From Phycisphaerae bacterium (GTDB taxonomy: Bacteria > Planctomycetota > Phycisphaerae > Phycisphaerales > UBA1924), in NCBI GenBank assembly GCA_016873295.1, contig VGXM01000013.1, forward strand, positions 1-64,000: DNA of 64,000 bases, given 5' to 3'. The position numbers and the translations under genes are program-made. Each line of letters starts with the position of its first letter. Positions within the stretch are counted from its first letter, which is position 1. The notes under the pieces were generated by a model. It saw only the letters and a list, made by a program, of their open reading frames with translations, was not told where the DNA came from and ran no database searches. Below are positions 1-64,000 of the stretch, in pieces.

Positions 1-1080
1 GCGGGTGCCACGGGCGATCCGCCCGGCGGTCGCCCGTGCCGGCGTCAGGACGGGCGTCGAACGGCGGCACGGGTCATCGGGCGAAGCGCCCGATGACCCG
101 TGGCACCCGGAGCGCTCCGTCCACGGACTTCCGACACACGCCGCTCGTGGCGCGAGTCGGAAAAACGTGCACCAAGGCGCCGGCGGGCGCTGCGGGTGCC
201 ACGGGCGATCCGCCCGGCGGTCGCCCGTGCCGGCGTCAGGACGGGCGTCGAACAGCGGCACGGGTCATCGGGCGAAGCGCCCGATGACCCGTGGCACCCG
301 GAGCGCTCCGTGCGCGGACTTCCGACACACGCCGCTCGTGGCGCGAGTCGGAAAAACGTGCACCAAGGCGCCGGCGGGCGCTGCGGGTGCCACGGGCGAT
401 CCGCCCGGCGGTCGCCCGTGCCGGCGTCAGGACGGGCGTCGAACAGCGGCACGGGTCATCGGGCGAAGCGCCCGATGACCCGTGGCACCCGGAGCGCTCC
501 GTGCGCGGACTTCCGACACACGCCGCTCGTGGCGCGAGTCGGAAAAACGTGCACCAAGGCGCCGGCGGGCGCTGCGGGTGCCACGGGCGATCCGCCCGGC
601 GGTCGCCCGTGCCGGCGTCAGGACGGGCGTCGAACGGCGGCACGGGTCATCGGGCGAAGCGCCCGATGACCCGTGGCACCCGGGGCGCTCCGTCCACGGA
701 CTTCCGACTCGCGCCACTCGTCGTGCGAGTCGGAAGAACGTGCACCAAGGCGCCGGCGGGCGCCGCGGGTGCCACGGGCGATCCGCCCGGCGGTCGCCCG
801 TGCCGGCGTCAGGACGGGCGTCGAACGGCGGCACGGGTCATCGGGCGAAGCGCCCGATGACCCGTGGCACCCGGAGCGCTCCGTCCACGGACTTCCGACA
901 CACGCCGCTCGTGGCGCGAGTCGGAAAAACGTGTACCAAGGCGCCGGCGGACGCCGGCGGGTGCCACGGGCGATCCGCCCGGCGGTCGCCCGTGCCGGCG
1001 TCAGGACGGGCGTCGAACAGCGGCACGGGTCATCGGGCGAGGCGCCCGATGACTCGTGGCACGCGGGCCGCATCCAACCA
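1..1080. repeat. Tandem array of ~191-bp units, each with three palindromes
   Basis: Units begin at 1, 192, 383, 574, 765 and 957: five full units plus a partial one, and the array probably continues off the left edge. Each unit has a perfect 16-bp-arm hairpin around an AAG loop (first copy 68-102, then 259, 450, 641, 832 and a mutated copy near 1024). It also has a 9-bp-arm hairpin (CACGGGCGA/TCGCCCGTG) and an imperfect hairpin built on TTCCGAC/GTCGGAA. Units 1-3 are almost identical; later ones diverge, and the fifth is 192 bp. Because 191 is not a multiple of three, every frame on both strands stays open, so the long reading frames here are repeat artefacts. There are no spacers, so it is not a CRISPR array. 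Confidence 0.9.
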
Positions 1081-1125
1081 CGGACTTTTGACTCGCGCCA
1101 CCAGGGCGGGACGTCGCCAGGGGCG

Positions 1126-1131
1126 AATAAT
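1126..1131 (+). promoter_or_regulatory. -10-like box AATAAT, 6 nt before the S41-like lipoprotein start
   Basis: AATAAT matches TATAAT at five of six positions and lies 6 nt before the ATG at 1138, directly after the repeat array. No Shine-Dalgarno lies between, so a leaderless transcript is inferred. Confidence 0.45.
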
Positions 1132-1137
1132 GGGGGC

Positions 1138-2613
1138 ATGCCCGCCCGGGTCGCCTGCGTGATTCTCCTGGCCCTGTGCCTCGCCGGGTGCGGCACCACC
1201 CCCGCCAGGCCCGTGGCGATCGCCCCGGTGGAGCGGGTGGTGGTGCCCAACGGCGAGTACGACGTCGAGTTTCATTCTCAGTGGGCCGGGCCGGTGCGGG
1301 GTCGGATGACCTTCGAGGCGACGCGCGGCGGGTTCAAGGCCAACACGCGTCCGGGCGTGGCCTGGGACATGGTCGGCGGCATCGAGTCGGTCCTTGGCCC
1401 CATCTTCATGCCCTTCCTGTTCCCGCGGGGGATGGTGCTGGTCTGGAGCAGCACGCTCCCCGCGGACGACGCCGAGGGCAGGACCGTCCCAGGCGAGGGC
1501 ACGATCGGCGTGGGTGACTTCGAATCGCTGCGCGTGCGGACGCAGTTCGCGTCGGCCGACGCCCCGATCACGGTGCGCCTGCGGGACGGTCGGGCCGTGG
1601 GCGTGATGACGCTCCGCCCGGCGGAGGGGGACGCGCCTCGGGCGGCCCAGCGCACCGACTACAAGGCCCTCGCGCAGCGTACCGGCGAACTGCTCCGCGA
1701 GCACCTGTTCGACCGCAGGCTGCTGGAGACGCCCGCGTTCAAGTCGGCGTGGAAGGGGTTCACGCGCAACGCCGGCGTGGCCCAGGACGACGCCGAGTTC
1801 CTCTTCGGCGCCATCACCGCCTTCCGCGCCAACCTCACGACCTCGATGCCGCTGCTCTTCCCGCGTTCGACGCCGGCGGAGAGCACCCCGCTCGTGGAGG
1901 GGCTGACGGACCTGGTCCGCCCCTACCGCGTGATCCACGACGACAAGACCGGGATCACGACCGTGCGCTTCTATGCGTTCCTGGAGAGCGCGGCGGTCGA
2001 TGGGGCGATGGCCGAGGCCCTGGAGCACGAGCCCAGGGCCCTCATCGTCGACATCCGTCGCTGCCCGGGCGTGACGCTGGCCTCGCTGCGCCTGGCGGCG
2101 CTGCTGCTGGAGTCGCCGGCGAGCGTGGGCGTGGTGTTCGCCAGCGCCCGCCGCGAGATCGCCGACCTGGAGGCGCTCCCCGTGGGGCTGCCGACCTTCG
2201 CCGGGGTGTGGAGCAGCGCCGAGGCGTCGCGGGTGGAGGCGGCCCTGGGCGCCGAGGGCGTCGCGGAGCTGTCGGTGGCGCCCGACACGGCGGCGTCGGG
2301 CCGCTACGCCGGCCCCGTCGCGGTGCTGACGTCCAGGCGGACCAGCGCCTCCGCCGAGCTGCTGGCCCACGTGCTCAAGCAGTCCGGGCGAGCCCTTGTG
2401 GTGGGCGAGCCGACGGCGGGGCGGCCCATGCTCGGGCGCGAGTTCGACGCCGGGCAGGACTGGACCCTCATCGTCCCGTCGCTCGACCACCGCCCGCGCG
2501 AGGGCCCGCGCCTCAACGGCAGGGGCGTCGAGCCCGACCGACGCTCGGGGCGGAACGCCCCCGGAACCGCGGCGGGGATGCTGCTGGAGCGCCTGGGCAC
2601 GTCAACGCAGTGA
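1138..2613 (+). CDS. S41-like (C-terminal processing peptidase family) lipoprotein
   Basis: 491 residues. The ATG at 1138 gives a lipoprotein signal peptide with lipobox LCLAGC; the frame stays open upstream only because it runs through the tandem repeats. Residues about 20-200 match nothing I recognise. The C-terminal half has the S41 fold order: VDIRRCPG, a TSASAE nucleophile segment (Ser near residue 405), VVGEPTAGR and NGRGVEPD. In CtpA-type proteases the last part of this block carries the catalytic lysine about 25 residues after the serine; here that position is Arg (near 429). It may use another mechanism, as other S41 branches do, or be inactive. Likely lipid-anchored outside the cytoplasmic membrane. 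Convergent with prpC. Confidence 0.75.
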   Translation: MPARVACVILLALCLAGCGTTPARPVAIAPVERVVVPNGEYDVEFHSQWAGPVRGRMTFEATRGGFKANTRPGVAWDMVGGIESVLGPIFMPFLFPRGMVLVWSSTLPADDAEGRTVPGEGTIGVGDFESLRVRTQFASADAPITVRLRDGRAVGVMTLRPAEGDAPRAAQRTDYKALAQRTGELLREHLFDRRLLETPAFKSAWKGFTRNAGVAQDDAEFLFGAITAFRANLTTSMPLLFPRSTPAESTPLVEGLTDLVRPYRVIHDDKTGITTVRFYAFLESAAVDGAMAEALEHEPRALIVDIRRCPGVTLASLRLAALLLESPASVGVVFASARREIADLEALPVGLPTFAGVWSSAEASRVEAALGAEGVAELSVAPDTAASGRYAGPVAVLTSRRTSASAELLAHVLKQSGRALVVGEPTAGRPMLGREFDAGQDWTLIVPSLDHRPREGPRLNGRGVEPDRRSGRNAPGTAAGMLLERLGTSTQ

Positions 2614-2689
2614 CGGCGTGCCCGGGCGCGCCGTCCGAGCCGGCCGCGGGCGCGGTCGGGTCGGTAGGAACCGGTCGTCTCGGAGGGGA

Positions 2690-3862
2690 TCAGGCGTTCC
2701 ACTTCCGGGGCGGGCTCCCGGTGTAGATCGACAGGGGGCGGATGAGGCGGTTGTTGGCGTGCTGCTCGATGACGTGGGCGCACCAGCCGCTGACGCGCGA
2801 GGCGACGAAGATGGGGGTGTACTGGGGCACGGGGATGCCCATGACGTAGTACGTCATGCCGCAGGGGAAGTCGACGTTGGGGTGGATCTTCTTGTCGCGG
2901 AGCATGATCTTCTCGACCTCGTCGCCGATCTGGAACCAGCGGAGGCTGTCGGGGCCCTGGGCCTTGGCGATGTCGCGCCCGAGCCTGTTCAGGATCGGGG
3001 CCCGGTGGTCGCCGTTCTTGTAGACGCGGTGCCCGAAGCCCATGAGCTTGCGCCTGGTCTCGAAGGCCCGCTGCATCCACGACTCGACGGTGTCCTTGCC
3101 GGCGTCGGTGGCGACGCGGATCTCCTTGAGCATCTCCATGGCGGCCTCGTTGGCCCCGCCGTGCAGCGGGCCCTTGAGGGCCGAGATCCCGCCGCACACC
3201 GCCCCGTGCATGTCCGCCAGGGTGCCCGCGATCACGCGGCTCGTGAACGTGCTGGCGTTGAACTCGTGCTCGGCGTACAGGATGAGCGAGACGTCGATGC
3301 AGCGGGCGTACTGGGCGTTGGGCTTCTTGCCGGTCATCAGGTAGAGCAGGTTGCCGGCGTGGTCGAGCCTGGGGTCGCCGCCCGTGCCCGGCTCGACCAG
3401 GTCGCGCCCGTCGATCACGCTCTGCATGTGCCCGAGGATGGTGGGCACCTTGGCGAGCAGTCGGCGTGCCTTGGCCTGGTTGGCCCGGGGCGAGTTGTCC
3501 TGGCAGTCCTTGTCGAGGTGCCCGAGGATCGAGACGCCCGTGCGCAGCACGTCCATGGGCACCGCCGTGCCCGCCTTGAGGGCCGGCCCCACCGATCGCA
3601 GGAACGAGATCACCGCGTCGGGGATGGCCCGCTCGGCGACGAGTTCCTGCTTGAACGCCGACAGCTCGCCCGCCGACGGCTTCTGCCCGACCAGGAGCAG
3701 GTAGGCGACGTCCTCGAAGGTGGCGCTGGCGGCCAGGTCGTGGATCTCGTACCCGCGGTAGTAGAGCCCGCCCTGCTCGATGGAGCAGATGGAGGTCTCG
3801 CCGGCGACGACGCCCTCGAGCCCCTTGGCGAACTGGGCGGCCGCTGATTCAGACGCTGGCAT
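2690..3862 (-). CDS. prpC: 2-methylcitrate synthase / citrate synthase family
   Basis: 390 residues, the usual length for bacterial type II citrate synthases. The ATG at 3862 gives MPASESAAAQFAKGLEG; the open frame upstream is low-complexity. Catalytic blocks present: LHGGANE, GFGHRVYK and NVDFPCG, which carry the two His and the Asp. The enzyme condenses oxaloacetate with an acyl-CoA. I prefer methylcitrate synthase (propionyl-CoA) because prpB lies 187 bp upstream on the same strand and a second citrate synthase sits at 7761. Sequence alone cannot settle acyl-CoA preference, and no prpD is present. The N-terminus resembles the paralogue (FAKGLEGVVA in both). Confidence 0.8.
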   Translation of the reverse strand: MPASESAAAQFAKGLEGVVAGETSICSIEQGGLYYRGYEIHDLAASATFEDVAYLLLVGQKPSAGELSAFKQELVAERAIPDAVISFLRSVGPALKAGTAVPMDVLRTGVSILGHLDKDCQDNSPRANQAKARRLLAKVPTILGHMQSVIDGRDLVEPGTGGDPRLDHAGNLLYLMTGKKPNAQYARCIDVSLILYAEHEFNASTFTSRVIAGTLADMHGAVCGGISALKGPLHGGANEAAMEMLKEIRVATDAGKDTVESWMQRAFETRRKLMGFGHRVYKNGDHRAPILNRLGRDIAKAQGPDSLRWFQIGDEVEKIMLRDKKIHPNVDFPCGMTYYVMGIPVPQYTPIFVASRVSGWCAHVIEQHANNRLIRPLSIYTGSPPRKWNA

Positions 3863-4049
3863 GGTTGGCTCCCGAACAGACCCCGCGCCCCCAATCGCCG
3901 CGGAAACCCGAGGATAGGGCGGACAAGAAGCGACGGACAGCGGGCGGACTTCGAGTGTTCGACGAGCCCCACGCGCGGGCGCGCCCAGAGTGTGGAGGCG
4001 GCGCGTCCCCGGGCTTGGGCCCGGGGCTCGCGGACGCACTGCTCACCGA

Positions 4050-4955
4050 TCACGGTTGATCGTGCCGACCGAAGCGCCACTCCCGCCCCGGCGCGTAGCC
4101 GACCAGGTCGTAGAGCTCCTGGCGGGTCTGCATGTGCGGGAGCAGCGACGCCACCGAGCCGTCCTTCTGGAGCGTTGCGAGGGCGCGAGTGACGGCCCCC
4201 ATCGCCACGCGGAGCAGCGAGACGGGATAGATGACGCACGAATACCCCATCTCGGCGAAGCGCCGCAGCGGGATCATGGGCGTCTTGCCGAACTCGGTCA
4301 TGTTTGCCAGCAGCAGGCACGAGGGTGCGGCAGCGCGCAGGGCCGACGCGAAGCGGTGAAACTCGTCCCCGCTGGTCAGCCCCTCGGGGAAGACCATGTC
4401 GGCGCCGGCGGCGAGGTAGGCCCGGGCCCGCTCGATGGCGGCGTCGAAGCCCTCGACGCCGCGCGCGTCGGTGCGCGCGCAGACGATGAACGCCCCGCCC
4501 GAGCAGGACCGGGCGGTCTCGACCGCCGCCGCGACCTTCTCCGCCGCGTGCTCGACGGGGATCAGCCTCTTGCCCTCCAGGTGCCCGCAGCGCTTGGGGA
4601 AGACCTGGTCCTCCAGGTGCAGGCCCGCGGCCCCGGCCCGCTCGTACTCCACGACCGTGCGCCGGACCATCTCGCTCTCGCCGAAGCCCGTGTCGGCGTC
4701 GGCGAGGATCGGGAGGGCGGAGGCGTCGGCGATCTCGCGGATCGTGCGCACGAAATGGTCCAGGGTGAGGATGCCCACGTCGGGCACGCCCGCCGACACG
4801 CTGGTCGCGGCCCCGGAGACGTAGCACCCGGCGAACCCCGCCCGCCTGATCGCCAGCCCGCACAGGGCGTTGAAGGCGCCGGGGAGGGGCACGCACGCGG
4901 CGGCCATGGCGGAGCGGAGGCGCGTGCCGGCGTGTTCGCGGGGCGGTGTGGTCAT
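4050..4955 (-). CDS. prpB: 2-methylisocitrate lyase
   Basis: 301 residues, isocitrate lyase/PEP mutase superfamily. The enzyme cleaves 2-methylisocitrate to pyruvate and succinate, the last step of propionate breakdown by the methylcitrate cycle. Visible signatures: ADADTGFG (metal-binding Asp, about 86-88), LHLEDQVFPKRCGH with catalytic Cys near 123, and CARTDA. The KRCGH form separates lyases from other family members. It is the first gene of the prpB-prpC pair. A -10-like TAATCT lies 6 nt before the start and no Shine-Dalgarno is seen. The divergent M28 peptidase starts 57 bp away. Confidence 0.88.
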   Translation of the reverse strand: MTTPPREHAGTRLRSAMAAACVPLPGAFNALCGLAIRRAGFAGCYVSGAATSVSAGVPDVGILTLDHFVRTIREIADASALPILADADTGFGESEMVRRTVVEYERAGAAGLHLEDQVFPKRCGHLEGKRLIPVEHAAEKVAAAVETARSCSGGAFIVCARTDARGVEGFDAAIERARAYLAAGADMVFPEGLTSGDEFHRFASALRAAAPSCLLLANMTEFGKTPMIPLRRFAEMGYSCVIYPVSLLRVAMGAVTRALATLQKDGSVASLLPHMQTRQELYDLVGYAPGREWRFGRHDQP

Positions 4956-4961
4956 GCGGGT

Positions 4962-4967
4962 AGATTA
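4962..4967 (-). promoter_or_regulatory. -10-like box TAATCT, 6 nt before prpB
   Basis: On the minus strand TAATCT is followed by 6 nt and the prpB ATG. This fits leaderless transcription; no -35 match is clear. Confidence 0.4.
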
Positions 4968-5000
4968 GGAAGAGGCGCCACGCCGGGGGCGACGACGGTT

Positions 5001-5006
5001 TAGACT
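5001..5006 (+). promoter_or_regulatory. -10-like box TAGACT, 6 nt before the M28 peptidase
   Basis: TAGACT lies 6 nt before the ATG at 5013, in the 57-bp divergent gap with prpB. No Shine-Dalgarno. Confidence 0.4.
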
Positions 5007-5012
5007 GGCGCC

Positions 5013-6344
5013 ATGCTGACCGCCGCCCTTGTCGCCCTGGCTTCGCTGCCCCTCGCCGCCCAGCCCACCCTGCCCAGGGAGGTCATGGGCGAGATCTCGG
5101 GTGAGCGGGCCCACGGCGTGGTGGCACGGCTGGCCGGGTTCGGGACGCGGCACACGCTCTCCGAGACCGAGGGCGACACGCGCGGGATCGGGGCGGCGCG
5201 GCGGTGGATCAAGGGCGAGCTTGAGCGCGCCAACGAGGGGGGCGGGCGGCTCCAAGTCGCGTTCGAGGAGTTCGAGGCCCCGGCGTCGGCGCGCCTGAGG
5301 GGGGGCGGCAGGCTCGTCAACGTCGTCGCGGTCCTGCCCGGCACGGACCCGGTCGCGGCGGGCCGTCGGTACTACGTCGTGGGGCACTACGACAGCCGCA
5401 ACGCCAACGGCAACGACGCGGAGGGCGACGCGCCCGGCGCCAACGACGACGCCTCGGGCGTCGGGGTCGTGATGGAGATCGCGCGCGTGCTGGCGGGGCG
5501 TCCGCTGGAGTCGACGGTGGTATTCCTGGCGACGGCGGGCGAGGAGCAGGGGCTGATCGGGGCCCGCTACCACGCCGAGCAGGCCCGGGCCCGCGGGGAG
5601 CGCATCGTGGGCGTGCTCAACAACGACATCGTGGGCGACCCGCGCGGGTCGGGGGCCGATGAGCCCGCGTCGCCGGGGCTGATCCGCGTCTTCTCCGAGG
5701 GCGTGCCCCGCCAGCCGTCGGCGGAGGAGCACGCCCGGATCCGCAACCTCGCGGCTGAGATGGACTCGCCCAGCCGACAGCTTGCGCGCTTCATCGACGA
5801 GGTGGGGCGGAAGGAGCGCACGCTCGTGCGCCCCATGGTCGTGTTCCGGTTGGATCGGTTCCTCCGCGGCGGCGACCACTCCGCGTTCCTCGAGGCCGGG
5901 TTCCCGGGCGTCCGCTTCACCGAGGTCGGCGAGGACTACTCGCGCCAGCACGCCGACGTGGTCGAGAAGGACGGGAGGCCCTACGGCGACCTGGCGGAGT
6001 GGGTGGACGCGGAGTACCTGGGCAACGTGGCCCGCCTGAACGCCGCGGTGCTGGTGCACCTGGCCAACGCCCCCTCGACGCCCGCCCGGGTCCGGATCAT
6101 CACGGCCCAGCTCGACCACAAGACCACGCTCCGCTGGGAGGCGAGCCCGGAGGGCGACGTGGCCGGGTACGAGGTCGTCTGGCGCCTCACCACCGACTGG
6201 CAGTGGCAGGGCGTGCGGGACGTGGGGGCGGAGACCTCCGCCACGCTTCCGCTCAACAAGGACAACTACTTCGTCGGCGTGCGGGCGTACGACAAGGACG
6301 GGTACCGCAGCCCGGTGGGCTTTGCGGGTGCGGCGTCGCGATAG
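5013..6344 (+). CDS. Secreted M28-family zinc aminopeptidase with C-terminal FN3-like domain
   Basis: 443 residues. An N-terminal signal peptide (MLTAALVALASLPLAAQ) indicates export. The M28 di-zinc site is complete: GHYDSR (His125), PGANDDASG (Asp145), GEEQG (base and ligand Glu177/178), NNDIVGD (Asp205) and RQHADVVE (final His). Such enzymes remove N-terminal residues from peptides. The last ~90 residues look like a fibronectin type III sandwich (LRWEASPEGDVAGYEVVWR ... YFVGVRAYDKDG), common on secreted hydrolases. Monocistronic by appearance, with a TAGACT box 6 nt upstream. Confidence 0.88.
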   Translation: MLTAALVALASLPLAAQPTLPREVMGEISGERAHGVVARLAGFGTRHTLSETEGDTRGIGAARRWIKGELERANEGGGRLQVAFEEFEAPASARLRGGGRLVNVVAVLPGTDPVAAGRRYYVVGHYDSRNANGNDAEGDAPGANDDASGVGVVMEIARVLAGRPLESTVVFLATAGEEQGLIGARYHAEQARARGERIVGVLNNDIVGDPRGSGADEPASPGLIRVFSEGVPRQPSAEEHARIRNLAAEMDSPSRQLARFIDEVGRKERTLVRPMVVFRLDRFLRGGDHSAFLEAGFPGVRFTEVGEDYSRQHADVVEKDGRPYGDLAEWVDAEYLGNVARLNAAVLVHLANAPSTPARVRIITAQLDHKTTLRWEASPEGDVAGYEVVWRLTTDWQWQGVRDVGAETSATLPLNKDNYFVGVRAYDKDGYRSPVGFAGAASR

Positions 6345-6421
6345 GGGGCGTTGCGCCGGCGTGACCGAAGGGGGCGGGGCGGCGCGATAGGCTGCGGTTG
6401 CTGGGACACCGGAGACCCGCC

Positions 6422-6988
6422 ATGCCCGCCCTGTCACGTTGCGTCGCCTTGGCCGTCGCGGCCGGGGTCGGAACCGCGGCCGCGTTGAATCGCGCCGAGC
6501 CGCCGCCGCCGGAGGAGGGGCATCCTCCCCTGGTCAGTTGGGCGGGGTCGCACTCGGGCGTACACACTCGCCGCATCGTGCTCGTTTCGGACGAAGCGGC
6601 GTGGGAAGCCCTCTGGAAGGAGCACGCGGGGGAGGGGATCGAGAAGACCGCCCACGGCTTTGCGGTCTGGCCGAAGGTGGACTTCCACCGGTGCATGGTC
6701 CTGGCGGTCTTCTCCGGCAAGGAGACGAACGGGGCCGGGTGGCGCGTGCTGTCGGCGGGCGAGCGCGACCGGCAGACGGTGATCCGTGTCGACTGGGCGG
6801 GGTTCCAGACCTCGGCGCCGCCGGGGCAGCGTGACTTGGGCGTGCCGACGACGGGCTATGGGATCGGCGTGGTGCCGCGCTCGGCGCTGCCCGTGGTCGT
6901 CGAAGAGAACGCGCAGGGGCTCAAGGACCATCCGGCGAGGTGGCGGGAACTGGCACGGCTGGCGGCGGCGCCGCTGCCCGCGCCGTAG
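6422..6988 (+). CDS. Hypothetical secreted protein
   Basis: 188 residues from the ATG at 6422. An Ala-rich hydrophobic N-terminus (CVALAVAAGVGTAAAL) looks like a signal peptide. The rest is soluble, with TRRIVLVSDEAAWEALWKEH and a hydrophobic core VLAVFSG. No catalytic motif or family is recognised. A TAGGCT hexamer lies about 28 nt upstream. It ends 11 bp from the convergent trpF stop. Export is inferred from the N-terminus only. Confidence 0.65.
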   Translation: MPALSRCVALAVAAGVGTAAALNRAEPPPPEEGHPPLVSWAGSHSGVHTRRIVLVSDEAAWEALWKEHAGEGIEKTAHGFAVWPKVDFHRCMVLAVFSGKETNGAGWRVLSAGERDRQTVIRVDWAGFQTSAPPGQRDLGVPTTGYGIGVVPRSALPVVVEENAQGLKDHPARWRELARLAAAPLPAP

Positions 6989-6999
6989 GCGGCACTCCG

Positions 7000-7623
7000 T
7001 CAGGCCCCGAGCACGGCCCGGCAGAACGCCTCGACCAGGGCCGGATCCTTGACGCCGCGTTCCTTCTCCACGCCGCTGGAGACGTCCACGGCGTAGGGGC
7101 GCACGACGCGGATGGCCTCGGCGACGTTGTCGGGGGTGAGCCCGCCGGCGAGCACGATGGGCTTGGAGAGGTTGTCGACCAGCTCGGCGAGGCGGTTCCA
7201 CTCGAAGGCGACGCCCTCGCCCCCGGCCCCGCCGTCGACCAGGATGGCGTCGACCTCGTCCACGCCGTCCCAGCGTGCCAGGTCGTCGGCGATGGTGTCC
7301 TTGTCGAAGCGGACGGCCTTGATGAGCCCCGGGCCGCATCGGCGGACGAGGGCCTCGTCCTCGTTGCCGTGAAACTGGACGTAGGTGGTCGGGCAGGTCT
7401 CCTCGGCGTCGCAGAAGTGCTCGAGGGAGGGGTTCATGAAGAGGGCGACGGTGCTGAGGAATGGGGGCAGGCCCATCATGAGGGCCGCGGCGGCTTCGGG
7501 GTCGATGTAGCGCGGGCTGGACCGGACAAAGACCAGCCCGATGGCGTCGGCACCGGCGTCGGCGGCGGCCCAGGCCGTCTCCTCGTCGCGCACACCGCAG
7601 ATCTTGATCCGGGTCCGTCCCAT
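7000..7623 (-). CDS. trpF: Phosphoribosylanthranilate isomerase
   Basis: 207 residues, the normal size. The start at 7623 gives MGRTRIKICGV, placing the conserved KICG catalytic Cys at the first beta strand; the longer frame upstream is arginine/proline-rich shadow. Other TrpF blocks: GLVFVRSSPRYI, VQFHGNE, ILVDGG (general acid Asp) and VLAGGLTPDNV (phosphate site). The enzyme performs the Amadori rearrangement in tryptophan synthesis. No other trp gene is in the window, so the pathway genes are dispersed here. Confidence 0.93.
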   Translation of the reverse strand: MGRTRIKICGVRDEETAWAAADAGADAIGLVFVRSSPRYIDPEAAAALMMGLPPFLSTVALFMNPSLEHFCDAEETCPTTYVQFHGNEDEALVRRCGPGLIKAVRFDKDTIADDLARWDGVDEVDAILVDGGAGGEGVAFEWNRLAELVDNLSKPIVLAGGLTPDNVAEAIRVVRPYAVDVSSGVEKERGVKDPALVEAFCRAVLGA

Positions 7624-7679
7624 GGCGTTGCGTCCGCAGCGTAGGGACGGGGCGGGGTGTCGGGGAGGCCGGGCAGTTC

Positions 7680-7685
7680 TATACT
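7680..7685 (+). promoter_or_regulatory. Possible -10 box TATACT upstream of gltA
   Basis: TATACT sits about 75 nt before the gltA ATG, in the divergent gap with trpF. It would give a leader of roughly 70 nt. No good -35 match, so this is tentative. Confidence 0.3.
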
Positions 7686-7760
7686 CGCGTTCCTCCCGGA
7701 CCGGGGGCCGCGCGTCGGCCCGACCGGGGGGTTTCGGGGGCTCGCTCAGGGAATCGACCA

Positions 7761-8891
7761 ATGGCAAACTTCGCGAAGGGTCTTGAAGGAGTCGTCGCCG
7801 CCCAGACCAGGATGTCGTACATCGACGGTGAGAAGGGCATCCTGGAATACGTCGGCATCCCCATCGGCGAGCTGGCGAGCCACAGCACCTTCGAGGAGAC
7901 GGTGTTCCTGCTCTGGAACCTCCGCCTGCCCAGGCAGGCGGAGCTGGACGCCTTCACGAAGGAACTGCGGTCCAGATACGAGCTCCCGGCGGGCGTGTTG
8001 CAGCGTCTGACGGCCCTGCCCAAGAACGCCGAGCCCATGCACGTCATGCGGACCATGGTCTCGTCGCTGGCGCTCAACGACGCGGACCCCAACAACATCG
8101 AGCTGGAGCAGGCGCGGAAGAAGGCGCTGGCGATGCTGGCCAGCGCGCCGACGCTGCTGGCGGCGTTCCACCGCTACCGCACCGGTCAGCCGATCGTCGC
8201 CCCGGACACTTCGCTGGGGCTGGCCGAGAACTTCCTGTACATGCTCAACGGCAAGAAGCCCACGCCCACCATGGCCAAGGCGATGGACGTGTGCCTGGTG
8301 TTGCACACCGACCACGGGCTCAACAACTCGACGTTCGCGGCCCGCGTGGTCGTCTCGACGCTGAGCGACATGTACTCGGCGATCACGGCGGCGATCGGGT
8401 CGCTGCGGGGCCCGCTTCACGGCGGGGCCAACGAGGGCGTCATGAAGATGCTCAACCAGATCCCCAACGTCGACGCCGCCGAGAAGTTCGTGCTCGACCG
8501 CCTGGAGAAGAAGGACAAGATCCCCGGCTTCGGGCACCGCGTGTACAAGGCGTACGACCCGCGGGCGAGCCACCTGAAGGTGCTGGCCAAGCAACTGGCG
8601 GCGGACACGGGCAACACGGACCTGTACGAGAAGAGCACGCGGATCGAGAAGACGATGGAGAGCGCCGTCGCCGCCAAGGGCATCTATCCCAACGTCGACT
8701 TCTACTCGGCGACGACGTACCACTGCATCGGGCTGCCGCTGGACCTGTTCACGCCGATGTTCGTGATCGCCCGCATCGGCGGGTGGGCCGGGCACGTCGT
8801 GGAGCAGCTGGCCGACAACCGCCTCTTCCGCCCGTCGGTGGACTACGTGGGCGCCCACGGGGTGAAATACACGCCGATGAATCAGCGCTGA
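7761..8891 (+). CDS. gltA: Citrate synthase
   Basis: 376 residues. Contains LRGPLHGGANEG, GFGHRVYKAYDP and YPNVDFYSATTYH, carrying the catalytic His, His and Asp, and the family's C-terminal RIGGWAGHVVEQ. It condenses acetyl-CoA with oxaloacetate at TCA entry. It is a paralogue of the prpB-linked enzyme at 2690; standing alone, it is the better candidate for the housekeeping enzyme, though substrate preference is inference. Divergent from trpF. Start chosen as MANFAKGLEG, matching the paralogue's N-terminal alignment. Confidence 0.85.
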   Translation: MANFAKGLEGVVAAQTRMSYIDGEKGILEYVGIPIGELASHSTFEETVFLLWNLRLPRQAELDAFTKELRSRYELPAGVLQRLTALPKNAEPMHVMRTMVSSLALNDADPNNIELEQARKKALAMLASAPTLLAAFHRYRTGQPIVAPDTSLGLAENFLYMLNGKKPTPTMAKAMDVCLVLHTDHGLNNSTFAARVVVSTLSDMYSAITAAIGSLRGPLHGGANEGVMKMLNQIPNVDAAEKFVLDRLEKKDKIPGFGHRVYKAYDPRASHLKVLAKQLAADTGNTDLYEKSTRIEKTMESAVAAKGIYPNVDFYSATTYHCIGLPLDLFTPMFVIARIGGWAGHVVEQLADNRLFRPSVDYVGAHGVKYTPMNQR

Positions 8892-8940
8892 GGATCGGCG
8901 CGCGGGGTCCCTTCGGGCGATCGAGCCTCGGGCGCGGGCA

Positions 8941-8960
8941 CCCCACGCTCGCGCGTGGGG
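8941..8960. terminator. GC hairpin between convergent genes
   Basis: Inverted repeat CCCCACGC/GCGTGGGG with a 4-nt loop, in the 78-bp gap between gltA and a convergent lipoprotein gene. No U-tract on either side, so terminator function is inferred from position. Confidence 0.45.
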
Positions 8961-8969
8961 CCCGTTCCG

Positions 8970-9386
8970 CTACCGCCCCAATCGCCGGAGCAGATCGTCC
9001 AGGATCGCGCGGGCCTGGGCCTCGGCGAGGATGGGCTTGACGTCGACGCCCAGGCGCGTGCCGGTGCGCGACAGACGCGACCAGATCGTCACGTCCTCGA
9101 GGTCGAGGGCGGACCCCGCGGGGGGCGAGCCCCGGACCCAGCCGCGGTCCGCCGTCGCCTGCCCCGCCACGACCGAGTAGCCCCGGGCCCGGAGCGTGGC
9201 GTCGGCGGCGGCCAGGACGGAGCGCACGCGCACCTCGTCGGGCAGGGTCGAGATCAGCGTGCCCAAGCGGTACGAGGCCGACACGCCGGTCCGCCCCGAG
9301 GTGCCCTCGCTGGCCCGGCAGCCGGCGACGGCGAGCAATGCGACCAGGAGTGCCATGGCGCGACGGACTGGCGGAGGGCGGATCAT
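8970..9386 (-). CDS. Small lipoprotein of unknown function
   Basis: 138 residues from the ATG at 9386; a second ATG at 9356 is possible. A short positively charged start precedes a hydrophobic stretch ending in the lipobox VAGC, so lipid anchoring is likely. The mature part has alternating beta/alpha character (SYRLGTLISTLPDEVRVRSV, AAADATLRARGYSV). Its layout resembles small DUF3568-like lipoproteins, but I cannot assign it. The frame continues far upstream only as GC-rich shadow. Confidence 0.6.
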   Translation of the reverse strand: MIRPPPVRRAMALLVALLAVAGCRASEGTSGRTGVSASYRLGTLISTLPDEVRVRSVLAAADATLRARGYSVVAGQATADRGWVRGSPPAGSALDLEDVTIWSRLSRTGTRLGVDVKPILAEAQARAILDDLLRRLGR

Positions 9387-9612
9387 CGAGGATGAACAGA
9401 TCGTCCGGTCCGGGATGGACGGGTCAGAAGTTGCGCCGGAGGCTGGGCGACGGCGAGCTCTCCAGCCCTCATATCGCCCTAACAACACCATGAGCGGCGG
9501 CGAAACGAGGATCGCGGCTTGATCGGGCCCGCTCCCCCGGCTTTGATTGGGCCCGACCGACCGGGTCGGCGTCCGGAAGGTCCGGGCGGGGCGGCATCCA
9601 GACGAGGTGGAC

Positions 9613-9855
9613 ATGGCGATTCGGGTGAAGGCGAGGAGCGGCGAGTCACCGGAGCAGCTCCAGCGCCGGTTCAAGAAGCTGTGCGAGCGCGAGGGCCTGA
9701 CCAAGGACATCAAGCGCAAGGAGTTCTTCGAGAAGCCCTCCGAGCGCCGGCGCCGCGCCGCCCGCAAGTCGCTCGTCCGCCGGCTCAAGACCGAGGGCGT
9801 GCTCCCCGGCTTCGAGCCCGAGCGCCGCGGCGCGGGCGGCGGCGGCGGGTACTGA
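9613..9855 (+). CDS. rpsU: 30S ribosomal protein bS21
   Basis: 80 residues. The start at 9613 gives MAIRVKARSGESPEQ; the in-frame upstream extension is not bS21-like. The core LQRRFKKLCEREGL, KRKEFFEKPSERRRRA matches the bS21 helix pair that contacts 16S rRNA near the anti-Shine-Dalgarno. A Gly-rich tail of about 10 residues is extra. Followed 26 bp later by a strong hairpin. Presence of bS21 is relevant because this region mixes Shine-Dalgarno and apparently leaderless genes. Confidence 0.92.
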   Translation: MAIRVKARSGESPEQLQRRFKKLCEREGLTKDIKRKEFFEKPSERRRRAARKSLVRRLKTEGVLPGFEPERRGAGGGGGY

Positions 9856-9880
9856 TCCCTCGGGTTGTCTTTGAATGACC

Positions 9881-9918
9881 ATCGCCCCGGCGGGCCCTCC
9901 CGACCGGGGCGATTCGTT
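9881..9918 (+). terminator. Rho-independent-like terminator after rpsU
   Basis: A perfect 10-bp stem (ATCGCCCCGG at 9881-9890 with CCGGGGCGAT at 9904-9913) and 13-nt loop, followed by a T-containing stretch (TCGTTTC). Confidence 0.65.
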
Positions 9919-10194
9919 TCTGTCCGGGCGCGTCGGCGGCGGCGACGCGCATCAATGCCGCAGGGCCGCCAAGGCGAGCTTCTCGGCACAGGCATCTCCG
10001 TCCGCTCAAGGCGCCCGCCGAGCGTTGGGGGCCATCCCCGGCGCGCGGGCCGCGGCCCGACGGCGACCCGGTGCCGATCAAGCCGCCGAGCGCCGGTGCG
10101 AATCCGGCCGCGGGAGTCGGGGTCGGTACTCACATAGCCCGGCGGCGGGTTGAGCCTCGGAGCGGGCATCGGGCATCCGGAGCTCGAGCTCGCG
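9919..10194. other. Intergenic stretch, no gene found
   Basis: Between the rpsU terminator and the SRAP gene. Reading frames cross it on both strands but show no family match, signal peptide or ribosome binding site. A GGTGCGAATCC segment near 10094 resembles a cobalamin riboswitch core but lacks the other boxes. Confidence 0.5.
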
Positions 10195-10929
10195 CTACGA
10201 CCCCTCGCGCGGCTCGATGCAGCGCGGGTCGTCGTGACGCGGGCTGTTGACCCAGGTCCCGACTTCGTAGCTCGTGGTCCGGTTTGCCGGCCACGGCACG
10301 CACAGCGCCTTGACCTCCCCAACCCCGGCGCTGTCGTCCAGCCAGCGCCCCCATCGGTCGGAGGGGAGGATCACCGGCATGCGCTCGTGCAGCGGACGGA
10401 TCGCCTCGTTGGCATCGCAGGTCAGGATCGTGCACGACTCGACCACCCGGGCCGACTCCCCCTCCTCCTGCCACCGTTCCCATAGCCCCGCCATCGCGAA
10501 GAGCCCGGGCAGGCTTTGGACGCCCTCGCGAAGACCGGCGTGGCCTCCCGCGATCCGGATGCAGTGCGGGATCTTCTTGCCCCCGTCGGCGGGCGCCTGC
10601 CACTCGTAGAAGCCGTCGGCGGGGATCAGGCATCGGCGGTGCTTGAACGCCGACCGGAACGCGGGCTTTCTGTCGGCGGTCTCGGAGCGGGCGTTGATGG
10701 TCCGGTTCCCGATGTCCGCTTCCTTGGCCCAGGACGGGATGAGCCCCCAGCGGGCCCACGCCGCTTCGCGCCCGCCCCCGGACTCGGTGCCCCGGACCAT
10801 CAGGACGTCCTGGGAGGGGGCGATGTTGAACCGGGGTCTCCACTTGTCGGACCAGGGGATCGGATCCCCCAGCCCGAAGATCTCGGCGACGAGGGCGGGC
10901 GGGGTGGCGAGCAGGAAGCGGCCGCACAT
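10195..10929 (-). CDS. SRAP-family protein (YedK/HMCES), abasic-site DNA crosslinker
   Basis: 244 residues. Starts MCGRF: after Met removal the catalytic Cys2 becomes N-terminal, as required for the thiazolidine link to abasic sites in single-stranded DNA. Other SRAP signatures are present: RFNIAPSQ, ARWGLIPSW, NARSET, RCLIPADGFYEW (active-site Glu) and LHERMPVIL (active-site His). It shields abasic sites during replication. Monocistronic, with TAGATT 6 nt before the ATG. No LexA-like operator is obvious. Confidence 0.92.
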   Translation of the reverse strand: MCGRFLLATPPALVAEIFGLGDPIPWSDKWRPRFNIAPSQDVLMVRGTESGGGREAAWARWGLIPSWAKEADIGNRTINARSETADRKPAFRSAFKHRRCLIPADGFYEWQAPADGGKKIPHCIRIAGGHAGLREGVQSLPGLFAMAGLWERWQEEGESARVVESCTILTCDANEAIRPLHERMPVILPSDRWGRWLDDSAGVGEVKALCVPWPANRTTSYEVGTWVNSPRHDDPRCIEPREGS

Positions 10930-10935
10930 GGGTGG

Positions 10936-10941
10936 AATCTA
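10936..10941 (-). promoter_or_regulatory. -10-like box TAGATT, 6 nt before the SRAP gene
   Basis: Reading on the minus strand, TAGATT is followed by CCACCC and the ATG. No Shine-Dalgarno, so leaderless initiation is inferred. Confidence 0.42.
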
Positions 10942-11136
10942 GGACGCCGCCCCGCCTGACCCGGCGGGGGTGGTTCCGGATGGCACTCAAGCGGGGCTGG
11001 CGGTCCTTCGATGAGGAGAATAGGATTGGGTTGTCCGATGGGGCCGGGAGGTTTCGTGCTCATCGGGCGTTAGCAACAGGGCGCCCCCCAATCCGGTCCG
11101 TGCGAATGGCATGGGCAAGGCGCGAGGAGGTGCGTG

Positions 11137-11373
11137 ATGAGACTGGTTATCCGACCGGCGGCGGCACCGGCGGCGGCGATCGACGTCACGAACGCCGTCG
11201 TCGCGGCGATCGCACGCGAACTGGACCGCGTCCACCATGGGAACGACACGCTCAACTGGCTGGAGGCCGAGCAGATCGTGACGGACCTTCTGCGGCGCGC
11301 CAACGGCGAATGCGAGATCGCGGGGCGGGGGCTCGAGCCGCTCGAGGCGCTCGATTGCGGCGCGGCGCTGTGA
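11137..11373 (+). CDS. Small hypothetical protein
   Basis: 78 residues. GAGGAGG at 11124-11130 lies 6 nt before the ATG at 11137, a strong ribosome binding site that selects this start over the adjacent GTG. The product has a short beta start (MRLVIRP), an Ala-rich segment, then an amphipathic helix (VVAAIARELDRV) and LNWLEAEQIVTDLLRRA. No membrane segment, signal or known domain. Convergent with nuoB across a palindromic repeat. The ribosome binding site is the main argument for reality. Confidence 0.55.
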   Translation: MRLVIRPAAAPAAAIDVTNAVVAAIARELDRVHHGNDTLNWLEAEQIVTDLLRRANGECEIAGRGLEPLEALDCGAAL

Positions 11374-11400
11374 TCTCGACGCGGGGGGTTGGGCACGAGG

Positions 11401-11428
11401 CACCGAGATCGCAGGGCCGATCGCGGTG
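11401..11428. repeat. Dispersed palindrome, distant copy of the 51-kb family
   Basis: CACCGAGATCG, loop CAGGGC, then CGATCGCGGTG: 11-bp arms with one mismatch. The arm sequence matches the palindromes at 51.1, 51.2 and 51.7 kb in reverse orientation. It lies between the convergent small ORF and nuoB, where it could also terminate transcription. Confidence 0.6.
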
Positions 11429-11434
11429 GCACGG

Positions 11435-12004
11435 TCAGCGTCCGACGGTGATGCCGACGGGTTGCGGGCGGACGACGTGCGTGGGCTCGACGACCAGCCC
11501 GAGGGGGATGCGCCGGCCGTCGGGCCCCATGGGGGGGATGCCGTCGTTGTCGACGATGCGCTGGATGGCCATGACGCCCTCGATGAGCTGCTCGGGGCGT
11601 GGCGGACAGCCCGGAACGTAGACGTCCACGGGGATGAACTGGTCGCAGCCCTGAACGCAGGCGTAGGTGTCGAAGACGCCTCCGGTGCTGGCGCAAGCGC
11701 CCATCGAGATCACCCACTTGGGCTCGGACATCTGCTCGTAGATGCGCTGGAGGACGGGCATCATCTTGACGGCGATGCGGCCGGCGACGATGAGCAGGTC
11801 GGCCTGGCGAGGGCTGAAGCGCATGACCTCGGCGCCGAAGCGGGCGAGGTCGTAGCGGCTGCACGCCGTGCCCATCAGCTCGATGCCGCAGCACGCGGTC
11901 GCGAAGGGGACGGGCCAGAGGGAGCTGCGCCTGGCCCAGTTGACGACACGGCGCAACTGAAGCGTCGCGAATCCCTCGGCCGTCAGAGCCGCCTCGATGC
12001 CCAT
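11435..12004 (-). CDS. nuoB: NADH-quinone oxidoreductase subunit B
   Basis: 189 residues. Carries the N2 [4Fe-4S] cluster that passes electrons to quinone. Cys ligands are in [16 protein letters not shown] and [15 protein letters not shown] at 12011-12015 is 6 nt before the ATG and supports this start. The neighbours are a YihY protein and a small ORF, with no nuoA, C, D or I beside it; the J-N membrane genes are 22 kb away. The complex I genes are therefore dispersed, or this is a solitary copy. Confidence 0.93.
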
Positions 12005-12086
12005 CGATGACTCCTGCGCGGGGTCGCCTCCGTAGGGCGACCCACCGAACGGTAGTGCACCGGACCGGCGTCGGCGAGTGGCGTGG

Positions 12087-13700
12087 TCACCCGGCGGGCT
12101 GGGGATTGCCCCCCGCCCGTGGCTCCGGGGCCGGGACGGCGCGGGGGGCCGACGGCGGGGCGGCGAGGTAGTCGGCGAGCGATCGTCCCTTGAGCGCCAA
12201 CGCCTTGGCTTCCTCCAGCTCTCCGATGACTCGGCGGGCGGCGGGGGCATCCGCCTCGAGCCCGTCGCCCAGGGCCCGCCCCACCGCGACGACGTCCGCG
12301 GCCTTGATGGTGTCGGGGGGGCCCGACAGGGCGTAGGCCGCGCTCTCATCGGCGCCGCCCCCGACCACGCGGTGCAGGAGGCCGGCCCCGGCGAGGCGCT
12401 CGAGCATGTCCGCGACGATGGACTCTTCGAGCCCGGCCCGGTCGGCCACGTCGCTGGCGGCGGAGGGGCGGCGGTCGGCGAATCGCTCGGCGACGGCGGC
12501 GGCGACGGCCAGGATCGCCGCGGGGTCCACCAGGCTCGAGCGCGCGGGCGAGCTCGGGTCGGGCATGAACCAGCGGAGCGCCCCCAGCCCGTGGGTCCGC
12601 ACGACGCGGTGGGTCTGGATGGCGTGCGCGATCGACAGCCCCAGGAGCACGATCATCCACGTCACGTACACCCACAGCAGGAACAGCGGCACCAGCGCGA
12701 TGGACCCGTAGAACCGCGAATAGGTCGCCGAGTAGCGGAGGTACTGGGTGAACCCCCACTTTCCGCTCTCCCACAGCACGGCGGCGACGACCGCCCCGAC
12801 GATCGCCGACCCGATCGAGACGCGGGTGTTGGGCATGGTGGTGTAGACGATGACGAAGAGCACGGCGCTGATGAGGACGGTGATGCAGAACCCGGCGCCG
12901 GTGAGCGCCGAGCTGCCCAGCCCCGAGACCACGTGGTCCAGCTCGCCCAGGCGCAGGGCCAGCGAGCGCAGCGACTCGCCCACGTAGAAGCTGGCGAAGA
13001 GGAAGAGCGTCCCCAGCGTCAGGAGCGTCCAGTACTGCGTGACGCGCCGGATCCACGTCCGCCCCTCGGGCGCGTGGTAGATCTGGTTGAAGCACTTCTC
13101 GATCTCGACCATCATCGAGATGGCGGCGTAGATGAGCGTCGCCAGCCCCACGAAGCCGATCGTGCCCAGCGGGATCCGGCGCACGTTCTGCACCAGGTCG
13201 GCGATCCACACGTCGACGCGCCCGCCCGTGACGGCGGCGACCGCGTCGGCCATCGCGCCGGGGCGGTCGCCCGGCACGCTCAGCCACGCGATGCGGCCCG
13301 GCCCCTCCGGGCCCGAGACCTCCGCGAACCACGCGCGGGCCCAGTCGCGCCACGCCGCGTCCGCCGCCAGGAACGCCACCTCACCGGCGTCGTCCCCCAC
13401 CACGATCTGGCTGATGCCGCTGAACTCCAGCAGGCGCTGCACCAGGGCCGCGACGTCGCGGTCGGTGCTGAACGCGCCCAGCACCACCAGCCCCAGCACC
13501 AGCATGGGGATCAGCCCGAAGATGGTGCGGTAGGAGAGGGCGGCGGCCATCCGCGCCATCTCCACCTGGCACACCACCTTGAAGGCGAAGCGGGGCAGGC
13601 TCATGGTCCGGCGGGCCCGGGTCGGGCGCAGCGGCCCCGCCGCGTGGGGCAGGATGGCCCGGTCGCCCTTCTTGCCGGGGTTCTCCGTGCCCGTGCCCAT
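12087..13700 (-). CDS. YihY/BrkB-family inner-membrane protein
   Basis: 537 residues. The start at 13700 shares one base with the stop of the upstream pseudouridine synthase (TGATG), which argues for coupling; MSLPRF at 13604 is a weaker alternative. About six membrane segments follow the YihY pattern ([19 protein letters not shown] near the N-terminus; [15 protein letters not shown] late). An extra ~80-residue loop follows segment 1, and a ~130-residue cytoplasmic tail resembles a winged helix ([24 protein letters not shown]). Transport function of the family is unproven; the old RNase BN label is wrong. Confidence 0.8.
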
Positions 13701-14872
13701 CAGCGTCGCGGCCCTCGCTTCGAACCACGCCCCGGGCGGGGTCGCCCGTCGCCCGTCCGTTGATCGGGGGCGGTGTCGCTCGATTCCGCCTGACCGTGTC
13801 GCCGGATGATGAGGGGCGTGGTGGGCGGGGCGTCGAGCCGCGGGGCGGCGCCCTCGGGGCGTTCCCAGTCGCGCACGGCGCCTGGGTGCGGCGCTGGGGC
13901 CGGGGGTCGCTCGTCGGTCTTCGGCCCGGCCCGGCGCGCGGTCGGCGCCCTCTCGGGCTGCGGGGGCGCGTGCGGCGCCTCGCCGCGCGCCGAGGCCCTG
14001 CGCAGGGCCCGGAGTTCGTCGCGGGTGAGCTCGCGCCAGGCCCCCACCGCCAGGCCCCGCAGTTCCAGGGGGCCGATGCCGATCCGCGTGACCCGCCTGG
14101 GCGTGCACCCCGCCGCCCGGAGGATCTCGGGCAACTGGCGGTTCCGCCCCTCGAGCAGCGTGATGTGCAGCACGGTGTTGGCGCCCTCGCGCTTGGCCAC
14201 GCGCACGGACGCGCGCCCGGCGCCCCCTTCGAGCAGGCTGGGCCTCGGGCTTTCGCCGCTCTGGGGCGGTGGTTCGGGACGCGGCGCGGGCCCGGCGCTG
14301 AGGCCGACGCGGCGGCGGGCCGTCCGGCGGGCCAGGCGACCCAACTCCCGCTCGACGCCCGCCTGCTGCTCGGGCCCGAACGCGCCACGGACCACCACCT
14401 CGTAGGCCTTGGGGATGCCGTAGCGCGGGTGCGTCAGGCGATTGGCCAGTTCGCCGTCGTTGGTGAGGAGGACCAGCCCGCGCGACTCGTAGTCGAGGCG
14501 TCCGACCGGGAACAGGCGGGGGCTGTCGGGGTGGTGGACCAGGTCGACCACCGATCGCCGGTCGGCCCCGGGCTCGTCGGAGGTGGAGCCCAGCACGCGC
14601 TCGGGCTTGTGGACCATGAGGTAGAGGTGCCGGAGGCGGCGGGGCAGGGGCCGCCCGTCCACCGTGATGCGGTCGCGGTCCGGGTCCACGAACACCGGGA
14701 GCCGCCTCACGCGCCGACCGTTGACCGACACCCGCCCTTCCTCGATCATGGCCTCGCAGGCCCGGCGTGCCGCCACCCCGGCGTCGGCCAGCACCCGCTG
14801 GAGGCGGACGCCCTCGGGCGTGCTGCGGGCGGCTTCCCGGCGGGCCTTGCGTGCTCGGTCGCGTGCGGACAT
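13700..14872 (-). CDS. rRNA pseudouridine synthase, RsuA/RluB family
   Basis: 390 residues. An S4 RNA-binding domain (about 23-70: LQRVLADAGVAARRACEAMI ... VSVNG) precedes the catalytic domain with GRLDYESRGLVLLTNDG, where Asp127 is the nucleophile, and later GRNRQLPEILRAAG. RluB acts on 23S helix 89-type sites and RsuA on 16S; which applies here is not clear. The basic, Pro-rich final ~100 residues are unusual and look disordered. TAAAGT sits 6 nt before the ATG. The stop overlaps the YihY start. Confidence 0.88.
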   Translation of the reverse strand: MSARDRARKARREAARSTPEGVRLQRVLADAGVAARRACEAMIEEGRVSVNGRRVRRLPVFVDPDRDRITVDGRPLPRRLRHLYLMVHKPERVLGSTSDEPGADRRSVVDLVHHPDSPRLFPVGRLDYESRGLVLLTNDGELANRLTHPRYGIPKAYEVVVRGAFGPEQQAGVERELGRLARRTARRRVGLSAGPAPRPEPPPQSGESPRPSLLEGGAGRASVRVAKREGANTVLHITLLEGRNRQLPEILRAAGCTPRRVTRIGIGPLELRGLAVGAWRELTRDELRALRRASARGEAPHAPPQPERAPTARRAGPKTDERPPAPAPHPGAVRDWERPEGAAPRLDAPPTTPLIIRRHGQAESSDTAPDQRTGDGRPRPGRGSKRGPRR

Positions 14873-14878
14873 CGGTCC

Positions 14879-14884
14879 ACTTTA
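14879..14884 (-). promoter_or_regulatory. -10-like box TAAAGT, 6 nt before the pseudouridine synthase
   Basis: On the minus strand TAAAGT is followed by GGACCG and the ATG, the same spacing seen at several other genes here. No Shine-Dalgarno. Confidence 0.42.
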
Positions 14885-14960
14885 GGGCGTGGCCCCGACG
14901 CCACACGCGGCCGGCGCGGATCTGGTTCAATACCGTCTTGGGCCCCCCCCGGAGACCGCC

Positions 14961-16316
14961 ATGCCCCAGCCCGACGCGCCATCGCCAAGACCCGCCGAGC
15001 CCGCCGCCGATCCCAGCGACGAGCTTTTCCTCACGCCTCGCGTGATCGACCGGCGCTCCTTCGAGGAGTTCTCGGCGCTGCTGCGCGAGCTCATCCGCGA
15101 GGCGGCGGGCGAGGGGCGGTCGCTGCGGAGCGCGGCGAGCGAAGTCAAGGGCGTGCAGGAGGGGCTGGAACGCGCGACGTCGGACCTCTCGGGCAAGCTC
15201 GACGCCGTCGTCCGCGTGCTCCCGACGCTGGAGCAGCGGATTGCGCGCATGGAGCAGCTCCTCAGCGCCAGCGCCGACTCGTCGCGGGTTCAGGAGGAGA
15301 TCGCCAGGCGCGTGAGCGCGACGGTGAAGGGGGTGACGGACGAGGCGGCGTCGCAGCTCCGCCAGCAGGCCGCGGGTGTGGTGGAGAGCGTCATGCCGAG
15401 CCTGGCCCAGGGCTCGCGCCAGGCCCAGCAGGCCCTCAGCGAGGCCCTGGCCCGGATCGCCGCGGCGCAGGACGACGCGCACCGGTCGCTCGGGGCGGAG
15501 GTCGAGGAGGCGCGGCGACAACTCGAGTCGGAACTGGCCGGGGCGCGCGCGCGGTTCGCCGACGCGGCGCGCGACCAGGCCGACGCCACGGCGCTCGGGC
15601 AGGAACGGGCGGCCCTGGCGGCGGCCGAGGCCCGTGCCGCCCTGGAACGGGGCATCGGCGACGCGTCGCGGAGCGCCGAGGCGCTGCTGGCGGGGCTCGA
15701 CGGTCGCCTCGGATCGGTGCACGCGTGGGCGACCACCGTCGTGGAAGAGGTCGAGAATCGCCTCGAGGATTGGCGTGAGCGGGCCAACCGGATCGCCGCC
15801 GCCCTCGGGCCGGCCGACTTGGCGCTGGTCACCCAGCTCCCCGCCCTGATCGAGCGGGCCTCGGCCATGCGTCGGCAACTGGAGGAGGCGATCCTGGGGA
15901 GCGCGGATCGAATCGAGGGGCAGGCGGCCGCCCTCGATCGCCTGTCGTCGCTCCACGACGAACTTCGCGGGGCGATCGCCCAGGCCACCGACCGGTGCGA
16001 GGAGACGGTGCGCACGCTCCGCGACCTCGCGGGCGCCGGGGGCCCGTCGGCCGAGAGCATCGCCGGGGCCGCGGCCCAGCTCGACCGCGCGGCGGCGGCG
16101 CTGGCGCACTCCGCAGAGGCCGCCCGCGCCTCGGCCGCGACCGCGACGGCCGTCACCGCGCGCGCCGATGAGGCCGCGGCTCGCCTGACGGACCTGCTGG
16201 CCAGGCTCGAGTCCTGGCGGCCGCTGCTCGCTCCGGGGCAGCCCACGCCGGGGGGCATTCTCGCCCCCACCGGGACGAAGGGCGGCGCCGGGTCGGGAGT
16301 CGGCGATCGCGGGTAG
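14961..16316 (+). CDS. Coiled-coil protein of unknown function
   Basis: 451 residues from MPQPDAPSP at 14961. A Pro-rich N-terminus is followed from about residue 40 to 420 by near-continuous helix rich in Ala, Glu, Arg and Gln with heptad spacing (for example EIARRVSATVKGVTDEAASQ). There is no transmembrane segment, signal peptide or Walker motif, so it is presumably cytoplasmic. Composition resembles structural or chemoreceptor-like coiled coils but there is no conserved signalling hairpin. Convergent with the giant gene across a shared terminator. Confidence 0.7.
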   Translation: MPQPDAPSPRPAEPAADPSDELFLTPRVIDRRSFEEFSALLRELIREAAGEGRSLRSAASEVKGVQEGLERATSDLSGKLDAVVRVLPTLEQRIARMEQLLSASADSSRVQEEIARRVSATVKGVTDEAASQLRQQAAGVVESVMPSLAQGSRQAQQALSEALARIAAAQDDAHRSLGAEVEEARRQLESELAGARARFADAARDQADATALGQERAALAAAEARAALERGIGDASRSAEALLAGLDGRLGSVHAWATTVVEEVENRLEDWRERANRIAAALGPADLALVTQLPALIERASAMRRQLEEAILGSADRIEGQAAALDRLSSLHDELRGAIAQATDRCEETVRTLRDLAGAGGPSAESIAGAAAQLDRAAAALAHSAEAARASAATATAVTARADEAAARLTDLLARLESWRPLLAPGQPTPGGILAPTGTKGGAGSGVGDRG

Positions 16317-16357
16317 GCGCGTGAGCGTGGCCCAGCGGGGCGGCGTCCAAAGCAAAG

Positions 16358-16382
16358 AAGGCCGCGGCGGGGCCGCGGCCTT
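16358..16382. terminator. Bidirectional terminator
   Basis: Perfect 10-bp stem AAGGCCGCGG/CCGCGGCCTT with a CGGGG loop, flanked by A-rich sequence on the left and CGGTCTT on the right. It lies between the convergent coiled-coil and giant genes. Confidence 0.7.
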
Positions 16383-16405
16383 CGGTCTTCAGGGTCGGGC
16401 CAGGA

Positions 16406-19400
16406 TCAGGGCCTGCGGGCCAGGATCCTGTCGAGCAGGCTGAGGGAGCTCTGGCGACCGAGGAAGAAGTCGGTCGTCTGCACCGTGTCGCCCAGGCCAG
16501 ACAGGCCACGCGTCTGGGTGCCGCTCACCGGCGCTGAGTTGATCAGGGCGAGCGTTCGGCCGCCGGTCAGCGGGCTCACGGCGACGCTGTTGGAGGCCAT
16601 GATGTCGACCTGCCCGCCGGCGGGCGGGAACGTGGCGGCCGTGTACCCGCCGGTCATGCGCAGACCCAGGAGTTCGCCGACCCGGCGTCCGACCGCGGCG
16701 GTCATGGCCTGGGAGAACCCGTCGAGATCGACCTGGCTGGGGGCGAAACCGCGGGTCGTGAAGGCCTGGGCGAAGACGACCGCCTCGTCGTTTCGGTCGG
16801 TGTTGAAGGGATCGGAGCGCTGGCTGTAGCCGAAGGGCTGGTTGCCCGAGAGCAGGTTGATGGGGTCGGGGCTGTTGGTGATGTAGACCACGGAGTAGTC
16901 GGACCCGGCGAAGGCGGAGGAGTCGGTGGCGAAGACGATGTTGAACCCGCCGACGGTGCTGAAGATGGAGGTGAGGGTGGCGACCACGGTGTCGAGGACG
17001 TAGCGGGTGGGGGTGCGGCCGTCCGCCAGGACCCCGCCGAAGCCGAGCAGCGAGGCGTCGAACGCCGAGAGGGCGGAGAGCGTCCCGCCCTGCTCGAGCC
17101 ACTCGAGCGTGCCGCCGCGGGTCTCGATGACCACGTTCTGGGTCTTGCGCTGGGGCGTCTGGGTGAAGGGCTCGGTGACGACCTCGATCTGGTAGTCGCT
17201 GTTGAACGCGCCCTGGATGTAGAGGGCGAAGGTGCCCGCGCCCCCGACGTCGAGGCGCTCGGGCACGAGGAACGAGATGTAGTAGTCGCCGTTGGCGTTG
17301 TAGCCGTAGACGGTCTGCCCATCGTTGGCAATAAGGCGAGGATCCTGCGCCGTCGGCTTGAAGTCGGTCGGGGAGAAGACGAGCATGGCGTCGCCCAGGG
17401 CCGTCGACGCGGAGGTGTCGAAGAGGGCGAACTGGACGGCGCCGCGGAAGTCCTCGGACCGGTTCACGAACTGGCTCCCCAGGTCGGACCCGGCCTCGGA
17501 GAGCTTGACGGTGACCGTCATCCGCGTGCCGGGGGCGATGGTCAGGCGGTCGTTGAGGTGGTAGACGTCGACGTCGGGGAAGACGGTGAGCGGCGTCCCG
17601 CGGGACCCGGTGGGCCCGATCGCCGAACGGATGTTCGTGACGAGCCGGCCCGACGAAGAGCGGTCCGAGGTGATGCCCAGGCCGTTGGAGCCCGTGACGG
17701 TGGCGCCGTCGGCGCCAAGGACGAAGGTGAAGCCGTTCCGGACGATGACCGAGCCCGGCCCCGAGAACTCGGAGGGGAGCGGTGCGTTGACGAGGTTGGT
17801 GCCGTTGCCCGAGCCGGACGGGTCGCTGAACCCCGAATCGCCGTCGTCGAAGATGTCGACGGTGAAGCGGTAGTCGCCCACGGCGTCGGGGAGCGGGGGC
17901 ACGTTGGGGATGGCGGTGGGGCGCTGCCAGAACTCGGGCGGGTTCGGCGGCGGGATGAGGACCAGCACGTTGGTCACGATGATGTGATAGGTACCGGTCT
18001 GGGTGATGAGGTAGCTGATCGGCGACAGGTCGGAGAGATCGGGCCGCGGCGTGGTCTCGAAGGGGAGCCCGACGGTGTGGGTGGTGGTGCCGGTGGGCGA
18101 CAGGTAGTTGCCGGCGTCGTCGGTGAGGATGAGCAGGGACCCGCGGGCCGTGCCGGTGAGCTCCGACAGACGGAGGATCTGCCCGGCCTGGAGGGTGACG
18201 CTGTAGACGTCGATGTCGCCGGCCACGCCGAAGGTGGTGTTGTTGTTGTCGGGGTGGTCGCCGATGAACCCGCGGACGGTGTACGTGCGGCTGGGGTCGG
18301 GGCGTCCGTCGGGGGTGTAGTTGTTGTCCATCACCTCGGTGAGGCTGAAGGGGGCGTAGAAGTCGAGGAAGTTGCCGGTGCCGTCGTCGATGCGCGAGAA
18401 GTTGAGCTTGTCGCCCGCGTCGCCGACGAAGATGTCGTCGGAGAAGTGGTCGTTGACGCCGACGACGCCGTCGCCGTTGCCGTCGAGGACGTTGCCGGTG
18501 AGCTGGGCCCGCAGGACCGCCTGGCTGAGATGGAACCGGTAGACGCCGGGCCCGATGAGGCCGGGGGTCTGCTGGCTCGCGGCGGTGAGGTTGCGCTCGG
18601 TGACGGCCTGGTTGAAGGTCACGGTGAGGGTCGAGCCGGACACCAGGATGTTGTAGTCGGTGCCAAGGACGGCCTGGATGAGGGTGCCGCCGCGCACCTC
18701 GGAGACGGTGAGGGCCGCCGCCGCGGTGCTCGCGTCGATCGCCTGGTTGAAGTTGACGGTGACGGTGTAGACGCGGCTGGACTGTCCGACGGACATGTTG
18801 AGCACGCGGATGGCCTCGGGGCCCTGCGTGATGGCCTGGACGGCGAAGTTGCCGGAGGAGGTGAGGGGGATCCCGGCGACGGTGACGGGGCCGATGCCGC
18901 CGGAGGCGATGATGCGGTAGGTCTCGCCGGGCCTGAAGGTCCCGACCTGCGTCCCGCCGATGCGGACGGAGTCGATCGAGGAGAAGCCCGCGCCGGCGCT
19001 GTCGTCGGAGGTGCCGTAGTAGCTGTCGGGCCCCTTGAGCACGCCGGCGGCGATGTCGGAAGCGATGAAGTTGCCGCCGATCACGACGGCGCCGATCGAG
19101 CCCGCCGCGGGGGTATCGCGGTCGGCGCCGGTGCCTCCCGGGAGCCCGTTGGCGCCGAAGCTGACGCCGGCGAGGATGAGCGACCGGAAGCCGTCGCCCG
19201 CGACGTTGACGCGGTCGATCCGGGCGCCGGCGGCGATGGTGGCGTCGGTGATGGAGGCCGCCCCGAACTCGCTGAGGGTGCGCCCGACGCCGACGCGGAG
19301 CCCGTCCGCCGCGCCCCACACGAAGATGCCCTTGGCGCCCCCGGCGACGGCGACGGCGCCTCCCGCGCTCCCCGTGACGGTGAGCACGTCGAGGTTGGCG

Positions 19401-22400
19401 AACCGGAGCGTGGGCGCGCCGGTCCCCGCGAAGTTGCCGGAGATGGTCCAGTCGCCGGCGTTGCGGGCGGCGAAGGTGCCGCCGGTCATGGCGCCGATCC
19501 GCGCCGAGCGCACGTCGCCGCCGACGACCGACGATCCGCCGGCGTAGGTGTCGAGGTTGAGGACGGCGACGTCGCCGTCGATCACGATCTCCGAGCCGGC
19601 GCCGAGTGTCGCGTAGACGTGGAGCAGGCCGAGCGAGGCATCATCGTTGGAGACGATGTCGAAGTTGGTGAGGACCGCGGCCGCGCCGGGGGTGAGGGAG
19701 ACCGCGGAGACCACGAGGCGGCTGCCCAGGTTGGTGTCGCGGATCGTGACCTTGCCCGCGGCCTGGTCCCAGAAGGCGGAGCCGCTTCCCTCGAGGCGGG
19801 CGGTGACGGTCGCGCCGCTGTAGACGAAGGTCAGGCCCTCGGAGCCGAACGCGACACCGGGGGTGCCGACGCCCGTGTCGAGTCGGGGGTCGGACGGCGC
19901 GATCACGCCGACGGGTCCGCCGAGGCGTGCGTCCACCAGCCCGGTGACCCGGTCGGCGAAGAGCGTCGAGGCGGCCACGTCGCCGTCGATCCGCACGTTT
20001 CCGACGGCCGCCGAGCCGAGGACCACGCCGTCGTCGGCGGTGTTATAGACGCCGTCGGCGCCGGCGTCGATGCCCGCGGAGAGGCGCACGTCGGTGGCCG
20101 AGCCCTGGATCCGGATGGACCTGACGGTGCCCGACCCTGTGACGCGGTCGGCGTTGGCGCCGGTGCCGCCGGGTCGGCCATCGGCCCCGAAGTCACTGAT
20201 GCCGGCGACGAAGATGGCGTTGCTCGCGTCGCCGCCGACCACGACCTCGCGGAGGTCGTCGGCCGCGGAGAAGTAGGTCCCGGTGCCCGCGGTGAGCGGG
20301 TCGTTGGCGACGGAGCCGCGGATGAAGATGCTCTGGATCACGGGGGCGTGGAACCCGCCCTCGAAGACCGAGCCGGCGACGTTGACGCGGCGGATGAGGC
20401 GGCCGGCGCTGATGGTCGGCCCGTCGATCGCGGACGTCGGCGCCACGCCGGGCGGGAGCTGGTTGCGGAAGGGATCGGAACTGGCGGCGGCGGCGGAGGC
20501 GCTGGGGTTGACGCCGACGTCGCCGAAGAACCCACCGCGGTACTGCGTGATGCGCACGTCCTGCAGCTCGAGCCCGGCGTGGATCGAGCCGAGGAGGCTG
20601 CCGCCGGTGATCTGCAGGAGGCGGATCGAGCCGACGTCCGCGGAGATGCGGTTCCCCGGGAGGAAGGACCCGCGCGTGATGCGCACGATGTTGATGTCGC
20701 CCGACCGGCTGATGATGTCGCCGTCGAAGTCGCCGTTGATGAAGACGGAGCGGATGGCGCCCCCGACGATGATGTTGCCGTTCCCGACGCCTCCGCCGCC
20801 CGGGAGGTTGGGGATGAGCCCGCCGACGCTGATGCGGCTGGTCACGGAGCCCGCGATGCGGAGGTTGGTGAACAGCCGCCCCCTGCGGGTGGCGATCTCG
20901 CGCACGTCGCCCCGGATGACGAGCGAGCCCGGATTGACGGCGTCGCCCAGGTCGCCCCCGGCGTGGATGCGACCGACGCCGGCGCTGATGTCGGCGTTGA
21001 TGCGCAGGTCGCCGAAGACGTCGATGGAGCCGATGGAGCCGAAGGCGCCGGCGGTGGTCACGGTGCCCTGCATGCTGCCGCGCAGCACGCGGATGAACCC
21101 GATGTTGCCGGAGGAGATGATGTCGCCGTCGAACACCGTGCGGACGACAAGGCGATCGATCCGTCCCGAGGGACCGTCGACCTTGAGGAGCGTGTTGGCG
21201 ATGACGTCCGACTGGACGAACTTGATGGGGCCGGCGACGACGATGGAGGACGAGACGATGGTGGGCACGCGGAGCCGGTCGACGGCGCCGCCGCGGATGG
21301 TGCTGCTGCGGATGGCGGACCGCACGTCGAGCATCACGTTGGCGTTCACGACGTCGATCGTGGACCGGATGATGTTCTGCGCCCGCAGCCCGCGCTGCAC
21401 GCCGCCCAGGACCCACACGTTCAGGTCCTCGATGTTCCCGCGTCCGTTCCCGGCGGTGATCTGGCGCACGAAGCCCTGCACGATGAGCTCGTTGGGCGTC
21501 AGCTCGAGGGCCCCGCCGCCCTCGGTCGTGTTGCGGAAGCGGTCGGCCTCGATGCTGATGGCGTCGACGGTGGCAAGGAGCTGGGAGGCGTCCCACGTGC
21601 CGCCGCGGAAGCGGACGGTGTTGACGATGCGCCCCTCGATGCGGCTGCGGTAGAAGTTGGCGCCGATGCCGGAGACCTCGCCGATGTCGCCCCGGGCCGG
21701 GTCCGGCGACTCGAACTCGAGCAAGCCGCCCCACCAGTCGTCGAGTTCGGTGCTGCCGATGAACGCGCCCACGAAGGAGCCGCCGCCCGTCAGCGACACG
21801 CGCCCCAGCCCGCCCGCGGCGATGATCGGCGCGGAGATGTAGGCGCCGGGCTGGGACCCAAGCACCGTCCCGATGAAGCCGACGGCGAAGATCCCCGTGG
21901 TGGCGATCGGGTTCTGGGCGATCTCGGAGAGCCCCATGCCGATGTTCACCGAGCCGATGTTGCTCCCGAAGATGACGCCGACGATGCCCCGGAAGTCGTT
22001 GAACCTGATGATCCGGTTGGGGTTGACGTTGATGACGCCGATGTTGCCGCCGGGCACGCCGCCCGTCGTGGCCATGCCCTGCATGATCAGGTCGCCCATC
22101 TGCTTGGCGACGGTGACCTCGGCGATGCTGCCGGTGCGGATGATGGCGCCGTTGACATAGGCGGGGACGGGCGAGCCGACCTCGTCCAGCCACGCGGGGG
22201 TGACGCTCTGCGCGACCGAGGCGGCCTCGATCGGGCGGTAGAGGATGCCGTTCCACGTGCCGTCGGTCAGGGCGTCGGCGCCCAGCCCGAGGGGCGAGCC
22301 GACCCGCTCCTGGTACCCGCGGATGACGCCCATGAAGGGGCCGATGAGCTGCGGACCGACCAGGGGCATCTCCGTCCGCCCCAGGCTGCCGTCGCGGATG

Positions 22401-25400
22401 ACGAGGCGGTTGAGCCCCACGACGTCGACGTGGACGACGTCGCCGTTGGGGGTCGAGTTGGTGATCGAGGCGAACGCGGCGTTGGCCGTCCCCACAGGCC
22501 CGTTGACGGGCGTGATCTGCTCGATGCGCCAGACGTCGACTTCGCCCTGGCCCGTGATGTCGATCGACGACCCGGCGTCGGCGCCGGTGACGCGGATCCG
22601 CCCGATCGAGACCGGGTTGCGCGTGGAGGCGTCCCGCAGCCCGACGATGCGGAGCTGCGCGCCGCCCTCGAGGTTGGCCTGGATCTGGGCGATGGCCACG
22701 CCCAGCGACCCGTCGATCGGCACGACGCGGATGATGCCCACCACGGACCCGGGGGCCACGCCCAGGCCGGGGCTGATGGAGATCTGCACGCGGCTGCCGC
22801 TGTCGTCGACCAGCTCGCGCGTCTGGCCCGCCAGCAGCGTGATGAAGGCGTCATTGGAGGCGAGGTGCTGCACGACGGGCGTGTCGAGGAAGCGGACGTC
22901 GGACCCGATGCCGAGGTTGGAGAAGAAGGCGCGGTTGCCCTGCGGGAAGCCCTGGAGCACGCCGTCCTCGGTGGAGTCGTAGGAGGTCTGGTTGACCGCG
23001 AGGAGGCCGATCACGGAGCCGGGGGTCAGTCGCACCGACAGCGTGTCGCCGCCGACCGCGTACCCGACGCGGAAGACGCCGATGTCGCCGCGTCCGCCGT
23101 TGAGCCCCGTCTCGATGGTCACGCTGACCGGACTGCCGACCTGGTGCGGGTCGGTGTTCTGGGTGATGCCCACGCCGCCGCCGACGTTGATCTCCCCGAT
23201 CGATCCGCCCACGCGGAACTGGGCGTTGAAGATGTCGCCGATGGAGAACGCGCCGGTGGCGCCGCCGCCCCCGCCCTCGTTCTGGGCCAGCGGGTTGCGC
23301 CCGGTGACGATGCTGGCGATGTTGCCGGAGACGCTGAACGAGAGCGGGCGAGCCAGCGACGCGCGCATGTCGCCGCCCGCGAAGATGCTGTAGACGTTGC
23401 CGGTCACGCCGATCGCCCCGCCGCGGAACGTCAGCAGGTTGTCGTCGTTGTTGTCGATGCCGAGCGGGTCGGCCGCGTCGAAGGTCGGGTTCAGGAAGTT
23501 GCTCGGGCTGCCCGGCGCGCCCGTGGCCGTGGGGGCGCCCAGGCCGACGCGGAAGGCGCCGACGTCGCCCGAGAGGACGGAGATGACGTTCGAGAGCGCC
23601 CCGGTGTTGTACCCCGAGTAGGCGCCCGTGCGGTAGGCGCCCAGCGTGGTCGCCGCCATGCCCGCGATGGTCACCGTGTAGGGCGTCAGGTCCGTGGCCG
23701 TGTTGTCGTTGCCCCCCGGGTCCGCGATCACGAGGTAGTACACCCCGTCGCGGTCCGGCGTGAAGCGCACGCGGCTGATGCTCTCGCCCTGGACCCTGCC
23801 GCGCGGCGACAGCGTCCGGCTGGCGAAGACCTTGGGCGACGCGAGCGTCCGCCCGTCCTGGTCGACGATGCGGTAGGCGATGCGCGTGGTGGCGCTCAGC
23901 TCGATCGACATCGCCACGCCGCGACGGGCCGCGAACGCGAACACGTCGGACTGGTCGTCGCCCGTGTTGAAGGCGTCCTGCCCGCCCAGCTCGCCCTCGA
24001 TCCGCACGCCGCTCGACGCCGAGCCGATCCACTCCGCGTGCAGCAGGCTGTCGTTGCGGAGGAAGGTGTTGCCGACGATGTACTGGAGCGGGACCGCGTA
24101 GTGCAGGTTGGGGATGAGGCGGAAGACGTTGGTCGGACGCTCGCCGAGCGTGGAGGAAGTGCCGATCGTGGTGAGGATGGCGTTGCGCGTCGGGTTGGCC
24201 CCCGTGCGGGTCTGCCCGTAGACCGACTCCTTCTCCGAGTACGAGATCACCGAGCGCCCGGGCCGCGTCGTCGGCGAGTTCAGGTCGCCGATCACCGTCA
24301 CGTCCATCGACGAGCGCCCGCCGACGTAGATGTCGCCCACCGTCCGCCCGACGATCAGCTGGCTCCCGGTCTTGACCGCGACCCGCGTCGTGGCCTCCGT
24401 GTCGCTCGACCAGCGCCCGGCGTCCGTCCCGACCACCAGCGAGCCGAGGTCGCCCGCGACGTTGAGCGAACCGACCAGGTAGCCCACGTACATCTTGTTG
24501 AGCGAGCCCGAGAAGACCGACGTCCCGTGCAGCACGCCGTGGATGTAGATGAGCCCCATCGACGCGGGGTTGCCCCCCGCCGCGTTGACGAAGACGCCCT
24601 GCGTGGTGTCGGTGAAGCCCGTCCGAATGATGTTGGGATAGGGGACCATGGGCGCGATCATCGCCCTCCCCGATGGGTTGTAGTCGGCCAGCGAGCGGAC
24701 GATCGGCGAGCCGATGATCACGGACCCCGGGCCGGGCGGGAGCCCCAGAATCTGCGGCTGCGTCCCCTGAACCTGCCGCTGGTAGCCGAACCCGGTGGTC
24801 TCGAAGGCGCCGAAGTTGCCCGTGGCGCTCGTCACGATCCTGGCGATCGCGAACCCGTCGGGCACCACCTCAAAGAAGTCGGCGTCGGCGGGGAGCTGCT
24901 CCACGATGTCCAGCGTCGTGCCCCAGATCATGAAGGCCGATCGCGCATCGACGCCCGAGAAGACGATCCGTCCGATCCCGTCGTTGAAGTTGGGGATGCC
25001 GTCGTCGTCGGGGTCGACCTCCGTCACCGCCGGGTCCGCCCCGGGAAGCACGCCCAGCACGATCGTCTGCCGCATGGCGTTGCCGTAGAGATCGAAGAAC
25101 TCGGCCTGCGCGCCCACCGGCCCGGACAGGCGCACCACGGCGCCGAAGATCCGCGATCGGATGATGTCGGCGAAAACGGGATCCTCGCCCTCCTGCACCG
25201 AGGTGTCGAGGTACGGGATCGTGTAGCCGAACCACGCCGTCACCGTGCCGTAGCCCGCGGGCCCCGGCTCGAACGTCGGGTCCGTCGGGTTCACCACGAG
25301 CGCAAAGAGCAGCTTGCGGGGCTCGAGCTGGTCCATCGTGGCGCCGTCGCCGATCCCGCCGGCGCGCGACGCGACGTCCGCCGCCGAAAAACCGGCCTTC

Positions 25401-25462
25401 CGAATCCTGCCGTGACGACGCACCAGGGGACGGAACCGCTCGCCGTTCTTGACCTTGTTCAT
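16406..25462 (-). CDS. Giant secreted beta-rich protein with LEPR motif and degenerate metzincin-like C-terminus
   Basis: 3,018 residues. AAGGAG 5 nt upstream fixes the start. LEPRKLL (46-52) is the planctomycete giant-protein signature. A pre-peptidase-like beta sandwich lies near 490-610. A very long Gly/Val-rich stretch follows, of repeated GSI-x-VxGDV-type strands typical of a beta-helix, with two copies of a GANGLPGGTGAD/GADGRPGGTGAN module. Next come an SbsA-type Ig-like domain, a calcium-type DGNGDGVVGVND loop and two more beta sandwiches. The last ~250 residues match a matrixin-like layout (YSVVYITNS ... VDIMASNS), but the zinc motif is GRRVGELLGLRM at about 2925-2936, without the metal His. 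Likely a cell-surface structural or adhesive protein. Confidence 0.85.
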   Translation of the reverse strand: MNKVKNGERFRPLVRRHGRIRKAGFSAADVASRAGGIGDGATMDQLEPRKLLFALVVNPTDPTFEPGPAGYGTVTAWFGYTIPYLDTSVQEGEDPVFADIIRSRIFGAVVRLSGPVGAQAEFFDLYGNAMRQTIVLGVLPGADPAVTEVDPDDDGIPNFNDGIGRIVFSGVDARSAFMIWGTTLDIVEQLPADADFFEVVPDGFAIARIVTSATGNFGAFETTGFGYQRQVQGTQPQILGLPPGPGSVIIGSPIVRSLADYNPSGRAMIAPMVPYPNIIRTGFTDTTQGVFVNAAGGNPASMGLIYIHGVLHGTSVFSGSLNKMYVGYLVGSLNVAGDLGSLVVGTDAGRWSSDTEATTRVAVKTGSQLIVGRTVGDIYVGGRSSMDVTVIGDLNSPTTRPGRSVISYSEKESVYGQTRTGANPTRNAILTTIGTSSTLGERPTNVFRLIPNLHYAVPLQYIVGNTFLRNDSLLHAEWIGSASSGVRIEGELGGQDAFNTGDDQSDVFAFAARRGVAMSIELSATTRIAYRIVDQDGRTLASPKVFASRTLSPRGRVQGESISRVRFTPDRDGVYYLVIADPGGNDNTATDLTPYTVTIAGMAATTLGAYRTGAYSGYNTGALSNVISVLSGDVGAFRVGLGAPTATGAPGSPSNFLNPTFDAADPLGIDNNDDNLLTFRGGAIGVTGNVYSIFAGGDMRASLARPLSFSVSGNIASIVTGRNPLAQNEGGGGGATGAFSIGDIFNAQFRVGGSIGEINVGGGVGITQNTDPHQVGSPVSVTIETGLNGGRGDIGVFRVGYAVGGDTLSVRLTPGSVIGLLAVNQTSYDSTEDGVLQGFPQGNRAFFSNLGIGSDVRFLDTPVVQHLASNDAFITLLAGQTRELVDDSGSRVQISISPGLGVAPGSVVGIIRVVPIDGSLGVAIAQIQANLEGGAQLRIVGLRDASTRNPVSIGRIRVTGADAGSSIDITGQGEVDVWRIEQITPVNGPVGTANAAFASITNSTPNGDVVHVDVVGLNRLVIRDGSLGRTEMPLVGPQLIGPFMGVIRGYQERVGSPLGLGADALTDGTWNGILYRPIEAASVAQSVTPAWLDEVGSPVPAYVNGAIIRTGSIAEVTVAKQMGDLIMQGMATTGGVPGGNIGVINVNPNRIIRFNDFRGIVGVIFGSNIGSVNIGMGLSEIAQNPIATTGIFAVGFIGTVLGSQPGAYISAPIIAAGGLGRVSLTGGGSFVGAFIGSTELDDWWGGLLEFESPDPARGDIGEVSGIGANFYRSRIEGRIVNTVRFRGGTWDASQLLATVDAISIEADRFRNTTEGGGALELTPNELIVQGFVRQITAGNGRGNIEDLNVWVLGGVQRGLRAQNIIRSTIDVVNANVMLDVRSAIRSSTIRGGAVDRLRVPTIVSSSIVVAGPIKFVQSDVIANTLLKVDGPSGRIDRLVVRTVFDGDIISSGNIGFIRVLRGSMQGTVTTAGAFGSIGSIDVFGDLRINADISAGVGRIHAGGDLGDAVNPGSLVIRGDVREIATRRGRLFTNLRIAGSVTSRISVGGLIPNLPGGGGVGNGNIIVGGAIRSVFINGDFDGDIISRSGDINIVRITRGSFLPGNRISADVGSIRLLQITGGSLLGSIHAGLELQDVRITQYRGGFFGDVGVNPSASAAAASSDPFRNQLPPGVAPTSAIDGPTISAGRLIRRVNVAGSVFEGGFHAPVIQSIFIRGSVANDPLTAGTGTYFSAADDLREVVVGGDASNAIFVAGISDFGADGRPGGTGANADRVTGSGTVRSIRIQGSATDVRLSAGIDAGADGVYNTADDGVVLGSAAVGNVRIDGDVAASTLFADRVTGLVDARLGGPVGVIAPSDPRLDTGVGTPGVAFGSEGLTFVYSGATVTARLEGSGSAFWDQAAGKVTIRDTNLGSRLVVSAVSLTPGAAAVLTNFDIVSNDDASLGLLHVYATLGAGSEIVIDGDVAVLNLDTYAGGSSVVGGDVRSARIGAMTGGTFAARNAGDWTISGNFAGTGAPTLRFANLDVLTVTGSAGGAVAVAGGAKGIFVWGAADGLRVGVGRTLSEFGAASITDATIAAGARIDRVNVAGDGFRSLILAGVSFGANGLPGGTGADRDTPAAGSIGAVVIGGNFIASDIAAGVLKGPDSYYGTSDDSAGAGFSSIDSVRIGGTQVGTFRPGETYRIIASGGIGPVTVAGIPLTSSGNFAVQAITQGPEAIRVLNMSVGQSSRVYTVTVNFNQAIDASTAAAALTVSEVRGGTLIQAVLGTDYNILVSGSTLTVTFNQAVTERNLTAASQQTPGLIGPGVYRFHLSQAVLRAQLTGNVLDGNGDGVVGVNDHFSDDIFVGDAGDKLNFSRIDDGTGNFLDFYAPFSLTEVMDNNYTPDGRPDPSRTYTVRGFIGDHPDNNNTTFGVAGDIDVYSVTLQAGQILRLSELTGTARGSLLILTDDAGNYLSPTGTTTHTVGLPFETTPRPDLSDLSPISYLITQTGTYHIIVTNVLVLIPPPNPPEFWQRPTAIPNVPPLPDAVGDYRFTVDIFDDGDSGFSDPSGSGNGTNLVNAPLPSEFSGPGSVIVRNGFTFVLGADGATVTGSNGLGITSDRSSSGRLVTNIRSAIGPTGSRGTPLTVFPDVDVYHLNDRLTIAPGTRMTVTVKLSEAGSDLGSQFVNRSEDFRGAVQFALFDTSASTALGDAMLVFSPTDFKPTAQDPRLIANDGQTVYGYNANGDYYISFLVPERLDVGGAGTFALYIQGAFNSDYQIEVVTEPFTQTPQRKTQNVVIETRGGTLEWLEQGGTLSALSAFDASLLGFGGVLADGRTPTRYVLDTVVATLTSIFSTVGGFNIVFATDSSAFAGSDYSVVYITNSPDPINLLSGNQPFGYSQRSDPFNTDRNDEAVVFAQAFTTRGFAPSQVDLDGFSQAMTAAVGRRVGELLGLRMTGGYTAATFPPAGGQVDIMASNSVAVSPLTGGRTLALINSAPVSGTQTRGLSGLGDTVQTTDFFLGRQSSLSLLDRILARRP

Positions 25463-26179
25463 GACCGCTCCTTGCCACTCTCAAGCCACTGGGACGGCGA
25501 CGGTAGTACCCCCGATGCACCCTCGCCCGGCGGCCGCATGCGTGCCGCCCATCCTGCCGCCGGCGGCTCGTGACCGCCGCGCACCCGGTCCGCTCCTCAC
25601 GCCACGCCCGACCCGGTCAGGTCGCGCGCTCCATGCCCGTACTCAACACCCGAACGGCCACCGTCTGCCGATGGCCCTCGGCCAAGCACCGCCACGACGT
25701 CCGGAGACACTAACAGATCCGGCGGCGTCCCACAACCCACGAGACCTGTCCCGCGCGAATCTTGGAGGTCGCGCCGATGCAGGAGCGCCCGCTCGGCGCT
25801 TTGCCCTTGACGCCTTGGTCCGCAGCCAGCGGTGCATTCCATGTCCACTCCGCACCTCGTCGGCGAAACGAGAAAACCCCGGTGCGCTCCGAGATCAACG
25901 TCCAGACAGTTCCTAGATTAGAGCAGATTCGGTCAAAAAACTCAATGTCTTCAATGTTGGGCGTTTGGTGACCCTATCGGACACCGAATCTATCCCTCTC
26001 GCGGCATCCGCGCCGGGTCCGGACGGGGAGCGGATGGGGTTCGACATTTGCGGACGCGGCCGAAACCCCTGACGAGCCAGGCCCAATGAGCCGAAGACCG
26101 GTTCTCGGAGGGCAGGACCATCCAGTCGCAGTTCCACGAATACGGTTGGATCTGGGCTTGGGCGCCGTGGGCGCTCGGG
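25463..26179. other. Intergenic region upstream of the giant gene
   Basis: About 620-715 bp. Frames are open but no product is recognisable. Bases about 25890-26000 are distinctly AT-richer and include TTTTTTGACC on the minus strand, a possible part of a promoter for the giant gene, but I could not pair it with a good -10. GGAGG at 26107-26112 belongs to the downstream plus-strand gene. Confidence 0.5.
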
Positions 26180-26971
26180 GTGGGCGGGCTGCTGCTGTTG
26201 TTGGTCGGCGGACGACTGATGAGGCCCGCGCTGGCGCTGGTCGGGGCGGGCCTGGGCGCGCTGGCGGGTTGGGTTGTCGGCGGCGCGACGCCCGAATCGA
26301 GCTCGGGAGACTACCTGGCCCTCGTGGCGGCGGCGGTTGGGTCGGTCGCCGGCGGGGTCTTGGGACTCTGCCTGTTCCGGCCGGTAATCGCGCTGGGTGC
26401 GGCGGCGGCGTGCGGCATGGCGGCAGCCCTGGGGGCGGCCCTGTGGCTGGGTGCCGTGTCCCCCGCGGAACTGGCGACGGGAGGACCGCCTTCTCGCGGG
26501 CCGACGCTGAAGACCCAGGCGCAGGAACTGCTGGCCGAGTCGATCGCGCGGCGCGGCGTGGAGGGGGGGATCGTCTCGGACGCCGGGCACCTGACGGGGT
26601 CGAACAACGCCTTGGCGGAGTCCGCGGAGCGGGCCTGGACGCTCGTGGCGAGCGAGGCGGGGCAGCGCTGGGAACGCGTCGATGCGCGGTCGCGGATGCG
26701 GATCGTCGGCGTGACCGTGCTCGGCGCGCTCGCGGGGCTGGTCGTGGGCGGGCTGGGGCCGCGGCGGGTGGTGGCGGTGTTGAGCGCCGGGGTCGGCTCG
26801 GCCGTGCTGGTCGGGCTGGCGCCCGCGGCGCTCCCGCGCCTGGGCGTCGGCGCCCCCGAGCCCATGGCGTGGGTGGGGCTGTGGGCGGTCCTGGCGATCG
26901 CGGGAGCGGCGGTGCAACTGGCGGCCATGCGAAGGCGCCGGGGCGCCCAGCAGGCGCCGCCTTCGGCCTGA
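26180..26971 (+). CDS. Multi-pass membrane protein of unknown function
   Basis: 263 residues from GTG at 26180. About six or seven Gly/Ala-rich membrane helices surround a central soluble loop (near 105-170). The GTG lies inside the first hydrophobic helix. The frame is open back to a stop at 26087 with no ATG, GTG or TTG before 26180. A GGAGG at 26107-26112 sits 7 nt before an ATC at 26120, which would add a plausible amphipathic leader (QSQFHEYGWIWAWAPWALG). The true start may therefore be a rare ATC, or the frame may be damaged. The glycine-rich helix pattern recalls DUF4203/TMEM198-like proteins, without certainty. Confidence 0.6.
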   Translation: MGGLLLLLVGGRLMRPALALVGAGLGALAGWVVGGATPESSSGDYLALVAAAVGSVAGGVLGLCLFRPVIALGAAAACGMAAALGAALWLGAVSPAELATGGPPSRGPTLKTQAQELLAESIARRGVEGGIVSDAGHLTGSNNALAESAERAWTLVASEAGQRWERVDARSRMRIVGVTVLGALAGLVVGGLGPRRVVAVLSAGVGSAVLVGLAPAALPRLGVGAPEPMAWVGLWAVLAIAGAAVQLAAMRRRRGAQQAPPSA

Positions 26972-27053
26972 CCGCGGCAATGTCAGCGTACTCGGGGCGG
27001 GACGGCGGGCCCGCGGCTGGCCGGTGCGGGTGGGCTGGGTCGTGCGCGAACGC

Positions 27054-28751
27054 TCAGCGGGCGCCGATTGGGATGGGCAGAGGGAACGGGGTGTCGTCCC
27101 CGGGCACGTAGGGAGTCTTGCGCGGCGGGGGCGGCGGGGCCACCGCCATCATCGACGTGTACCGGGCGGCACGCTCGCTCCGGTCCATCAGCCCGCCGCC
27201 GACGAAGGCGAGAACGACCACGCCCGCGGCGGAGAGCACGCCCGCGAGCGTGCGCGTGGCGAAGGGCGTGGGAGTGGCGGGCAGGTCGGCGTCCGACGGC
27301 GGGTCGATGAGCGAGGCCTTGATCAGGCGGAGGTAGTAGTACGCGGCGACGGCGGAGTTGAGGCCCAGGATGACGACCAGCACGATCTCGCCCGCGGCCA
27401 GCCCCGAGGTGAAGAGCGGGAGCTTGCCGAAGAAGCCCAGGAGTGGCGGCAGGCCCATGAGCCCCAGGCACGAAAGGGTCATGACCCAGGCCAGGAGGGG
27501 GCGGGTCTTCCACAGGCCGCGGATGTCGTCGACGTCCTCGATCTCGGCGGGCTCGCCGTCGGCGTCGGGCCTGCCCTCGAGGCAGGCCAGGACGGCGAAG
27601 GCGCCGAGGTTTCCCACGCCGTAGACGAGCAGGTAGAACAGCACGGCGGCGAGCCCGCTCTGGCTGAAGGTGCCGTTGTTGGGCCCGGCGAGGACGGCGA
27701 CGAGCATGTAGCCGGAGTGGGCGATCGAGGAGTAGGCCAGGATGCGCTTGACGCTCTTCTGGAGGATGGCGAGGACGTTTCCGACGGTCATGGTGAGGGC
27801 GGCGATCACCCACAGGAAGACGCGGATGGGCTCGGGGAGGCCCATGGAGACGGCGCCCTCGAGGGCGTCGTAGGCGGACTGGGTGATGGGCGTGTAGAGC
27901 GGGCCTTGGGCGTCGGCGGCGTAGCTCCAGCCGATGGTGGCGGTGAGCAGCAGGATGCTGATGAACCCGGCGGCCTTGGGCACGAAGGCGAGGAAGGCAG
28001 AGACCTGGGGCGCGGCGCCCTGGTAGACGTCGGCGGCGTAGAAGTGCATGGGGACGGCGGCGATCTTGAAGCAGAGCCCAAGGAAGGCGAGGATGAAGCC
28101 GGCGAGGGCGGTGAGGTTGAGCCCGTGGGCGGCGAGGTGGGCGTGGATGGCGTTGAGGTTGGTGGAGCCCGTCCCGCCGTAGATGAGCGCGAAGCCGTAG
28201 AGGAAGACCGCGGCGCCCAGGGCGCCGAGGAAGAAGTACTTGACGCCGGCCTCGCGCGAGCGGGCGCGGCCGGTGGACATGGCGACCATGATGTAGGTGG
28301 GGAGGCTGGTGAGCTCGAGGGCGAGGAAGAGCCAGATGAGGTCGTCGGCCGAGGCGCAGAGCATGAGCCCGGTCAGGCTGAAGAGGAAGAAGGCGTAGTA
28401 CTCGGCGCGGTTGGTGCGGAGGGGGTCGTAGGGGCGCTGCCCGGCGGCGATGGCGGCTTCCTCGGCGCGGTCGACGGTGCCGGCCTGGAGGAGCAGGAGC
28501 AGGGATCCGACGGAGGCGATCAGCACCTTGGCGTAGGGGATGAGTTCCGGCAGGAGCACCTGCCCGGAGCGCGGGCCGGGGATCGGGGTCGTCCGGGCGG
28601 CGAGGACCCCCGCGATGATCAGGCCCAGGCCCGTGACCAGCGCGGTCATGCGGCGGGACTCGATCCGCCGCGACAGGCCCAACACCATCACCACGCAGGT
28701 CGTGACGAAGAGGGCGATCTCGGGCCAGAGGAACTCGATGCGGTCGATCAT
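27054..28751 (-). CDS. nuoN: NADH-quinone oxidoreductase subunit N
   Basis: 565 residues, Mrp-antiporter-like subunit of complex I with about 14 membrane helices. Conserved features: LFLALELTSLPTYIMVA (Glu in helix 5), GVKYFFLGALGAA, FKIAAVPMHFYAADVYQGA (Lys in helix 7) and AYSSIAHSGYML. Start MIDRIEFLWPE at 28751; its ATG overlaps the nuoM stop (ATGA). A Pro-rich cytoplasmic tail closes the protein. Last gene of the J-K-L-M-N run; it contributes to proton pumping. Confidence 0.94.
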   Translation of the reverse strand: MIDRIEFLWPEIALFVTTCVVMVLGLSRRIESRRMTALVTGLGLIIAGVLAARTTPIPGPRSGQVLLPELIPYAKVLIASVGSLLLLLQAGTVDRAEEAAIAAGQRPYDPLRTNRAEYYAFFLFSLTGLMLCASADDLIWLFLALELTSLPTYIMVAMSTGRARSREAGVKYFFLGALGAAVFLYGFALIYGGTGSTNLNAIHAHLAAHGLNLTALAGFILAFLGLCFKIAAVPMHFYAADVYQGAAPQVSAFLAFVPKAAGFISILLLTATIGWSYAADAQGPLYTPITQSAYDALEGAVSMGLPEPIRVFLWVIAALTMTVGNVLAILQKSVKRILAYSSIAHSGYMLVAVLAGPNNGTFSQSGLAAVLFYLLVYGVGNLGAFAVLACLEGRPDADGEPAEIEDVDDIRGLWKTRPLLAWVMTLSCLGLMGLPPLLGFFGKLPLFTSGLAAGEIVLVVILGLNSAVAAYYYLRLIKASLIDPPSDADLPATPTPFATRTLAGVLSAAGVVVLAFVGGGLMDRSERAARYTSMMAVAPPPPPRKTPYVPGDDTPFPLPIPIGAR

Positions 28752-30421
28752 GGGTGGGCCCCCTCGGCGGCGTGCTCGGCGGGGGGCGCGAGCTCGACGG
28801 GGGGCCTGAACTTGGGCTTGCCGCGGGCCTCGGCGATCGTGGTCACGGTGCGCTCGACCGGGGCCTGCACGGCGTCGAGCACGGGCTTGGGGTAGACGCC
28901 CAGGAAGACGCACAGGGCCGCGATCGGGGCCAGGGCTCCGATCTCGCGCCGGGTGAGGTCGACGGGGAGGCCGGCGGCGCGGTGGGCGTCACCGGCGTGG
29001 TGGTCGGCGTGCGAGGCGTGCCCCGGGGGCTCGCGGAGCGTGCCGAAGACGACCTTGCCGACCATGTAGAGGAGGTAGATGGCGGCGATGATCATGCCCG
29101 TGCCGGCGACGGCGGCGACCCAGGGCCCGAGGGAGCCGCGGGTGCCGCCGACGGTCGAGTCGCCCGGCGTGGTGCCCCAGAGGCCGGCGCCCCAGGCGTC
29201 GGAGGCCTGGAAGGCGCCCATGAGGCAGAGGAACTCGCCGACGAAGCCGTTGAGGCCCGGGAGGCCCACGGAGGCCATGACGAAGAAGACGAGGAAGGTG
29301 GACCAGACGGGCATCCTGGCGCCCAGGCCCCCGATCTCCTTCATGGAGCGGGTGTGGTAGCGCTCGTACATCATGCCGATGAGGAGGAAGAGGGCGCCGG
29401 TGGAGAGCCCGTGGTTGAGCATGTAGAGGACCGAGCCGGTGACGCCCGCGTGGTTGAGGGCGAACATGCCGAGCATGCAGAAGCCCAGGTGGGCGACCGA
29501 GGAGTAGGCGACGAGCTTCTTGACGTCGGTCTGGACCCAGCAGACGAGCCCGCCGTAGATGATGCCGATGGTGCAGAGGACGGCGAGGGGGTAGGCGTAC
29601 TCGATGACGGCCTCGGGGGCGAAGGGGAGGACGAAGCGGTAGATGGCGTAGGTGCCGAGCTTGAGCAGGACGCCCGCGAGGATGACCGAGCCGGCGGTGG
29701 GCGCCTCGGTGTGGGCCAGGGGCAGCCAGGTGTGCAGGGGGAAGAGCGGGACCTTGACGGCAAAGCCCAGCAGCAGCGCCCCCAGGATCAGGGCCTGGAC
29801 GTGGGGCGGGAGGGTGCGTGCGGCGAGCTCGAGGGCGTCGATCTCGAAGGTCCACACGCCGCGGGTCTGGGCGTGGTGCCAGGCGACGTAGAGCAGGCCG
29901 GCGAGGGCGACGACCGAGCCGGTGAAGGTGAAGAGGAAGAACTTGGTGGCGGCCCGCATGCGGTTGGTGGAGCCGTAGAGGGCGATGAGCAGGAACATGG
30001 GGATGAGGGTGAACTCGAAGCAGATGTAGAAGAAGACGAGGTCGCGGGCGGCGAAGACGCCGATCATCGCGGCCTGGAGCACCATCATCCAGGCGTAGTA
30101 GGTCTTGACGCGCTCGGTGATCGCGGTCCACGAGGCCAGCACGCAGACGGGCCCGAGCACGGCGGTGAGCAGGACGAGCATCAGGGCGACGCTGTCGACG
30201 CCCAGCGAGAGGGTCAGGCCCAGGCCCGGGAGCCAGTCGACGCTCATGCCGAACTGGAACTGCCCGCCGAAACCCCAGTCGAATGCGAACGCCGCGAGGA
30301 TGGACAGGCCCAGGGTCGCGAGCATGCCGACGAGGGAGACGCGGGCGGCGGATCGCTCGGGCCCCACGGCGATGAAGAGCGCGAAGGCCAGCGGCACGAT
30401 GATCAGCGACGCGAGCATCAT
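28748..30421 (-). CDS. nuoM: NADH-quinone oxidoreductase subunit M
   Basis: 557 residues. Shows YICFEFTLIPMFLLI (conserved Glu), VKVPLFPLHTWLPLAHTEAPTAGS (Lys and the hallmark loop), VAYSSVAHLGF and GLPGLNGFVGEF. Two ATG codons in tandem at 30421 and 30418 are possible starts. It ends in a ~70-residue tail with a His-rich patch (HASHADHHAGDAH) before a further helix, an unusual metal-binding-like composition shared with nuoL. Overlaps nuoN by 4 nt and follows nuoL by 52 bp. Confidence 0.95.
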   Translation of the reverse strand: MMLASLIIVPLAFALFIAVGPERSAARVSLVGMLATLGLSILAAFAFDWGFGGQFQFGMSVDWLPGLGLTLSLGVDSVALMLVLLTAVLGPVCVLASWTAITERVKTYYAWMMVLQAAMIGVFAARDLVFFYICFEFTLIPMFLLIALYGSTNRMRAATKFFLFTFTGSVVALAGLLYVAWHHAQTRGVWTFEIDALELAARTLPPHVQALILGALLLGFAVKVPLFPLHTWLPLAHTEAPTAGSVILAGVLLKLGTYAIYRFVLPFAPEAVIEYAYPLAVLCTIGIIYGGLVCWVQTDVKKLVAYSSVAHLGFCMLGMFALNHAGVTGSVLYMLNHGLSTGALFLLIGMMYERYHTRSMKEIGGLGARMPVWSTFLVFFVMASVGLPGLNGFVGEFLCLMGAFQASDAWGAGLWGTTPGDSTVGGTRGSLGPWVAAVAGTGMIIAAIYLLYMVGKVVFGTLREPPGHASHADHHAGDAHRAAGLPVDLTRREIGALAPIAALCVFLGVYPKPVLDAVQAPVERTVTTIAEARGKPKFRPPVELAPPAEHAAEGAHP

Positions 30422-30473
30422 GCGCGGGGGCCTCGGGCGGGATCGGGTTGGCGGGTCGGAAGGGTCATCGGGG

Positions 30474-32753
30474 CTAGTTCAGGACGATGAGGACCAGGAG
30501 CAGGACGAGGGCGACGCCGCCGGCCATGCCCGCGGCGTAGCCGTGCAGCACGCCCGACTGGCTGGGGCGGAGGACTCGGCCGACGCGGGCGGGCAGGGCG
30601 CCCGCGGCGTCGACCAGCCCGTCGACCAGGAGCTTGTCGATCCAGCTGGAGACGTAGGCGATGCCGCGGAGCGGCTTGACGAGGAACCAGTCGTAGAGCT
30701 CGTCGACGTACCACTTGGCGCGGGCCCAGCGGGCGACGCGTCCCAGTCGCGGGGTGAGGGCGTCGGCGCGGCTGGTCGCCGCGGTGTCGCGCGACCCGAG
30801 GAAGAGCCCCTGCCAGCCCTTCGGGGCGTGGAGGAACGCGGCGACGGCGATGCCCGTCAGGCCCACCAGGGCCGAGACGAGGTACATGGCCGAGTGGCTG
30901 GTGATCCCGAGCAGGTTGAACTCGTGGGGCGAGTGGAAGGCGGCGGACGATCGCTCGATCATGCCGCCGACCCAGCCACCCTCCTCGGCGTGCGGGGTCT
31001 TGACGAAGTAGAGGGCGGCGGCGGCGATGGCGAGAAGGGCGCAGATCACCAGCGAGGCGTTGATGGCCCAGCCGGGCGGGTGCGGGTCGAACTCCTCGGT
31101 GGTGGGGTCGAAGTCCTTGCGGCCGTGGGCCCGGCGGGCGGCGACGCCGGTGAGCTCGGTGTGGGCGTGGTCGTGACCGTGCCCGTGGCCGTGCTGCTTG
31201 TGCCACTCGGCGAGCGTGGTGCCCTTGGGGTGGCGGCCGTGCTCGAGGAGGTGCTCGTCGTCGCCCGGCAGGTACTCGACGGGCCCGGTGAAGACGCGGA
31301 AGAAGGCGCGGAAGGTGTAGTAGGCGGTGAGGCCCGCGGTGAGCAGGAGGACCCAGGCGATGGCCTGCGGTGCCTCGATCATGCTCGCGGGGGTCGAGAA
31401 GCCCTGGGCGAGGATCATGTCCTTGCTGAAGAAGCCGGCGGTGCCGGGCACGCCGCTGAGGTTCAGCGACCCGACGAGCATGGCCAGCCCCACGATCCCG
31501 AAGCCCCGCATCCGGGCGACGCCCGAGAGCCGGCGGAGGTCGAGCTGCCCGCCGAAGCCGTGCATGACGGCGCCGACGGCGAGGAAGAGCGTGGCCTTGA
31601 AGAAGGCGTGGGTGAGCGTGTGGAACGCGGCGCCGGTGGGCGCCAGAAGCCCCAGCCCAGCGAACATGTATCCCAGCTGCGAGATGGTGGAGTAGCCCAT
31701 CACGCGCTTGATGTCGAAGATCGACATGCCGATCGTGGCGGACCACAGGGCCGTGATGGCCCCGCACCAGGCGACCAGCGAGAGGGCCATGTGGTCGTCG
31801 TCGGCGGCGTAGAGAGGGTACATGCGGGCGATGAGGAAGACGCCCGCGGTGACCATGGTGGCGGCGTGGATGAGGGCCGAGACCGGCGTCGGGCCTTCCA
31901 TCGCGTCCGGGAGCCACACGTAGAAGAAGACCTGGGCGCTCTTGCCGAAGGCGCCGGCCATGAGCAGGAGCGGGATGACGTCGGTGACCCAGGAGTCGGC
32001 GATCGGGGCGCCCTTGGCGTCGACGCCGGCCCGGATCATGGCGAAGAGCGGGTCGTACCCGAGCGTGCCGAAGGCGACGAAGGTGGCGAGCAGGCCCAGG
32101 ACCAGGCCCAGGTCGCCGATGCGGTTGACGATGAAGGCCTTCTTGGCCGCCGCGACGGCCACGGGCTTCTTGTAGAAGTAGCCGATGAGCAGGTAGGAGC
32201 AGAGGCCGACGCCCTCCCAGCCCAGGAACAGGAGGAGGAGGTTGTCGGCCATGACCAGGCAGCTCATGCTGAGCACGAAGATGTTGAAGGCGAAGAAGTA
32301 GCGGGCGTACCCGAGCCCCACGTCGTCGGCCATGTACTCGACCGAGTAGAGGGCGATCAGGGCCCCCAGCCCGGTGACGAAGAGCATCCAGAGCAGCGTG
32401 AGCGAATCGACGTAGAAGGCGAAGTTGCCGGTCAGGGCCTGCCCCGGCCCGTCGCCCCACTTGAAGGTGATCCACTCGAAGCCGTGGGCGATCTTGACGC
32501 CCGATTCGTGCCCGAGGTAGGTCAGCAGAACCGCGACAAAGGCGCCGGCCAGGCAGGCGACGCTGAAGTACCCGGGGATCTTGCTGCGGATCTTGAGCGG
32601 TCCCGAGAGCGCCGAGAAGAGCGCCGCCAGCACGCACAGGGCCGGGACCAGCATGAGCAGTTGCCCGCCGGGCGTCGCGGCGGCCCCCGAGTCGGCGTGG
32701 GCCGGCGGGGCCGCGGCGAGCGTGGGCAGGAGGTGCAGGGCCTGGTGCAGCAT
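30474..32753 (-). CDS. nuoL: NADH-quinone oxidoreductase subunit L
   Basis: 759 residues, longer than the typical 610-650. Core signatures: FLGWEGVGLCSYLLIGY, AFIVNRIGDLG, VWLPDAMEGPTPVSALIHAATMVTAGV and THAFFKATLFLAVGAVMH. The C-terminus carries the lateral helix (ARWARAKWYVDELYDWFLVKPLRG). An insertion near residues 510-545 is strongly His-rich (HKQHGHGHGHDHAHT), in the cytoplasmic segment before the final helices. The N-terminus has an extra Ala-rich segment. Part of the proton-pumping membrane arm; nuoK ends 10 bp upstream. Confidence 0.95.
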   Translation of the reverse strand: MLHQALHLLPTLAAAPPAHADSGAAATPGGQLLMLVPALCVLAALFSALSGPLKIRSKIPGYFSVACLAGAFVAVLLTYLGHESGVKIAHGFEWITFKWGDGPGQALTGNFAFYVDSLTLLWMLFVTGLGALIALYSVEYMADDVGLGYARYFFAFNIFVLSMSCLVMADNLLLLFLGWEGVGLCSYLLIGYFYKKPVAVAAAKKAFIVNRIGDLGLVLGLLATFVAFGTLGYDPLFAMIRAGVDAKGAPIADSWVTDVIPLLLMAGAFGKSAQVFFYVWLPDAMEGPTPVSALIHAATMVTAGVFLIARMYPLYAADDDHMALSLVAWCGAITALWSATIGMSIFDIKRVMGYSTISQLGYMFAGLGLLAPTGAAFHTLTHAFFKATLFLAVGAVMHGFGGQLDLRRLSGVARMRGFGIVGLAMLVGSLNLSGVPGTAGFFSKDMILAQGFSTPASMIEAPQAIAWVLLLTAGLTAYYTFRAFFRVFTGPVEYLPGDDEHLLEHGRHPKGTTLAEWHKQHGHGHGHDHAHTELTGVAARRAHGRKDFDPTTEEFDPHPPGWAINASLVICALLAIAAAALYFVKTPHAEEGGWVGGMIERSSAAFHSPHEFNLLGITSHSAMYLVSALVGLTGIAVAAFLHAPKGWQGLFLGSRDTAATSRADALTPRLGRVARWARAKWYVDELYDWFLVKPLRGIAYVSSWIDKLLVDGLVDAAGALPARVGRVLRPSQSGVLHGYAAGMAGGVALVLLLVLIVLN

Positions 32754-32763
32754 CGGTCCGGGG

Positions 32764-33117
32764 CTATCCCTTCATCTCGGTCCACTCGTCCGCGCTGAGC
32801 GTCTCACGCTTGCGGAAGAGCAGGACGACCAGGGCCAGGGCCATGGCGGCCTCGGCGGCGGCGACCGTCAGGATGAAGATCACGAACGTCTGGCCCGAGA
32901 AGTCCAGGTGGTATCGACCGAAGGCGACCAGCGCGATGCCCGCGGCCTGGAACATCAGCTCCGTGCACAGGAACATGATGATCAGGTTGCGGCGCGTCAG
33001 GAACCCGATCAGCCCGACGGTGAACATCGCCGCGGAGACGAACAGGTAGTGGGCGAGCGTGACGGCGGGGAAGGCCGCGGGCCAGCCCTGCTGGGCGAGC
33101 GTGAGGGCGTCGCTCAT
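32764..33117 (-). CDS. nuoK: NADH-quinone oxidoreductase subunit K
   Basis: 117 residues, slightly above the usual ~100 because of N-terminal residues. Three membrane helices; helix 2 has the conserved Glu (IIMFLCTELMFQAAG) and helix 3 a second Glu (VAAAEAAMALALVVLLFR). Its ATG overlaps the nuoJ TGA (ATGA), showing coupling. It forms part of the E-channel linking quinone chemistry to the antiporter subunits. Confidence 0.94.
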   Translation of the reverse strand: MSDALTLAQQGWPAAFPAVTLAHYLFVSAAMFTVGLIGFLTRRNLIIMFLCTELMFQAAGIALVAFGRYHLDFSGQTFVIFILTVAAAEAAMALALVVLLFRKRETLSADEWTEMKG

Positions 33118-34076
33118 CGGACGGCCCCTCCCGCGTCGGCGAGCTGGTGGGCCCGCCGGCGCTTGAGTTCCTCGTCGTGCTCGACCTGCTTTCGGCTGAG
33201 GACGACGGCCCCGAGCATGGCCATGAGCAGGATCACGCCGGCGATCTCGATCGATCCGGGGTGGTCCTCGAGCAGGCTGAAGCCCAGGCCCTCGACGTTG
33301 GAGAGTTCAAGGCCGTCGGGCATGGGGGCCCAGGTGCGCGAGCCGTCGGGGCCCTCGATCTGGACGGTGCGATCGGACCAGTTGATGACCGGGTCGCCGA
33401 GGGAGGAGCGGGCGAGCGCCCCGCCGCCCTTGAGGCAACCGGCGTCGCGCAAGGATTGTTCGATCTTGCGGGGGAGTTGGGCCAGGCGGGTCTGCGATGG
33501 GTCGGCGGCGGGCGCGGGCGGGAGCTGGGCCCCGCCGCCCAGCAGCATCGCGGTGAGGACCCCGAGGACCACGAACCCGGCGGTGGTGGCGGCGATGGGC
33601 TCGCGGCTGACGGTGTCGTACTCGGCGAGCAGGTGCTCCTTGCCGGCCTCCGGGGCCTGCGTCGCGAGCATGATCACGAACAGGTAGGTGATGATGATGG
33701 CCCCGGCGTAGATGATGATCAGGGCGAAGGCCATGAACTCCGCCGACAGGAGCAGGAAGAGCCCCGCCGAGGCCAGGACCGTGAGGATGAAATACAGAGC
33801 GGCGTAGACGGGGCGGGGGTGGGTGATGACACGCAGGGCCGCGCCCAGGGCGACGGCTGCGAAGACGTAGAAGAAGAGGTTGGGCGCGGCGTCGGGCCCG
33901 CCCTGGCGTGCCGCTCGGAGCGACAGCACCAGCACGATGAGCCCCCCCGCCACCGCCGCGATGATGCCGCCCACCAGTTGGGGGCTTACACCCCGGCGGG
34001 GCAAGGCCATGCAGACGCCCACGGCCCCGAGGGCGATGACCAGGTACAGGACGATGGGGTTGGTGAGCAGGTCCAC
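33114..34076 (-). CDS. nuoJ: NADH-quinone oxidoreductase subunit J
   Basis: 320 residues from GTG at 34076 (VDLLTNPIVLYLVIALGAVG, a membrane helix). No good ATG lies upstream, and the longer open frame has no family character. The NuoJ core is HPRPVYAALYFILTVLASAGLFLLLSAEF ... IIIYAGAIIITYLFVIML, with the pi-bulge helix 3. A ~100-residue loop precedes the last helix (SIEIAGVILLMAMLGAVVLS); this insertion and two extra N-terminal helices make it longer than the ~180 residues of E. coli NuoJ. First gene of the cluster; no nuoH or nuoI upstream. Confidence 0.88.
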   Translation of the reverse strand: MDLLTNPIVLYLVIALGAVGVCMALPRRGVSPQLVGGIIAAVAGGLIVLVLSLRAARQGGPDAAPNLFFYVFAAVALGAALRVITHPRPVYAALYFILTVLASAGLFLLLSAEFMAFALIIIYAGAIIITYLFVIMLATQAPEAGKEHLLAEYDTVSREPIAATTAGFVVLGVLTAMLLGGGAQLPPAPAADPSQTRLAQLPRKIEQSLRDAGCLKGGGALARSSLGDPVINWSDRTVQIEGPDGSRTWAPMPDGLELSNVEGLGFSLLEDHPGSIEIAGVILLMAMLGAVVLSRKQVEHDEELKRRRAHQLADAGGAVR

Positions 34077-34280
34077 GGGAGGGGTGGGTCGGCGCGATCG
34101 GAGCGACGGGCCCACGGGCCCGCCTGAGGCGGTCAGGATAGAGACCCGCACGCCGACCTTCAACCCCCGAAGGGCAGCCCGGCGACCGCCACCGGACCTG
34201 AGTTGTTCAGTGGCCCGGACGTGCCTCTGGAAAAAAAAAAACGAGTGGACGAGTGTGCAATTGCGTGGCATATTCAGGGT
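34077..34280. other. Divergent promoter region with an A12-type tract
   Basis: The gap between nuoJ (minus) and the PEP-CTERM-like gene (plus). It contains a long A tract near 34231-34242, exceptional in this GC-rich DNA, then an AT-richer stretch. CATATT at 34269-34274 lies 6 nt before the ATG at 34281, in the register seen at other genes. Confidence 0.45.
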
Positions 34281-35018
34281 ATGAAGACCATGGGGTACCG
34301 AAGCCAGGGGGTTTGGACGGGCGGGTCGGTATCGCGCCGCGTGGCCCACGCGGGCGTGGCGGCGGGGCTCCTGTTGACCCTCGGACCCCACCACGCGCAC
34401 GCCGTGTTCATCGACGACTTCAACGGGCCATGGTTCGAACCGCACTGGACGACCATCCCGCCGCCGGGCGACTGGCGCTACGACTTCTTCGGCCAACGCC
34501 TGAACGTGCGCCAGATCGCCGCGAAGGGGAGTTGGCCGTTCGACCCGGTAGTGTGGATGATCGCCCCCTTGGGCCAGACCTACATCGATCCGGAGGTGAG
34601 AATCGTGTTTGGGTTCGACGGATCGCCAAGGGCACGGCGCATAGACGCACACTTCTCCCCTAATGCACGCATTGCACTCTACCAGGACGCCTCGGGCACA
34701 ACGACGTTTCTAGCGGCCGGGTTCGGTATCTTTGAGATGCGAAACCTGGTAGGAAGCGGCCCATTTGACGTCAGAATGTTGAGGGCCAGCGCAATGACCC
34801 TCGTTTTCGTGAACGGGTCAGAACTCATCCGTTTGCCCGGCGTGGGTGGCAACCAGGTACGGCAGGTTCAACTGCTATTCACCGGCCCGCGGTTTGCGCA
34901 GCTCGGACCTGTGTACGTCGATCATGTCAGCGTGATCCCATGTCTCCCGACCACATGTCTGCTTGCGCTCGGTTTGCTCGCGGGCCACCGCCGGCGGCGC
35001 GCCTTGTCGCCTGTGTGA
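34281..35018 (+). CDS. Secreted protein with PEP-CTERM-like sorting tail
   Basis: 245 residues. N-terminal signal peptide (VAAGLLLTLGPHHAHA). A lectin/jelly-roll-like beta domain follows (FIDDFNGPWFEPHWTTIPP ... VQLLFTGPR ... VYVDHVSV), similar to laminin-G-like sugar-binding folds in layout only. The end VIPCLPTTCLLALGLLAG-HRRRR has the PEP-CTERM layout: short Pro-containing motif, hydrophobic helix, Arg cluster. That marks it for exosortase-type sorting, though the motif is CLP rather than PEP. The middle part uses more A/T-ending codons than neighbours. The next gene, 45 bp on, is an oxidase. Confidence 0.7.
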   Translation: MKTMGYRSQGVWTGGSVSRRVAHAGVAAGLLLTLGPHHAHAVFIDDFNGPWFEPHWTTIPPPGDWRYDFFGQRLNVRQIAAKGSWPFDPVVWMIAPLGQTYIDPEVRIVFGFDGSPRARRIDAHFSPNARIALYQDASGTTTFLAAGFGIFEMRNLVGSGPFDVRMLRASAMTLVFVNGSELIRLPGVGGNQVRQVQLLFTGPRFAQLGPVYVDHVSVIPCLPTTCLLALGLLAGHRRRRALSPV

Positions 35019-35063
35019 TCACCGACGCGCGTTTCGGCTGTTCCGCCGGTCAAGGAGCACAAC

Positions 35064-36744
35064 ATGCCTGGCTCGTGGGAGATTCCAAACCCGTGGCGGC
35101 TCCAGTACTTCGGTCCGTTCGCCAACGGGAGCGGCGCCGTGCGCGTCATCCACGCCGCCCTCTGGTACAACCCGGAGTTCGGCGCGGCGTGCCGAGTCCT
35201 GGGCTTCGAACAGGGGCTGTTCGTCCGGTGGGAGACGCCCACGGTGTACCTGTGGAACCCCGCTTCGGCGCCGCTCACGGGCGACGTCCCGCAGTACTTC
35301 ACCGTTGTTCCCAACCGCCGAACCAACCTCTTCTGCGCCGGGCACGCCCACCTGGGCGACGGCTCGGTGCTCTTCGCCAACGGGCAGTTCTGGGAGATCG
35401 GAGCCGAGGGGTCGAACCAGCCCTGCACGCGCAACTCGGACATCTTCAACGTCGCGCAGCCCGAGTGGAACGTCCCGAACCCGCCGGGGTATGTCCAACT
35501 CCCCCGCTGGTACCCCACCCTGGTGCGCGAGGGCGCGGGTGACGTCTTCGTCTTCTCCGGGCTCCGGCGGAACATCGCGCCGCGGGGCTACGTGCGCCCC
35601 GTCGAGGTCTTCCGCGCCGCGGCACGCGCGTACGAGCTGCTCCCGGCGCCGGCCGACCTGCCGCTGGACCAGGAGCCGTACGGCTTCTTCTACCTCTGTC
35701 CCAACGGGCCCGTCTTCTTCGCGGGGGGCGAATCCAAGACCGCGTGGCTCTCGCGCCCCACCACGTCGGGGCAGTACACGTGGCTCGCGACCGAGCCGAA
35801 CGACGAGCACGAGGAGTATTGGCACTGCACGAGCGTGATGTACGAGCCGGGGCTGGTGCTCAAAATTGGGGGGGCACGCGACGGGAGGCGTGGGCGACGC
35901 GACGGACAAGGTCTCCTTCATCGACGTGCGCGAGGTGTACAACCAGCCGCCGCCCCCGCAGCCTCCGGCGCTGCCGGCGTGGGGCCTGCGCGCGCCGTTG
36001 GCGCCGATCCCGAACACGTCGCCGCCGCAGCCCGGGATCAGGATGAACGCGACGGCGCTCCCGCTGCCCGAGGGGAGCGTGGCGGTGGTGGGCGGGAATC
36101 GCCGCCTGGTGCAGGTCGGCCCTGACATTCGCATGGCGGACGGCGTGCGCTACGCCGAGTTCTTCGACCCGCGCGACGCCAGCCCCACCGCGCTGCGCTA
36201 TCGCTCGGACGAGTTGCCGCCCATTGGCCCCGGTACTGAAGAGGCATCACGTGCCTACCACTCCATTGCGATTCTGCTCGACGATGCCAGGATCCTCGTC
36301 GCTGGCGGCGACCCGGTTTCGACGGACGCCTTGGCTGAGCCCTTTTACCGCACCTATCGCCTCCTTCGCCCGCCGTACTTTGACGGCAACCCCAGTCGCC
36401 CACGGATTGACCCGGGCCTGCCCTTTGAGATGCAGTATGGCGGACAATACGAGTTCACGTACTCGTGGACAGGCACGCCGCCCGCACAGGAGACGATGGA
36501 AGCGAGCCTGACCGGGTTCGGCTCCGTCACGCACGGGTTCGATCAGGGCGGGCGATTCGTCCCACTGGCACTGGTCGTCGTCGGCGACCCCTCAGCCCGG
36601 AGACTGCGCGTGACGCTGCCGTCGAACCCGAACCTGGCCCCGCCGGGGCCTTTCATGCTGTGGCTGGTGTCGAAGCACAACCCGCCGCTGGGCGCCCGGG
36701 GGGTGCCTTGCGAGCGAGCCCACAAGTTGATCCTGCGTGCCTGA
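35064..36744 (+). pseudogene. Galactose-oxidase-like copper radical oxidase, interrupted by a +1 frameshift
   Basis: AAGGAG at 35052-35057 sets the ATG at 35064. The frame reads to Gly270, then a run of seven G (35868-35874) shifts it; with six G it continues without a stop to 36744, giving 559 residues. The restored protein has a kelch-type propeller and a C-terminal galactose-oxidase-like (DUF1929) domain. All five copper/radical-site positions can be matched: FCAGH Cys91, RWYPT Tyr150, AYHS Tyr398-His399 and THGFDQ His490. No signal peptide is seen. Either a sequencing error, a phase-variable tract or a recent pseudogene. Unrepaired, the first product stops at 36125 without the Tyr-His and last His. 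Confidence 0.8.
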
Positions 36745-36753
36745 TGCGCCCGC

Positions 36754-36759
36754 TACAGT
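36754..36759 (+). promoter_or_regulatory. -10-like box TACAGT, 6 nt before pgsA
   Basis: TACAGT is followed by GATCGG and the GTG start at 36766. No Shine-Dalgarno. Confidence 0.42.
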
Positions 36760-36765
36760 GATCGG

Positions 36766-37446
36766 GTGCTTGGCACTCGGACACGGCAGGCCATCCCCAA
36801 CGCCCTGACGCTGGCGCGGTTTGCGCTCACGGCGGTGTTCGTGGTAATCGTCACCCTGGCTCCCGAGGAGCGCGCGGGGCTGGCGCGAACGTGCCTGATC
36901 GCCGCGGGGCTGTTCGTGGTGGCGGCCATCACCGACGCGCTCGACGGGTTCCTGGCCCGGCGGTGGAACGTCATCTCCACGTTCGGGCGGGTGATGGACC
37001 CCGTGGCGGACAAGGTGCTGGTGATCGGGGCGTTGATCCTGCTGGCCGGTCCGACGTTCCGCGTCGAGGGACCGGGCGGGGCGTACCAGGTCTCGGGCGT
37101 CGAAGCGTGGATGGTCGTGGTGGTGCTGGCCCGGGAACTGGTCGTCACCAGCATCCGGGCGGTGCTGGAGAGCCAGGGGACGAAGTTCGGGGCCGACGCC
37201 GCGGGCAAGGCCAAGATGGTCCTGCAATCGGTGGTCACGCCCCTGGTGCTGGTGCTGATCGGCGTGGCGTGGCCCGAGCCGGGGACGTGGGGGCGGTGGA
37301 TCGTGCTGGTCGGCGTGTGGGCGATGGTGCTGGCGACGCTGGTGTCCGGGCTGCCGTACCTGGTGAGGGCGACGCGGACGGGGCGACTGAGCGGCGGCTC
37401 TGAAGAGAGGAGGACAGGCGGGACGCCTGTCCCACCCAACACTTGA
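36766..37446 (+). CDS. pgsA: CDP-diacylglycerol-glycerol-3-phosphate 3-phosphatidyltransferase
   Basis: 226 residues from GTG at 36766. The CDP-alcohol phosphotransferase motif is complete: DALDGFLARRWNVISTFGRVMD-PVAD (D-x2-D-G-x2-A-R ... G-x3-D-x3-D). About five or six membrane helices. It makes phosphatidylglycerol-phosphate at the inner membrane. The next gene, pgpA, removes the phosphate, so the pair makes phosphatidylglycerol. The last ~15 residues (RRTGGTPVPPNT) come from a dispersed palindrome that has entered the 3' end and replaced or extended the original tail. Confidence 0.92.
   Translation: MLGTRTRQAIPNALTLARFALTAVFVVIVTLAPEERAGLARTCLIAAGLFVVAAITDALDGFLARRWNVISTFGRVMDPVADKVLVIGALILLAGPTFRVEGPGGAYQVSGVEAWMVVVVLARELVVTSIRAVLESQGTKFGADAAGKAKMVLQSVVTPLVLVLIGVAWPEPGTWGRWIVLVGVWAMVLATLVSGLPYLVRATRTGRLSGGSEERRTGGTPVPPNT
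37412..37433. repeat. Dispersed palindrome (ACAGGC...GCCTGT family), copy 1
   Basis: GGACAGGCG and CGCCTGTCC arms around a short loop, followed by CACCCAAC. It lies in frame at the end of pgsA and codes for TGGTPVPP. A near-identical copy occurs at 40841. Confidence 0.7.
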
Positions 37447-37461
37447 AGAAGGCGGGCGCGG

Positions 37462-37974
37462 ATGAAGACACTCGCGAACGAGCCTCGGGCGATCACGGTG
37501 TGGGGGCTGGGACACTTGCGCCCGGCGCCGGGGACGTGGGGCTCGCTGCCGCCGATCGTGCTGGGGGCGGCGTTGTGGACGGTGGGGCTTGGGCCGGAGC
37601 GCGCGCCGTGTGTCTTCTCAGGGGTGATGCTGGCGCTGCTGGTGGTATTCACGCTGGTGTGTGCCGCGCAGGGGGATCGGGCCGAGGGCGCCTTTGGGCG
37701 CAAGGATCCGTCGGAGGCGGTGGCGGACGAAACGGCCGGGCAGTGCATCCCGCTGCTGCTGCTGCCGGGGGCGGCGTTCGAGTCGGCGGGCCTGGCTCTC
37801 TTCACGCTGGCCTACGCGTTCCTGGCCTTCCGGGCGTTCGACATCCTCAAGCCCTGGCCGGCGAGACAGGTGCAGAGGGTGCCGGGCGGCTGGGGGATCG
37901 TGCTCGATGACCTCGTGGCGGGGGTCTACGCGGCCCTGCTCGTGCAGGTGCTGGCGCGGGCCCTGGCGGCGTGA
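37462..37974 (+). CDS. pgpA: Phosphatidylglycerophosphatase A
   Basis: 170 residues. PgpA signatures: GLGHLRPAPGTWGS, DETAGQ, FRAFDILKPWPARQ and GIVLDDLVAG, with three or four membrane helices. It dephosphorylates phosphatidylglycerol-phosphate to phosphatidylglycerol. It lies 15 bp after pgsA and is probably co-transcribed; the palindrome in between could cap or process the mRNA. Start at the ATG that begins MKTLANEP. Confidence 0.9.
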   Translation: MKTLANEPRAITVWGLGHLRPAPGTWGSLPPIVLGAALWTVGLGPERAPCVFSGVMLALLVVFTLVCAAQGDRAEGAFGRKDPSEAVADETAGQCIPLLLLPGAAFESAGLALFTLAYAFLAFRAFDILKPWPARQVQRVPGGWGIVLDDLVAGVYAALLVQVLARALAA

Positions 37975-38038
37975 AACCCGGGCGACCGGCCCCCGAACGA
38001 GATGAGCGCCGTCGCCCGTCGGCGATGGGAGGTTCACC

Positions 38039-38326
38039 ATGCAATGCCTGGCCGTGCTGCTCGCGCTGTGCTTCCCGCGTCTGACGATCGTCCTGCTGGT
38101 GATCTTCAGCGACTACATCGGGCGGGGGTTCAACGACAGCGTGCTGTGGCCCTTGCTGGGGTTCCTGTTCATGCCCTTCACGACGCTGGCCTACGCCGCG
38201 AGCATGAACGAGAACGGCGCGGTCGAGGGGTGGTGGTTGGTGCTGGTGATCGTCGCGGTGCTGGCGGACCTGGGCCTGATCGGCGGCGGGGCGGCGGCGA
38301 GGCGGAAGCAGATGACGACGGGCTGA
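38039..38326 (+). CDS. Small membrane protein
   Basis: 95 residues with three hydrophobic helices (CLAVLLALCFPRLTIVLLVIF; VLWPLLGFLFMPFTTLAYAA; WWLVLVIVAVLADLGLIGG). GGGAGG at 38027-38032 is 6 nt before the ATG, a strong ribosome binding site. No family recognised with certainty. It lies 64 bp after pgpA on the same strand and may belong to the same transcript. Confidence 0.7.
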   Translation: MQCLAVLLALCFPRLTIVLLVIFSDYIGRGFNDSVLWPLLGFLFMPFTTLAYAASMNENGAVEGWWLVLVIVAVLADLGLIGGGAAARRKQMTTG

Positions 38327-38428
38327 GCCCGACCGGGTTCTCCCCCCGCGCCGACCCGAGCGCCCCCGCGGAGTCGATCCTGGGATTCGTCGCGGACTCT
38401 TCATCCCAGGCGTGAGCGGGGGCACGGG

Positions 38429-39283
38429 TCACCCGCGGGCGACGACGTAGACGACGTAGGTGTCGGGCAGATCGGTGGGGTCGGACACGGGGCGAACGCG
38501 CAGGCGCCCGCGCTGGTCGATGGCGTCGCCCAGCGTGGCGTAGACCTCGACGCCAGCGAACCCGGCGTCGGCGAGGGCGTCGCGGAGTTCGGTGATCGAC
38601 CACAGCCGCCAGTCGTAGACAAAGGCGTCCCGGAGCACGACCGCCCGTCGCCCGGGCGCCGAGACCCGGAAGTGGAGCGCGTCAATCACCCGGCCCGTGA
38701 GAGGGTCGGCGGCGCGCTGCTCCCAGGTGTGCTCGATGCGCTCGCCCGAGGGGCCGCGGAGGCGGGCGGTGAGCTTGAGGGGCGTGAAGGCGTCGCGCCC
38801 GCCGTAGGTGTCGCAGAGGAAGAGGCCCCGGGGCTTGAGGCAGGCGCGCACGCGTCGAAGGTAGCCGACCAGGTCCGGGCGCCGGTGGAAGTAGCCCAGG
38901 GGGAAGTTGGTGGCGGCGATGACGTCGGCGCGGTCGCGGGCGGCGCGGGCGTCGAGGGGGCGCGGGGTGGTGCGTGGCGAGGACGCCACGCCTCGCAGGA
39001 CGCGCGGGTCGGAGTCGACCGCGAAGGCGCGGTGCGCGGGCGAGCGGGCCGCCCAGTGCCGGGCGAGGGCGGCGGTGCCGCTGAAGTCCTCGCGGAGGAC
39101 GAGGGGGCGGCGGGCGTGGACGGCGTCGATGAATCGGCAGAGGCGGGGCGGGTCGGTGACGCAGTGCTCGTAGAGCGCGTGCCTGAGCGGCTCGCGCGGG
39201 AGGTCGAGGAGAGAGGGGGGCGGGGGTGGAGGCGCGGGAGACCGCGGGCGTGCGCCCGGGGCTCGTCGGGCGTGGCTGCTCAC
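38429..39283 (-). CDS. Class I SAM-dependent methyltransferase
   Basis: 284 residues from GTG at 39283; the GTGA overlap with the upstream permease stop supports this start. After a Pro-rich leader come LYEHCV, LREDFSGTAALARHW (SAM motif I region), FAVDSDPRVL (acidic residue for ribose), ADVIAATNFPLGYF and FLCDTYGG. The substrate is unknown. A clear paralogue lies at 44375-45199. Third gene of an ABC ATPase-permease-methyltransferase run. Confidence 0.78.
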   Translation of the reverse strand: MSSHARRAPGARPRSPAPPPPPPSLLDLPREPLRHALYEHCVTDPPRLCRFIDAVHARRPLVLREDFSGTAALARHWAARSPAHRAFAVDSDPRVLRGVASSPRTTPRPLDARAARDRADVIAATNFPLGYFHRRPDLVGYLRRVRACLKPRGLFLCDTYGGRDAFTPLKLTARLRGPSGERIEHTWEQRAADPLTGRVIDALHFRVSAPGRRAVVLRDAFVYDWRLWSITELRDALADAGFAGVEVYATLGDAIDQRGRLRVRPVSDPTDLPDTYVVYVVARG

Positions 39284-40686
39284 GCCATCCTCACCCACCT
39301 GACGAGGGTGGCGAGGTTGGGCGGCTTGCCGTACATGAGCACGCCGATGCGGAAGATCTTGGCGGCGACCTTGAGCATGACGATGACGCCCAGGGCCCCC
39401 ACCGCGATCGACAGGAGCGTCTGCCACAGGGGCGGGGGCGACGAACTGGAAAGGCGCAGGACCATGACGAAGGGGTTGATGGGGGGGATGAAACTGAGCG
39501 CCGTGGCGAGGGTGCTGTCGGGGTTCCAGATGATGGGCATCATGAGGAGCATGGGGAGCATGACGACGATCATGATGGGGGTCATGAGGGTCTGGGCCTC
39601 GTGGATGTCGGTGACGGCGGAGCCGATGGCGGCCATCATCGAGGCGATCATGAAGAACGCGAGCATGAAGAAGACGCCCAGCAGGAGCAGGTTGTGCCAC
39701 TCGACCAGGTCCATGCGGGCCATGACGATGAGCGAGACGATGCCCAGGCCCGAGTAGACGATGAGGATGGCCAGGGCCGCCGCCATCTGCCCGATGATCT
39801 TGCCCGTCATCAGGCTCAGGGGCGAGACGGCGCTGAGCAGTACCTCCATGATGCGGTTGCTCTTCTCCTCGATGGTGCTGGTGAGGAGGAACTGCCCGCC
39901 CGTGAAGACGCTGATCCAGAGGAGCATCATGAAGGCCAGCGGCATGATCATCTGCTGGACTTCGCTGGTCTTCTTCTCGCCGGAGCTGGTGACGGCGATG
40001 GCGTCGGGGACGTCGATGCGCATGATGGAGCGGACCTTGCCCGGCTCCATGCCGTTGGCGGCGAGGCGCGTCTGGAGCACCGCCTCGCGCACCTGCCCGC
40101 GGATCAGGCCCTGGACTCGCGCGTCGAGCTTGGCGCGGACGAAGACCTGGAAGGCGCCGAAGCGCGTCGCCCCTTCGGCCTGGATCACCGCGTCCGGCTC
40201 GATCACCACCAGCGCCAATCGACGCGGCACGCCGTCCTTGCCCTCGAAGAGCAGGGCCTGTTTGGCGGCTTCCAGGTCAGTGTCCATCGGGAGCACTTCG
40301 GCCTCGAGGCGCGGGGCGTCCGCGGCGGCGCTCGCCGTCGCCATGCCCATCGCCGACTGGGCCGCCTTCCCCTGCCCCGGGCTGAGCTTCTCCAGCTCCT
40401 TGGCGGCGAGGTCGCCCGCCTCCTTGGCGGAGCGCCCGACGTGGGCGGCGATCGCCTCGGGCGTGAAGCGCTCGGCCAGCTCGGGCACCACGAGCCCGGG
40501 GGTGCCCGTGCGGTCGATGAACGCGACGGTGCCCTGCACGGGCGGGGGCTTCATGCTCACGAGGAAGATCGCCGCGGGGATCGCGATCACCATGATCAGC
40601 GGCACCAGGAAGACGCCGATCAGGAACCCCTTGGTCAGGACCGTGGCGGTGAACTCGCGCCAGGCGACGTGGAAGACCTTGTTCAT
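39280..40686 (-). CDS. ABC-2-type transporter permease (NatB-like)
   Basis: 468 residues. One N-terminal helix (FLIGVFLVPLIMVIAIPAAIFLV) is followed by a ~220-residue extracytoplasmic region and five or six C-terminal helices beginning near QQMIMPLAFMMLLWISVFTGGQFLL and the conserved EEKSNRIMEVLLSAVSP. This is the NatB/YhaP layout: sodium or drug efflux exporters working with a NatA-type ATPase, here the gene 273 bp upstream at 40960. The substrate is not deducible. AAGGAG lies about 12 nt before the ATG. Confidence 0.85.
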   Translation of the reverse strand: MNKVFHVAWREFTATVLTKGFLIGVFLVPLIMVIAIPAAIFLVSMKPPPVQGTVAFIDRTGTPGLVVPELAERFTPEAIAAHVGRSAKEAGDLAAKELEKLSPGQGKAAQSAMGMATASAAADAPRLEAEVLPMDTDLEAAKQALLFEGKDGVPRRLALVVIEPDAVIQAEGATRFGAFQVFVRAKLDARVQGLIRGQVREAVLQTRLAANGMEPGKVRSIMRIDVPDAIAVTSSGEKKTSEVQQMIMPLAFMMLLWISVFTGGQFLLTSTIEEKSNRIMEVLLSAVSPLSLMTGKIIGQMAAALAILIVYSGLGIVSLIVMARMDLVEWHNLLLLGVFFMLAFFMIASMMAAIGSAVTDIHEAQTLMTPIMIVVMLPMLLMMPIIWNPDSTLATALSFIPPINPFVMVLRLSSSSPPPLWQTLLSIAVGALGVIVMLKVAAKIFRIGVLMYGKPPNLATLVRWVRMA

Positions 40687-40840
40687 GCGCGCGGCGACTC
40701 CTTGGGAAGAACCAAGTCGGACGCGGAGGGAGCGCGGAGGCGGGGCGGGGTGGCCTCCGAACCCCAGGAGATTGATCGTCCGGACCTCCGAACAACCGGG
40801 GCGCGAAGGGCCGACGCGGGCGCGCGGGCCGGTGATTCCC

Positions 40841-40863
40841 GGGACAGGCGAGACGCCTGTCCC
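40841..40863. repeat. Dispersed palindrome (ACAGGC...GCCTGT family), copy 2
   Basis: GGGACAGGCG, loop AGA, CGCCTGTCCC, then ACCC. Same sequence as the element at 37412. It lies in the 273-bp gap between the ABC ATPase and permease genes, which is otherwise without a gene. Confidence 0.7.
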
Positions 40864-40959
40864 ACCCGGGCCGGGTTGTTCAGGGATTCCCGTTGACTGT
40901 TCAGTGCTGTTCTCCGTGCCTCTCCGCCATCTCCGTTCGCTCCGCGTTCTCGGCCTGAG

Positions 40960-41946
<987 letters not shown>

Positions 41947-41952
41947 CGCAGG

Positions 41953-41958
41953 AGTCTA
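41953..41958 (-). promoter_or_regulatory. -10-like box TAGACT, 6 nt before the ABC ATPase
   Basis: On the minus strand TAGACT is followed by CCTGCG and the ATG. It is the same hexamer and spacing as at the M28 peptidase gene. Confidence 0.42.
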
Positions 41959-42091
41959 TTCGGGTCTGGGCGCGGGGCTTTCGCGCCGGGTGGGGCCGGC
42001 CTGCGGCCGGTTGGTGACGGGTCGGGCCTCCGCCAAGTCACCGGCCAGAGGGCGGTGCCACTGGTTTCGGTCGGAGGCCGGGGGTGACGGA

Positions 42092-42097
42092 TACCGT
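42092..42097 (+). promoter_or_regulatory. -10-like box TACCGT, 8 nt before prfA
   Basis: TACCGT lies 8 nt before the prfA ATG; no Shine-Dalgarno. Weaker match than the 6-nt examples. Confidence 0.3.
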
Positions 42098-42105
42098 CCC
42101 TTGCG

Positions 42106-43209
42106 ATGGCGACGATCACGCCCGACACCCTCCCGCCGCGGGTCTTTGAGAAGCTCGAGGAGCAATCGGCGGAGTTGGCGCGCCTGGACGCCTCGCTGCT
42201 GGACCCGGCGATCGTGTCGGACCACCGCAAGGCCCGCGACCTGTCCATCCGCAAGGCCGGGCTGACGCCCGCCGTCGAGGCCTATCGCGCCTTCCTGGCC
42301 CTTCGCAAGGAGCGGGACGAGCTGGAGGGCACGCTCAGGCCCGGCGGGGACGCGGAGCTGGCCGACCTGGCCCGCGAGGAACTGCCCGGCGTCAACGAGC
42401 GGCTCGACGCGGCCCTGTCGCGGATGCTCTCGCACCTGGTGACGGCGGAGGACCGGGGCGTGGGGTCCGTCATGCTCGAGGTCCGGGCAGGGACCGGGGG
42501 CGACGAGGCGGCCCTCTGGGCCCGCGACCTGCTGGACATGTACCGCAAGTACGCCGGGCGGAAGGGCTGGGCCTTCGAGGTGCTCGACTCGACCATTGAC
42601 CCCGGGGCCGGGGGCGTTCGGCAGGCGGTGGTGAACGTGAAGGGCGACGCCGTGTGGAGCGAGCTGGGGTTCGAGGCGGGGGTGCACAGCGTCAAGCGCG
42701 TGCCGGCCACCGAGGCCCAGGGGCGCGTGCACACGTCGACCGCGACGGTGGCGGTCCTGCCCGAGCCCCGGGACGTCGACGTCAAGATCGACTGGGAGAA
42801 GGACGTCGCCGAGGACGTGACGACCGCCCAGGGGCCGGGCGGGCAGAACGTCAACAAGGTCGCCACGGCGGTCAAGCTCGTGCACCTGCCCACCGGCATC
42901 GAGGTGCGGATGCAGGAGAGCAAGAGCCAGCACCAGAACCGCGACCGGGCCCGGCGGCTGCTGCTGGCCCGCGTCTACGAGCTCGAACGCCGCAAGCAGC
43001 ACGAGGAACGCTCCGCCGCCCGCAAGAGCCAGATCGGGTCGGGGGAGCGGAGCGAGAAGATCCGGACGTACCGCTACAAGGAGGGCATCGTGGCGGACGA
43101 GCGCCTGCCCCGGGAGTACCCGCTCCGCGACCTGCTCGCGGGCGAGTGGGAGGCGATCTTCGCCGCCCTCATGGAGCGCGAGACGGCAAGGCGGCTCGAG
43201 CAGCTCTGA
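42106..43209 (+). CDS. prfA: Peptide chain release factor 1
   Basis: 367 residues. The stop-codon reading tripeptide is Pro-Ala-Thr (200-202, RVPATEAQGR), the RF1 type that reads UAA and UAG, not the SPF of RF2. The catalytic GGQ is at 245-247 (GPGGQNVNKV). The segment IRTYRYKEGIVADERL diverges from the common IRTYNFPQ. Acts in ribosomal termination. Monocistronic; convergent with the polyprenyl synthetase across a long inverted repeat. Confidence 0.95.
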   Translation: MATITPDTLPPRVFEKLEEQSAELARLDASLLDPAIVSDHRKARDLSIRKAGLTPAVEAYRAFLALRKERDELEGTLRPGGDAELADLAREELPGVNERLDAALSRMLSHLVTAEDRGVGSVMLEVRAGTGGDEAALWARDLLDMYRKYAGRKGWAFEVLDSTIDPGAGGVRQAVVNVKGDAVWSELGFEAGVHSVKRVPATEAQGRVHTSTATVAVLPEPRDVDVKIDWEKDVAEDVTTAQGPGGQNVNKVATAVKLVHLPTGIEVRMQESKSQHQNRDRARRLLLARVYELERRKQHEERSAARKSQIGSGERSEKIRTYRYKEGIVADERLPREYPLRDLLAGEWEAIFAALMERETARRLEQL

Positions 43210-43221
43210 ACTCAGGGCTTG

Positions 43222-43293
43222 CCGAGCCGACGGCGCGAGCCGCCGGGCGGGGGCAAGGGGCGTCAGGACCGAGGGCTCGCGCCGTCGGCTCGG
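43222..43293. terminator. Perfect 20-bp inverted repeat between convergent genes
   Basis: The left arm 43222-43241 is an exact reverse complement of 43274-43293, with a 32-nt loop. It lies between prfA and the polyprenyl synthetase and is very stable for its position. No U-tract, so a bidirectional terminator or a dispersed repeat element are both possible. Confidence 0.65.
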
Positions 43294-43304
43294 AAGGAGC
43301 GCGC

Positions 43305-44351
43305 TCACACGTTGCGGCGGATCACCGCGTCGGCCATCGCGTGCAGCCGGCGGCGCGGGGGCGAGTCGGGGAGGTCGGCCAACTGGGCCCGGGCGTCCTC
43401 GACGAGCGCGGCGGCGCGGCGGACGGACGCCTCGATCGACCCCGTCGCCCTCAACGACTCCAGCACATCGGGCAGCCCCCGGCTCGACTCCGACTCGCCC
43501 GCGGCACGCAGCCGCGCCAGCGTGCGCGCCCGCGTGCCGGCGTCGGCGTGCGCCAAGTGGTGGATCACGGGCAGCGTCAGTTTGCCCTTCTCCAGGTCCT
43601 TGCCGACCGGCTTGCCCAGGACCGATTCCCGCCCCGTCAGGTCGAGCAGGTCGTCCTGGATCTGGAACGCGATGCCCAGGTTGAGGCCGAAGCGCCCCAG
43701 GCGGTCGGCGACGGCGTCCGACGCCCCGGACTGGCGGGCCCCCAGGCGGCACGACGCCCGGATCAGGTCGCCGGTCTTGCGCGCCACAATGTCGAAATAG
43801 GTGCGCTCGCCGAGGGCCAGGTCCTGGCGGTGGCTGAGCTGGAGCAGCTCGCCGGCGCACATGGTGACGCTGGCCCGCCCCACTTCCTCCGCGGCCTCGG
43901 TGGTGGGCAGCGTCGAGCACAGGTGGAAGGCCGAGGCGATCAGGTAGTCGCCCAGCATGACCGCGGCCTCGTTGCCGGAGAGGTGGTTGACGGTCCAGCC
44001 GCGTCGGCGCGTGTCGGCCTCGTCGAGCACGTCGTCGTGAACCAGCGTCGCCATGTGCACCATCTCGCAGACGGCGGCGACGGCGATGTGCCCGTCGTGC
44101 AGCAGCGCCCCGAACTCCTCGGGCCCGCGCGCCGACGCGGCCTCCGGGTGGGCCGCCAGCCCGCAGGCCAGCACCAGCGTCGGGCGGAGCATCTTGCCCC
44201 GGTAGCGCTCGATGTGGGCCACGAGCGTGGCGACCGCGGGCAGGTCGCTGGCGAGCTGGCGGTCGAAGCGCTCGGTCACGCGGGTCAGCCCGCCGGCGAT
44301 CACGTCGGCGAGCGGCGCCGGGTCGTCGTCGATCGCCAGGGGGTCCCGCAT
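43305..44351 (-). CDS. Polyprenyl (geranylgeranyl/octaprenyl-type) diphosphate synthase
   Basis: 348 residues. First Asp-rich motif DDVLDEAD (106-113) and second QIQDDLLD, both binding Mg-diphosphate; GKMLRPTLVLA upstream is the IPP-binding region. It chains isopentenyl units for a quinone side chain or carrier lipid. Product length cannot be set by eye, but lack of bulky residues before the first motif fits a long-chain enzyme. Start MRDPLAIDDD at 44351, 23 bp after the upstream methyltransferase stop; the two may be co-transcribed. Confidence 0.9.
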   Translation of the reverse strand: MRDPLAIDDDPAPLADVIAGGLTRVTERFDRQLASDLPAVATLVAHIERYRGKMLRPTLVLACGLAAHPEAASARGPEEFGALLHDGHIAVAAVCEMVHMATLVHDDVLDEADTRRRGWTVNHLSGNEAAVMLGDYLIASAFHLCSTLPTTEAAEEVGRASVTMCAGELLQLSHRQDLALGERTYFDIVARKTGDLIRASCRLGARQSGASDAVADRLGRFGLNLGIAFQIQDDLLDLTGRESVLGKPVGKDLEKGKLTLPVIHHLAHADAGTRARTLARLRAAGESESSRGLPDVLESLRATGSIEASVRRAAALVEDARAQLADLPDSPPRRRLHAMADAVIRRNV

Positions 44352-44374
44352 GGTCGATTGTTGGCCTGGCACGG

Positions 44375-45199
44375 CTACTTTTCGGCCACGAGATACGCGA
44401 CGAAGGACTCGCAAGCCTCGGGGCGGTCGGAGGCGGGGCGGAACACGCCGTTGCCCCGCCCGTGCCTGTCGGTCCCCTCCCAGAGCACGCCCGCGCGGCG
44501 GAACCCGGCCTCGTGGAGGAGCCCGCGGGTCTCGGGGATCGTCCAGACCCGCCAGTCGTATCGGAAGGCCCGGCGGAGGACGGTGCCGTCGCGGAACTCG
44601 AAGTGGATGAAGCAGGTGATCCCGTTGGTGATCGGGTTGAAGCGGTGCTGGTCCCAGACGTAGGTGAAGCGGTGGTAACGGGTTCGTTCCTCCTGCTCGC
44701 GGGTGGCGGCCCACCCGCCGAAGTGGTCGAGGAAGAGGACGCCGCGGGGGGCCAGGCTGCGGCGAACGGCGCGGAAGTAGGCGAGCAGGGCCGGTCGGGT
44801 CTTGAAGACCCAGTAGCTGAAGTTCATGGCGAGGACGACGTCGACTCCGGAGCCCTCGCGCCCGGGGCTGCGGACGTCGCGGCGGAGGAGCGTGAGGCGG
44901 GAACGCTGCTCCTCCGTCAGGCGCCTGTGGCTGCGCTCGCGGGCCTGCGCGATGGTTCCCGGGTCGATGTCGAGGGCGACGGCGGTGTTGCCCTCGCGGT
45001 GGCGCACCCACTGACAGGCCGAGAGCGCGGTGCCGCAGAAGTCCTCGCGGAGGGATCGGGGCGGGCGCCCCCGCAGGCGCCGATAGACGCGGTCGACCAG
45101 CCCGACCTCGTGCTCGACGGACTGGACGGAGTGCTCGTAGAGGTCCCAGCGGTCGGCGCGGCGGGCGGTGGTGGGCTGCGTCCATCGGGTCGGCGGCAT
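44375..45199 (-). CDS. Class I SAM-dependent methyltransferase
   Basis: 274 residues. Blocks LYEHSVQS, LREDFCGTALSACQWV, VALDIDPGTI, VDVVLAMNFSYWVF and FLDHFGGWAA match the protein at 38429 in order, so the two are paralogues. Both lack an obvious substrate domain. TACGCT lies 8 nt before the ATG. It precedes the polyprenyl synthetase by 23 bp, which may hint at lipid or quinone chemistry, but that is inference. Confidence 0.78.
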   Translation of the reverse strand: MPPTRWTQPTTARRADRWDLYEHSVQSVEHEVGLVDRVYRRLRGRPPRSLREDFCGTALSACQWVRHREGNTAVALDIDPGTIAQARERSHRRLTEEQRSRLTLLRRDVRSPGREGSGVDVVLAMNFSYWVFKTRPALLAYFRAVRRSLAPRGVLFLDHFGGWAATREQEERTRYHRFTYVWDQHRFNPITNGITCFIHFEFRDGTVLRRAFRYDWRVWTIPETRGLLHEAGFRRAGVLWEGTDRHGRGNGVFRPASDRPEACESFVAYLVAEK

Positions 45200-45207
45200 G
45201 TGGCGGG

Positions 45208-45213
45208 AGCGTA
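45208..45213 (-). promoter_or_regulatory. -10-like box TACGCT, 8 nt before the methyltransferase
   Basis: TACGCT on the minus strand, then CCCGCCAC and the ATG. Confidence 0.3.
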
Positions 45214-45297
45214 CGTCGCGGCGGGCCTGCCGGGGCGGCGCGATTGCCTACAGTCGCGACCGGCGACTCCGGGCCGGGCGAAGAGGAGTGGCGAATC

Positions 45298-46650
45298 GTG
45301 CATCTGACGATGGTGGGCACGGGGTATGTCGGGCTGGTGACGGGCGTGTGCTTCGCCAACACGGGCAACACGGTCACGTGCCTGGACGTGGACGCGGGCA
45401 AGATCGAGGCGCTCTCGCGGGGCAAGTGCCCGATCTATGAGCCCGGGCTCGAAGAGCTGATGGAGCACAACATCAAGGCCGGGCGCCTGGCGTTCACGCT
45501 GGACAAGGCCAAGGCCTATGGCTCGGCGGACGCGGTCTTCATCTGCGTGGGCACGCCCAGCGACGAGCGTGGGCACACGGACCTGTCCTACGTCCTCGGG
45601 GCCGCCGACGACATCGCCGAGTCGATCAAGGCCCGCGGGCCCGGCGCGGCCCCCCTGGTGGTGGTGGTCAAGAGCACGGTGCCGGTGGGCACGTCGCTGG
45701 CGGTCAAGCGGCGGATCGCGGAGCGCCTGGGGGCGGGGGGCGAGGCCCGCTTCCGCGTCGCCAACAACCCCGAGTTCCTCAAGGAGGGCGACGCGGTCAA
45801 CGACTTCAACAAGCCCGACCGCGTGGTCTGCGGCGTGGAGGACGAGCCCACCGCCGAGTTCTTCCGCACCATCTACGACCCCTTCGTGCGCAACGGGCAC
45901 CCCGTCTTCATGATGGACATCCTGTCCAGCGAGATGGTCAAGTACGCCAGCAACAACTTCCTGGCGACCAAGATCAGCTTCATCAACGAGATGGCCAACC
46001 TGTGCGAGGCCTACGGGGCCGACATCGCCCGGGTCCGGGAGGGGATGTGCTCGGATCGGCGGATCGGGAACCAGTTCCTGTACCCCGGGCTGGGCTACGG
46101 CGGGTCGTGCTTCCCCAAGGACACGCTCGCGTGCATCATGATGGGCGACAAGGCGGGGATGGAGGCGACGCTGAGCAAGGCGGTGCACGCCGTCAACCAG
46201 CGCCAGCGCGACCGCTTCTTCGACAAGATCCAGTCGCACTTCAAGGGGGCGGGCGGGCTCAACGGCAAGACGCTGGCGTTCTGGGGGCTTTCGTTCAAGC
46301 CCCGGACCGACGACATCCGCGAGGCCCCGGCCCTGACGCTGATCCGCAAGGCCGTGGGCTTCGGCGCCAAGGCCCGGGGGTTTGACCCGGTCGCCAACGA
46401 GAACGCGGCCCGCGAGCTGGGCACGGCGGCGACGATCGCGGGCGACATGTACGAGGCGGCCCGGGGGGCCGACGCCCTCGTAGTCTGCACCGACTGGGAC
46501 GAGTTCAAGACGCCGGACTGGGGCCGGCTCAGCGGCGCGCTCAAGGGGAAGGTGATCTTCGACGGTCGGAACCTGTACCGCCCGTCACAGTTGCGGGAGC
46601 GCGGCTTCGCGTACTTCTGCGTGGGGCGGGCGCCGGTCCGCCCGGGTTGA
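45298..46650 (+). CDS. ugd: UDP-glucose 6-dehydrogenase
   Basis: 450 residues. The start is GTG at 45298, with AAGAGGAG 9 nt upstream, placing the NAD-binding MVGTGYVGLVTG at the N-terminus. Catalytic Cys near 271 in YGGSCFPKDT; NNPEFLKEG and FKPRTDDIREAP also match. Oxidises UDP-glucose to UDP-glucuronate for polysaccharide precursors. The family also includes UDP-N-acetylmannosamine dehydrogenases, but this pattern is closest to UDP-glucose. A DNA methyltransferase follows after 9 bp. Confidence 0.92.
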   Translation: MHLTMVGTGYVGLVTGVCFANTGNTVTCLDVDAGKIEALSRGKCPIYEPGLEELMEHNIKAGRLAFTLDKAKAYGSADAVFICVGTPSDERGHTDLSYVLGAADDIAESIKARGPGAAPLVVVVKSTVPVGTSLAVKRRIAERLGAGGEARFRVANNPEFLKEGDAVNDFNKPDRVVCGVEDEPTAEFFRTIYDPFVRNGHPVFMMDILSSEMVKYASNNFLATKISFINEMANLCEAYGADIARVREGMCSDRRIGNQFLYPGLGYGGSCFPKDTLACIMMGDKAGMEATLSKAVHAVNQRQRDRFFDKIQSHFKGAGGLNGKTLAFWGLSFKPRTDDIREAPALTLIRKAVGFGAKARGFDPVANENAARELGTAATIAGDMYEAARGADALVVCTDWDEFKTPDWGRLSGALKGKVIFDGRNLYRPSQLRERGFAYFCVGRAPVRPG

Positions 46651-46659
46651 CGCCACGCG

Positions 46660-47430
46660 ATGCCTTCGGCCGCTGAACAGGACAGGGCGCGGTCCGAGGT
46701 CCGCCTCGGGGACTGGCTCGAACTGGCGGCAGGGCTGGCCCCGGCGAGCATCGACCTGCTCTACGCCGACCCGCCCTTCAACACGGGCAAGCCCCGATCG
46801 ACGCCGCCGAACGCGGGGCGCCGAGGGCGCCGGGTCCGGACCGCCTTCCCCGACAGGTGGGGATCCATGGAGGCCTACCTGGCATGGCTGGGCGAGCGCC
46901 TGTCGGCGACACTCCCGGCCCTCAAGCCCTCGGCGTGCGTGCTGATCCACTGCGACGACCGCGCCAGCCACCGGATCCGCGTGCTGCTGGACGACCTGTT
47001 CGGGCCCGATCGGTTCGTCAACCACCTGGCGTGGTCCTACGGGCTGGGGGGCTCGTCGCCGCGCCGATTCGCCCGCAAACACGACGACATCCTCCTGTAC
47101 TGCGTCGACCCGGCCCGATACTGGTTCGAGGCCCCCAGGGTGGCGGCGACCAGCCGACGGATGGAGGGCGGGACCAAGAAGGCCACCGACGTCCTGTCGA
47201 TTCCGTCCCTCAACAACATGGCGTCGGAGCGGACGGGGTACCCCACACAGAAGCCGCTCGCCCTGCTGGATCTGCTGGTGCGGGCGTGCTGCCCGCCGGC
47301 GGGGCTCGTGCTGGACCCGGTGTGCGGGAGCGGGACGACGGTGGTCGCGGCGGCGCGATCCGGCCGACGGGCGCTGGGATTCGACGTCAATCCGGCGGCG
47401 GTGCGCTTGGCGCGGCGTCGGCTCGCGTAG
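46660..47430 (+). CDS. Orphan DNA methyltransferase (DPPF type)
   Basis: 256 residues, smaller than CcrM-like enzymes. Catalytic motif DPPFNTG (motif IV) comes first and the SAM motif DPVCGSGTT near the C-terminus, i.e. beta-class order for N6-adenine or N4-cytosine methylation. GYPTQKPLALLDLLVRA is the usual block before the SAM site. No restriction endonuclease, specificity subunit or helicase neighbours it, so it may act in regulation or be part of an eroded system. It lies 9 bp after ugd and is likely co-transcribed. Confidence 0.85.
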   Translation: MPSAAEQDRARSEVRLGDWLELAAGLAPASIDLLYADPPFNTGKPRSTPPNAGRRGRRVRTAFPDRWGSMEAYLAWLGERLSATLPALKPSACVLIHCDDRASHRIRVLLDDLFGPDRFVNHLAWSYGLGGSSPRRFARKHDDILLYCVDPARYWFEAPRVAATSRRMEGGTKKATDVLSIPSLNNMASERTGYPTQKPLALLDLLVRACCPPAGLVLDPVCGSGTTVVAAARSGRRALGFDVNPAAVRLARRRLA

Positions 47431-47433
47431 AGT
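47428..47433 (+). promoter_or_regulatory. -10-like box TAGAGT, 8 nt before the membrane protein gene
   Basis: TAGAGT overlaps the stop codon of the DNA methyltransferase and is 8 nt from the next ATG. Confidence 0.33.
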
Positions 47434-47441
47434 TGCCCCGC

Positions 47442-48047
47442 ATGGCCCTCCTCTGGCGCTTCTACCAGCGGCGCCTGGTCAACGTCAACGTGAACATCGT
47501 CGCGGCCGGGCTCCTGGCCCTCGCGCCCACGGTGCTCGTCGTCTACCTGGTCACGACCCTGGGCGGATTCCCCGAGGAGACCGAGACCTACACCCAGAAT
47601 CAGAAGATGCTCGTCGGGGGCATCACCTTCTTCACCGACATCTTCTTCGACGTGGCCATCTACTTCGGGCTGCACTGGCTGGCCAACCACCTCCCGGCCC
47701 GGGCGGCCAGGCCCAGCCACGTGCTGGAGGAGGCGGCCCACCCGGCGTTCCTCAAGGACGACCGCCCGTCGCTGGCGTTCCTCAAGGACGCGACGCAGGT
47801 GCAACTGGAGCGCATGACGCTCTCGCCGGTGTTCTATGTGGCGGCCCTCGGGGCCCAGCACGGTCTGATGCACGCGCATTGGACCCCGTCGGCGGCGACC
47901 GCCGCGGGCTTCGCCACCGCGATCCTGCTCACCCGCCTCATGCACTCGCTGTGGATGCTTCGGCAGGAGCGCCGGCGCAAGACCGCCAGGGCTCTGCGCG
48001 TGCCGCCGCCGGGGAAGCCGGCACGCCGGACCGACGAAGTGGCGTGA
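47442..48047 (+). CDS. Membrane protein of unknown function
   Basis: 201 residues from MALLWRFYQ at 47442. Helices: NIVAAGLLALAPTVLVVYLVTTLGG; MLVGGITFFTDIFFDVAIYFGLHWLA; and two near the C-terminus (MTLSPVFYVAALGAQHGLM; ATAAGFATAILLTRLMHSLWML). A basic tail ends the protein. His residues in AALGAQHGLMHAHW and the helix pattern recall small membrane proteins without known role. Start supported by a TAGAGT box 8 nt upstream. Confidence 0.68.
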   Translation: MALLWRFYQRRLVNVNVNIVAAGLLALAPTVLVVYLVTTLGGFPEETETYTQNQKMLVGGITFFTDIFFDVAIYFGLHWLANHLPARAARPSHVLEEAAHPAFLKDDRPSLAFLKDATQVQLERMTLSPVFYVAALGAQHGLMHAHWTPSAATAAGFATAILLTRLMHSLWMLRQERRRKTARALRVPPPGKPARRTDEVA

Positions 48048-48134
48048 ATCGGGGTGGCGCGATCCCTGCCCGGAGGACGCATGCGTCACGGAGACCCCCA
48101 TGCTTCCCCAGGGCTGGAAGTGTGCAACTCGCGA

Positions 48135-48950
48135 TCAGGAGGCGTGCGGGGGCGGGAGGCGCAGGTACCGGGCCAGCGCGTAGGAGCCGGCGTAGAACGG
48201 GATCGTGTCCAGGGACGCCGCCACGAACTTGAACGCGTACCCGCTCGCGATGAACGCGCCGAGCTGGGCCCACAGCGCCCGGTCCGGCTCGATGGGCAGA
48301 GCCCGGGCGTAGAAGTGCGTGACGAGGATGACGGCGACGGAGTCGACCATCTGGCTCACCATGGTCGACCCGTTGTTCCGCAGCCACAGGTGGCGGTTCC
48401 TCGTCAGGCGCTTCCAGAAGTGGAAGACGTAGACATCGCAGAACTGGGCCGCCAGGTACGCGACCATCGACGCCGCCACGGCCCCGAAGGCCAGGGTCTT
48501 GACCTCGAAGAAGACAGGCAGTCTTCCCGCGGCGTCGCGGACGGGCTCGCCCGTGGCCGGGTCCTGGGGGATCGAGGGCGGCAGCGATGCCCCGAGCCAG
48601 AGCACGCCCATGACGAACAGGTTGAGCACCAGGCCCATCCACACGACCCCCGCCGCCCGGCGCCGGCCGTAGAGCTCGCTGATGAAGTCGGTGCACAGGA
48701 AGGTGATCGGGTACGGCAGCACCCCCACCGCCACGATGAAGGGCACCTCCCGGCCGACGCCGGGGAGCGTGAACGAGAGGTCGAGGAAGCGGGTGATGCC
48801 CAGGATGTTGAGCATCGCCAGCGTGCCCAGGAAGAGCCCGGAGAAGACGAGGAAGACGCCCTCGCGCCGGCGATGCAGCGTCGCCTCGTCCAGCGCGGGC
48901 AGACCCTCGTACCGGTGCTGCCGAGAGGGAAGGGGCGTCTGCTCAATCAC
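48135..48950 (-). CDS. Queuosine-precursor transporter-like (YhhQ/VUT family) protein
   Basis: 271 residues from GTG at 48950; a TTG at 48992 would add 14 residues of poor character. Six membrane helices with the YhhQ blocks VGVLPYPITFLCTDFISELYGRRRA, LAAQFCDVYVFHFWKR and NNGSTMVSQMVDSVAVI. YhhQ imports 7-cyano-7-deazaguanine for queuosine synthesis. The segment PSIPQDPATGEPVRDAAG is an insertion between helices. No queuosine gene is nearby. Divergent from the asparagine synthetase. Confidence 0.85.
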   Translation of the reverse strand: MIEQTPLPSRQHRYEGLPALDEATLHRRREGVFLVFSGLFLGTLAMLNILGITRFLDLSFTLPGVGREVPFIVAVGVLPYPITFLCTDFISELYGRRRAAGVVWMGLVLNLFVMGVLWLGASLPPSIPQDPATGEPVRDAAGRLPVFFEVKTLAFGAVAASMVAYLAAQFCDVYVFHFWKRLTRNRHLWLRNNGSTMVSQMVDSVAVILVTHFYARALPIEPDRALWAQLGAFIASGYAFKFVAASLDTIPFYAGSYALARYLRLPPPHAS

Positions 48951-48999
48951 GCGTGGGCTCGGGTGCGGGCGGGCCGGGGCAGGATACCGCAACGCGGTT

Positions 49000-49005
49000 T
49001 ATCAT
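49000..49005 (+). promoter_or_regulatory. -10-like box TATCAT, 8 nt before asnB
   Basis: TATCAT matches TATAAT at five of six positions and is 8 nt from the ATG. No Shine-Dalgarno. Confidence 0.4.
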
Positions 49006-49013
49006 CGCCGCCG

Positions 49014-51059
49014 ATGTGTGGCATCGCCGGAATCCTGCGCGTGCACCGGGGGCCGCCGCCGCCCGTCGCGGCCTCCATCCCTGAGGGGTGGCTCGACATT
49101 CTCGACGAAGGGATCCGGCATCGCGGCCCGGACGGGCACGGGCGCTTCCGCGACCGCGTCGTCCGGGCCGACGGCGCGACCGTGGACGTGGCGCTCGTGC
49201 ACCGGCGCCTGGCGGTCATCGACCCGGAGACGGGGCAGCAGCCGATGGTGAGCGCGCGGGGGCCGGGGGACCCCGGTCAACCCCGGTCCGGGTGCGTCGC
49301 CGTGGTCTTCAACGGGTGCATCTACAACCACCGCGACCTGCGGGCAGAGCTGGCGGCCGTGGGGCACCGGTTCCGGACCGACCACAGCGACACCGAGGTG
49401 CTCATCCATGGGTGGCGGGAATGGGGGCTCGACCTGCCCCTCCACCTCGACGGCATGTTCGCCGCCGCCATCTGGGACGGAGCGTCGGGCTCGTTGGCGG
49501 CTATCCGCGATCGCTTCGGCGAGAAGCCCTTTTATGACCGCACCGTCGAGGGCGAATCGCTCGACGTGGCCTTCGCCAGTTCCGCCGCGCCGCTGCTCGC
49601 GCTGCCCTGGGCGATGGAGTATCAGGACGACGCCGGGTTGCCGGCGCGCACCATCTGGAGCGCCTGGATCGGAAGCGGGTACGCGCCCCAGGTGCCGCCC
49701 GTCGGGGGACTGGGGACGCTGCCCGCCGGGTCCCTCCAATGGGTGGGTCCGCTCGACCCCGCCACGCGGAGGGCGGTGGTCCGCGGGCGCGAGGCGGAGA
49801 TGCAGGTGGCACGCTGGTGGCTCCCGCCGCCGCGCGCCCATCGGCCCCCCCGCGATCACCTTGAAAGCCTGCTTCGATCGTCGGTGCACGAGCGCCTGGA
49901 AGCGGACGTCCCTGTCGGGTGTTTTCTTTCGGGCGGGATCGATTCGGGGCTCGTTGCGGCCTTCGCGCGCGAGAAGGCCCCGAACCTCGAAGCGTTCACC
50001 GTCCGCATGCCCGACCCTCGTTTCGACGAGACGGACGCGGCCGCCGCCACCGCGCGGCACCTCGGCCTCCGTCACACGGCGTTGCATTGCGACGCCCGCC
50101 CCGCGGAAGACGTCGTCGATCTGATCCAATCGGTTGGGCTGCCCTACGGCGACTCGTCGCTCCTGCCGACCGCCTGGGTCAGCCGAGCCGCCCGCAACCA
50201 TGTCCGCGTGTGCCTCTCCGGCGACGGCGGGGATGAGATGTTCTGCGGGTACGAGCGCTACCGCGCGGCGACGCTCCTGGGGCTGATGGGCCCCGCGGCC
50301 AAGCTCGCGCGGCTCGCACTCCCCTTGGTCACGCCGGACGGCGATCCGACCAGCCGGCGTACGCGGCGCAGCCGGTTCCTGCACGCCGCGGCCCATGGCG
50401 GCGCTCATGAACTGGCCGACATCTTCCCCCAGCGGATCATGCGCGAGATGTTCCCGGCGCCGGCGCCGGCCCTCGGGGGCCGGGCATTCCGCGTCACGCT
50501 CGGGGTCTTCCACGCCCTCTATGCCCTGACCGCGCCGATCCTCGAACTCCTCTGGCGAGAGGGAGCCCGGCAAGAGGTGTGGTACGACGCCATGTTCTAC
50601 CTGCCCTGCGACCTCATGGCCAAGGTCGACACCGCATCCATGCGCGTGGGGCTGGAGGTTCGCTCGCCCATGCTGGCGGTCGGCCTCTCTTCCGCGGCGC
50701 TCTCCGCCACCATCCCGCACCTGATGCCCCGCGGCCGCCGCAAGGCGCTGCTCCGCGGCATTGCACGCCGATACCTGCCCCGCGAGACCGTCGACCGCCC
50801 CAAGATGGGCTTCGCCATCCCCGTCGGCGAGTGGTTCCGCTCCGACTTCGGCGGCATGAGGCAACTGCTCCTGGACCACCTGCACTCAACCGAACCCTTC
50901 GGCCCCCCCTCCCTGGGCCTCGACCTCGACATGTCCGTCGTCCGCCGACTCCTCGACGAGCACATGTCCGCCCGCCGCGACCACTCCCAGCGACTCTACA
51001 TGCTCCTGGTCCTCTCCATCTGGTCCCGCTGGCTCGGACAGGTCCTGCGCCGCGGGTGA
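49014..51059 (+). CDS. asnB: Asparagine synthase (glutamine-hydrolysing)
   Basis: 681 residues. Starts MCGIAGIL: Cys2 is the glutaminase nucleophile of class II amidotransferases. RHRGPDG and NGCIYNHRDLR complete that domain. The synthetase half has the PP-loop SGGIDSGL (near 305), then YGDSSLLPT and SGDGGDEMFCGYERY. It makes Asn from Asp, Gln and ATP; members also serve polysaccharide or antibiotic clusters. Longer than E. coli AsnB (554), with an insert near 215-285. With ugd nearby, an envelope-polymer role is possible but unproven. Confidence 0.88.
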   Translation: MCGIAGILRVHRGPPPPVAASIPEGWLDILDEGIRHRGPDGHGRFRDRVVRADGATVDVALVHRRLAVIDPETGQQPMVSARGPGDPGQPRSGCVAVVFNGCIYNHRDLRAELAAVGHRFRTDHSDTEVLIHGWREWGLDLPLHLDGMFAAAIWDGASGSLAAIRDRFGEKPFYDRTVEGESLDVAFASSAAPLLALPWAMEYQDDAGLPARTIWSAWIGSGYAPQVPPVGGLGTLPAGSLQWVGPLDPATRRAVVRGREAEMQVARWWLPPPRAHRPPRDHLESLLRSSVHERLEADVPVGCFLSGGIDSGLVAAFAREKAPNLEAFTVRMPDPRFDETDAAAATARHLGLRHTALHCDARPAEDVVDLIQSVGLPYGDSSLLPTAWVSRAARNHVRVCLSGDGGDEMFCGYERYRAATLLGLMGPAAKLARLALPLVTPDGDPTSRRTRRSRFLHAAAHGGAHELADIFPQRIMREMFPAPAPALGGRAFRVTLGVFHALYALTAPILELLWREGARQEVWYDAMFYLPCDLMAKVDTASMRVGLEVRSPMLAVGLSSAALSATIPHLMPRGRRKALLRGIARRYLPRETVDRPKMGFAIPVGEWFRSDFGGMRQLLLDHLHSTEPFGPPSLGLDLDMSVVRRLLDEHMSARRDHSQRLYMLLVLSIWSRWLGQVLRRG

Positions 51060-51118
51060 TGAACCGGACTCGTCGCGCCGGCTCGATCCGCCCCCACCTC
51101 CCGACCGCGAGGTACGTA

Positions 51119-51148
51119 CCACCGGGATCGGCTCCGCGATCTCGGTGC
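51119..51148. repeat. Dispersed palindrome, copy A
   Basis: CACCGGGATCG, loop GCTCCG, CGATCTCGGTG: an 11-bp stem with one mismatch. Same core as copies at 51218 and 51703; no long flank shared on the left. Confidence 0.7.
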
Positions 51149-51185
51149 CTGGCGACGCGCGCGTCCGTCCCTGACGCGCGGCGGG

Positions 51186-51248
51186 CGCACGCGCCACCAG
51201 GCCCGCGACTTGCCGTGCCACCGAGATCGGCTCTGCGATCTCGGTGCC
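51186..51248. repeat. 63-bp dispersed repeat with palindrome, copy B
   Basis: About 32 bp of shared flank (starting GCACGCGCCACCAGGCCCG) followed by a perfect 11-bp palindrome CACCGAGATCG/CGATCTCGGTG. It repeats at 51672-51733 with few substitutions. Confidence 0.75.
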
Positions 51249-51397
51249 TCTCGTCGCCGCCGACGCTGATTCGACCACCGGTCCCTTCCTCCCCGTCAGG
51301 GCGGCGTTGAGGTTCAGGCCGGCCGTCCACCGTCCGTGCAGACAGCGGAATGCGACACCCGGGGCGTCGCGCCCCGAGTGCCGCGGATCAAGTCAAG

Positions 51398-51568
51398 TCA
51401 CCTGCCGCCCGGCGGAGCGTTCGTCCTACCACCGCCAGACGCGTTGCCGGTGGTGCTCGGAGGCCCAGCGGGCCCCTTGGCACCACCGCCACCGCCATTC
51501 CCACCACCACCGCCGCCACCCTTGGGGCCACCACCACCGCCCTTGCCGCCGCCACCTTTGCCACTCAT
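51398..51568 (-). CDS. Glycine-rich small protein
   Basis: 56 residues beginning MSGKGGGGKGGGGGP, with Lys at intervals in the Gly run and the tail KGPAGPPSTTGNASGGG. AAGGAG lies 8 nt before the ATG on the minus strand, which argues that it is expressed. No hydrophobic segment. Two repeat copies lie downstream and one upstream. Function unknown; the composition suggests an unstructured, nucleic-acid- or surface-associated peptide. The opposite-strand Pro-rich frame (51336-51656) is its mirror. Confidence 0.55.
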   Translation of the reverse strand: MSGKGGGGKGGGGGPKGGGGGGGNGGGGGAKGPAGPPSTTGNASGGGRTNAPPGGR

Positions 51569-51671
51569 GCGCTGCTCTCCTTATTCGACCTGCGCCCGCA
51601 CGGAAGGACCATCCTCTCGTGCCGGCAACTCGCCGACGTTCGACGCGCAAGCGTGACCGAGGTTCCAAAGG

Positions 51672-51733
51672 GCACGCGCCACCAGGCCCGCGACTTGCCG
51701 TACCACCGGGATCGGCTCCGCGATCTCGGTGCC
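51672..51733. repeat. 62-bp dispersed repeat with palindrome, copy C
   Basis: Direct repeat of 51186-51248 in the same orientation, with the stem as in copy A. Lies upstream of the Gly-rich ORF and downstream of the Fe-S membrane protein. Confidence 0.75.
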
Positions 51734-51794
51734 AGGCGACGCGCGGCGTTCGCAAGCGCCAACCTCGGTGGCAGGTCCGGCCCGACGATCAGAC

Positions 51795-52874
51795 TCACGC
51801 CCGCGCCAGGCGCGACCCGTCCGCCTCGACGATCGGCTCGACGCCCGCGGCAAACGGCGGGCGGATCGTCCAGGCCCGGCGCCGCGCGGGACGCACCACC
51901 ATCCACCACGCGAAGAACGCCACGGCCGCCGCTTGGAGCGCCACGGGCGTCCAGGCGGGCAGGCCGCCGCTCAGGTCTACGAGCACCCCCTCGCCCGGGT
52001 ACCTGCCGAACCCGATCAGCATGGGCAGGCGGAACCAGTAGTAGCACGACACCGCCGACGCCGCGAACCCGAGCGCCAGGATGGCGCGCCCGCGCATCGG
52101 CGTGACCGAGCGCACGACCAGGTACAGGGCCAGCGTCACGACCAACCCGCCGAAGGGCCATGCGTACGCATCCGCCAGCCCCGCGGCGCTGGTCCCTGTC
52201 CCATCCGACACCTGGAACCAGCCCCACACGTAGCCCGGGAACCCGCCGACGAGCATCGTCCCCATGATGGCGTGCGCCGTCGTGCCCGGAGCGATGAGCG
52301 GAGTCATGTTCGGCGTCGAGTCAGGGCACACCGCCGAACAGCGGTGGCACTGGGTGCAATGGGCGTTGGGCGGCGAGATCGCCGGCCTGGCGCCGTACAG
52401 CTTCTCGACCGGGTGCACGGGGCAGATGCCCGAACACCACCCGCTCTTCCACTCGAACGCGAGCCCCATGCCCACCGCGAGCAATCCCACGCCGACCAGG
52501 ATCGCCCCCGTGAGCGGGCCCTCGGTGTTCAGGGCCGCATGCCGCAGCGGCACGATCGCCAGGAGCAGCACCAGCCCCGTGAGGGCCAGCCAGCCCTGCA
52601 TGGGCACCGACAGCCTCCGTCGCGCCGACCACCCCATGTGCCGGGGGAACAGCGCCGCCGAGCCCAGTGGGCAGACATTGCGCCACAGCCCCGGCGCCAC
52701 GACCAGGAGCGCCGGCGCCACAGGCACCAGCACGTTCCAGAGCGCCGTCAGCCCCACCCGCGGTCGGTGGAACAGCGCCAGCACAATCCCCGCACCGACA
52801 CAGAACACCGCGGCCTGCGCGATCCGCCAGCACAAACGCCTCCGGGGAATGAGCAAAGGGAGCGACACGCCCAC
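51795..52874 (-). CDS. Membrane-bound 4Fe-4S protein, NapH/NosR-like
   Basis: 359 residues. AAGGAG sits 7 nt before GTG at 52874, so I prefer this start over GTG 52901. At least seven membrane helices. Three Cys clusters: WRNVCPLGSAALF, WCSGICPVHPVEKLYG, and a ferredoxin-like HCTQCHRCSAVCP. The CPLG/CPV pairs are typical of NapH/NosR/RdxA-type electron-transfer proteins between quinol and periplasmic acceptors. Only the C-x2-C-x3-CP set is visible in the last block, with no second full ferredoxin motif. No nap or nos gene is beside it. Confidence 0.78.
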   Translation of the reverse strand: MGVSLPLLIPRRRLCWRIAQAAVFCVGAGIVLALFHRPRVGLTALWNVLVPVAPALLVVAPGLWRNVCPLGSAALFPRHMGWSARRRLSVPMQGWLALTGLVLLLAIVPLRHAALNTEGPLTGAILVGVGLLAVGMGLAFEWKSGWCSGICPVHPVEKLYGARPAISPPNAHCTQCHRCSAVCPDSTPNMTPLIAPGTTAHAIMGTMLVGGFPGYVWGWFQVSDGTGTSAAGLADAYAWPFGGLVVTLALYLVVRSVTPMRGRAILALGFAASAVSCYYWFRLPMLIGFGRYPGEGVLVDLSGGLPAWTPVALQAAAVAFFAWWMVVRPARRRAWTIRPPFAAGVEPIVEADGSRLARA

Positions 52875-53137
52875 GGGGATACTCCTTGGATCCACCGTCA
52901 CCCGACAATAAACGACTGGATCGTCCGGATATTGCAGGGGTCTGAAGCGACGAGCGCACGGAAGCTCGTGTTAGGGCGCGGCGTCTCGGGCCCATTCGAC
53001 CGAACAGACCCGATGGGCGGACCCCGTGGGTCCGTCGCGCGTTATCATGCGCGCCGTCCCCGTCCCGAGGTTGGGCCCCAGGGATGGGCGGTGGCGCGGG
53101 CGCCGACGATTTGAAGGACCACCCCTGGATCTGGCCG
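52875..53137. other. Divergent gap between the Fe-S protein and the amidase
   Basis: 263 bp with no gene seen. TTATCAT near 53043 could be a -10 for the amidase with a ~90-nt leader, but it has no -35. Confidence 0.35.
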
Positions 53138-53905
53138 ATGATGGATGCGGTGGACCATCAACCGACCCGGCGAAACCTCCTGACAGGCGGGCTGTTCGCC
53201 GCCGGTTCGCTCGTCCTGTGGGGCTGCGGCGGCAAGCAGGTCGCCCGCGGCACGCCCGGCGTCCTGTGGCCCGACGAGCGGGCCCTGCCGACCCCGCGGG
53301 GGCCCATGGTGCCCTTGGGCGCCAACTCGCCGACCGCCGCATCCAGCATCACCGGCCCGGCGGCCGGTCCCAGCCCGCGGGTCGCCGGGGTCATGCCCCG
53401 CTCGAGCTGGACCAGCGCCCAACCGATCCTCCGGCTCGCCGACCCGATGGGGTCGATCTCGCGGGTCACGGTGCACCACGACGGCATGCCGCCCGTGACC
53501 CTCCGGTCGCAGGCGGAGGTCGCGCGACGGATCGAGCAGATCCGCAAGGCCCACGTCACGGGGCGGGGCTGGGCGGACATCGGGTACCACTACGTCATCG
53601 ACCCCACCGGGCGCGTCTGGGAGGGGCGGCCCCTCCGCCTCCAGGGCGCCCACGTCCAGGACAACAACCCGGGGAACATGGGCGTGCTGGTCATGGGCAA
53701 CTTCGACGAGCAGTCGCCGACGTCGGCCGCCCGCGAGGCCCTCGACGCGTTCCTCGCCGACCAGGTCATGCGCTACCGCGTGCCCGTGAGCCGGGTCTAC
53801 ACGCACCAGGAACTCAAGCGCACCGCCTGCCCGGGGCGGAACCTGCAGCGGTACATGCTCGACACGCGCACACGCTCGGGCCGCCTGGGGCGCATGCTCG
53901 CCTGA
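53138..53905 (+). CDS. N-acetylmuramoyl-L-alanine amidase family (Amidase_2) lipoprotein
   Basis: 255 residues from MMDAVDHQPTRRN at 53138; a start at 53084 would move the signal inward. The N-terminus TRRNLLTGGLFAAGSLVLWGC combines a twin-Arg pair with a lipobox, suggesting Tat export and lipidation. Zinc ligands of Amidase_2 are visible: VTVHHDG (first His), YTHQELKRTACPG (second His, Cys) and the WADIGYHYVID block. Cleaves the amide between muramic acid and the stem peptide, or binds peptidoglycan. The linker at 45-95 is Pro/Gly-rich. Confidence 0.87.
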   Translation: MMDAVDHQPTRRNLLTGGLFAAGSLVLWGCGGKQVARGTPGVLWPDERALPTPRGPMVPLGANSPTAASSITGPAAGPSPRVAGVMPRSSWTSAQPILRLADPMGSISRVTVHHDGMPPVTLRSQAEVARRIEQIRKAHVTGRGWADIGYHYVIDPTGRVWEGRPLRLQGAHVQDNNPGNMGVLVMGNFDEQSPTSAAREALDAFLADQVMRYRVPVSRVYTHQELKRTACPGRNLQRYMLDTRTRSGRLGRMLA

Positions 53906-53911
53906 CCGGCC

Positions 53912-54781
53912 TCACCCCTCGTCGGACTCGTCGTCGTCGGCGTCGTGGGTGGCCTGGGCCGGCTCGCCGAAGATCGACGTGCCCACGCGGACGACGTTGG
54001 CGCCCTCGCTGATCGCGACCTCGAAGTCGCCCGACATGCCCATCGAGAGGAGGTTGAACCGTCCCTCGCCGAAGCCCTCGGTGCGGACCTCCTCGAACGC
54101 CTCGCGGCAGCGGGAGAAGTGCGGGCGCGAGTCCTCCGGGTTCTCCGAGTACGGCGCCATGGTCATCAGGCCCCGCACGCGGATGTTCACCATGGTCTCG
54201 ATCTGCTCGATGAGCGGGATCACCGCGGCGAGCGGGCACCCGTGCTTCTGCGGCTCCCCCGAGCAGTTGACCTGGACGAGCACCTCCAGGATCTGGTCGC
54301 GGCGCAGGGCGGCCTGCTGGAGCTCCTCGGCGATCCGAAGCGAGTCGATCGAGTGGATCAGGCGGCACAGCTCCGCCGCCTTGCGCACCTTGTTCCGCTG
54401 CAGGTACCCGATCATGTGCCAGTGGATCGGGCGGGCCTCGGGCGTCGAGCCGACCGACCGCCCCGCCTCCCCCGCCTGCTGCTTGCGGGCCGTGGAGAGC
54501 ACCGACAGGCGGCACACGTACTCGTCGGCGATGGCGGCGTGCTGGATCAGCCGCTGCACGCGGTTCGCCCCCATGTGCCGATGGCCCAGGTCGATCAATC
54601 GACGGATCTGCTCGGGCTCCGCCGTCTTGGTCACCGCGACCAGGATGATGTCGTCGCGCGAGCGACCGCTCCGGGCCGCCGCCCGCGTGATCCGCTCACG
54701 CACCAGCGCGAAGCGCTCGTCGAGCGTCGGTGGGATGGACGAAGCCCCGGCGGTGGGCATGACCGGCCTTGTCGCGCTCAT
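53912..54781 (-). CDS. YggS-family PLP-binding homeostasis protein
   Basis: 289 residues, longer than the usual ~230. AGGAGG 8 nt before the ATG at 54781 supports the start. PLP Lys in LVAVTKT; GANRVQ, WHMIGYLQRNKVRKA, HSIDS, VNCSGEPQKHG, LMTMAPY and LSMGMSGDFEVAISEGANVVRVG follow the family in order. An insertion of about 40 residues lies between GANRVQ and the WHMIG block (LSVLSTARKQQAGEAG), and an acidic tail is extra. Regulates free PLP and amino-acid pools; no enzymatic turnover known. Confidence 0.9.
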   Translation of the reverse strand: MSATRPVMPTAGASSIPPTLDERFALVRERITRAAARSGRSRDDIILVAVTKTAEPEQIRRLIDLGHRHMGANRVQRLIQHAAIADEYVCRLSVLSTARKQQAGEAGRSVGSTPEARPIHWHMIGYLQRNKVRKAAELCRLIHSIDSLRIAEELQQAALRRDQILEVLVQVNCSGEPQKHGCPLAAVIPLIEQIETMVNIRVRGLMTMAPYSENPEDSRPHFSRCREAFEEVRTEGFGEGRFNLLSMGMSGDFEVAISEGANVVRVGTSIFGEPAQATHDADDDESDEG

Positions 54782-54930
54782 GTCCCGTGCCTCCTGCGCG
54801 GGGGGACCCCGACGCTCGCGACCGCTCCCCGGGCGACGGGCGCCAAGACTACGCCCGTAGAATACCCGCGATCCAACCCGCACGCATCCCTCCCGCGGCG
54901 GAAACCCCGCCCCACCCTGGAATCAGCCAC

Positions 54931-55422
54931 ATGCGGAACCCGGGCTTGACACCGCGCAGCGCCCCGATCGGCGTCGGCGACCCCGCCCCCGACTTCGTCC
55001 TCAAGGACCAGAACCGGGCCGACTGGCGCCTCTGCGACGCCCTCCGGAAGGGCGACGTCGTCCTGTGCTTCTTCCCCCTCGCGTTCACGGGCGTGTGCGG
55101 CACGGAGATGAAGTGCGTGAGCGACGAGATGGACAGGTGGCGGTCCAAGGGCGCCCAGGTCGTCGGCGTCTCCTGCGACAGTTTCGCGTCGCTCAAGGCC
55201 TGGGCCGACCAGATGGGCCTCAAGCAGACGCTGCTCGCCGACATGCACCGCGACGTCTGCAAGGCCTACGGGCTGTACTGGGAAGACCTGAACGTCGCCG
55301 CCCGCGGCACCGTCGTGATCGCCCAGTCGCCCGACGGCCAGGGCAAGGTCGAGTGGGCCCAGGCCCGCGAGCCCGCCAAGGCCATGAACTTCGACGAGGT
55401 CCTCGCGTCCGTTGGCGGGTGA
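54931..55422 (+). CDS. Peroxiredoxin (AhpE-like)
   Basis: 163 residues. PxxxTxxC motif in PLAFTGVC puts the peroxidatic Cys at 56; Cys62 (MKCVSDEM) is nearby but its resolving role is uncertain. Order GDPAPDFVLKDQ ... VVGVSCDSF ... LLADMHRDVCKAYGLY fits the AhpE/Prx5-like group of thiol peroxidases reducing H2O2 or organic peroxides. Start MRNPGLTP. TAGAAT near 54856 could be its promoter. It lies 15 bp before gpmI; likely same transcript. Confidence 0.87.
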   Translation: MRNPGLTPRSAPIGVGDPAPDFVLKDQNRADWRLCDALRKGDVVLCFFPLAFTGVCGTEMKCVSDEMDRWRSKGAQVVGVSCDSFASLKAWADQMGLKQTLLADMHRDVCKAYGLYWEDLNVAARGTVVIAQSPDGQGKVEWAQAREPAKAMNFDEVLASVGG

Positions 55423-55437
55423 CAGGCGACCGCACCG

Positions 55438-57120
55438 ATGCCCCTACCGCCGACGCCCCGCAACGCCCCCCTGGTCCTCCTCATCCGCGACGGCTGGGGG
55501 ATGAACCCGCACGCGGACCACGCGGCGTTCGACGCCGTCCGCCTGGCCCGCACGCCCGTCGCCGACGCCCTCATGGCCCGGTACCCCTGGACCCTCGTCA
55601 AGACCAGCGGCGAGGACGTGGGGCTGCCGCCCGGCACGATGGGGAACAGCGAGGTCGGGCACCAGAACATCGGCGCCGGGCGCATCGTGCCCCAGGAGTC
55701 GCTCGTCATGACGCGGGCGTGCCGCGACGGGCTGCACACCAACGCGGCGATCCGGTCGGCCGTGGAGCGTGCCCGGGCCCGCGACGCCTCGCTGCACCTG
55801 ATGGGCATCAACTCCGACGCGGGCGTGCACGGCCAGCTGGCGCACCTCTACGCGGTCCTCGCCGCGGCCAAGGCGCTGGGCATGCCCGCCGACCGCGTGT
55901 TCGTCCACCTCTTCACCGACGGGCGCGACACGGGCCCGTTCACCGGGCTGGAGTTCGCCCGCCGGGTCGAGGGCGAGTGCGCCCGCCTCGGCGTCGGGCG
56001 CATCGCCAGCGTGATGGGGCGCTACTACGCCATGGACCGCGACCACCGCTGGGAACGCGTCCGAATGGCCTATGACTGCCTCACGGGACGGAGCGCCCAC
56101 GCGGCCCCCTCGGCGCCCGAGGCGATCCAGCGCTCCTACGACCACCCCCCAGGCCAGACGCTCAAGGGCGACGAGTTCGTCACCCCCACCGCCGTCGGGA
56201 CGCCCGCGCAGATCGCGGCCTCGCGCCTTCGCGACGGCGACTCGGTCATCTTCTACAACTACCGGGGCGACCGGCCCCGCGAACTCTCGGCCGCGCTTCT
56301 CTTCCCCGACGACCAGTGGGCCGGGGTCAAGCCCAGCCCGGACACCGGCGCCGTCGGGTTCGACCGCGGCACGAGGCTCGACCTGCACTACGTCACCATG
56401 ACCGATTACTGGGAGAGGCTCACGCCCTTGGTCTCGGGCGTGGCGTTCCCCAAGCCGGCACGGATGAAGCACGCGGCGGGCGAGTGGCTCGCCTCGCTCG
56501 GGCTCACCCAGCTCCGCTGCGCCGAGACCGAGAAGTACCCCCACGTCACCTTCTTCTTCAACGACTACCGCGAGGAGCCGTTCCCGGGCGAGACCCGCGA
56601 GAACCCCCCCAGCCCGAAGGTCAAGACCTACGACCTCGCGCCGGAGATGTCGGCGGGCGCGGTGCGCGACGCGGTCCTGCGCCGCCTTGCCGCCCCGGAC
56701 TGCCAGACCCTGCTCGTCGTCAACTTCGCCAACCCGGACATGGTCGGACACACGGGCTCGCTCCCCGCGGCGATCAGGGCCTGCGAGGCCGTCGACGCCT
56801 GCGTCGGGCGGATCACGGACGCGGCCCTCGCCCGCGGCGGGTCGCTCATCGTCACGGCGGACCACGGCAACGCCGAGCAGATGTGGGACCCGGACACCAA
56901 CGCCCCACACACCGCCCACACCACCTACGACGTGCCCCTCATCGTCGTCGCCGCGGGGTTCGAGGGCAGGTCGCTGCGCGGCGACCGCGACCCGCGGGGG
57001 TGGTTCGACGCCGACGCGCGGCGCCGGCGCGGCCGCCTGTCGGACATCCTCCCCACGGCCCTCGACATCCTGGGCCTGCCGCAGCCGCCCGAGATGACCG
57101 GTCGCTCACTCCTGGTCTAG
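55438..57120 (+). CDS. gpmI: 2,3-bisphosphoglycerate-independent phosphoglycerate mutase
   Basis: 560 residues, slightly longer than the ~515 typical. Alkaline-phosphatase superfamily: first metal Asp18 in LIRDGWG, phosphoserine Ser71 in TMGNSEVGHQNIGAGR, then DGRDTGP, NYRGDRPREL, VNFANPDMVGHTG and TADHGNAEQM. Interconverts 3- and 2-phosphoglycerate in glycolysis with Mn. A short insert near 430 (ETRENPPSPK) matches the family's loop. Its 3' end overlaps the convergent small coiled-coil gene by 15 bp. Confidence 0.94.
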   Translation: MPLPPTPRNAPLVLLIRDGWGMNPHADHAAFDAVRLARTPVADALMARYPWTLVKTSGEDVGLPPGTMGNSEVGHQNIGAGRIVPQESLVMTRACRDGLHTNAAIRSAVERARARDASLHLMGINSDAGVHGQLAHLYAVLAAAKALGMPADRVFVHLFTDGRDTGPFTGLEFARRVEGECARLGVGRIASVMGRYYAMDRDHRWERVRMAYDCLTGRSAHAAPSAPEAIQRSYDHPPGQTLKGDEFVTPTAVGTPAQIAASRLRDGDSVIFYNYRGDRPRELSAALLFPDDQWAGVKPSPDTGAVGFDRGTRLDLHYVTMTDYWERLTPLVSGVAFPKPARMKHAAGEWLASLGLTQLRCAETEKYPHVTFFFNDYREEPFPGETRENPPSPKVKTYDLAPEMSAGAVRDAVLRRLAAPDCQTLLVVNFANPDMVGHTGSLPAAIRACEAVDACVGRITDAALARGGSLIVTADHGNAEQMWDPDTNAPHTAHTTYDVPLIVVAAGFEGRSLRGDRDPRGWFDADARRRRGRLSDILPTALDILGLPQPPEMTGRSLLV

Positions 57121-57339
57121 GGCCGGGTCATCGACGCCGAGTTCCGCCGGCTTGGGCGGGGGCTCTTCCAGCCCGGCGATGCGGCGCTCGAGGGCGGCGA
57201 GGCGCGCCCACACCTCCGCCATCTCGGCCGACGCCCGCTCCTGATCGCGCCCCAGGAACCCGACCACCTCCTCCAGCCGGCGCACCGCGTCCGCGAGGCT
57301 CCGGGGCGTGTCACTCGGGGATGGATCGGGCGTCGGCAT
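57106..57339 (-). CDS. Small SlyX-like coiled-coil protein
   Basis: 77 residues. A Pro-rich start leads into a heptad-patterned helix (about 17-58: LADAVRRLEEVVGFLGRDQE; VWARLAALERRIAGLEE) and an acidic tail. This recalls SlyX-type proteins in size and layout only; the SlyX family motif is not exact. It overlaps the 3' end of gpmI by 15 bp. Confidence 0.5.
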   Translation of the reverse strand: MPTPDPSPSDTPRSLADAVRRLEEVVGFLGRDQERASAEMAEVWARLAALERRIAGLEEPPPKPAELGVDDPALDQE

Positions 57340-57366
57340 GGGTGCGCCGGGAGTGTACCGGCGTGC

Positions 57367-57372
57367 TAGGCT
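57367..57372 (+). promoter_or_regulatory. -10-like box TAGGCT, 8 nt before the PagL-like gene
   Basis: TAGGCT precedes the ATG at 57381 by 8 nt. No Shine-Dalgarno. Confidence 0.33.
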
Positions 57373-57380
57373 GACGCCCC

Positions 57381-58001
57381 ATGAGCCTCACCGCCGCCAT
57401 GATCGTCGCGTTCGCCGCCGCCTCGGTCGGAGCGAGCCAGGCGCCGCCGAGCGGTGCCGCGCTGCTCGCCGCCCCCGCCGCCTTTGCGCTGGAGCCGCCG
57501 ACCCCGCCCGCTCGGAGCCAGGAGTTCGGCGCCGAAGGCTCGACGTGGCTCACCGTCGGGGCCGGGTGGGCCCCCGACTTTGCCGCCGAGAACGACTTCA
57601 ACCTCCACCTGGCCTGGTCCAAGTTCCTGGTCAAGGACGTCGAGTTCGCGCTCGAGGGCGCGGGGTGGTACGCCGACCAGTCCGAGCATGACGCCTTCGG
57701 CGGCAGCGCGTCGATGATCTTCCGCTGTCACTTCGTCAACACCGGCGACTGGACGGTCTACGCCGACCTCGGGATCGGCGCGATCGCCTCGAGCGACGAC
57801 GTGCCCGAGGGCGGGTCCAGCTTCAACCTCCACCCTCGGGCCGGCGCGGGCCTCACGCGGCGCCTCGACGACGCCGGCACGAGGCTCCAAGTCGGGGTCC
57901 GCTGGCACCACGTCTCCAACGCGCGGATCTTCGGCGACGGCGACAACCCCGCCCGCGACCGCGCGATGTTCTACGCCGACCTCGTCCTCCCGCTGCGGTG
58001 A
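57381..58001 (+). CDS. PagL-like acyloxyacyl hydrolase/outer-membrane beta-barrel protein
   Basis: 206 residues. An N-terminal Ala-rich signal peptide, then amphipathic strands alternating as in an 8-stranded barrel (STWLTVGAGWAPDF; FALEGAGWYADQ; WTVYADLGIGAIAS). The penultimate strand has VGVRWHHVSNARIFGDG, matching the His-x-Ser-Asn motif of the PagL family, where His and Ser are catalytic. PagL removes the 3-O acyl chain from lipid A; in planctomycetes the role of such proteins is unclear. Convergent with the diguanylate cyclase. Confidence 0.65.
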   Translation: MSLTAAMIVAFAAASVGASQAPPSGAALLAAPAAFALEPPTPPARSQEFGAEGSTWLTVGAGWAPDFAAENDFNLHLAWSKFLVKDVEFALEGAGWYADQSEHDAFGGSASMIFRCHFVNTGDWTVYADLGIGAIASSDDVPEGGSSFNLHPRAGAGLTRRLDDAGTRLQVGVRWHHVSNARIFGDGDNPARDRAMFYADLVLPLR

Positions 58002-58010
58002 ACGCCGGGA

Positions 58011-58970
58011 TCACGCGGCGGCGTCGAGGGCGGCCTCGGCGCCGATCGCCGTCGCCGACACCACGCGGTTGCGCCCGCCCTTCTTCGCCGCGTAGAGGGC
58101 CCGGTCGGCGGCCTCCAGCCAGCCCCCCGACGCGACGCACGTCTCCGTGGGCCCAGGGGCTCCGACCAGCCCGATCGAGCACGTCACCCTGCGTTCCGGG
58201 TGGCGCGGCCAGGTCGCGGCCTCCACCGCGGCCCGGATCCGCTCGCACACGACCTGCGCGTTCTCCGGCGTCGTGTCCGGCAGGATCAGCGCGAACTCCT
58301 CGCCGCCGTAGCGACACGCGATGTCGGCCGCCCGGGCCTCGCGCTGCAGGATCGCCGCCAGGCCCTGGAGCACCGCGTCGCCGGCGGGGTGCCCGTACGT
58401 GTCGTTGATCGACTTGAAATGGTCCAGGTCCAGGAGCGCGATGGTGAGCGGGTGCGAGTGGCGCTGGTGCCGACCGTGCTCCTCCTCCCAGCGCTGGTTG
58501 AAGTAGGCCCTGTTCCACAGCCCCGTCAGCCCGTCGATCCGCGCGCGCTTGGCGAGCATCTGCAGCAGCCGGTGCATGCGCAGCGCCGAGCGGATGCGGA
58601 CGCGGAGCTCGGTCAGCTCGAAGGGCTTGGTGATGTAGTCCACCACCCCGAGGTCGAACGCCGTCACCTTGTCGTGCGGGCTCTGCAGGCCCGACAGCAC
58701 GATCACCGGGATCTCCAGCGTCGTGGGGTCGTCCTTAAGGGCCCTGAGCACCTCGAACCCGTCCGTCCCCGGCATGTTCAGGTCCAGCAGCACCAGCGCC
58801 GGGTGATGGTCCCGGGCGTACTCGATCGCCTCCCCGCCCGTGTACGCGTCCACCAGCTCCAGGTCCTCGTTCCGAAGGCGGGCCCGGAGCAGGCGATGCA
58901 CGTCCTGCGAATCATCCACCAGGAGCACCACGGGCTTGGCTTCGCCGGGTTGGAGCGCGGGGGCTGTCAT
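58011..58970 (-). CDS. Response regulator with diguanylate cyclase (REC-GGDEF)
   Basis: 319 residues from MTAPALQPGE. Receiver domain about 13-130: VLLVDDS, phospho-acceptor Asp63 (VLLDLNMPG) and ITKPFE Lys. GGDEF domain about 160-300, with active-site GGEEF at 222-226 and an inhibitory RxxD (RAAD) exactly five residues before, so product feedback is likely. It makes cyclic-di-GMP in response to phosphorylation. The HPt gene lies 49 bp upstream on the same strand and may supply the phosphate. Confidence 0.92.
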   Translation of the reverse strand: MTAPALQPGEAKPVVLLVDDSQDVHRLLRARLRNEDLELVDAYTGGEAIEYARDHHPALVLLDLNMPGTDGFEVLRALKDDPTTLEIPVIVLSGLQSPHDKVTAFDLGVVDYITKPFELTELRVRIRSALRMHRLLQMLAKRARIDGLTGLWNRAYFNQRWEEEHGRHQRHSHPLTIALLDLDHFKSINDTYGHPAGDAVLQGLAAILQREARAADIACRYGGEEFALILPDTTPENAQVVCERIRAAVEAATWPRHPERRVTCSIGLVGAPGPTETCVASGGWLEAADRALYAAKKGGRNRVVSATAIGAEAALDAAA

Positions 58971-59019
58971 CGGGGGTCGCGGCCTGAAGCTCGGTGGAAA
59001 CAACGGTGCGAGCGATCGC

Positions 59020-59361
59020 TCAGCTCCGCCCTCGGATCGCGGCCTGACACAGATCGACCAGGTTGTTCAACTCTGCCTTGATGGCGTCGAGCGAGCGCCC
59101 GCCCGCATGGGCCAGCCCCGACTCGATGCGGAACGCCGCGGCGCTGATGCCCGGGTACCCATAACCGCCCGCCGACCCCTTGATCTGGTGGGCGATCCGA
59201 TGGAGCTGGTCGGCGTCTCCCTCGCGCCACGCCGATTCCATCGAGGCCACGCGGGGACCCAGCTCGTCCAGGAACAGCGTCAGCAGTTCCGCCATGTCCG
59301 GATCGCCGGCGAACTCGCTGCGCACAACCCGGTCGGCCGGTCGGCTTGAGGCATCGTCCAC
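59020..59361 (-). CDS. Histidine phosphotransfer (HPt) protein
   Basis: 113 residues from GTG at 59361; GGGGAGG lies 7 nt upstream and selects this start over longer frames. A single HPt four-helix domain: LLTLFLDELGPRVASMESAW, then HRIAHQIKGSAGGYGYP with phosphorylated His58. Works between a hybrid kinase and a response regulator. The next gene encodes a REC-GGDEF protein, the obvious partner. No kinase in the window. Confidence 0.85.
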   Translation of the reverse strand: MDDASSRPADRVVRSEFAGDPDMAELLTLFLDELGPRVASMESAWREGDADQLHRIAHQIKGSAGGYGYPGISAAAFRIESGLAHAGGRSLDAIKAELNNLVDLCQAAIRGRS

Positions 59362-59462
59362 GATCAGTCCTCCCCGCTGCGGGATCGACGATCCGTGGGC
59401 CCCGGTTGATCCGAACTGATCGGTTGAGCGCGGGACCGCAACGCCACGCCCCATAAACGGGC

Positions 59463-59633
59463 GTGCCCCCCCTCCCCCTCTCGACCCCACCCACCGACGC
59501 CGACGCCGGCTGGTGGGACACGCCCCCGGACCCCCCGACCTGGGCCGACGGGTCCCCGGTTCCCGACGCCCCCCCGCCGGGCATCGACGGGTCGGGCGAG
59601 CCGGAGGGGGGCGGCGGCCGGGGAGGCCCTTGA
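59463..59633 (+). CDS. Possible Pro/Asp-rich small ORF
   Basis: 56 codons from GTG at 59463, ending in a TGA that overlaps the TTGACA promoter. Product begins MPPLPLSTPPTDADAGWWD and stays Pro/Gly/Asp-rich. Third codon positions are almost all G or C, as in real genes here, but no ribosome binding site is seen and the opposite strand is also open. Tentative. The 311-bp gap between HPt and the mobile module contains nothing else I can support. Confidence 0.25.
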   Translation: MPPLPLSTPPTDADAGWWDTPPDPPTWADGSPVPDAPPPGIDGSGEPEGGGGRGGP

Positions 59634-59658
59634 CAGTGCGCCTAAATCCGTGTATAGT
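59630..59658 (+). promoter_or_regulatory. Near-perfect sigma-70 promoter of the mobile module
   Basis: TTGACA (59630-59635), 17-nt spacer, TATAGT (59653-59658). It is the only textbook promoter I found in the window, and it precedes the DUF4258-XRE-integrase genes. GGGGAG at 59661-59666 then gives the ribosome binding site. Confidence 0.8.
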
Positions 59659-59672
59659 CCGGGGAGTGGCCG

Positions 59673-59978
59673 ATGATGCGAGCCGACGCCCGCCGAGCCC
59701 TGTCCACCATCCGCCGGTGCATCCGCGCCGACCGCGTTCGCCTCACCCAGCACTTCCGCGTCCGGCTGACCGAGCGCGGCGTGCTCTGGGCCGACGTGCT
59801 GACGCTGTTCGACGCCCCGACCGGCGCCGAGGCGGACGGGTTCGACGACGCCGGGCGCGCCCGATGGATCGTGCGCGGCAGGGCGGCGGGCGGGCACGCG
59901 ATGGGCCTGGTGTGCGCGATCGGGCGCGACTCCGGGGGTCGACTGACGGTGTTCGTGACGGCGTACTGGGAGGGTTGA
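59673..59978 (+). CDS. DUF4258-like protein, candidate toxin
   Basis: 101 residues. GGGGAG 6 nt before the ATG at 59673. The sequence RLTQHFRVRLTERGVLWADVL ... ARWIVRGRA ... LTVFVTAYWEG has the DUF4258 layout: His near the start, a beta-rich RelE-like core and a terminal TAYW. Such proteins commonly pair with zinc-finger or HTH antitoxins. Here an XRE gene follows after 2 bp. Toxicity is inference; no tests or catalytic residues are certain. Confidence 0.6.
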   Translation: MMRADARRALSTIRRCIRADRVRLTQHFRVRLTERGVLWADVLTLFDAPTGAEADGFDDAGRARWIVRGRAAGGHAMGLVCAIGRDSGGRLTVFVTAYWEG

Positions 59979-59980
59979 AC

Positions 59981-60382
59981 ATGGCGACCAAGCGGAGCAA
60001 GGCGACCCCGGCGATTCACGACGACGTGCCGTTCACCGCCAGACTGCCGGACGGGCGCACGCTGTTCGTGCTGATCCCCGCGAGGTGGTGCGCGCTCGAC
60101 GCGAGCGGCGAAGTGCTGCTCAAGCCCGAGGCCGCTCGCTTCATCGACCGCGTGCAGGCGATGGCGACGCGGACGCCCGGCGTTCCCACGCCGGGGTACA
60201 TCCGTTCCTTGCGCGAGGCGATGGGCCTGACACAGGCGGACTTCGCCGGGCGCGTCGGCGTGGATTCGATGACGGTCTCGCGCTGGGAGCGGGGCGCGGT
60301 GAGGCCCGGGCCGGCGGCGGTGAAGGCCCTGGACAAACTCCGGCGCGAGGCGGGGCGGCGCGGCACCGTGATCGCGGCTTGA
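59981..60382 (+). CDS. XRE-family HTH protein, candidate antitoxin
   Basis: 133 residues. The N-terminal ~65 residues (FTARLPDGRTLFVLIPARWCAL) form a beta-type region without the CxxC finger of MqsA. The C-terminal HTH (about 67-125) reads YIRSLREAMGLTQADFAGRVGVDSMTVSRWERG, as in MqsA/HigA-like antitoxins. Probably binds the module's promoter and represses it. Starts 2 bp after the toxin-like gene, and its stop overlaps the integrase TTG (TTGA). Confidence 0.72.
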   Translation: MATKRSKATPAIHDDVPFTARLPDGRTLFVLIPARWCALDASGEVLLKPEAARFIDRVQAMATRTPGVPTPGYIRSLREAMGLTQADFAGRVGVDSMTVSRWERGAVRPGPAAVKALDKLRREAGRRGTVIAA

Positions 60383-61749
60383 CGGAAGGACGGCGACGCT
60401 CGGCGAGCATCGGACGCGAGGGCGAGCGGGGCGAGTTGAGACGGATCATCTACCGCGACGCGGCGGGGCGGCAGCAATCCCTGCGGCTGGGCAAGTGTTC
60501 GGAGCGGGCGGCGCAGAACGCCCTGGCGGGCTTCGAGCGCGTCCTGGAGGCCCACCGGGTCGGTTCGACGATCCACCCCGACGGCGTGCGCTGGCTGGAA
60601 GCGATCGACGATCGCCTGCACGCGCGGGTCGCCCGGCTGGGGTTGGTTCAACCACGGGCGGGCGCGCCGGTGGTCACGCTCGGGATGCTGCTCGAACGAT
60701 TCGACGCGGCGGCGGCGGTGAAAGCGGGCACGCGCACGACCTACCGCCAGGCCCTCGGGATGCTGCGGGAACACTTTGGCGAGTCCACGCCCATTGACTC
60801 AATCACGCCGGCCCACGCCGACGAATGGCGGAAGGCGATCGCCGAGCCGGCGACGGTGACGGGCGATGGCGGGAAGGAAACCACGAAGCGGCTGGCCCCG
60901 GCGACGGCGGCGAAGCGGGTTCGCGTGGCAAAGGCGGTGTTTCGGAAGGCGATGAAGTGGGGATTGATCGCGTCCAACCCGTTCGCCGACCTGCGGGCCG
61001 GTTCACAATCCAACCCCGAGCGGGCGTACTACGTCACCCTCGAAACCACGCGGTCGATCCTGGCGGCGTGCCCCGACGCCGAGTGGCGGGCGATCGTCGG
61101 GCTGTCGCGGTTCGCGGGGCTGCGCTGCCCGTCCGAAATCGTGGCCCTGCGCTGGGGCGACGTGAACTGGGAGCGCGGGCGGCTGACGGTGCGGAGCCCC
61201 AAGACCGCCGGGCACGAAGGCCACGCGGTTCGGGTTGTGCCGATCGCCCCGGAACTGCGCCCGATCCTGCAAGACCTGTTCGACCAAGCCGCGCCCGGGA
61301 CCGAGGCGGTGGTGCCCCGCCTGCGCGACCCGGCGATGAACCTGCGGACCCAGTTTGAGCGGATCATCGCCAAGGCGGGCGTGAAGCCCTGGCCCCGGCT
61401 GTTCCACAACCTGCGGGCGTCGTGCGCGACCGATTGGGTGGAGCGGTTCCCCGCCCACGTTGTCGCGGGCTGGCTGGGGCATTCCCCGCTGATCGCGGCC
61501 CAACACTACCTGCAAACCCGCGATGCGCACTTCGACCTTGCGGCGGGCGTTGGGCGGGTCGGTGAGGCGGCAGCAAATCCGGCAGCAAATCCGGCAGCAC
61601 AAGCGCGTCCAACCGATGCCACACCCGAACACGCCGACACCGGAAACCGCGAGAATCATGCGGTTTTGGCGGGGTGTGGCGTTCGGTGTGACCCGGTGGA
61701 AACCGGGCAAGTGACCCCAAGGGGATTCGAACCCCTGTTTCCAGGATGA
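60379..61749 (+). CDS. Tyrosine recombinase/integrase
   Basis: 456 residues from TTG at 60379, overlapping the XRE stop by 4 nt; TTG at 60436 is an alternative. A SAM-like core-binding domain (about 95-200: LGMLLERFDAAAAVKAGTRTT) precedes the catalytic domain: RFAGLRCPSEIVALRW (Arg), LFHNLRASCATDW (His, Arg), AGWLGHSP (His) and AAQHYLQ (Tyr). All key residues are present. The last 13 codons read antisense through the 3' half of tRNA-Glu (VTPRGFEPLFPG), a typical result of integration at a tRNA. Confidence 0.9.
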   Translation: MTEGRRRSASIGREGERGELRRIIYRDAAGRQQSLRLGKCSERAAQNALAGFERVLEAHRVGSTIHPDGVRWLEAIDDRLHARVARLGLVQPRAGAPVVTLGMLLERFDAAAAVKAGTRTTYRQALGMLREHFGESTPIDSITPAHADEWRKAIAEPATVTGDGGKETTKRLAPATAAKRVRVAKAVFRKAMKWGLIASNPFADLRAGSQSNPERAYYVTLETTRSILAACPDAEWRAIVGLSRFAGLRCPSEIVALRWGDVNWERGRLTVRSPKTAGHEGHAVRVVPIAPELRPILQDLFDQAAPGTEAVVPRLRDPAMNLRTQFERIIAKAGVKPWPRLFHNLRASCATDWVERFPAHVVAGWLGHSPLIAAQHYLQTRDAHFDLAAGVGRVGEAAANPAANPAAQARPTDATPEHADTGNRENHAVLAGCGVRCDPVETGQVTPRGFEPLFPG

Positions 61750-61786
61750 GAACCTGGCGTCCTGGACCGGACTAGACGATGGGGCC
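61712..61786 (-). tRNA. tRNA-Glu (anticodon CTC)
   Basis: 75 nt; CCA is not encoded. Acceptor stem GGCCCCA/TGGGGTC with one G-U pair, T-arm AGGGGTTCGAATCCCCT, and anticodon stem CCAGG/CCTGG around TTCTCAT, giving anticodon CTC. The integrase ORF runs antisense into its 3' half, marking it as the probable attachment site. Confidence 0.93.
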
Positions 61787-61861
61787 TGTCCGAGGCGGGC
61801 ATGGGGCCCCGCTCGCGCCCAAAAGATAGCCCCACCGCCCCCGGCGTCAACCGGAACGGCC

Positions 61862-62638
61862 TCACGATTGCCCGACCACCACCAGGGCGATCACGTCGTA
61901 CACCGCGTGGGCCCCCACCACGATCCCGAACCCGCGCAGGATGAACAGCGAGGCCAGGAACAGCCCCGACAGCGCATAGAACGCCAGCAGGCGGGCGTCG
62001 ATCCCGCCCCCCGACGCCGTCATGTTGTGGAACGCCGCGAACACCACCGCCGACGTCACCGCCGCCAGGACGTACCCCGCGTCCTTGTGCGTCCGCAGCA
62101 GGTCGACCGCCACGAAGTGGACCGCCGTGACCAGGATCAGCCGGAACAGCAGCTCCTCGTACAGCCCGGCCCCGATCGACAGCGTCAGGCGGGCCTGCCA
62201 GGGGAGACCGGCGATGTCCTGCCCCATCGCCAGGGCCCCGGGCTCGGCCGCCCGCGTCGCCAGCACGATCCACAGCACCAGCAGCGGCAGCGTCCAGACC
62301 GCCGACTCCAGCCACATCAGGATCAGCGTGCCCGGGCGCACACGCCAGGTGTTCCGCTCCATGACGTGCCAGACCAGGAGCACCACGCCCAGCGCAATCG
62401 CGGGCAGGTGCAGGCTCACGCCGCCGAACTCGTCGAAGAGCCGGTGCAGCATGCCCTTGGCGATCAGGGGCTCCGGTCCCTCGCGGCCCAGGCGCGCGAG
62501 GTAGAAGATCGACCCCGCCTCGTACAGAAGCATCAGCGGCAGCAGGAACGCGAGGATCGAGAGCGGACACCGCGACTCCGAGAGGTATCCCCGGGCCCCG
62601 GTGGTCGCAACTCTGCGTCTGTGTCGGGCGTCGCCCAT
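61862..62638 (-). CDS. CPBP-family intramembrane metalloprotease
   Basis: 258 residues from MGDARHRRR; about seven helices. The CPBP/Abi motif set is present: motif 1 GLYEELLFRLIL (Glu-Glu and Arg), motif 2 FAAFHNMT (His) and motif 3 VGAHAVYDVIA (His, Asp). These residues bind the catalytic metal of Rce1-like proteases. Substrate unknown. Follows rpsT by 53 bp on the same strand. Confidence 0.87.
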   Translation of the reverse strand: MGDARHRRRVATTGARGYLSESRCPLSILAFLLPLMLLYEAGSIFYLARLGREGPEPLIAKGMLHRLFDEFGGVSLHLPAIALGVVLLVWHVMERNTWRVRPGTLILMWLESAVWTLPLLVLWIVLATRAAEPGALAMGQDIAGLPWQARLTLSIGAGLYEELLFRLILVTAVHFVAVDLLRTHKDAGYVLAAVTSAVVFAAFHNMTASGGGIDARLLAFYALSGLFLASLFILRGFGIVVGAHAVYDVIALVVVGQS

Positions 62639-62691
62639 GGCGGCCGGCCCCGGGCGAACCCGGCGTCGGGCGGCCCCCGACGCCCGGCGCA

Positions 62692-62967
62692 TCAGGCCTT
62701 GACGCCCTTCTTGGCCTTCAGGGTCGCGCTCATGCGGCTCTTGCGCCGGGCCGCCTGGTTCTTGTGGATCACGCCCTTCTGGGCCGTCCGATCGATGATC
62801 TTCGACGCCTTGCGGAACGACGTGGTCGCCTGCTCCATCGTCCCGTGGAGGATCTGCTCGCGGAAGTCCTTTACCGCGTCGCGGAGCGTCGTCAGGCGCC
62901 ACCGGTTGCGGGCCCGGGCGGCTTCGTTCTGTCGGATGCGCTTGTTCGCCGTGCGAGAGTGTGCCAT
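62692..62967 (-). CDS. rpsT: 30S ribosomal protein bS20
   Basis: 91 residues starting MAHSRTANKRIRQNEAARARN, the bS20 opening with its Lys/Arg helix; the later ASKIIDRTAQKGVIHKNQAARRKSRMSA is the conserved C-terminal half. It binds 16S rRNA at the base of the body. The GC-rich frame upstream is shadow. No typical ribosome binding site immediately before. Confidence 0.94.
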   Translation of the reverse strand: MAHSRTANKRIRQNEAARARNRWRLTTLRDAVKDFREQILHGTMEQATTSFRKASKIIDRTAQKGVIHKNQAARRKSRMSATLKAKKGVKA

Positions 62968-63107
62968 CGTCGTTCCGTGTGCTCCGTCGGATTCGGTCTG
63001 CGTTCGGGCCCCCAGGAGGAATGCCCTCGGCGGGGGATGAAGAGTGTTCGCACCCTGCCGCACCGAATCAACCCCGCCCCCGACCGGTCCACGGGCCCGG
63101 GGCGGCC

Positions 63108-63482
63108 TTACCCGTCGTGTCCGAGCTCGACCCGTCCCCAGGAGTGGCCGCACGTGTTGCAGTACCACTGGGGCGGTGAGGGCTCGATCACACCTCCGCC
63201 GAGCACGGCCCGCCTCTCGAACGGGGGTCGGTTCGGATCGTCGACGTTCGTGGCCAAGCCGTGCACGATGCTCGCGACGTTCTTCGAGCCGCACTCAGGG
63301 CACGCCGCGGGTGGTGTGGCGGTCGGGTCGCTCTCGGGCGGTCCCCTTGGGTCGGGCCCGCGCCCGGGCGACGGCGTCCGACCGAGGCGATTCCAGGGGG
63401 GCGCCGCTTGATGCCCGACGCCGACGGGATAGGCTTTCGGTCCTCGGGGTTGCCGAACCCCGAACGGGCGGGCGTAGCTCAA
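63108..63482 (-). CDS. Zinc-ribbon protein of unknown function
   Basis: Up to 124 residues from TTG at 63482, the only start I can find, but it begins inside the antisense of tRNA-Arg, so the true N-terminus is doubtful. The C-terminal half is convincing: CPECGSKNV and WYCNTCGHSWG, two CxxC knuckles of a zinc ribbon about 45 residues apart, separated by a charged loop (VDDPNRPPFERR). No catalytic domain, so it may be a nucleic-acid- or protein-binding module. Convergent spacing to rpsT is not seen; it lies upstream on the same strand. Confidence 0.5.
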   Translation of the reverse strand: MSYARPFGVRQPRGPKAYPVGVGHQAAPPWNRLGRTPSPGRGPDPRGPPESDPTATPPAACPECGSKNVASIVHGLATNVDDPNRPPFERRAVLGGGVIEPSPPQWYCNTCGHSWGRVELGHDG

Positions 63483-63541
63483 TTGGATAGAGCACCTGAC
63501 TACGGATCAGGAGGTTAGGGGTTCGAGTCCCTTCGCCCGTG
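63468..63541 (+). tRNA. tRNA-Arg (anticodon ACG)
   Basis: 74 nt. Acceptor GCGGGCG/CGCCCGT, D-arm GCTC/GAGC, anticodon stem CCTGA/TCAGG around CTACGGA giving ACG, and T-loop TTCGAGT. CCA not encoded. Confidence 0.93.
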
Positions 63542-63611
63542 TTCTCCGGTGTCGCCAGGCGGCGAGGCCCGACGCCGACCCCCCACCGCCCATTCACTCA
63601 AGTCGGTTGCC

Positions 63612-63636
63612 GGTCGGGTGTCGATGACACCCGACC
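63612..63636. promoter_or_regulatory. Perfect 11-bp palindrome upstream of the SLC13-type gene
   Basis: GGTCGGGTGTC, loop GAT, GACACCCGACC. It ends 12 bp before the ATG at 63649 and 70 bp after tRNA-Arg. Could be the tRNA's terminator, an operator, or a 5' hairpin in the transporter mRNA; the close spacing to the start favours a role in the latter. Confidence 0.5.
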
Positions 63637-63648
63637 AGGGGAACCCGC

Positions 63649-64000
63649 ATGGGGCATGAGGCGTGGCTGACGGCGGGGCTCATCGTGGCGATGCTGGGCG
63701 TCCTCGCGTCCGGGCGGGCCGCGACCGACACCGTCGTCCTCGCCGCGCTGGCGGTCCTTCTCGTGGCGGGGGTCCTGGAGCCGGCCGAGGCGGTCCGGGG
63801 CTTCGCCAACACCGGGCTGGTCACGATCGCCCTCCTCTACGTCGTGGCGACGGGGCTCCATGAGACCCGGGCGGTCTCGGTGCTTACGGAGCGGATGCTG
63901 GGACGACCCCGCTCGGCGCGGCAGGCCCAGTTCCGCGTGGCCCTCCCCGTTGCCGGGCTCTCTGCCTTCGTCAACAACACCCCCATCGTCGCGATGTTCC
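63649..64000 (+). CDS. SLC13/DASS-family anion transporter, N-terminal part
   Basis: Incomplete: 117 codons before the right edge, no stop. From MGHEAWLTAGL, three hydrophobic segments (LIVAMLGVLASG; VVLAALAVLLVAGVL; TGLVTIALLYVVAT). The motif LSAFVNNTPIVAMF is the conserved helical-hairpin Asn-Thr motif of SLC13-type transporters. GFANTGLVTIALLYVVATGL matches the family's opening. Family members carry dicarboxylates, sulfate or phosphate with sodium; which one is not clear. An ATG at 63656 is a second possible start but in another frame. Confidence 0.8.
   Translation, partial: MGHEAWLTAGLIVAMLGVLASGRAATDTVVLAALAVLLVAGVLEPAEAVRGFANTGLVTIALLYVVATGLHETRAVSVLTERMLGRPRSARQAQFRVALPVAGLSAFVNNTPIVAMF

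Follow-up and report, generated by a model that had tools for sequence, protein, structure and literature searches.

Results

A tandem array of elements at the start of the contig

The window (the entire 64,000-nucleotide stretch that was analyzed) lies in contig C13 of a 3.14-Mb genome assembled into 104 contigs, and the contig begins within a tandem array. TRF analysis of the 64-kb window placed this array at positions 1-1087 with a period of 191 bp, 5.7 copies, and 96% matches, while a direct-repeat search of the array yielded a repeat family with an exact spacing of 191 bp. These results confirm the tandem 191-bp array described in an earlier sequence-only reading of this DNA. It should be noted that the number of copies in the array is uncertain, because the contig starts inside it and other arrays in the genome are also located at contig ends. 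The ends of the repeated element were set from an alignment of single copies and arrays at their outer boundaries, which leaves the previously proposed period of 191 bp intact but replaces its unit boundaries with natural units bounded by TIRs (elements 2 to 6 below). The features of the array and its neighbor are as follows:

1-143, plus strand: element 1, left part cut by the contig edge, right TIR at 128-143 (read from the sequence, with the ends defined from dispersed copies)
144-147, 335-338, 526-529, 717-720, and 908-911: inter-element junctions of 4 bp, CTCG
148-334, plus strand: element 2, complete, with left TIR at 148-163, REP pair, and right TIR at 319-334
339-525, plus strand: element 3, complete
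530-716, plus strand: element 4, complete, with the right TIR at 701-716 a perfect match to the consensus
721-907, plus strand: element 5, complete, left TIR TCGTGCGAGTCGGAAG
912-1100, plus strand: element 6, complete, at the outer end of the array, right TIR at 1085-1100 (CTTTTGACTCGCGCCA)
1101-1104: flank on the outer side of the array, CCAG, differing from the CTAG target by one base
3-38, 194-229, 385-420, 576-611, 767-802, and 959-994, plus strand: REP type L, head GGGTGCCAC, 9-bp stem
68-108, 259-299, 450-490, 641-681, 832-872, and 1024-1062, minus strand: REP type R, inverted, head GGGTGCCAC, 16-bp stem
1138-2613, plus strand: predicted lipoprotein gene with a Peptidase_S41 domain, outside the element

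The units carry a perfect 16-bp hairpin (CACGGGTCATCGGGCG-AAG-CGCCCGATGACCCGTG, e.g. at 68-102), which has one change in the last unit, and a 9-bp hairpin (CACGGGCGA...TCGCCCGTG, e.g. at 9-38). Both had been recognized previously and together they constitute the inverted REP pair, in which the head of the last type R REP (1024-1062) is degenerate. An imperfect third hairpin had been proposed as well, but it is not one hairpin: since the element ends are constant and the junctions are 4 bp long, it consists of a right TIR, the CTCG junction, and the left TIR of the following element. Units 2 and 3 of the array have the same sequence, to which unit 1 shows 98% identity, and we agree with the earlier interpretation of this near-identity as a recent local expansion. 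When one unit was folded as single-stranded DNA, its energy was -77 kcal/mol, compared with -57.4 +/- 3.4 kcal/mol for shuffled versions (z = -5.7). The lipoprotein gene starts at 1138, 37 bp beyond the end of the array (1100). The array had been thought to abut the -10 box of this gene, but a scan of the adjacent sequence found no promoter of the sigma-70 type. Terminator-like matches within the array were weak and confined to the minus strand, and an Rfam search of the window returned two tRNAs only, with no match between the array and a known RNA family.

The array unit is a dispersed element with defined ends

The natural unit is an element of ~188 bp with 16-bp TIRs, the left reading TGGCGCGAGTCGGAAG and the right being the reverse complement, CTTCCGACTCGCGCCA. 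Within the stretches fetched from its own genome, we catalogued 133 TIR-bounded copies (modal length 187-189 bp) at 76 places, 48 of which hold single copies and the remainder arrays of 2 to 6; both counts are minimum values and not a genome-wide census, because the stretches were chosen for holding the repeat. A blastn query of two array units gave 194 matches in this genome, while the REP arm CACGGGTCATCGGGC matched 155+169 times, as compared with 6+10 times for a reversed control. The TIR matched 78+59 times, as compared with ≤1 match in each of 100 relatives. No full element was detected in 162 other genomes of the family, and searches with the unit in 60 relatives and in the whole family returned short REP pieces or nothing. 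Inside its own genome, both copy number and orientation of the element vary. Small, non-coding, and multicopy with precise TIRs, the element shares these characteristics with MITEs, and its anatomy is well supported. Longer variants of 230-235 bp, which carry the right REP twice, occur as well (C4:57618, C5:30332, C5:56410, C6:74786, C7:70052, and C18:48702). A second REP family (GGGTGCCACGACTGTGCCGCTCGGGGCACAGTCGTG) has tandem arrays of its own and is in places joined to the MITE as variants of 207-208 bp; its loci are C9:16614-17051, C18:35678-36250, C20:53322-53941, C22:6253-6899, and C37:12668-13014.

CTAG flanks and gene stop codons

The catalogued copies exhibit a sharp CTAG consensus on both sides of the element (left flank, C.80, T.76, A.60, G.83; right flank, C.78, T.59, A.73, G.80), and this preference does not extend any further outward. 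The flanks are mostly CTAG plus single-change variants, in agreement with the CTAG/CTAA/TTAG preference of IS5-type elements. IS5 duplicates Py-T-A-Pu, which is mostly CTAG (PMC5493358), and the IS5-type MITEPsy1 targets CTAG or YTAA (PMC3189936); these targets are the best match for the flanks of the element. From the flanks we infer an IS5-type transposase and a target duplication. Covariation between the 4-mers to the left and right of the element, which would have been direct proof of the duplication, is absent (identical in 8 of 55 cases, against 6.9 expected, with a palindromic target), and the flanks fit a duplication of the 4-bp CTAG as well as a duplication of TA inside CTAG. Among the PF13358, PF01609, and PF13586 genes found in the assembly, which is 94.75% complete, no DDE gene has matching TIRs. 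An IS5-like gene on C19 was rejected as an autonomous partner, as it lacks the element TIR, and so was an IS630 fragment on C11, which only abuts a truncated copy and lacks the other TIR. Contigs C33, C60, C65, and C6 all begin (1-118) with the same fragment of an IS630-family element, a multicopy IS that breaks the assembly.

CTAG is scarce in this DNA. Outside the array (1101-64000), the window contains 7 CTAGs versus 164 expected from base composition, and they are nearly excluded from coding sequence. In the fetched stretches, 33 of the intact CTAGs at element ends are at stop codons and 14 are intergenic, while those elsewhere comprise 16 at stop codons, 45 intergenic, and 9 coding. Gene ends were called with a purpose-written, simple codon-usage gene caller, and of those near the element, 38 fall exactly on the TAG of the flank and only 10 run into the element (7 of these at offset +2). 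The landing of the element at gene ends can be explained by the near absence of CTAG from coding sequence; the CTAGs that remain are mostly at TAG stop codons and in intergenic DNA. Insertion into a CTAG at a stop would keep the stop codon, while at other sites within genes two of three frames would run into the element. Part of the stop-codon excess can also be due to survival, because selection may preserve CTAG where it serves as a stop codon.

The element interior is related to the REPs of a RAYT gene

Between its TIRs, the element consists of a pair of stem-loops that are inverted relative to each other and share the conserved 5' head GGGTGCCAC, with >100 copies in the genome, as in REP/BIME families. 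Classical REPs have GTAG/GTGG at the foot of the stem (PMC6006769, PMC3733652), but the foot of the REPs examined here reads GGGTGCCAC / GGTGC before the stem. The same REP pair, devoid of TIRs and in a 109-bp tandem, forms the BIMEs on both sides of an intact-looking RAYT (TnpA-REP) gene on C50 (182 aa, about 6335-6883). Its protein matches Y1_Tnp (PF01797), scores 79.7 against the NCBIfam model of REP-associated transposases (0.3 bits below the cut-off of 80), and has TnpArep 4er8 as its best PDB match. The HUH motif and the tyrosine (H69, H71, and Y143) are present in 36/36 related sequences. At the position of the WQ motif, which is linked to REP-foot recognition and present in 92% of the 36 relatives, the C50 protein reads WL. 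Among the relatives, sequence within 400 bp of a RAYT gene holds GGTGCCAC heads at a 9-fold higher density than more distant sequence, at 17 of the 36 loci, and the REP stems at RAYT loci vary between lineages. A second RAYT, on C54 (1-870), is accompanied by a different stem (CCGTGCCACCGATGTCGGC...GACATCGGTG) and a similar head (CCGTGCCAC), with this REP forming a tandem of about 51 bp. Two RAYT loci of relatives (L167 and L170) contain long, regular tandem REP arrays with other stems and a spacing of 55 to 131 bp.

Arrays share junctions and derived internal ends

In the genome sample, the elements of the arrays are arranged head to tail and exactly 4 bp apart, with CTCG at 55 of 57 junctions and CTCC at the other 2. 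Arrays at 11 different places have one derived internal right TIR (CTTCCGACACACACCA) in common, and a derived internal right end (CTTCCGACTCACGTCA) is found at 6 array places, while the outer right TIRs of arrays are mostly consensus. Mean unit identity is 93% within arrays and 87% between arrays, a sign of additional local expansion. The interiors of internal units are slightly closer to the internal units of other arrays than expected, with 14-40 of 1000 shuffles doing at least as well, so that this positional test for multimer movement is a modest one. The recurrence of derived internal ends together with consensus outer ends favors founder multimers spreading as units, although gene conversion between arrays could have contributed too. 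As CTCG is one base from CTAG, an element may have inserted into a CTAG beside another one, with the junction mutating afterward. The ancestors of the arrays were probably one or a few founder multimers that had CTCG junctions and moved as units, and copy number later changed locally, as in units 1-3 of the C13 array.

Discussion

Both MITEs and REP/RAYT repeats are established classes of repetitive DNA, and the papers searched contained no description of a MITE combined with a REP pair. The element closely resembles MITEPsy1 of Pseudomonas syringae, an IS5-type MITE that is likewise ~100-200 bp in size, with 16-18-bp TIRs, a CTAG-type target, and many copies (PMC3189936). Unlike MITEPsy1, however, the element has a REP-pair interior and frequently forms head-to-tail multimers. 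A probable parent of MITEPsy1 is known, ISPsy2, whose ends are almost identical (PMC3189936), whereas no parental IS was found for the element. The interior has much in common with the BIME/REPIN elements of RAYT and REPtron systems (PMC2817692, PMC3116915, PMC8266576), which similarly have an inverted REP pair with a conserved 5' head, tandem arrays, and REPs flanking a RAYT gene with an HUH motif and tyrosine. It differs from these in the head, which is GGGTGCCAC and not GTAG/GTGG beside the stem, and in the TIRs and CTAG flanks that surround most copies. TIRtrons (TIRYT) are also comparable, since they pair tyrosine transposase genes with inverted-repeat families in dimers and clusters (PMC3733652), but no Y1 transposase gene flanked by the element TIRs was found here, and the RAYT has REPs on its flanks instead.

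We consider it likely that the array is a head-to-tail stack of a ~188-bp, CTAG-targeting, IS5-like MITE carrying a captured REP pair. According to this model, a non-autonomous mini-transposon with 16-bp TIRs would insert at CTAG in the manner of IS5-type DDE elements, a REP pair (BIME) of the RAYT encoded elsewhere in the genome would have been captured between the transposon ends and spread with them, and the element would have been dispersed both as monomers and as head-to-tail multimers. A more ambitious version is quite possible, even if we advance it only tentatively: as a hybrid of a DDE MITE and a captured HUH (RAYT) REP pair, the element could be multiplied by two unrelated machineries and spread as monomers and ready-made multimers, with the rarity of CTAG leading to harmless landing at stop codons.

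The identity of the mobilizing enzyme bears upon one alternative that would leave the element a MITE. An IS630/Tc1-mariner-type transposase could have mobilized it with a TA duplication inside CTAG, given that IS630 prefers CTAG, the flanks fit C-TA-G equally well, and IS630-family genes (PF13358) are present in the genome, some of them belonging to multicopy elements at contig ends. The IS630 copies that were examined do not have the element TIR at both ends, however, and one locus with CTAC on both sides (C43:1692) favors a 4-bp duplication, so we regard this enzyme as unlikely. It is likewise unlikely that the arrays belong to a plain REP/BIME family amplified by the RAYT alone in the manner of BIME-2, with the outer inverted repeats being additional REP-associated sequence. 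The 109-bp tandem arrays of REP pairs with the same stems beside the C50 RAYT do agree with such an origin, as do the tandem REPs near the RAYTs of relatives. Against it, the BIMEs beside the RAYT lack both the precise outer TIRs and the 4-bp CTAG flank seen in the dispersed copies, and REP insertion is not known to produce ends of this type. The GI-GIII REPs of P. fluorescens SBW25 provide a Pseudomonas parallel in their regular tandem arrays, some near-identical at distant places, but the cited part of that report mentions neither transposon-type ends nor a CTAG target (PMC3116915).

The sequence-only reading had raised the prospect of a recombination, nucleoid, or replication site or of a multi-hairpin RNA, any of which would imply functional selection upon the array. 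Its very stable fold and the many copies at the 3' ends of genes would be in keeping with such a role, and enterobacterial REPs are bound by gyrase, IHF, and Pol I (PMC6006769). Nonetheless, we consider this to be very improbable, as the same element is found at 76 catalogued places with transposon ends and a CTAG target, is confined to one genome, varies in copy number and orientation, and contains no more than weak terminator-like matches, on the minus strand. We have no evidence for a role of the array in replication, in the nucleoid, or as RNA. That the array is an artefact of assembly is hardly credible: C13 does begin inside an array and several more arrays are found at contig ends, but the units within arrays differ from each other, many arrays are contig-internal with unique flanks, and there are numerous contig-internal single copies.

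A MITE with a captured REP pair would account for the rise and spread of large tandem palindrome arrays in a bacterial genome without a site-specific function. It also suggests conventional transposons as vehicles on which REP families can travel, and landing at stop codons offers a simple, testable reason for the tolerance of such elements in a compact genome.
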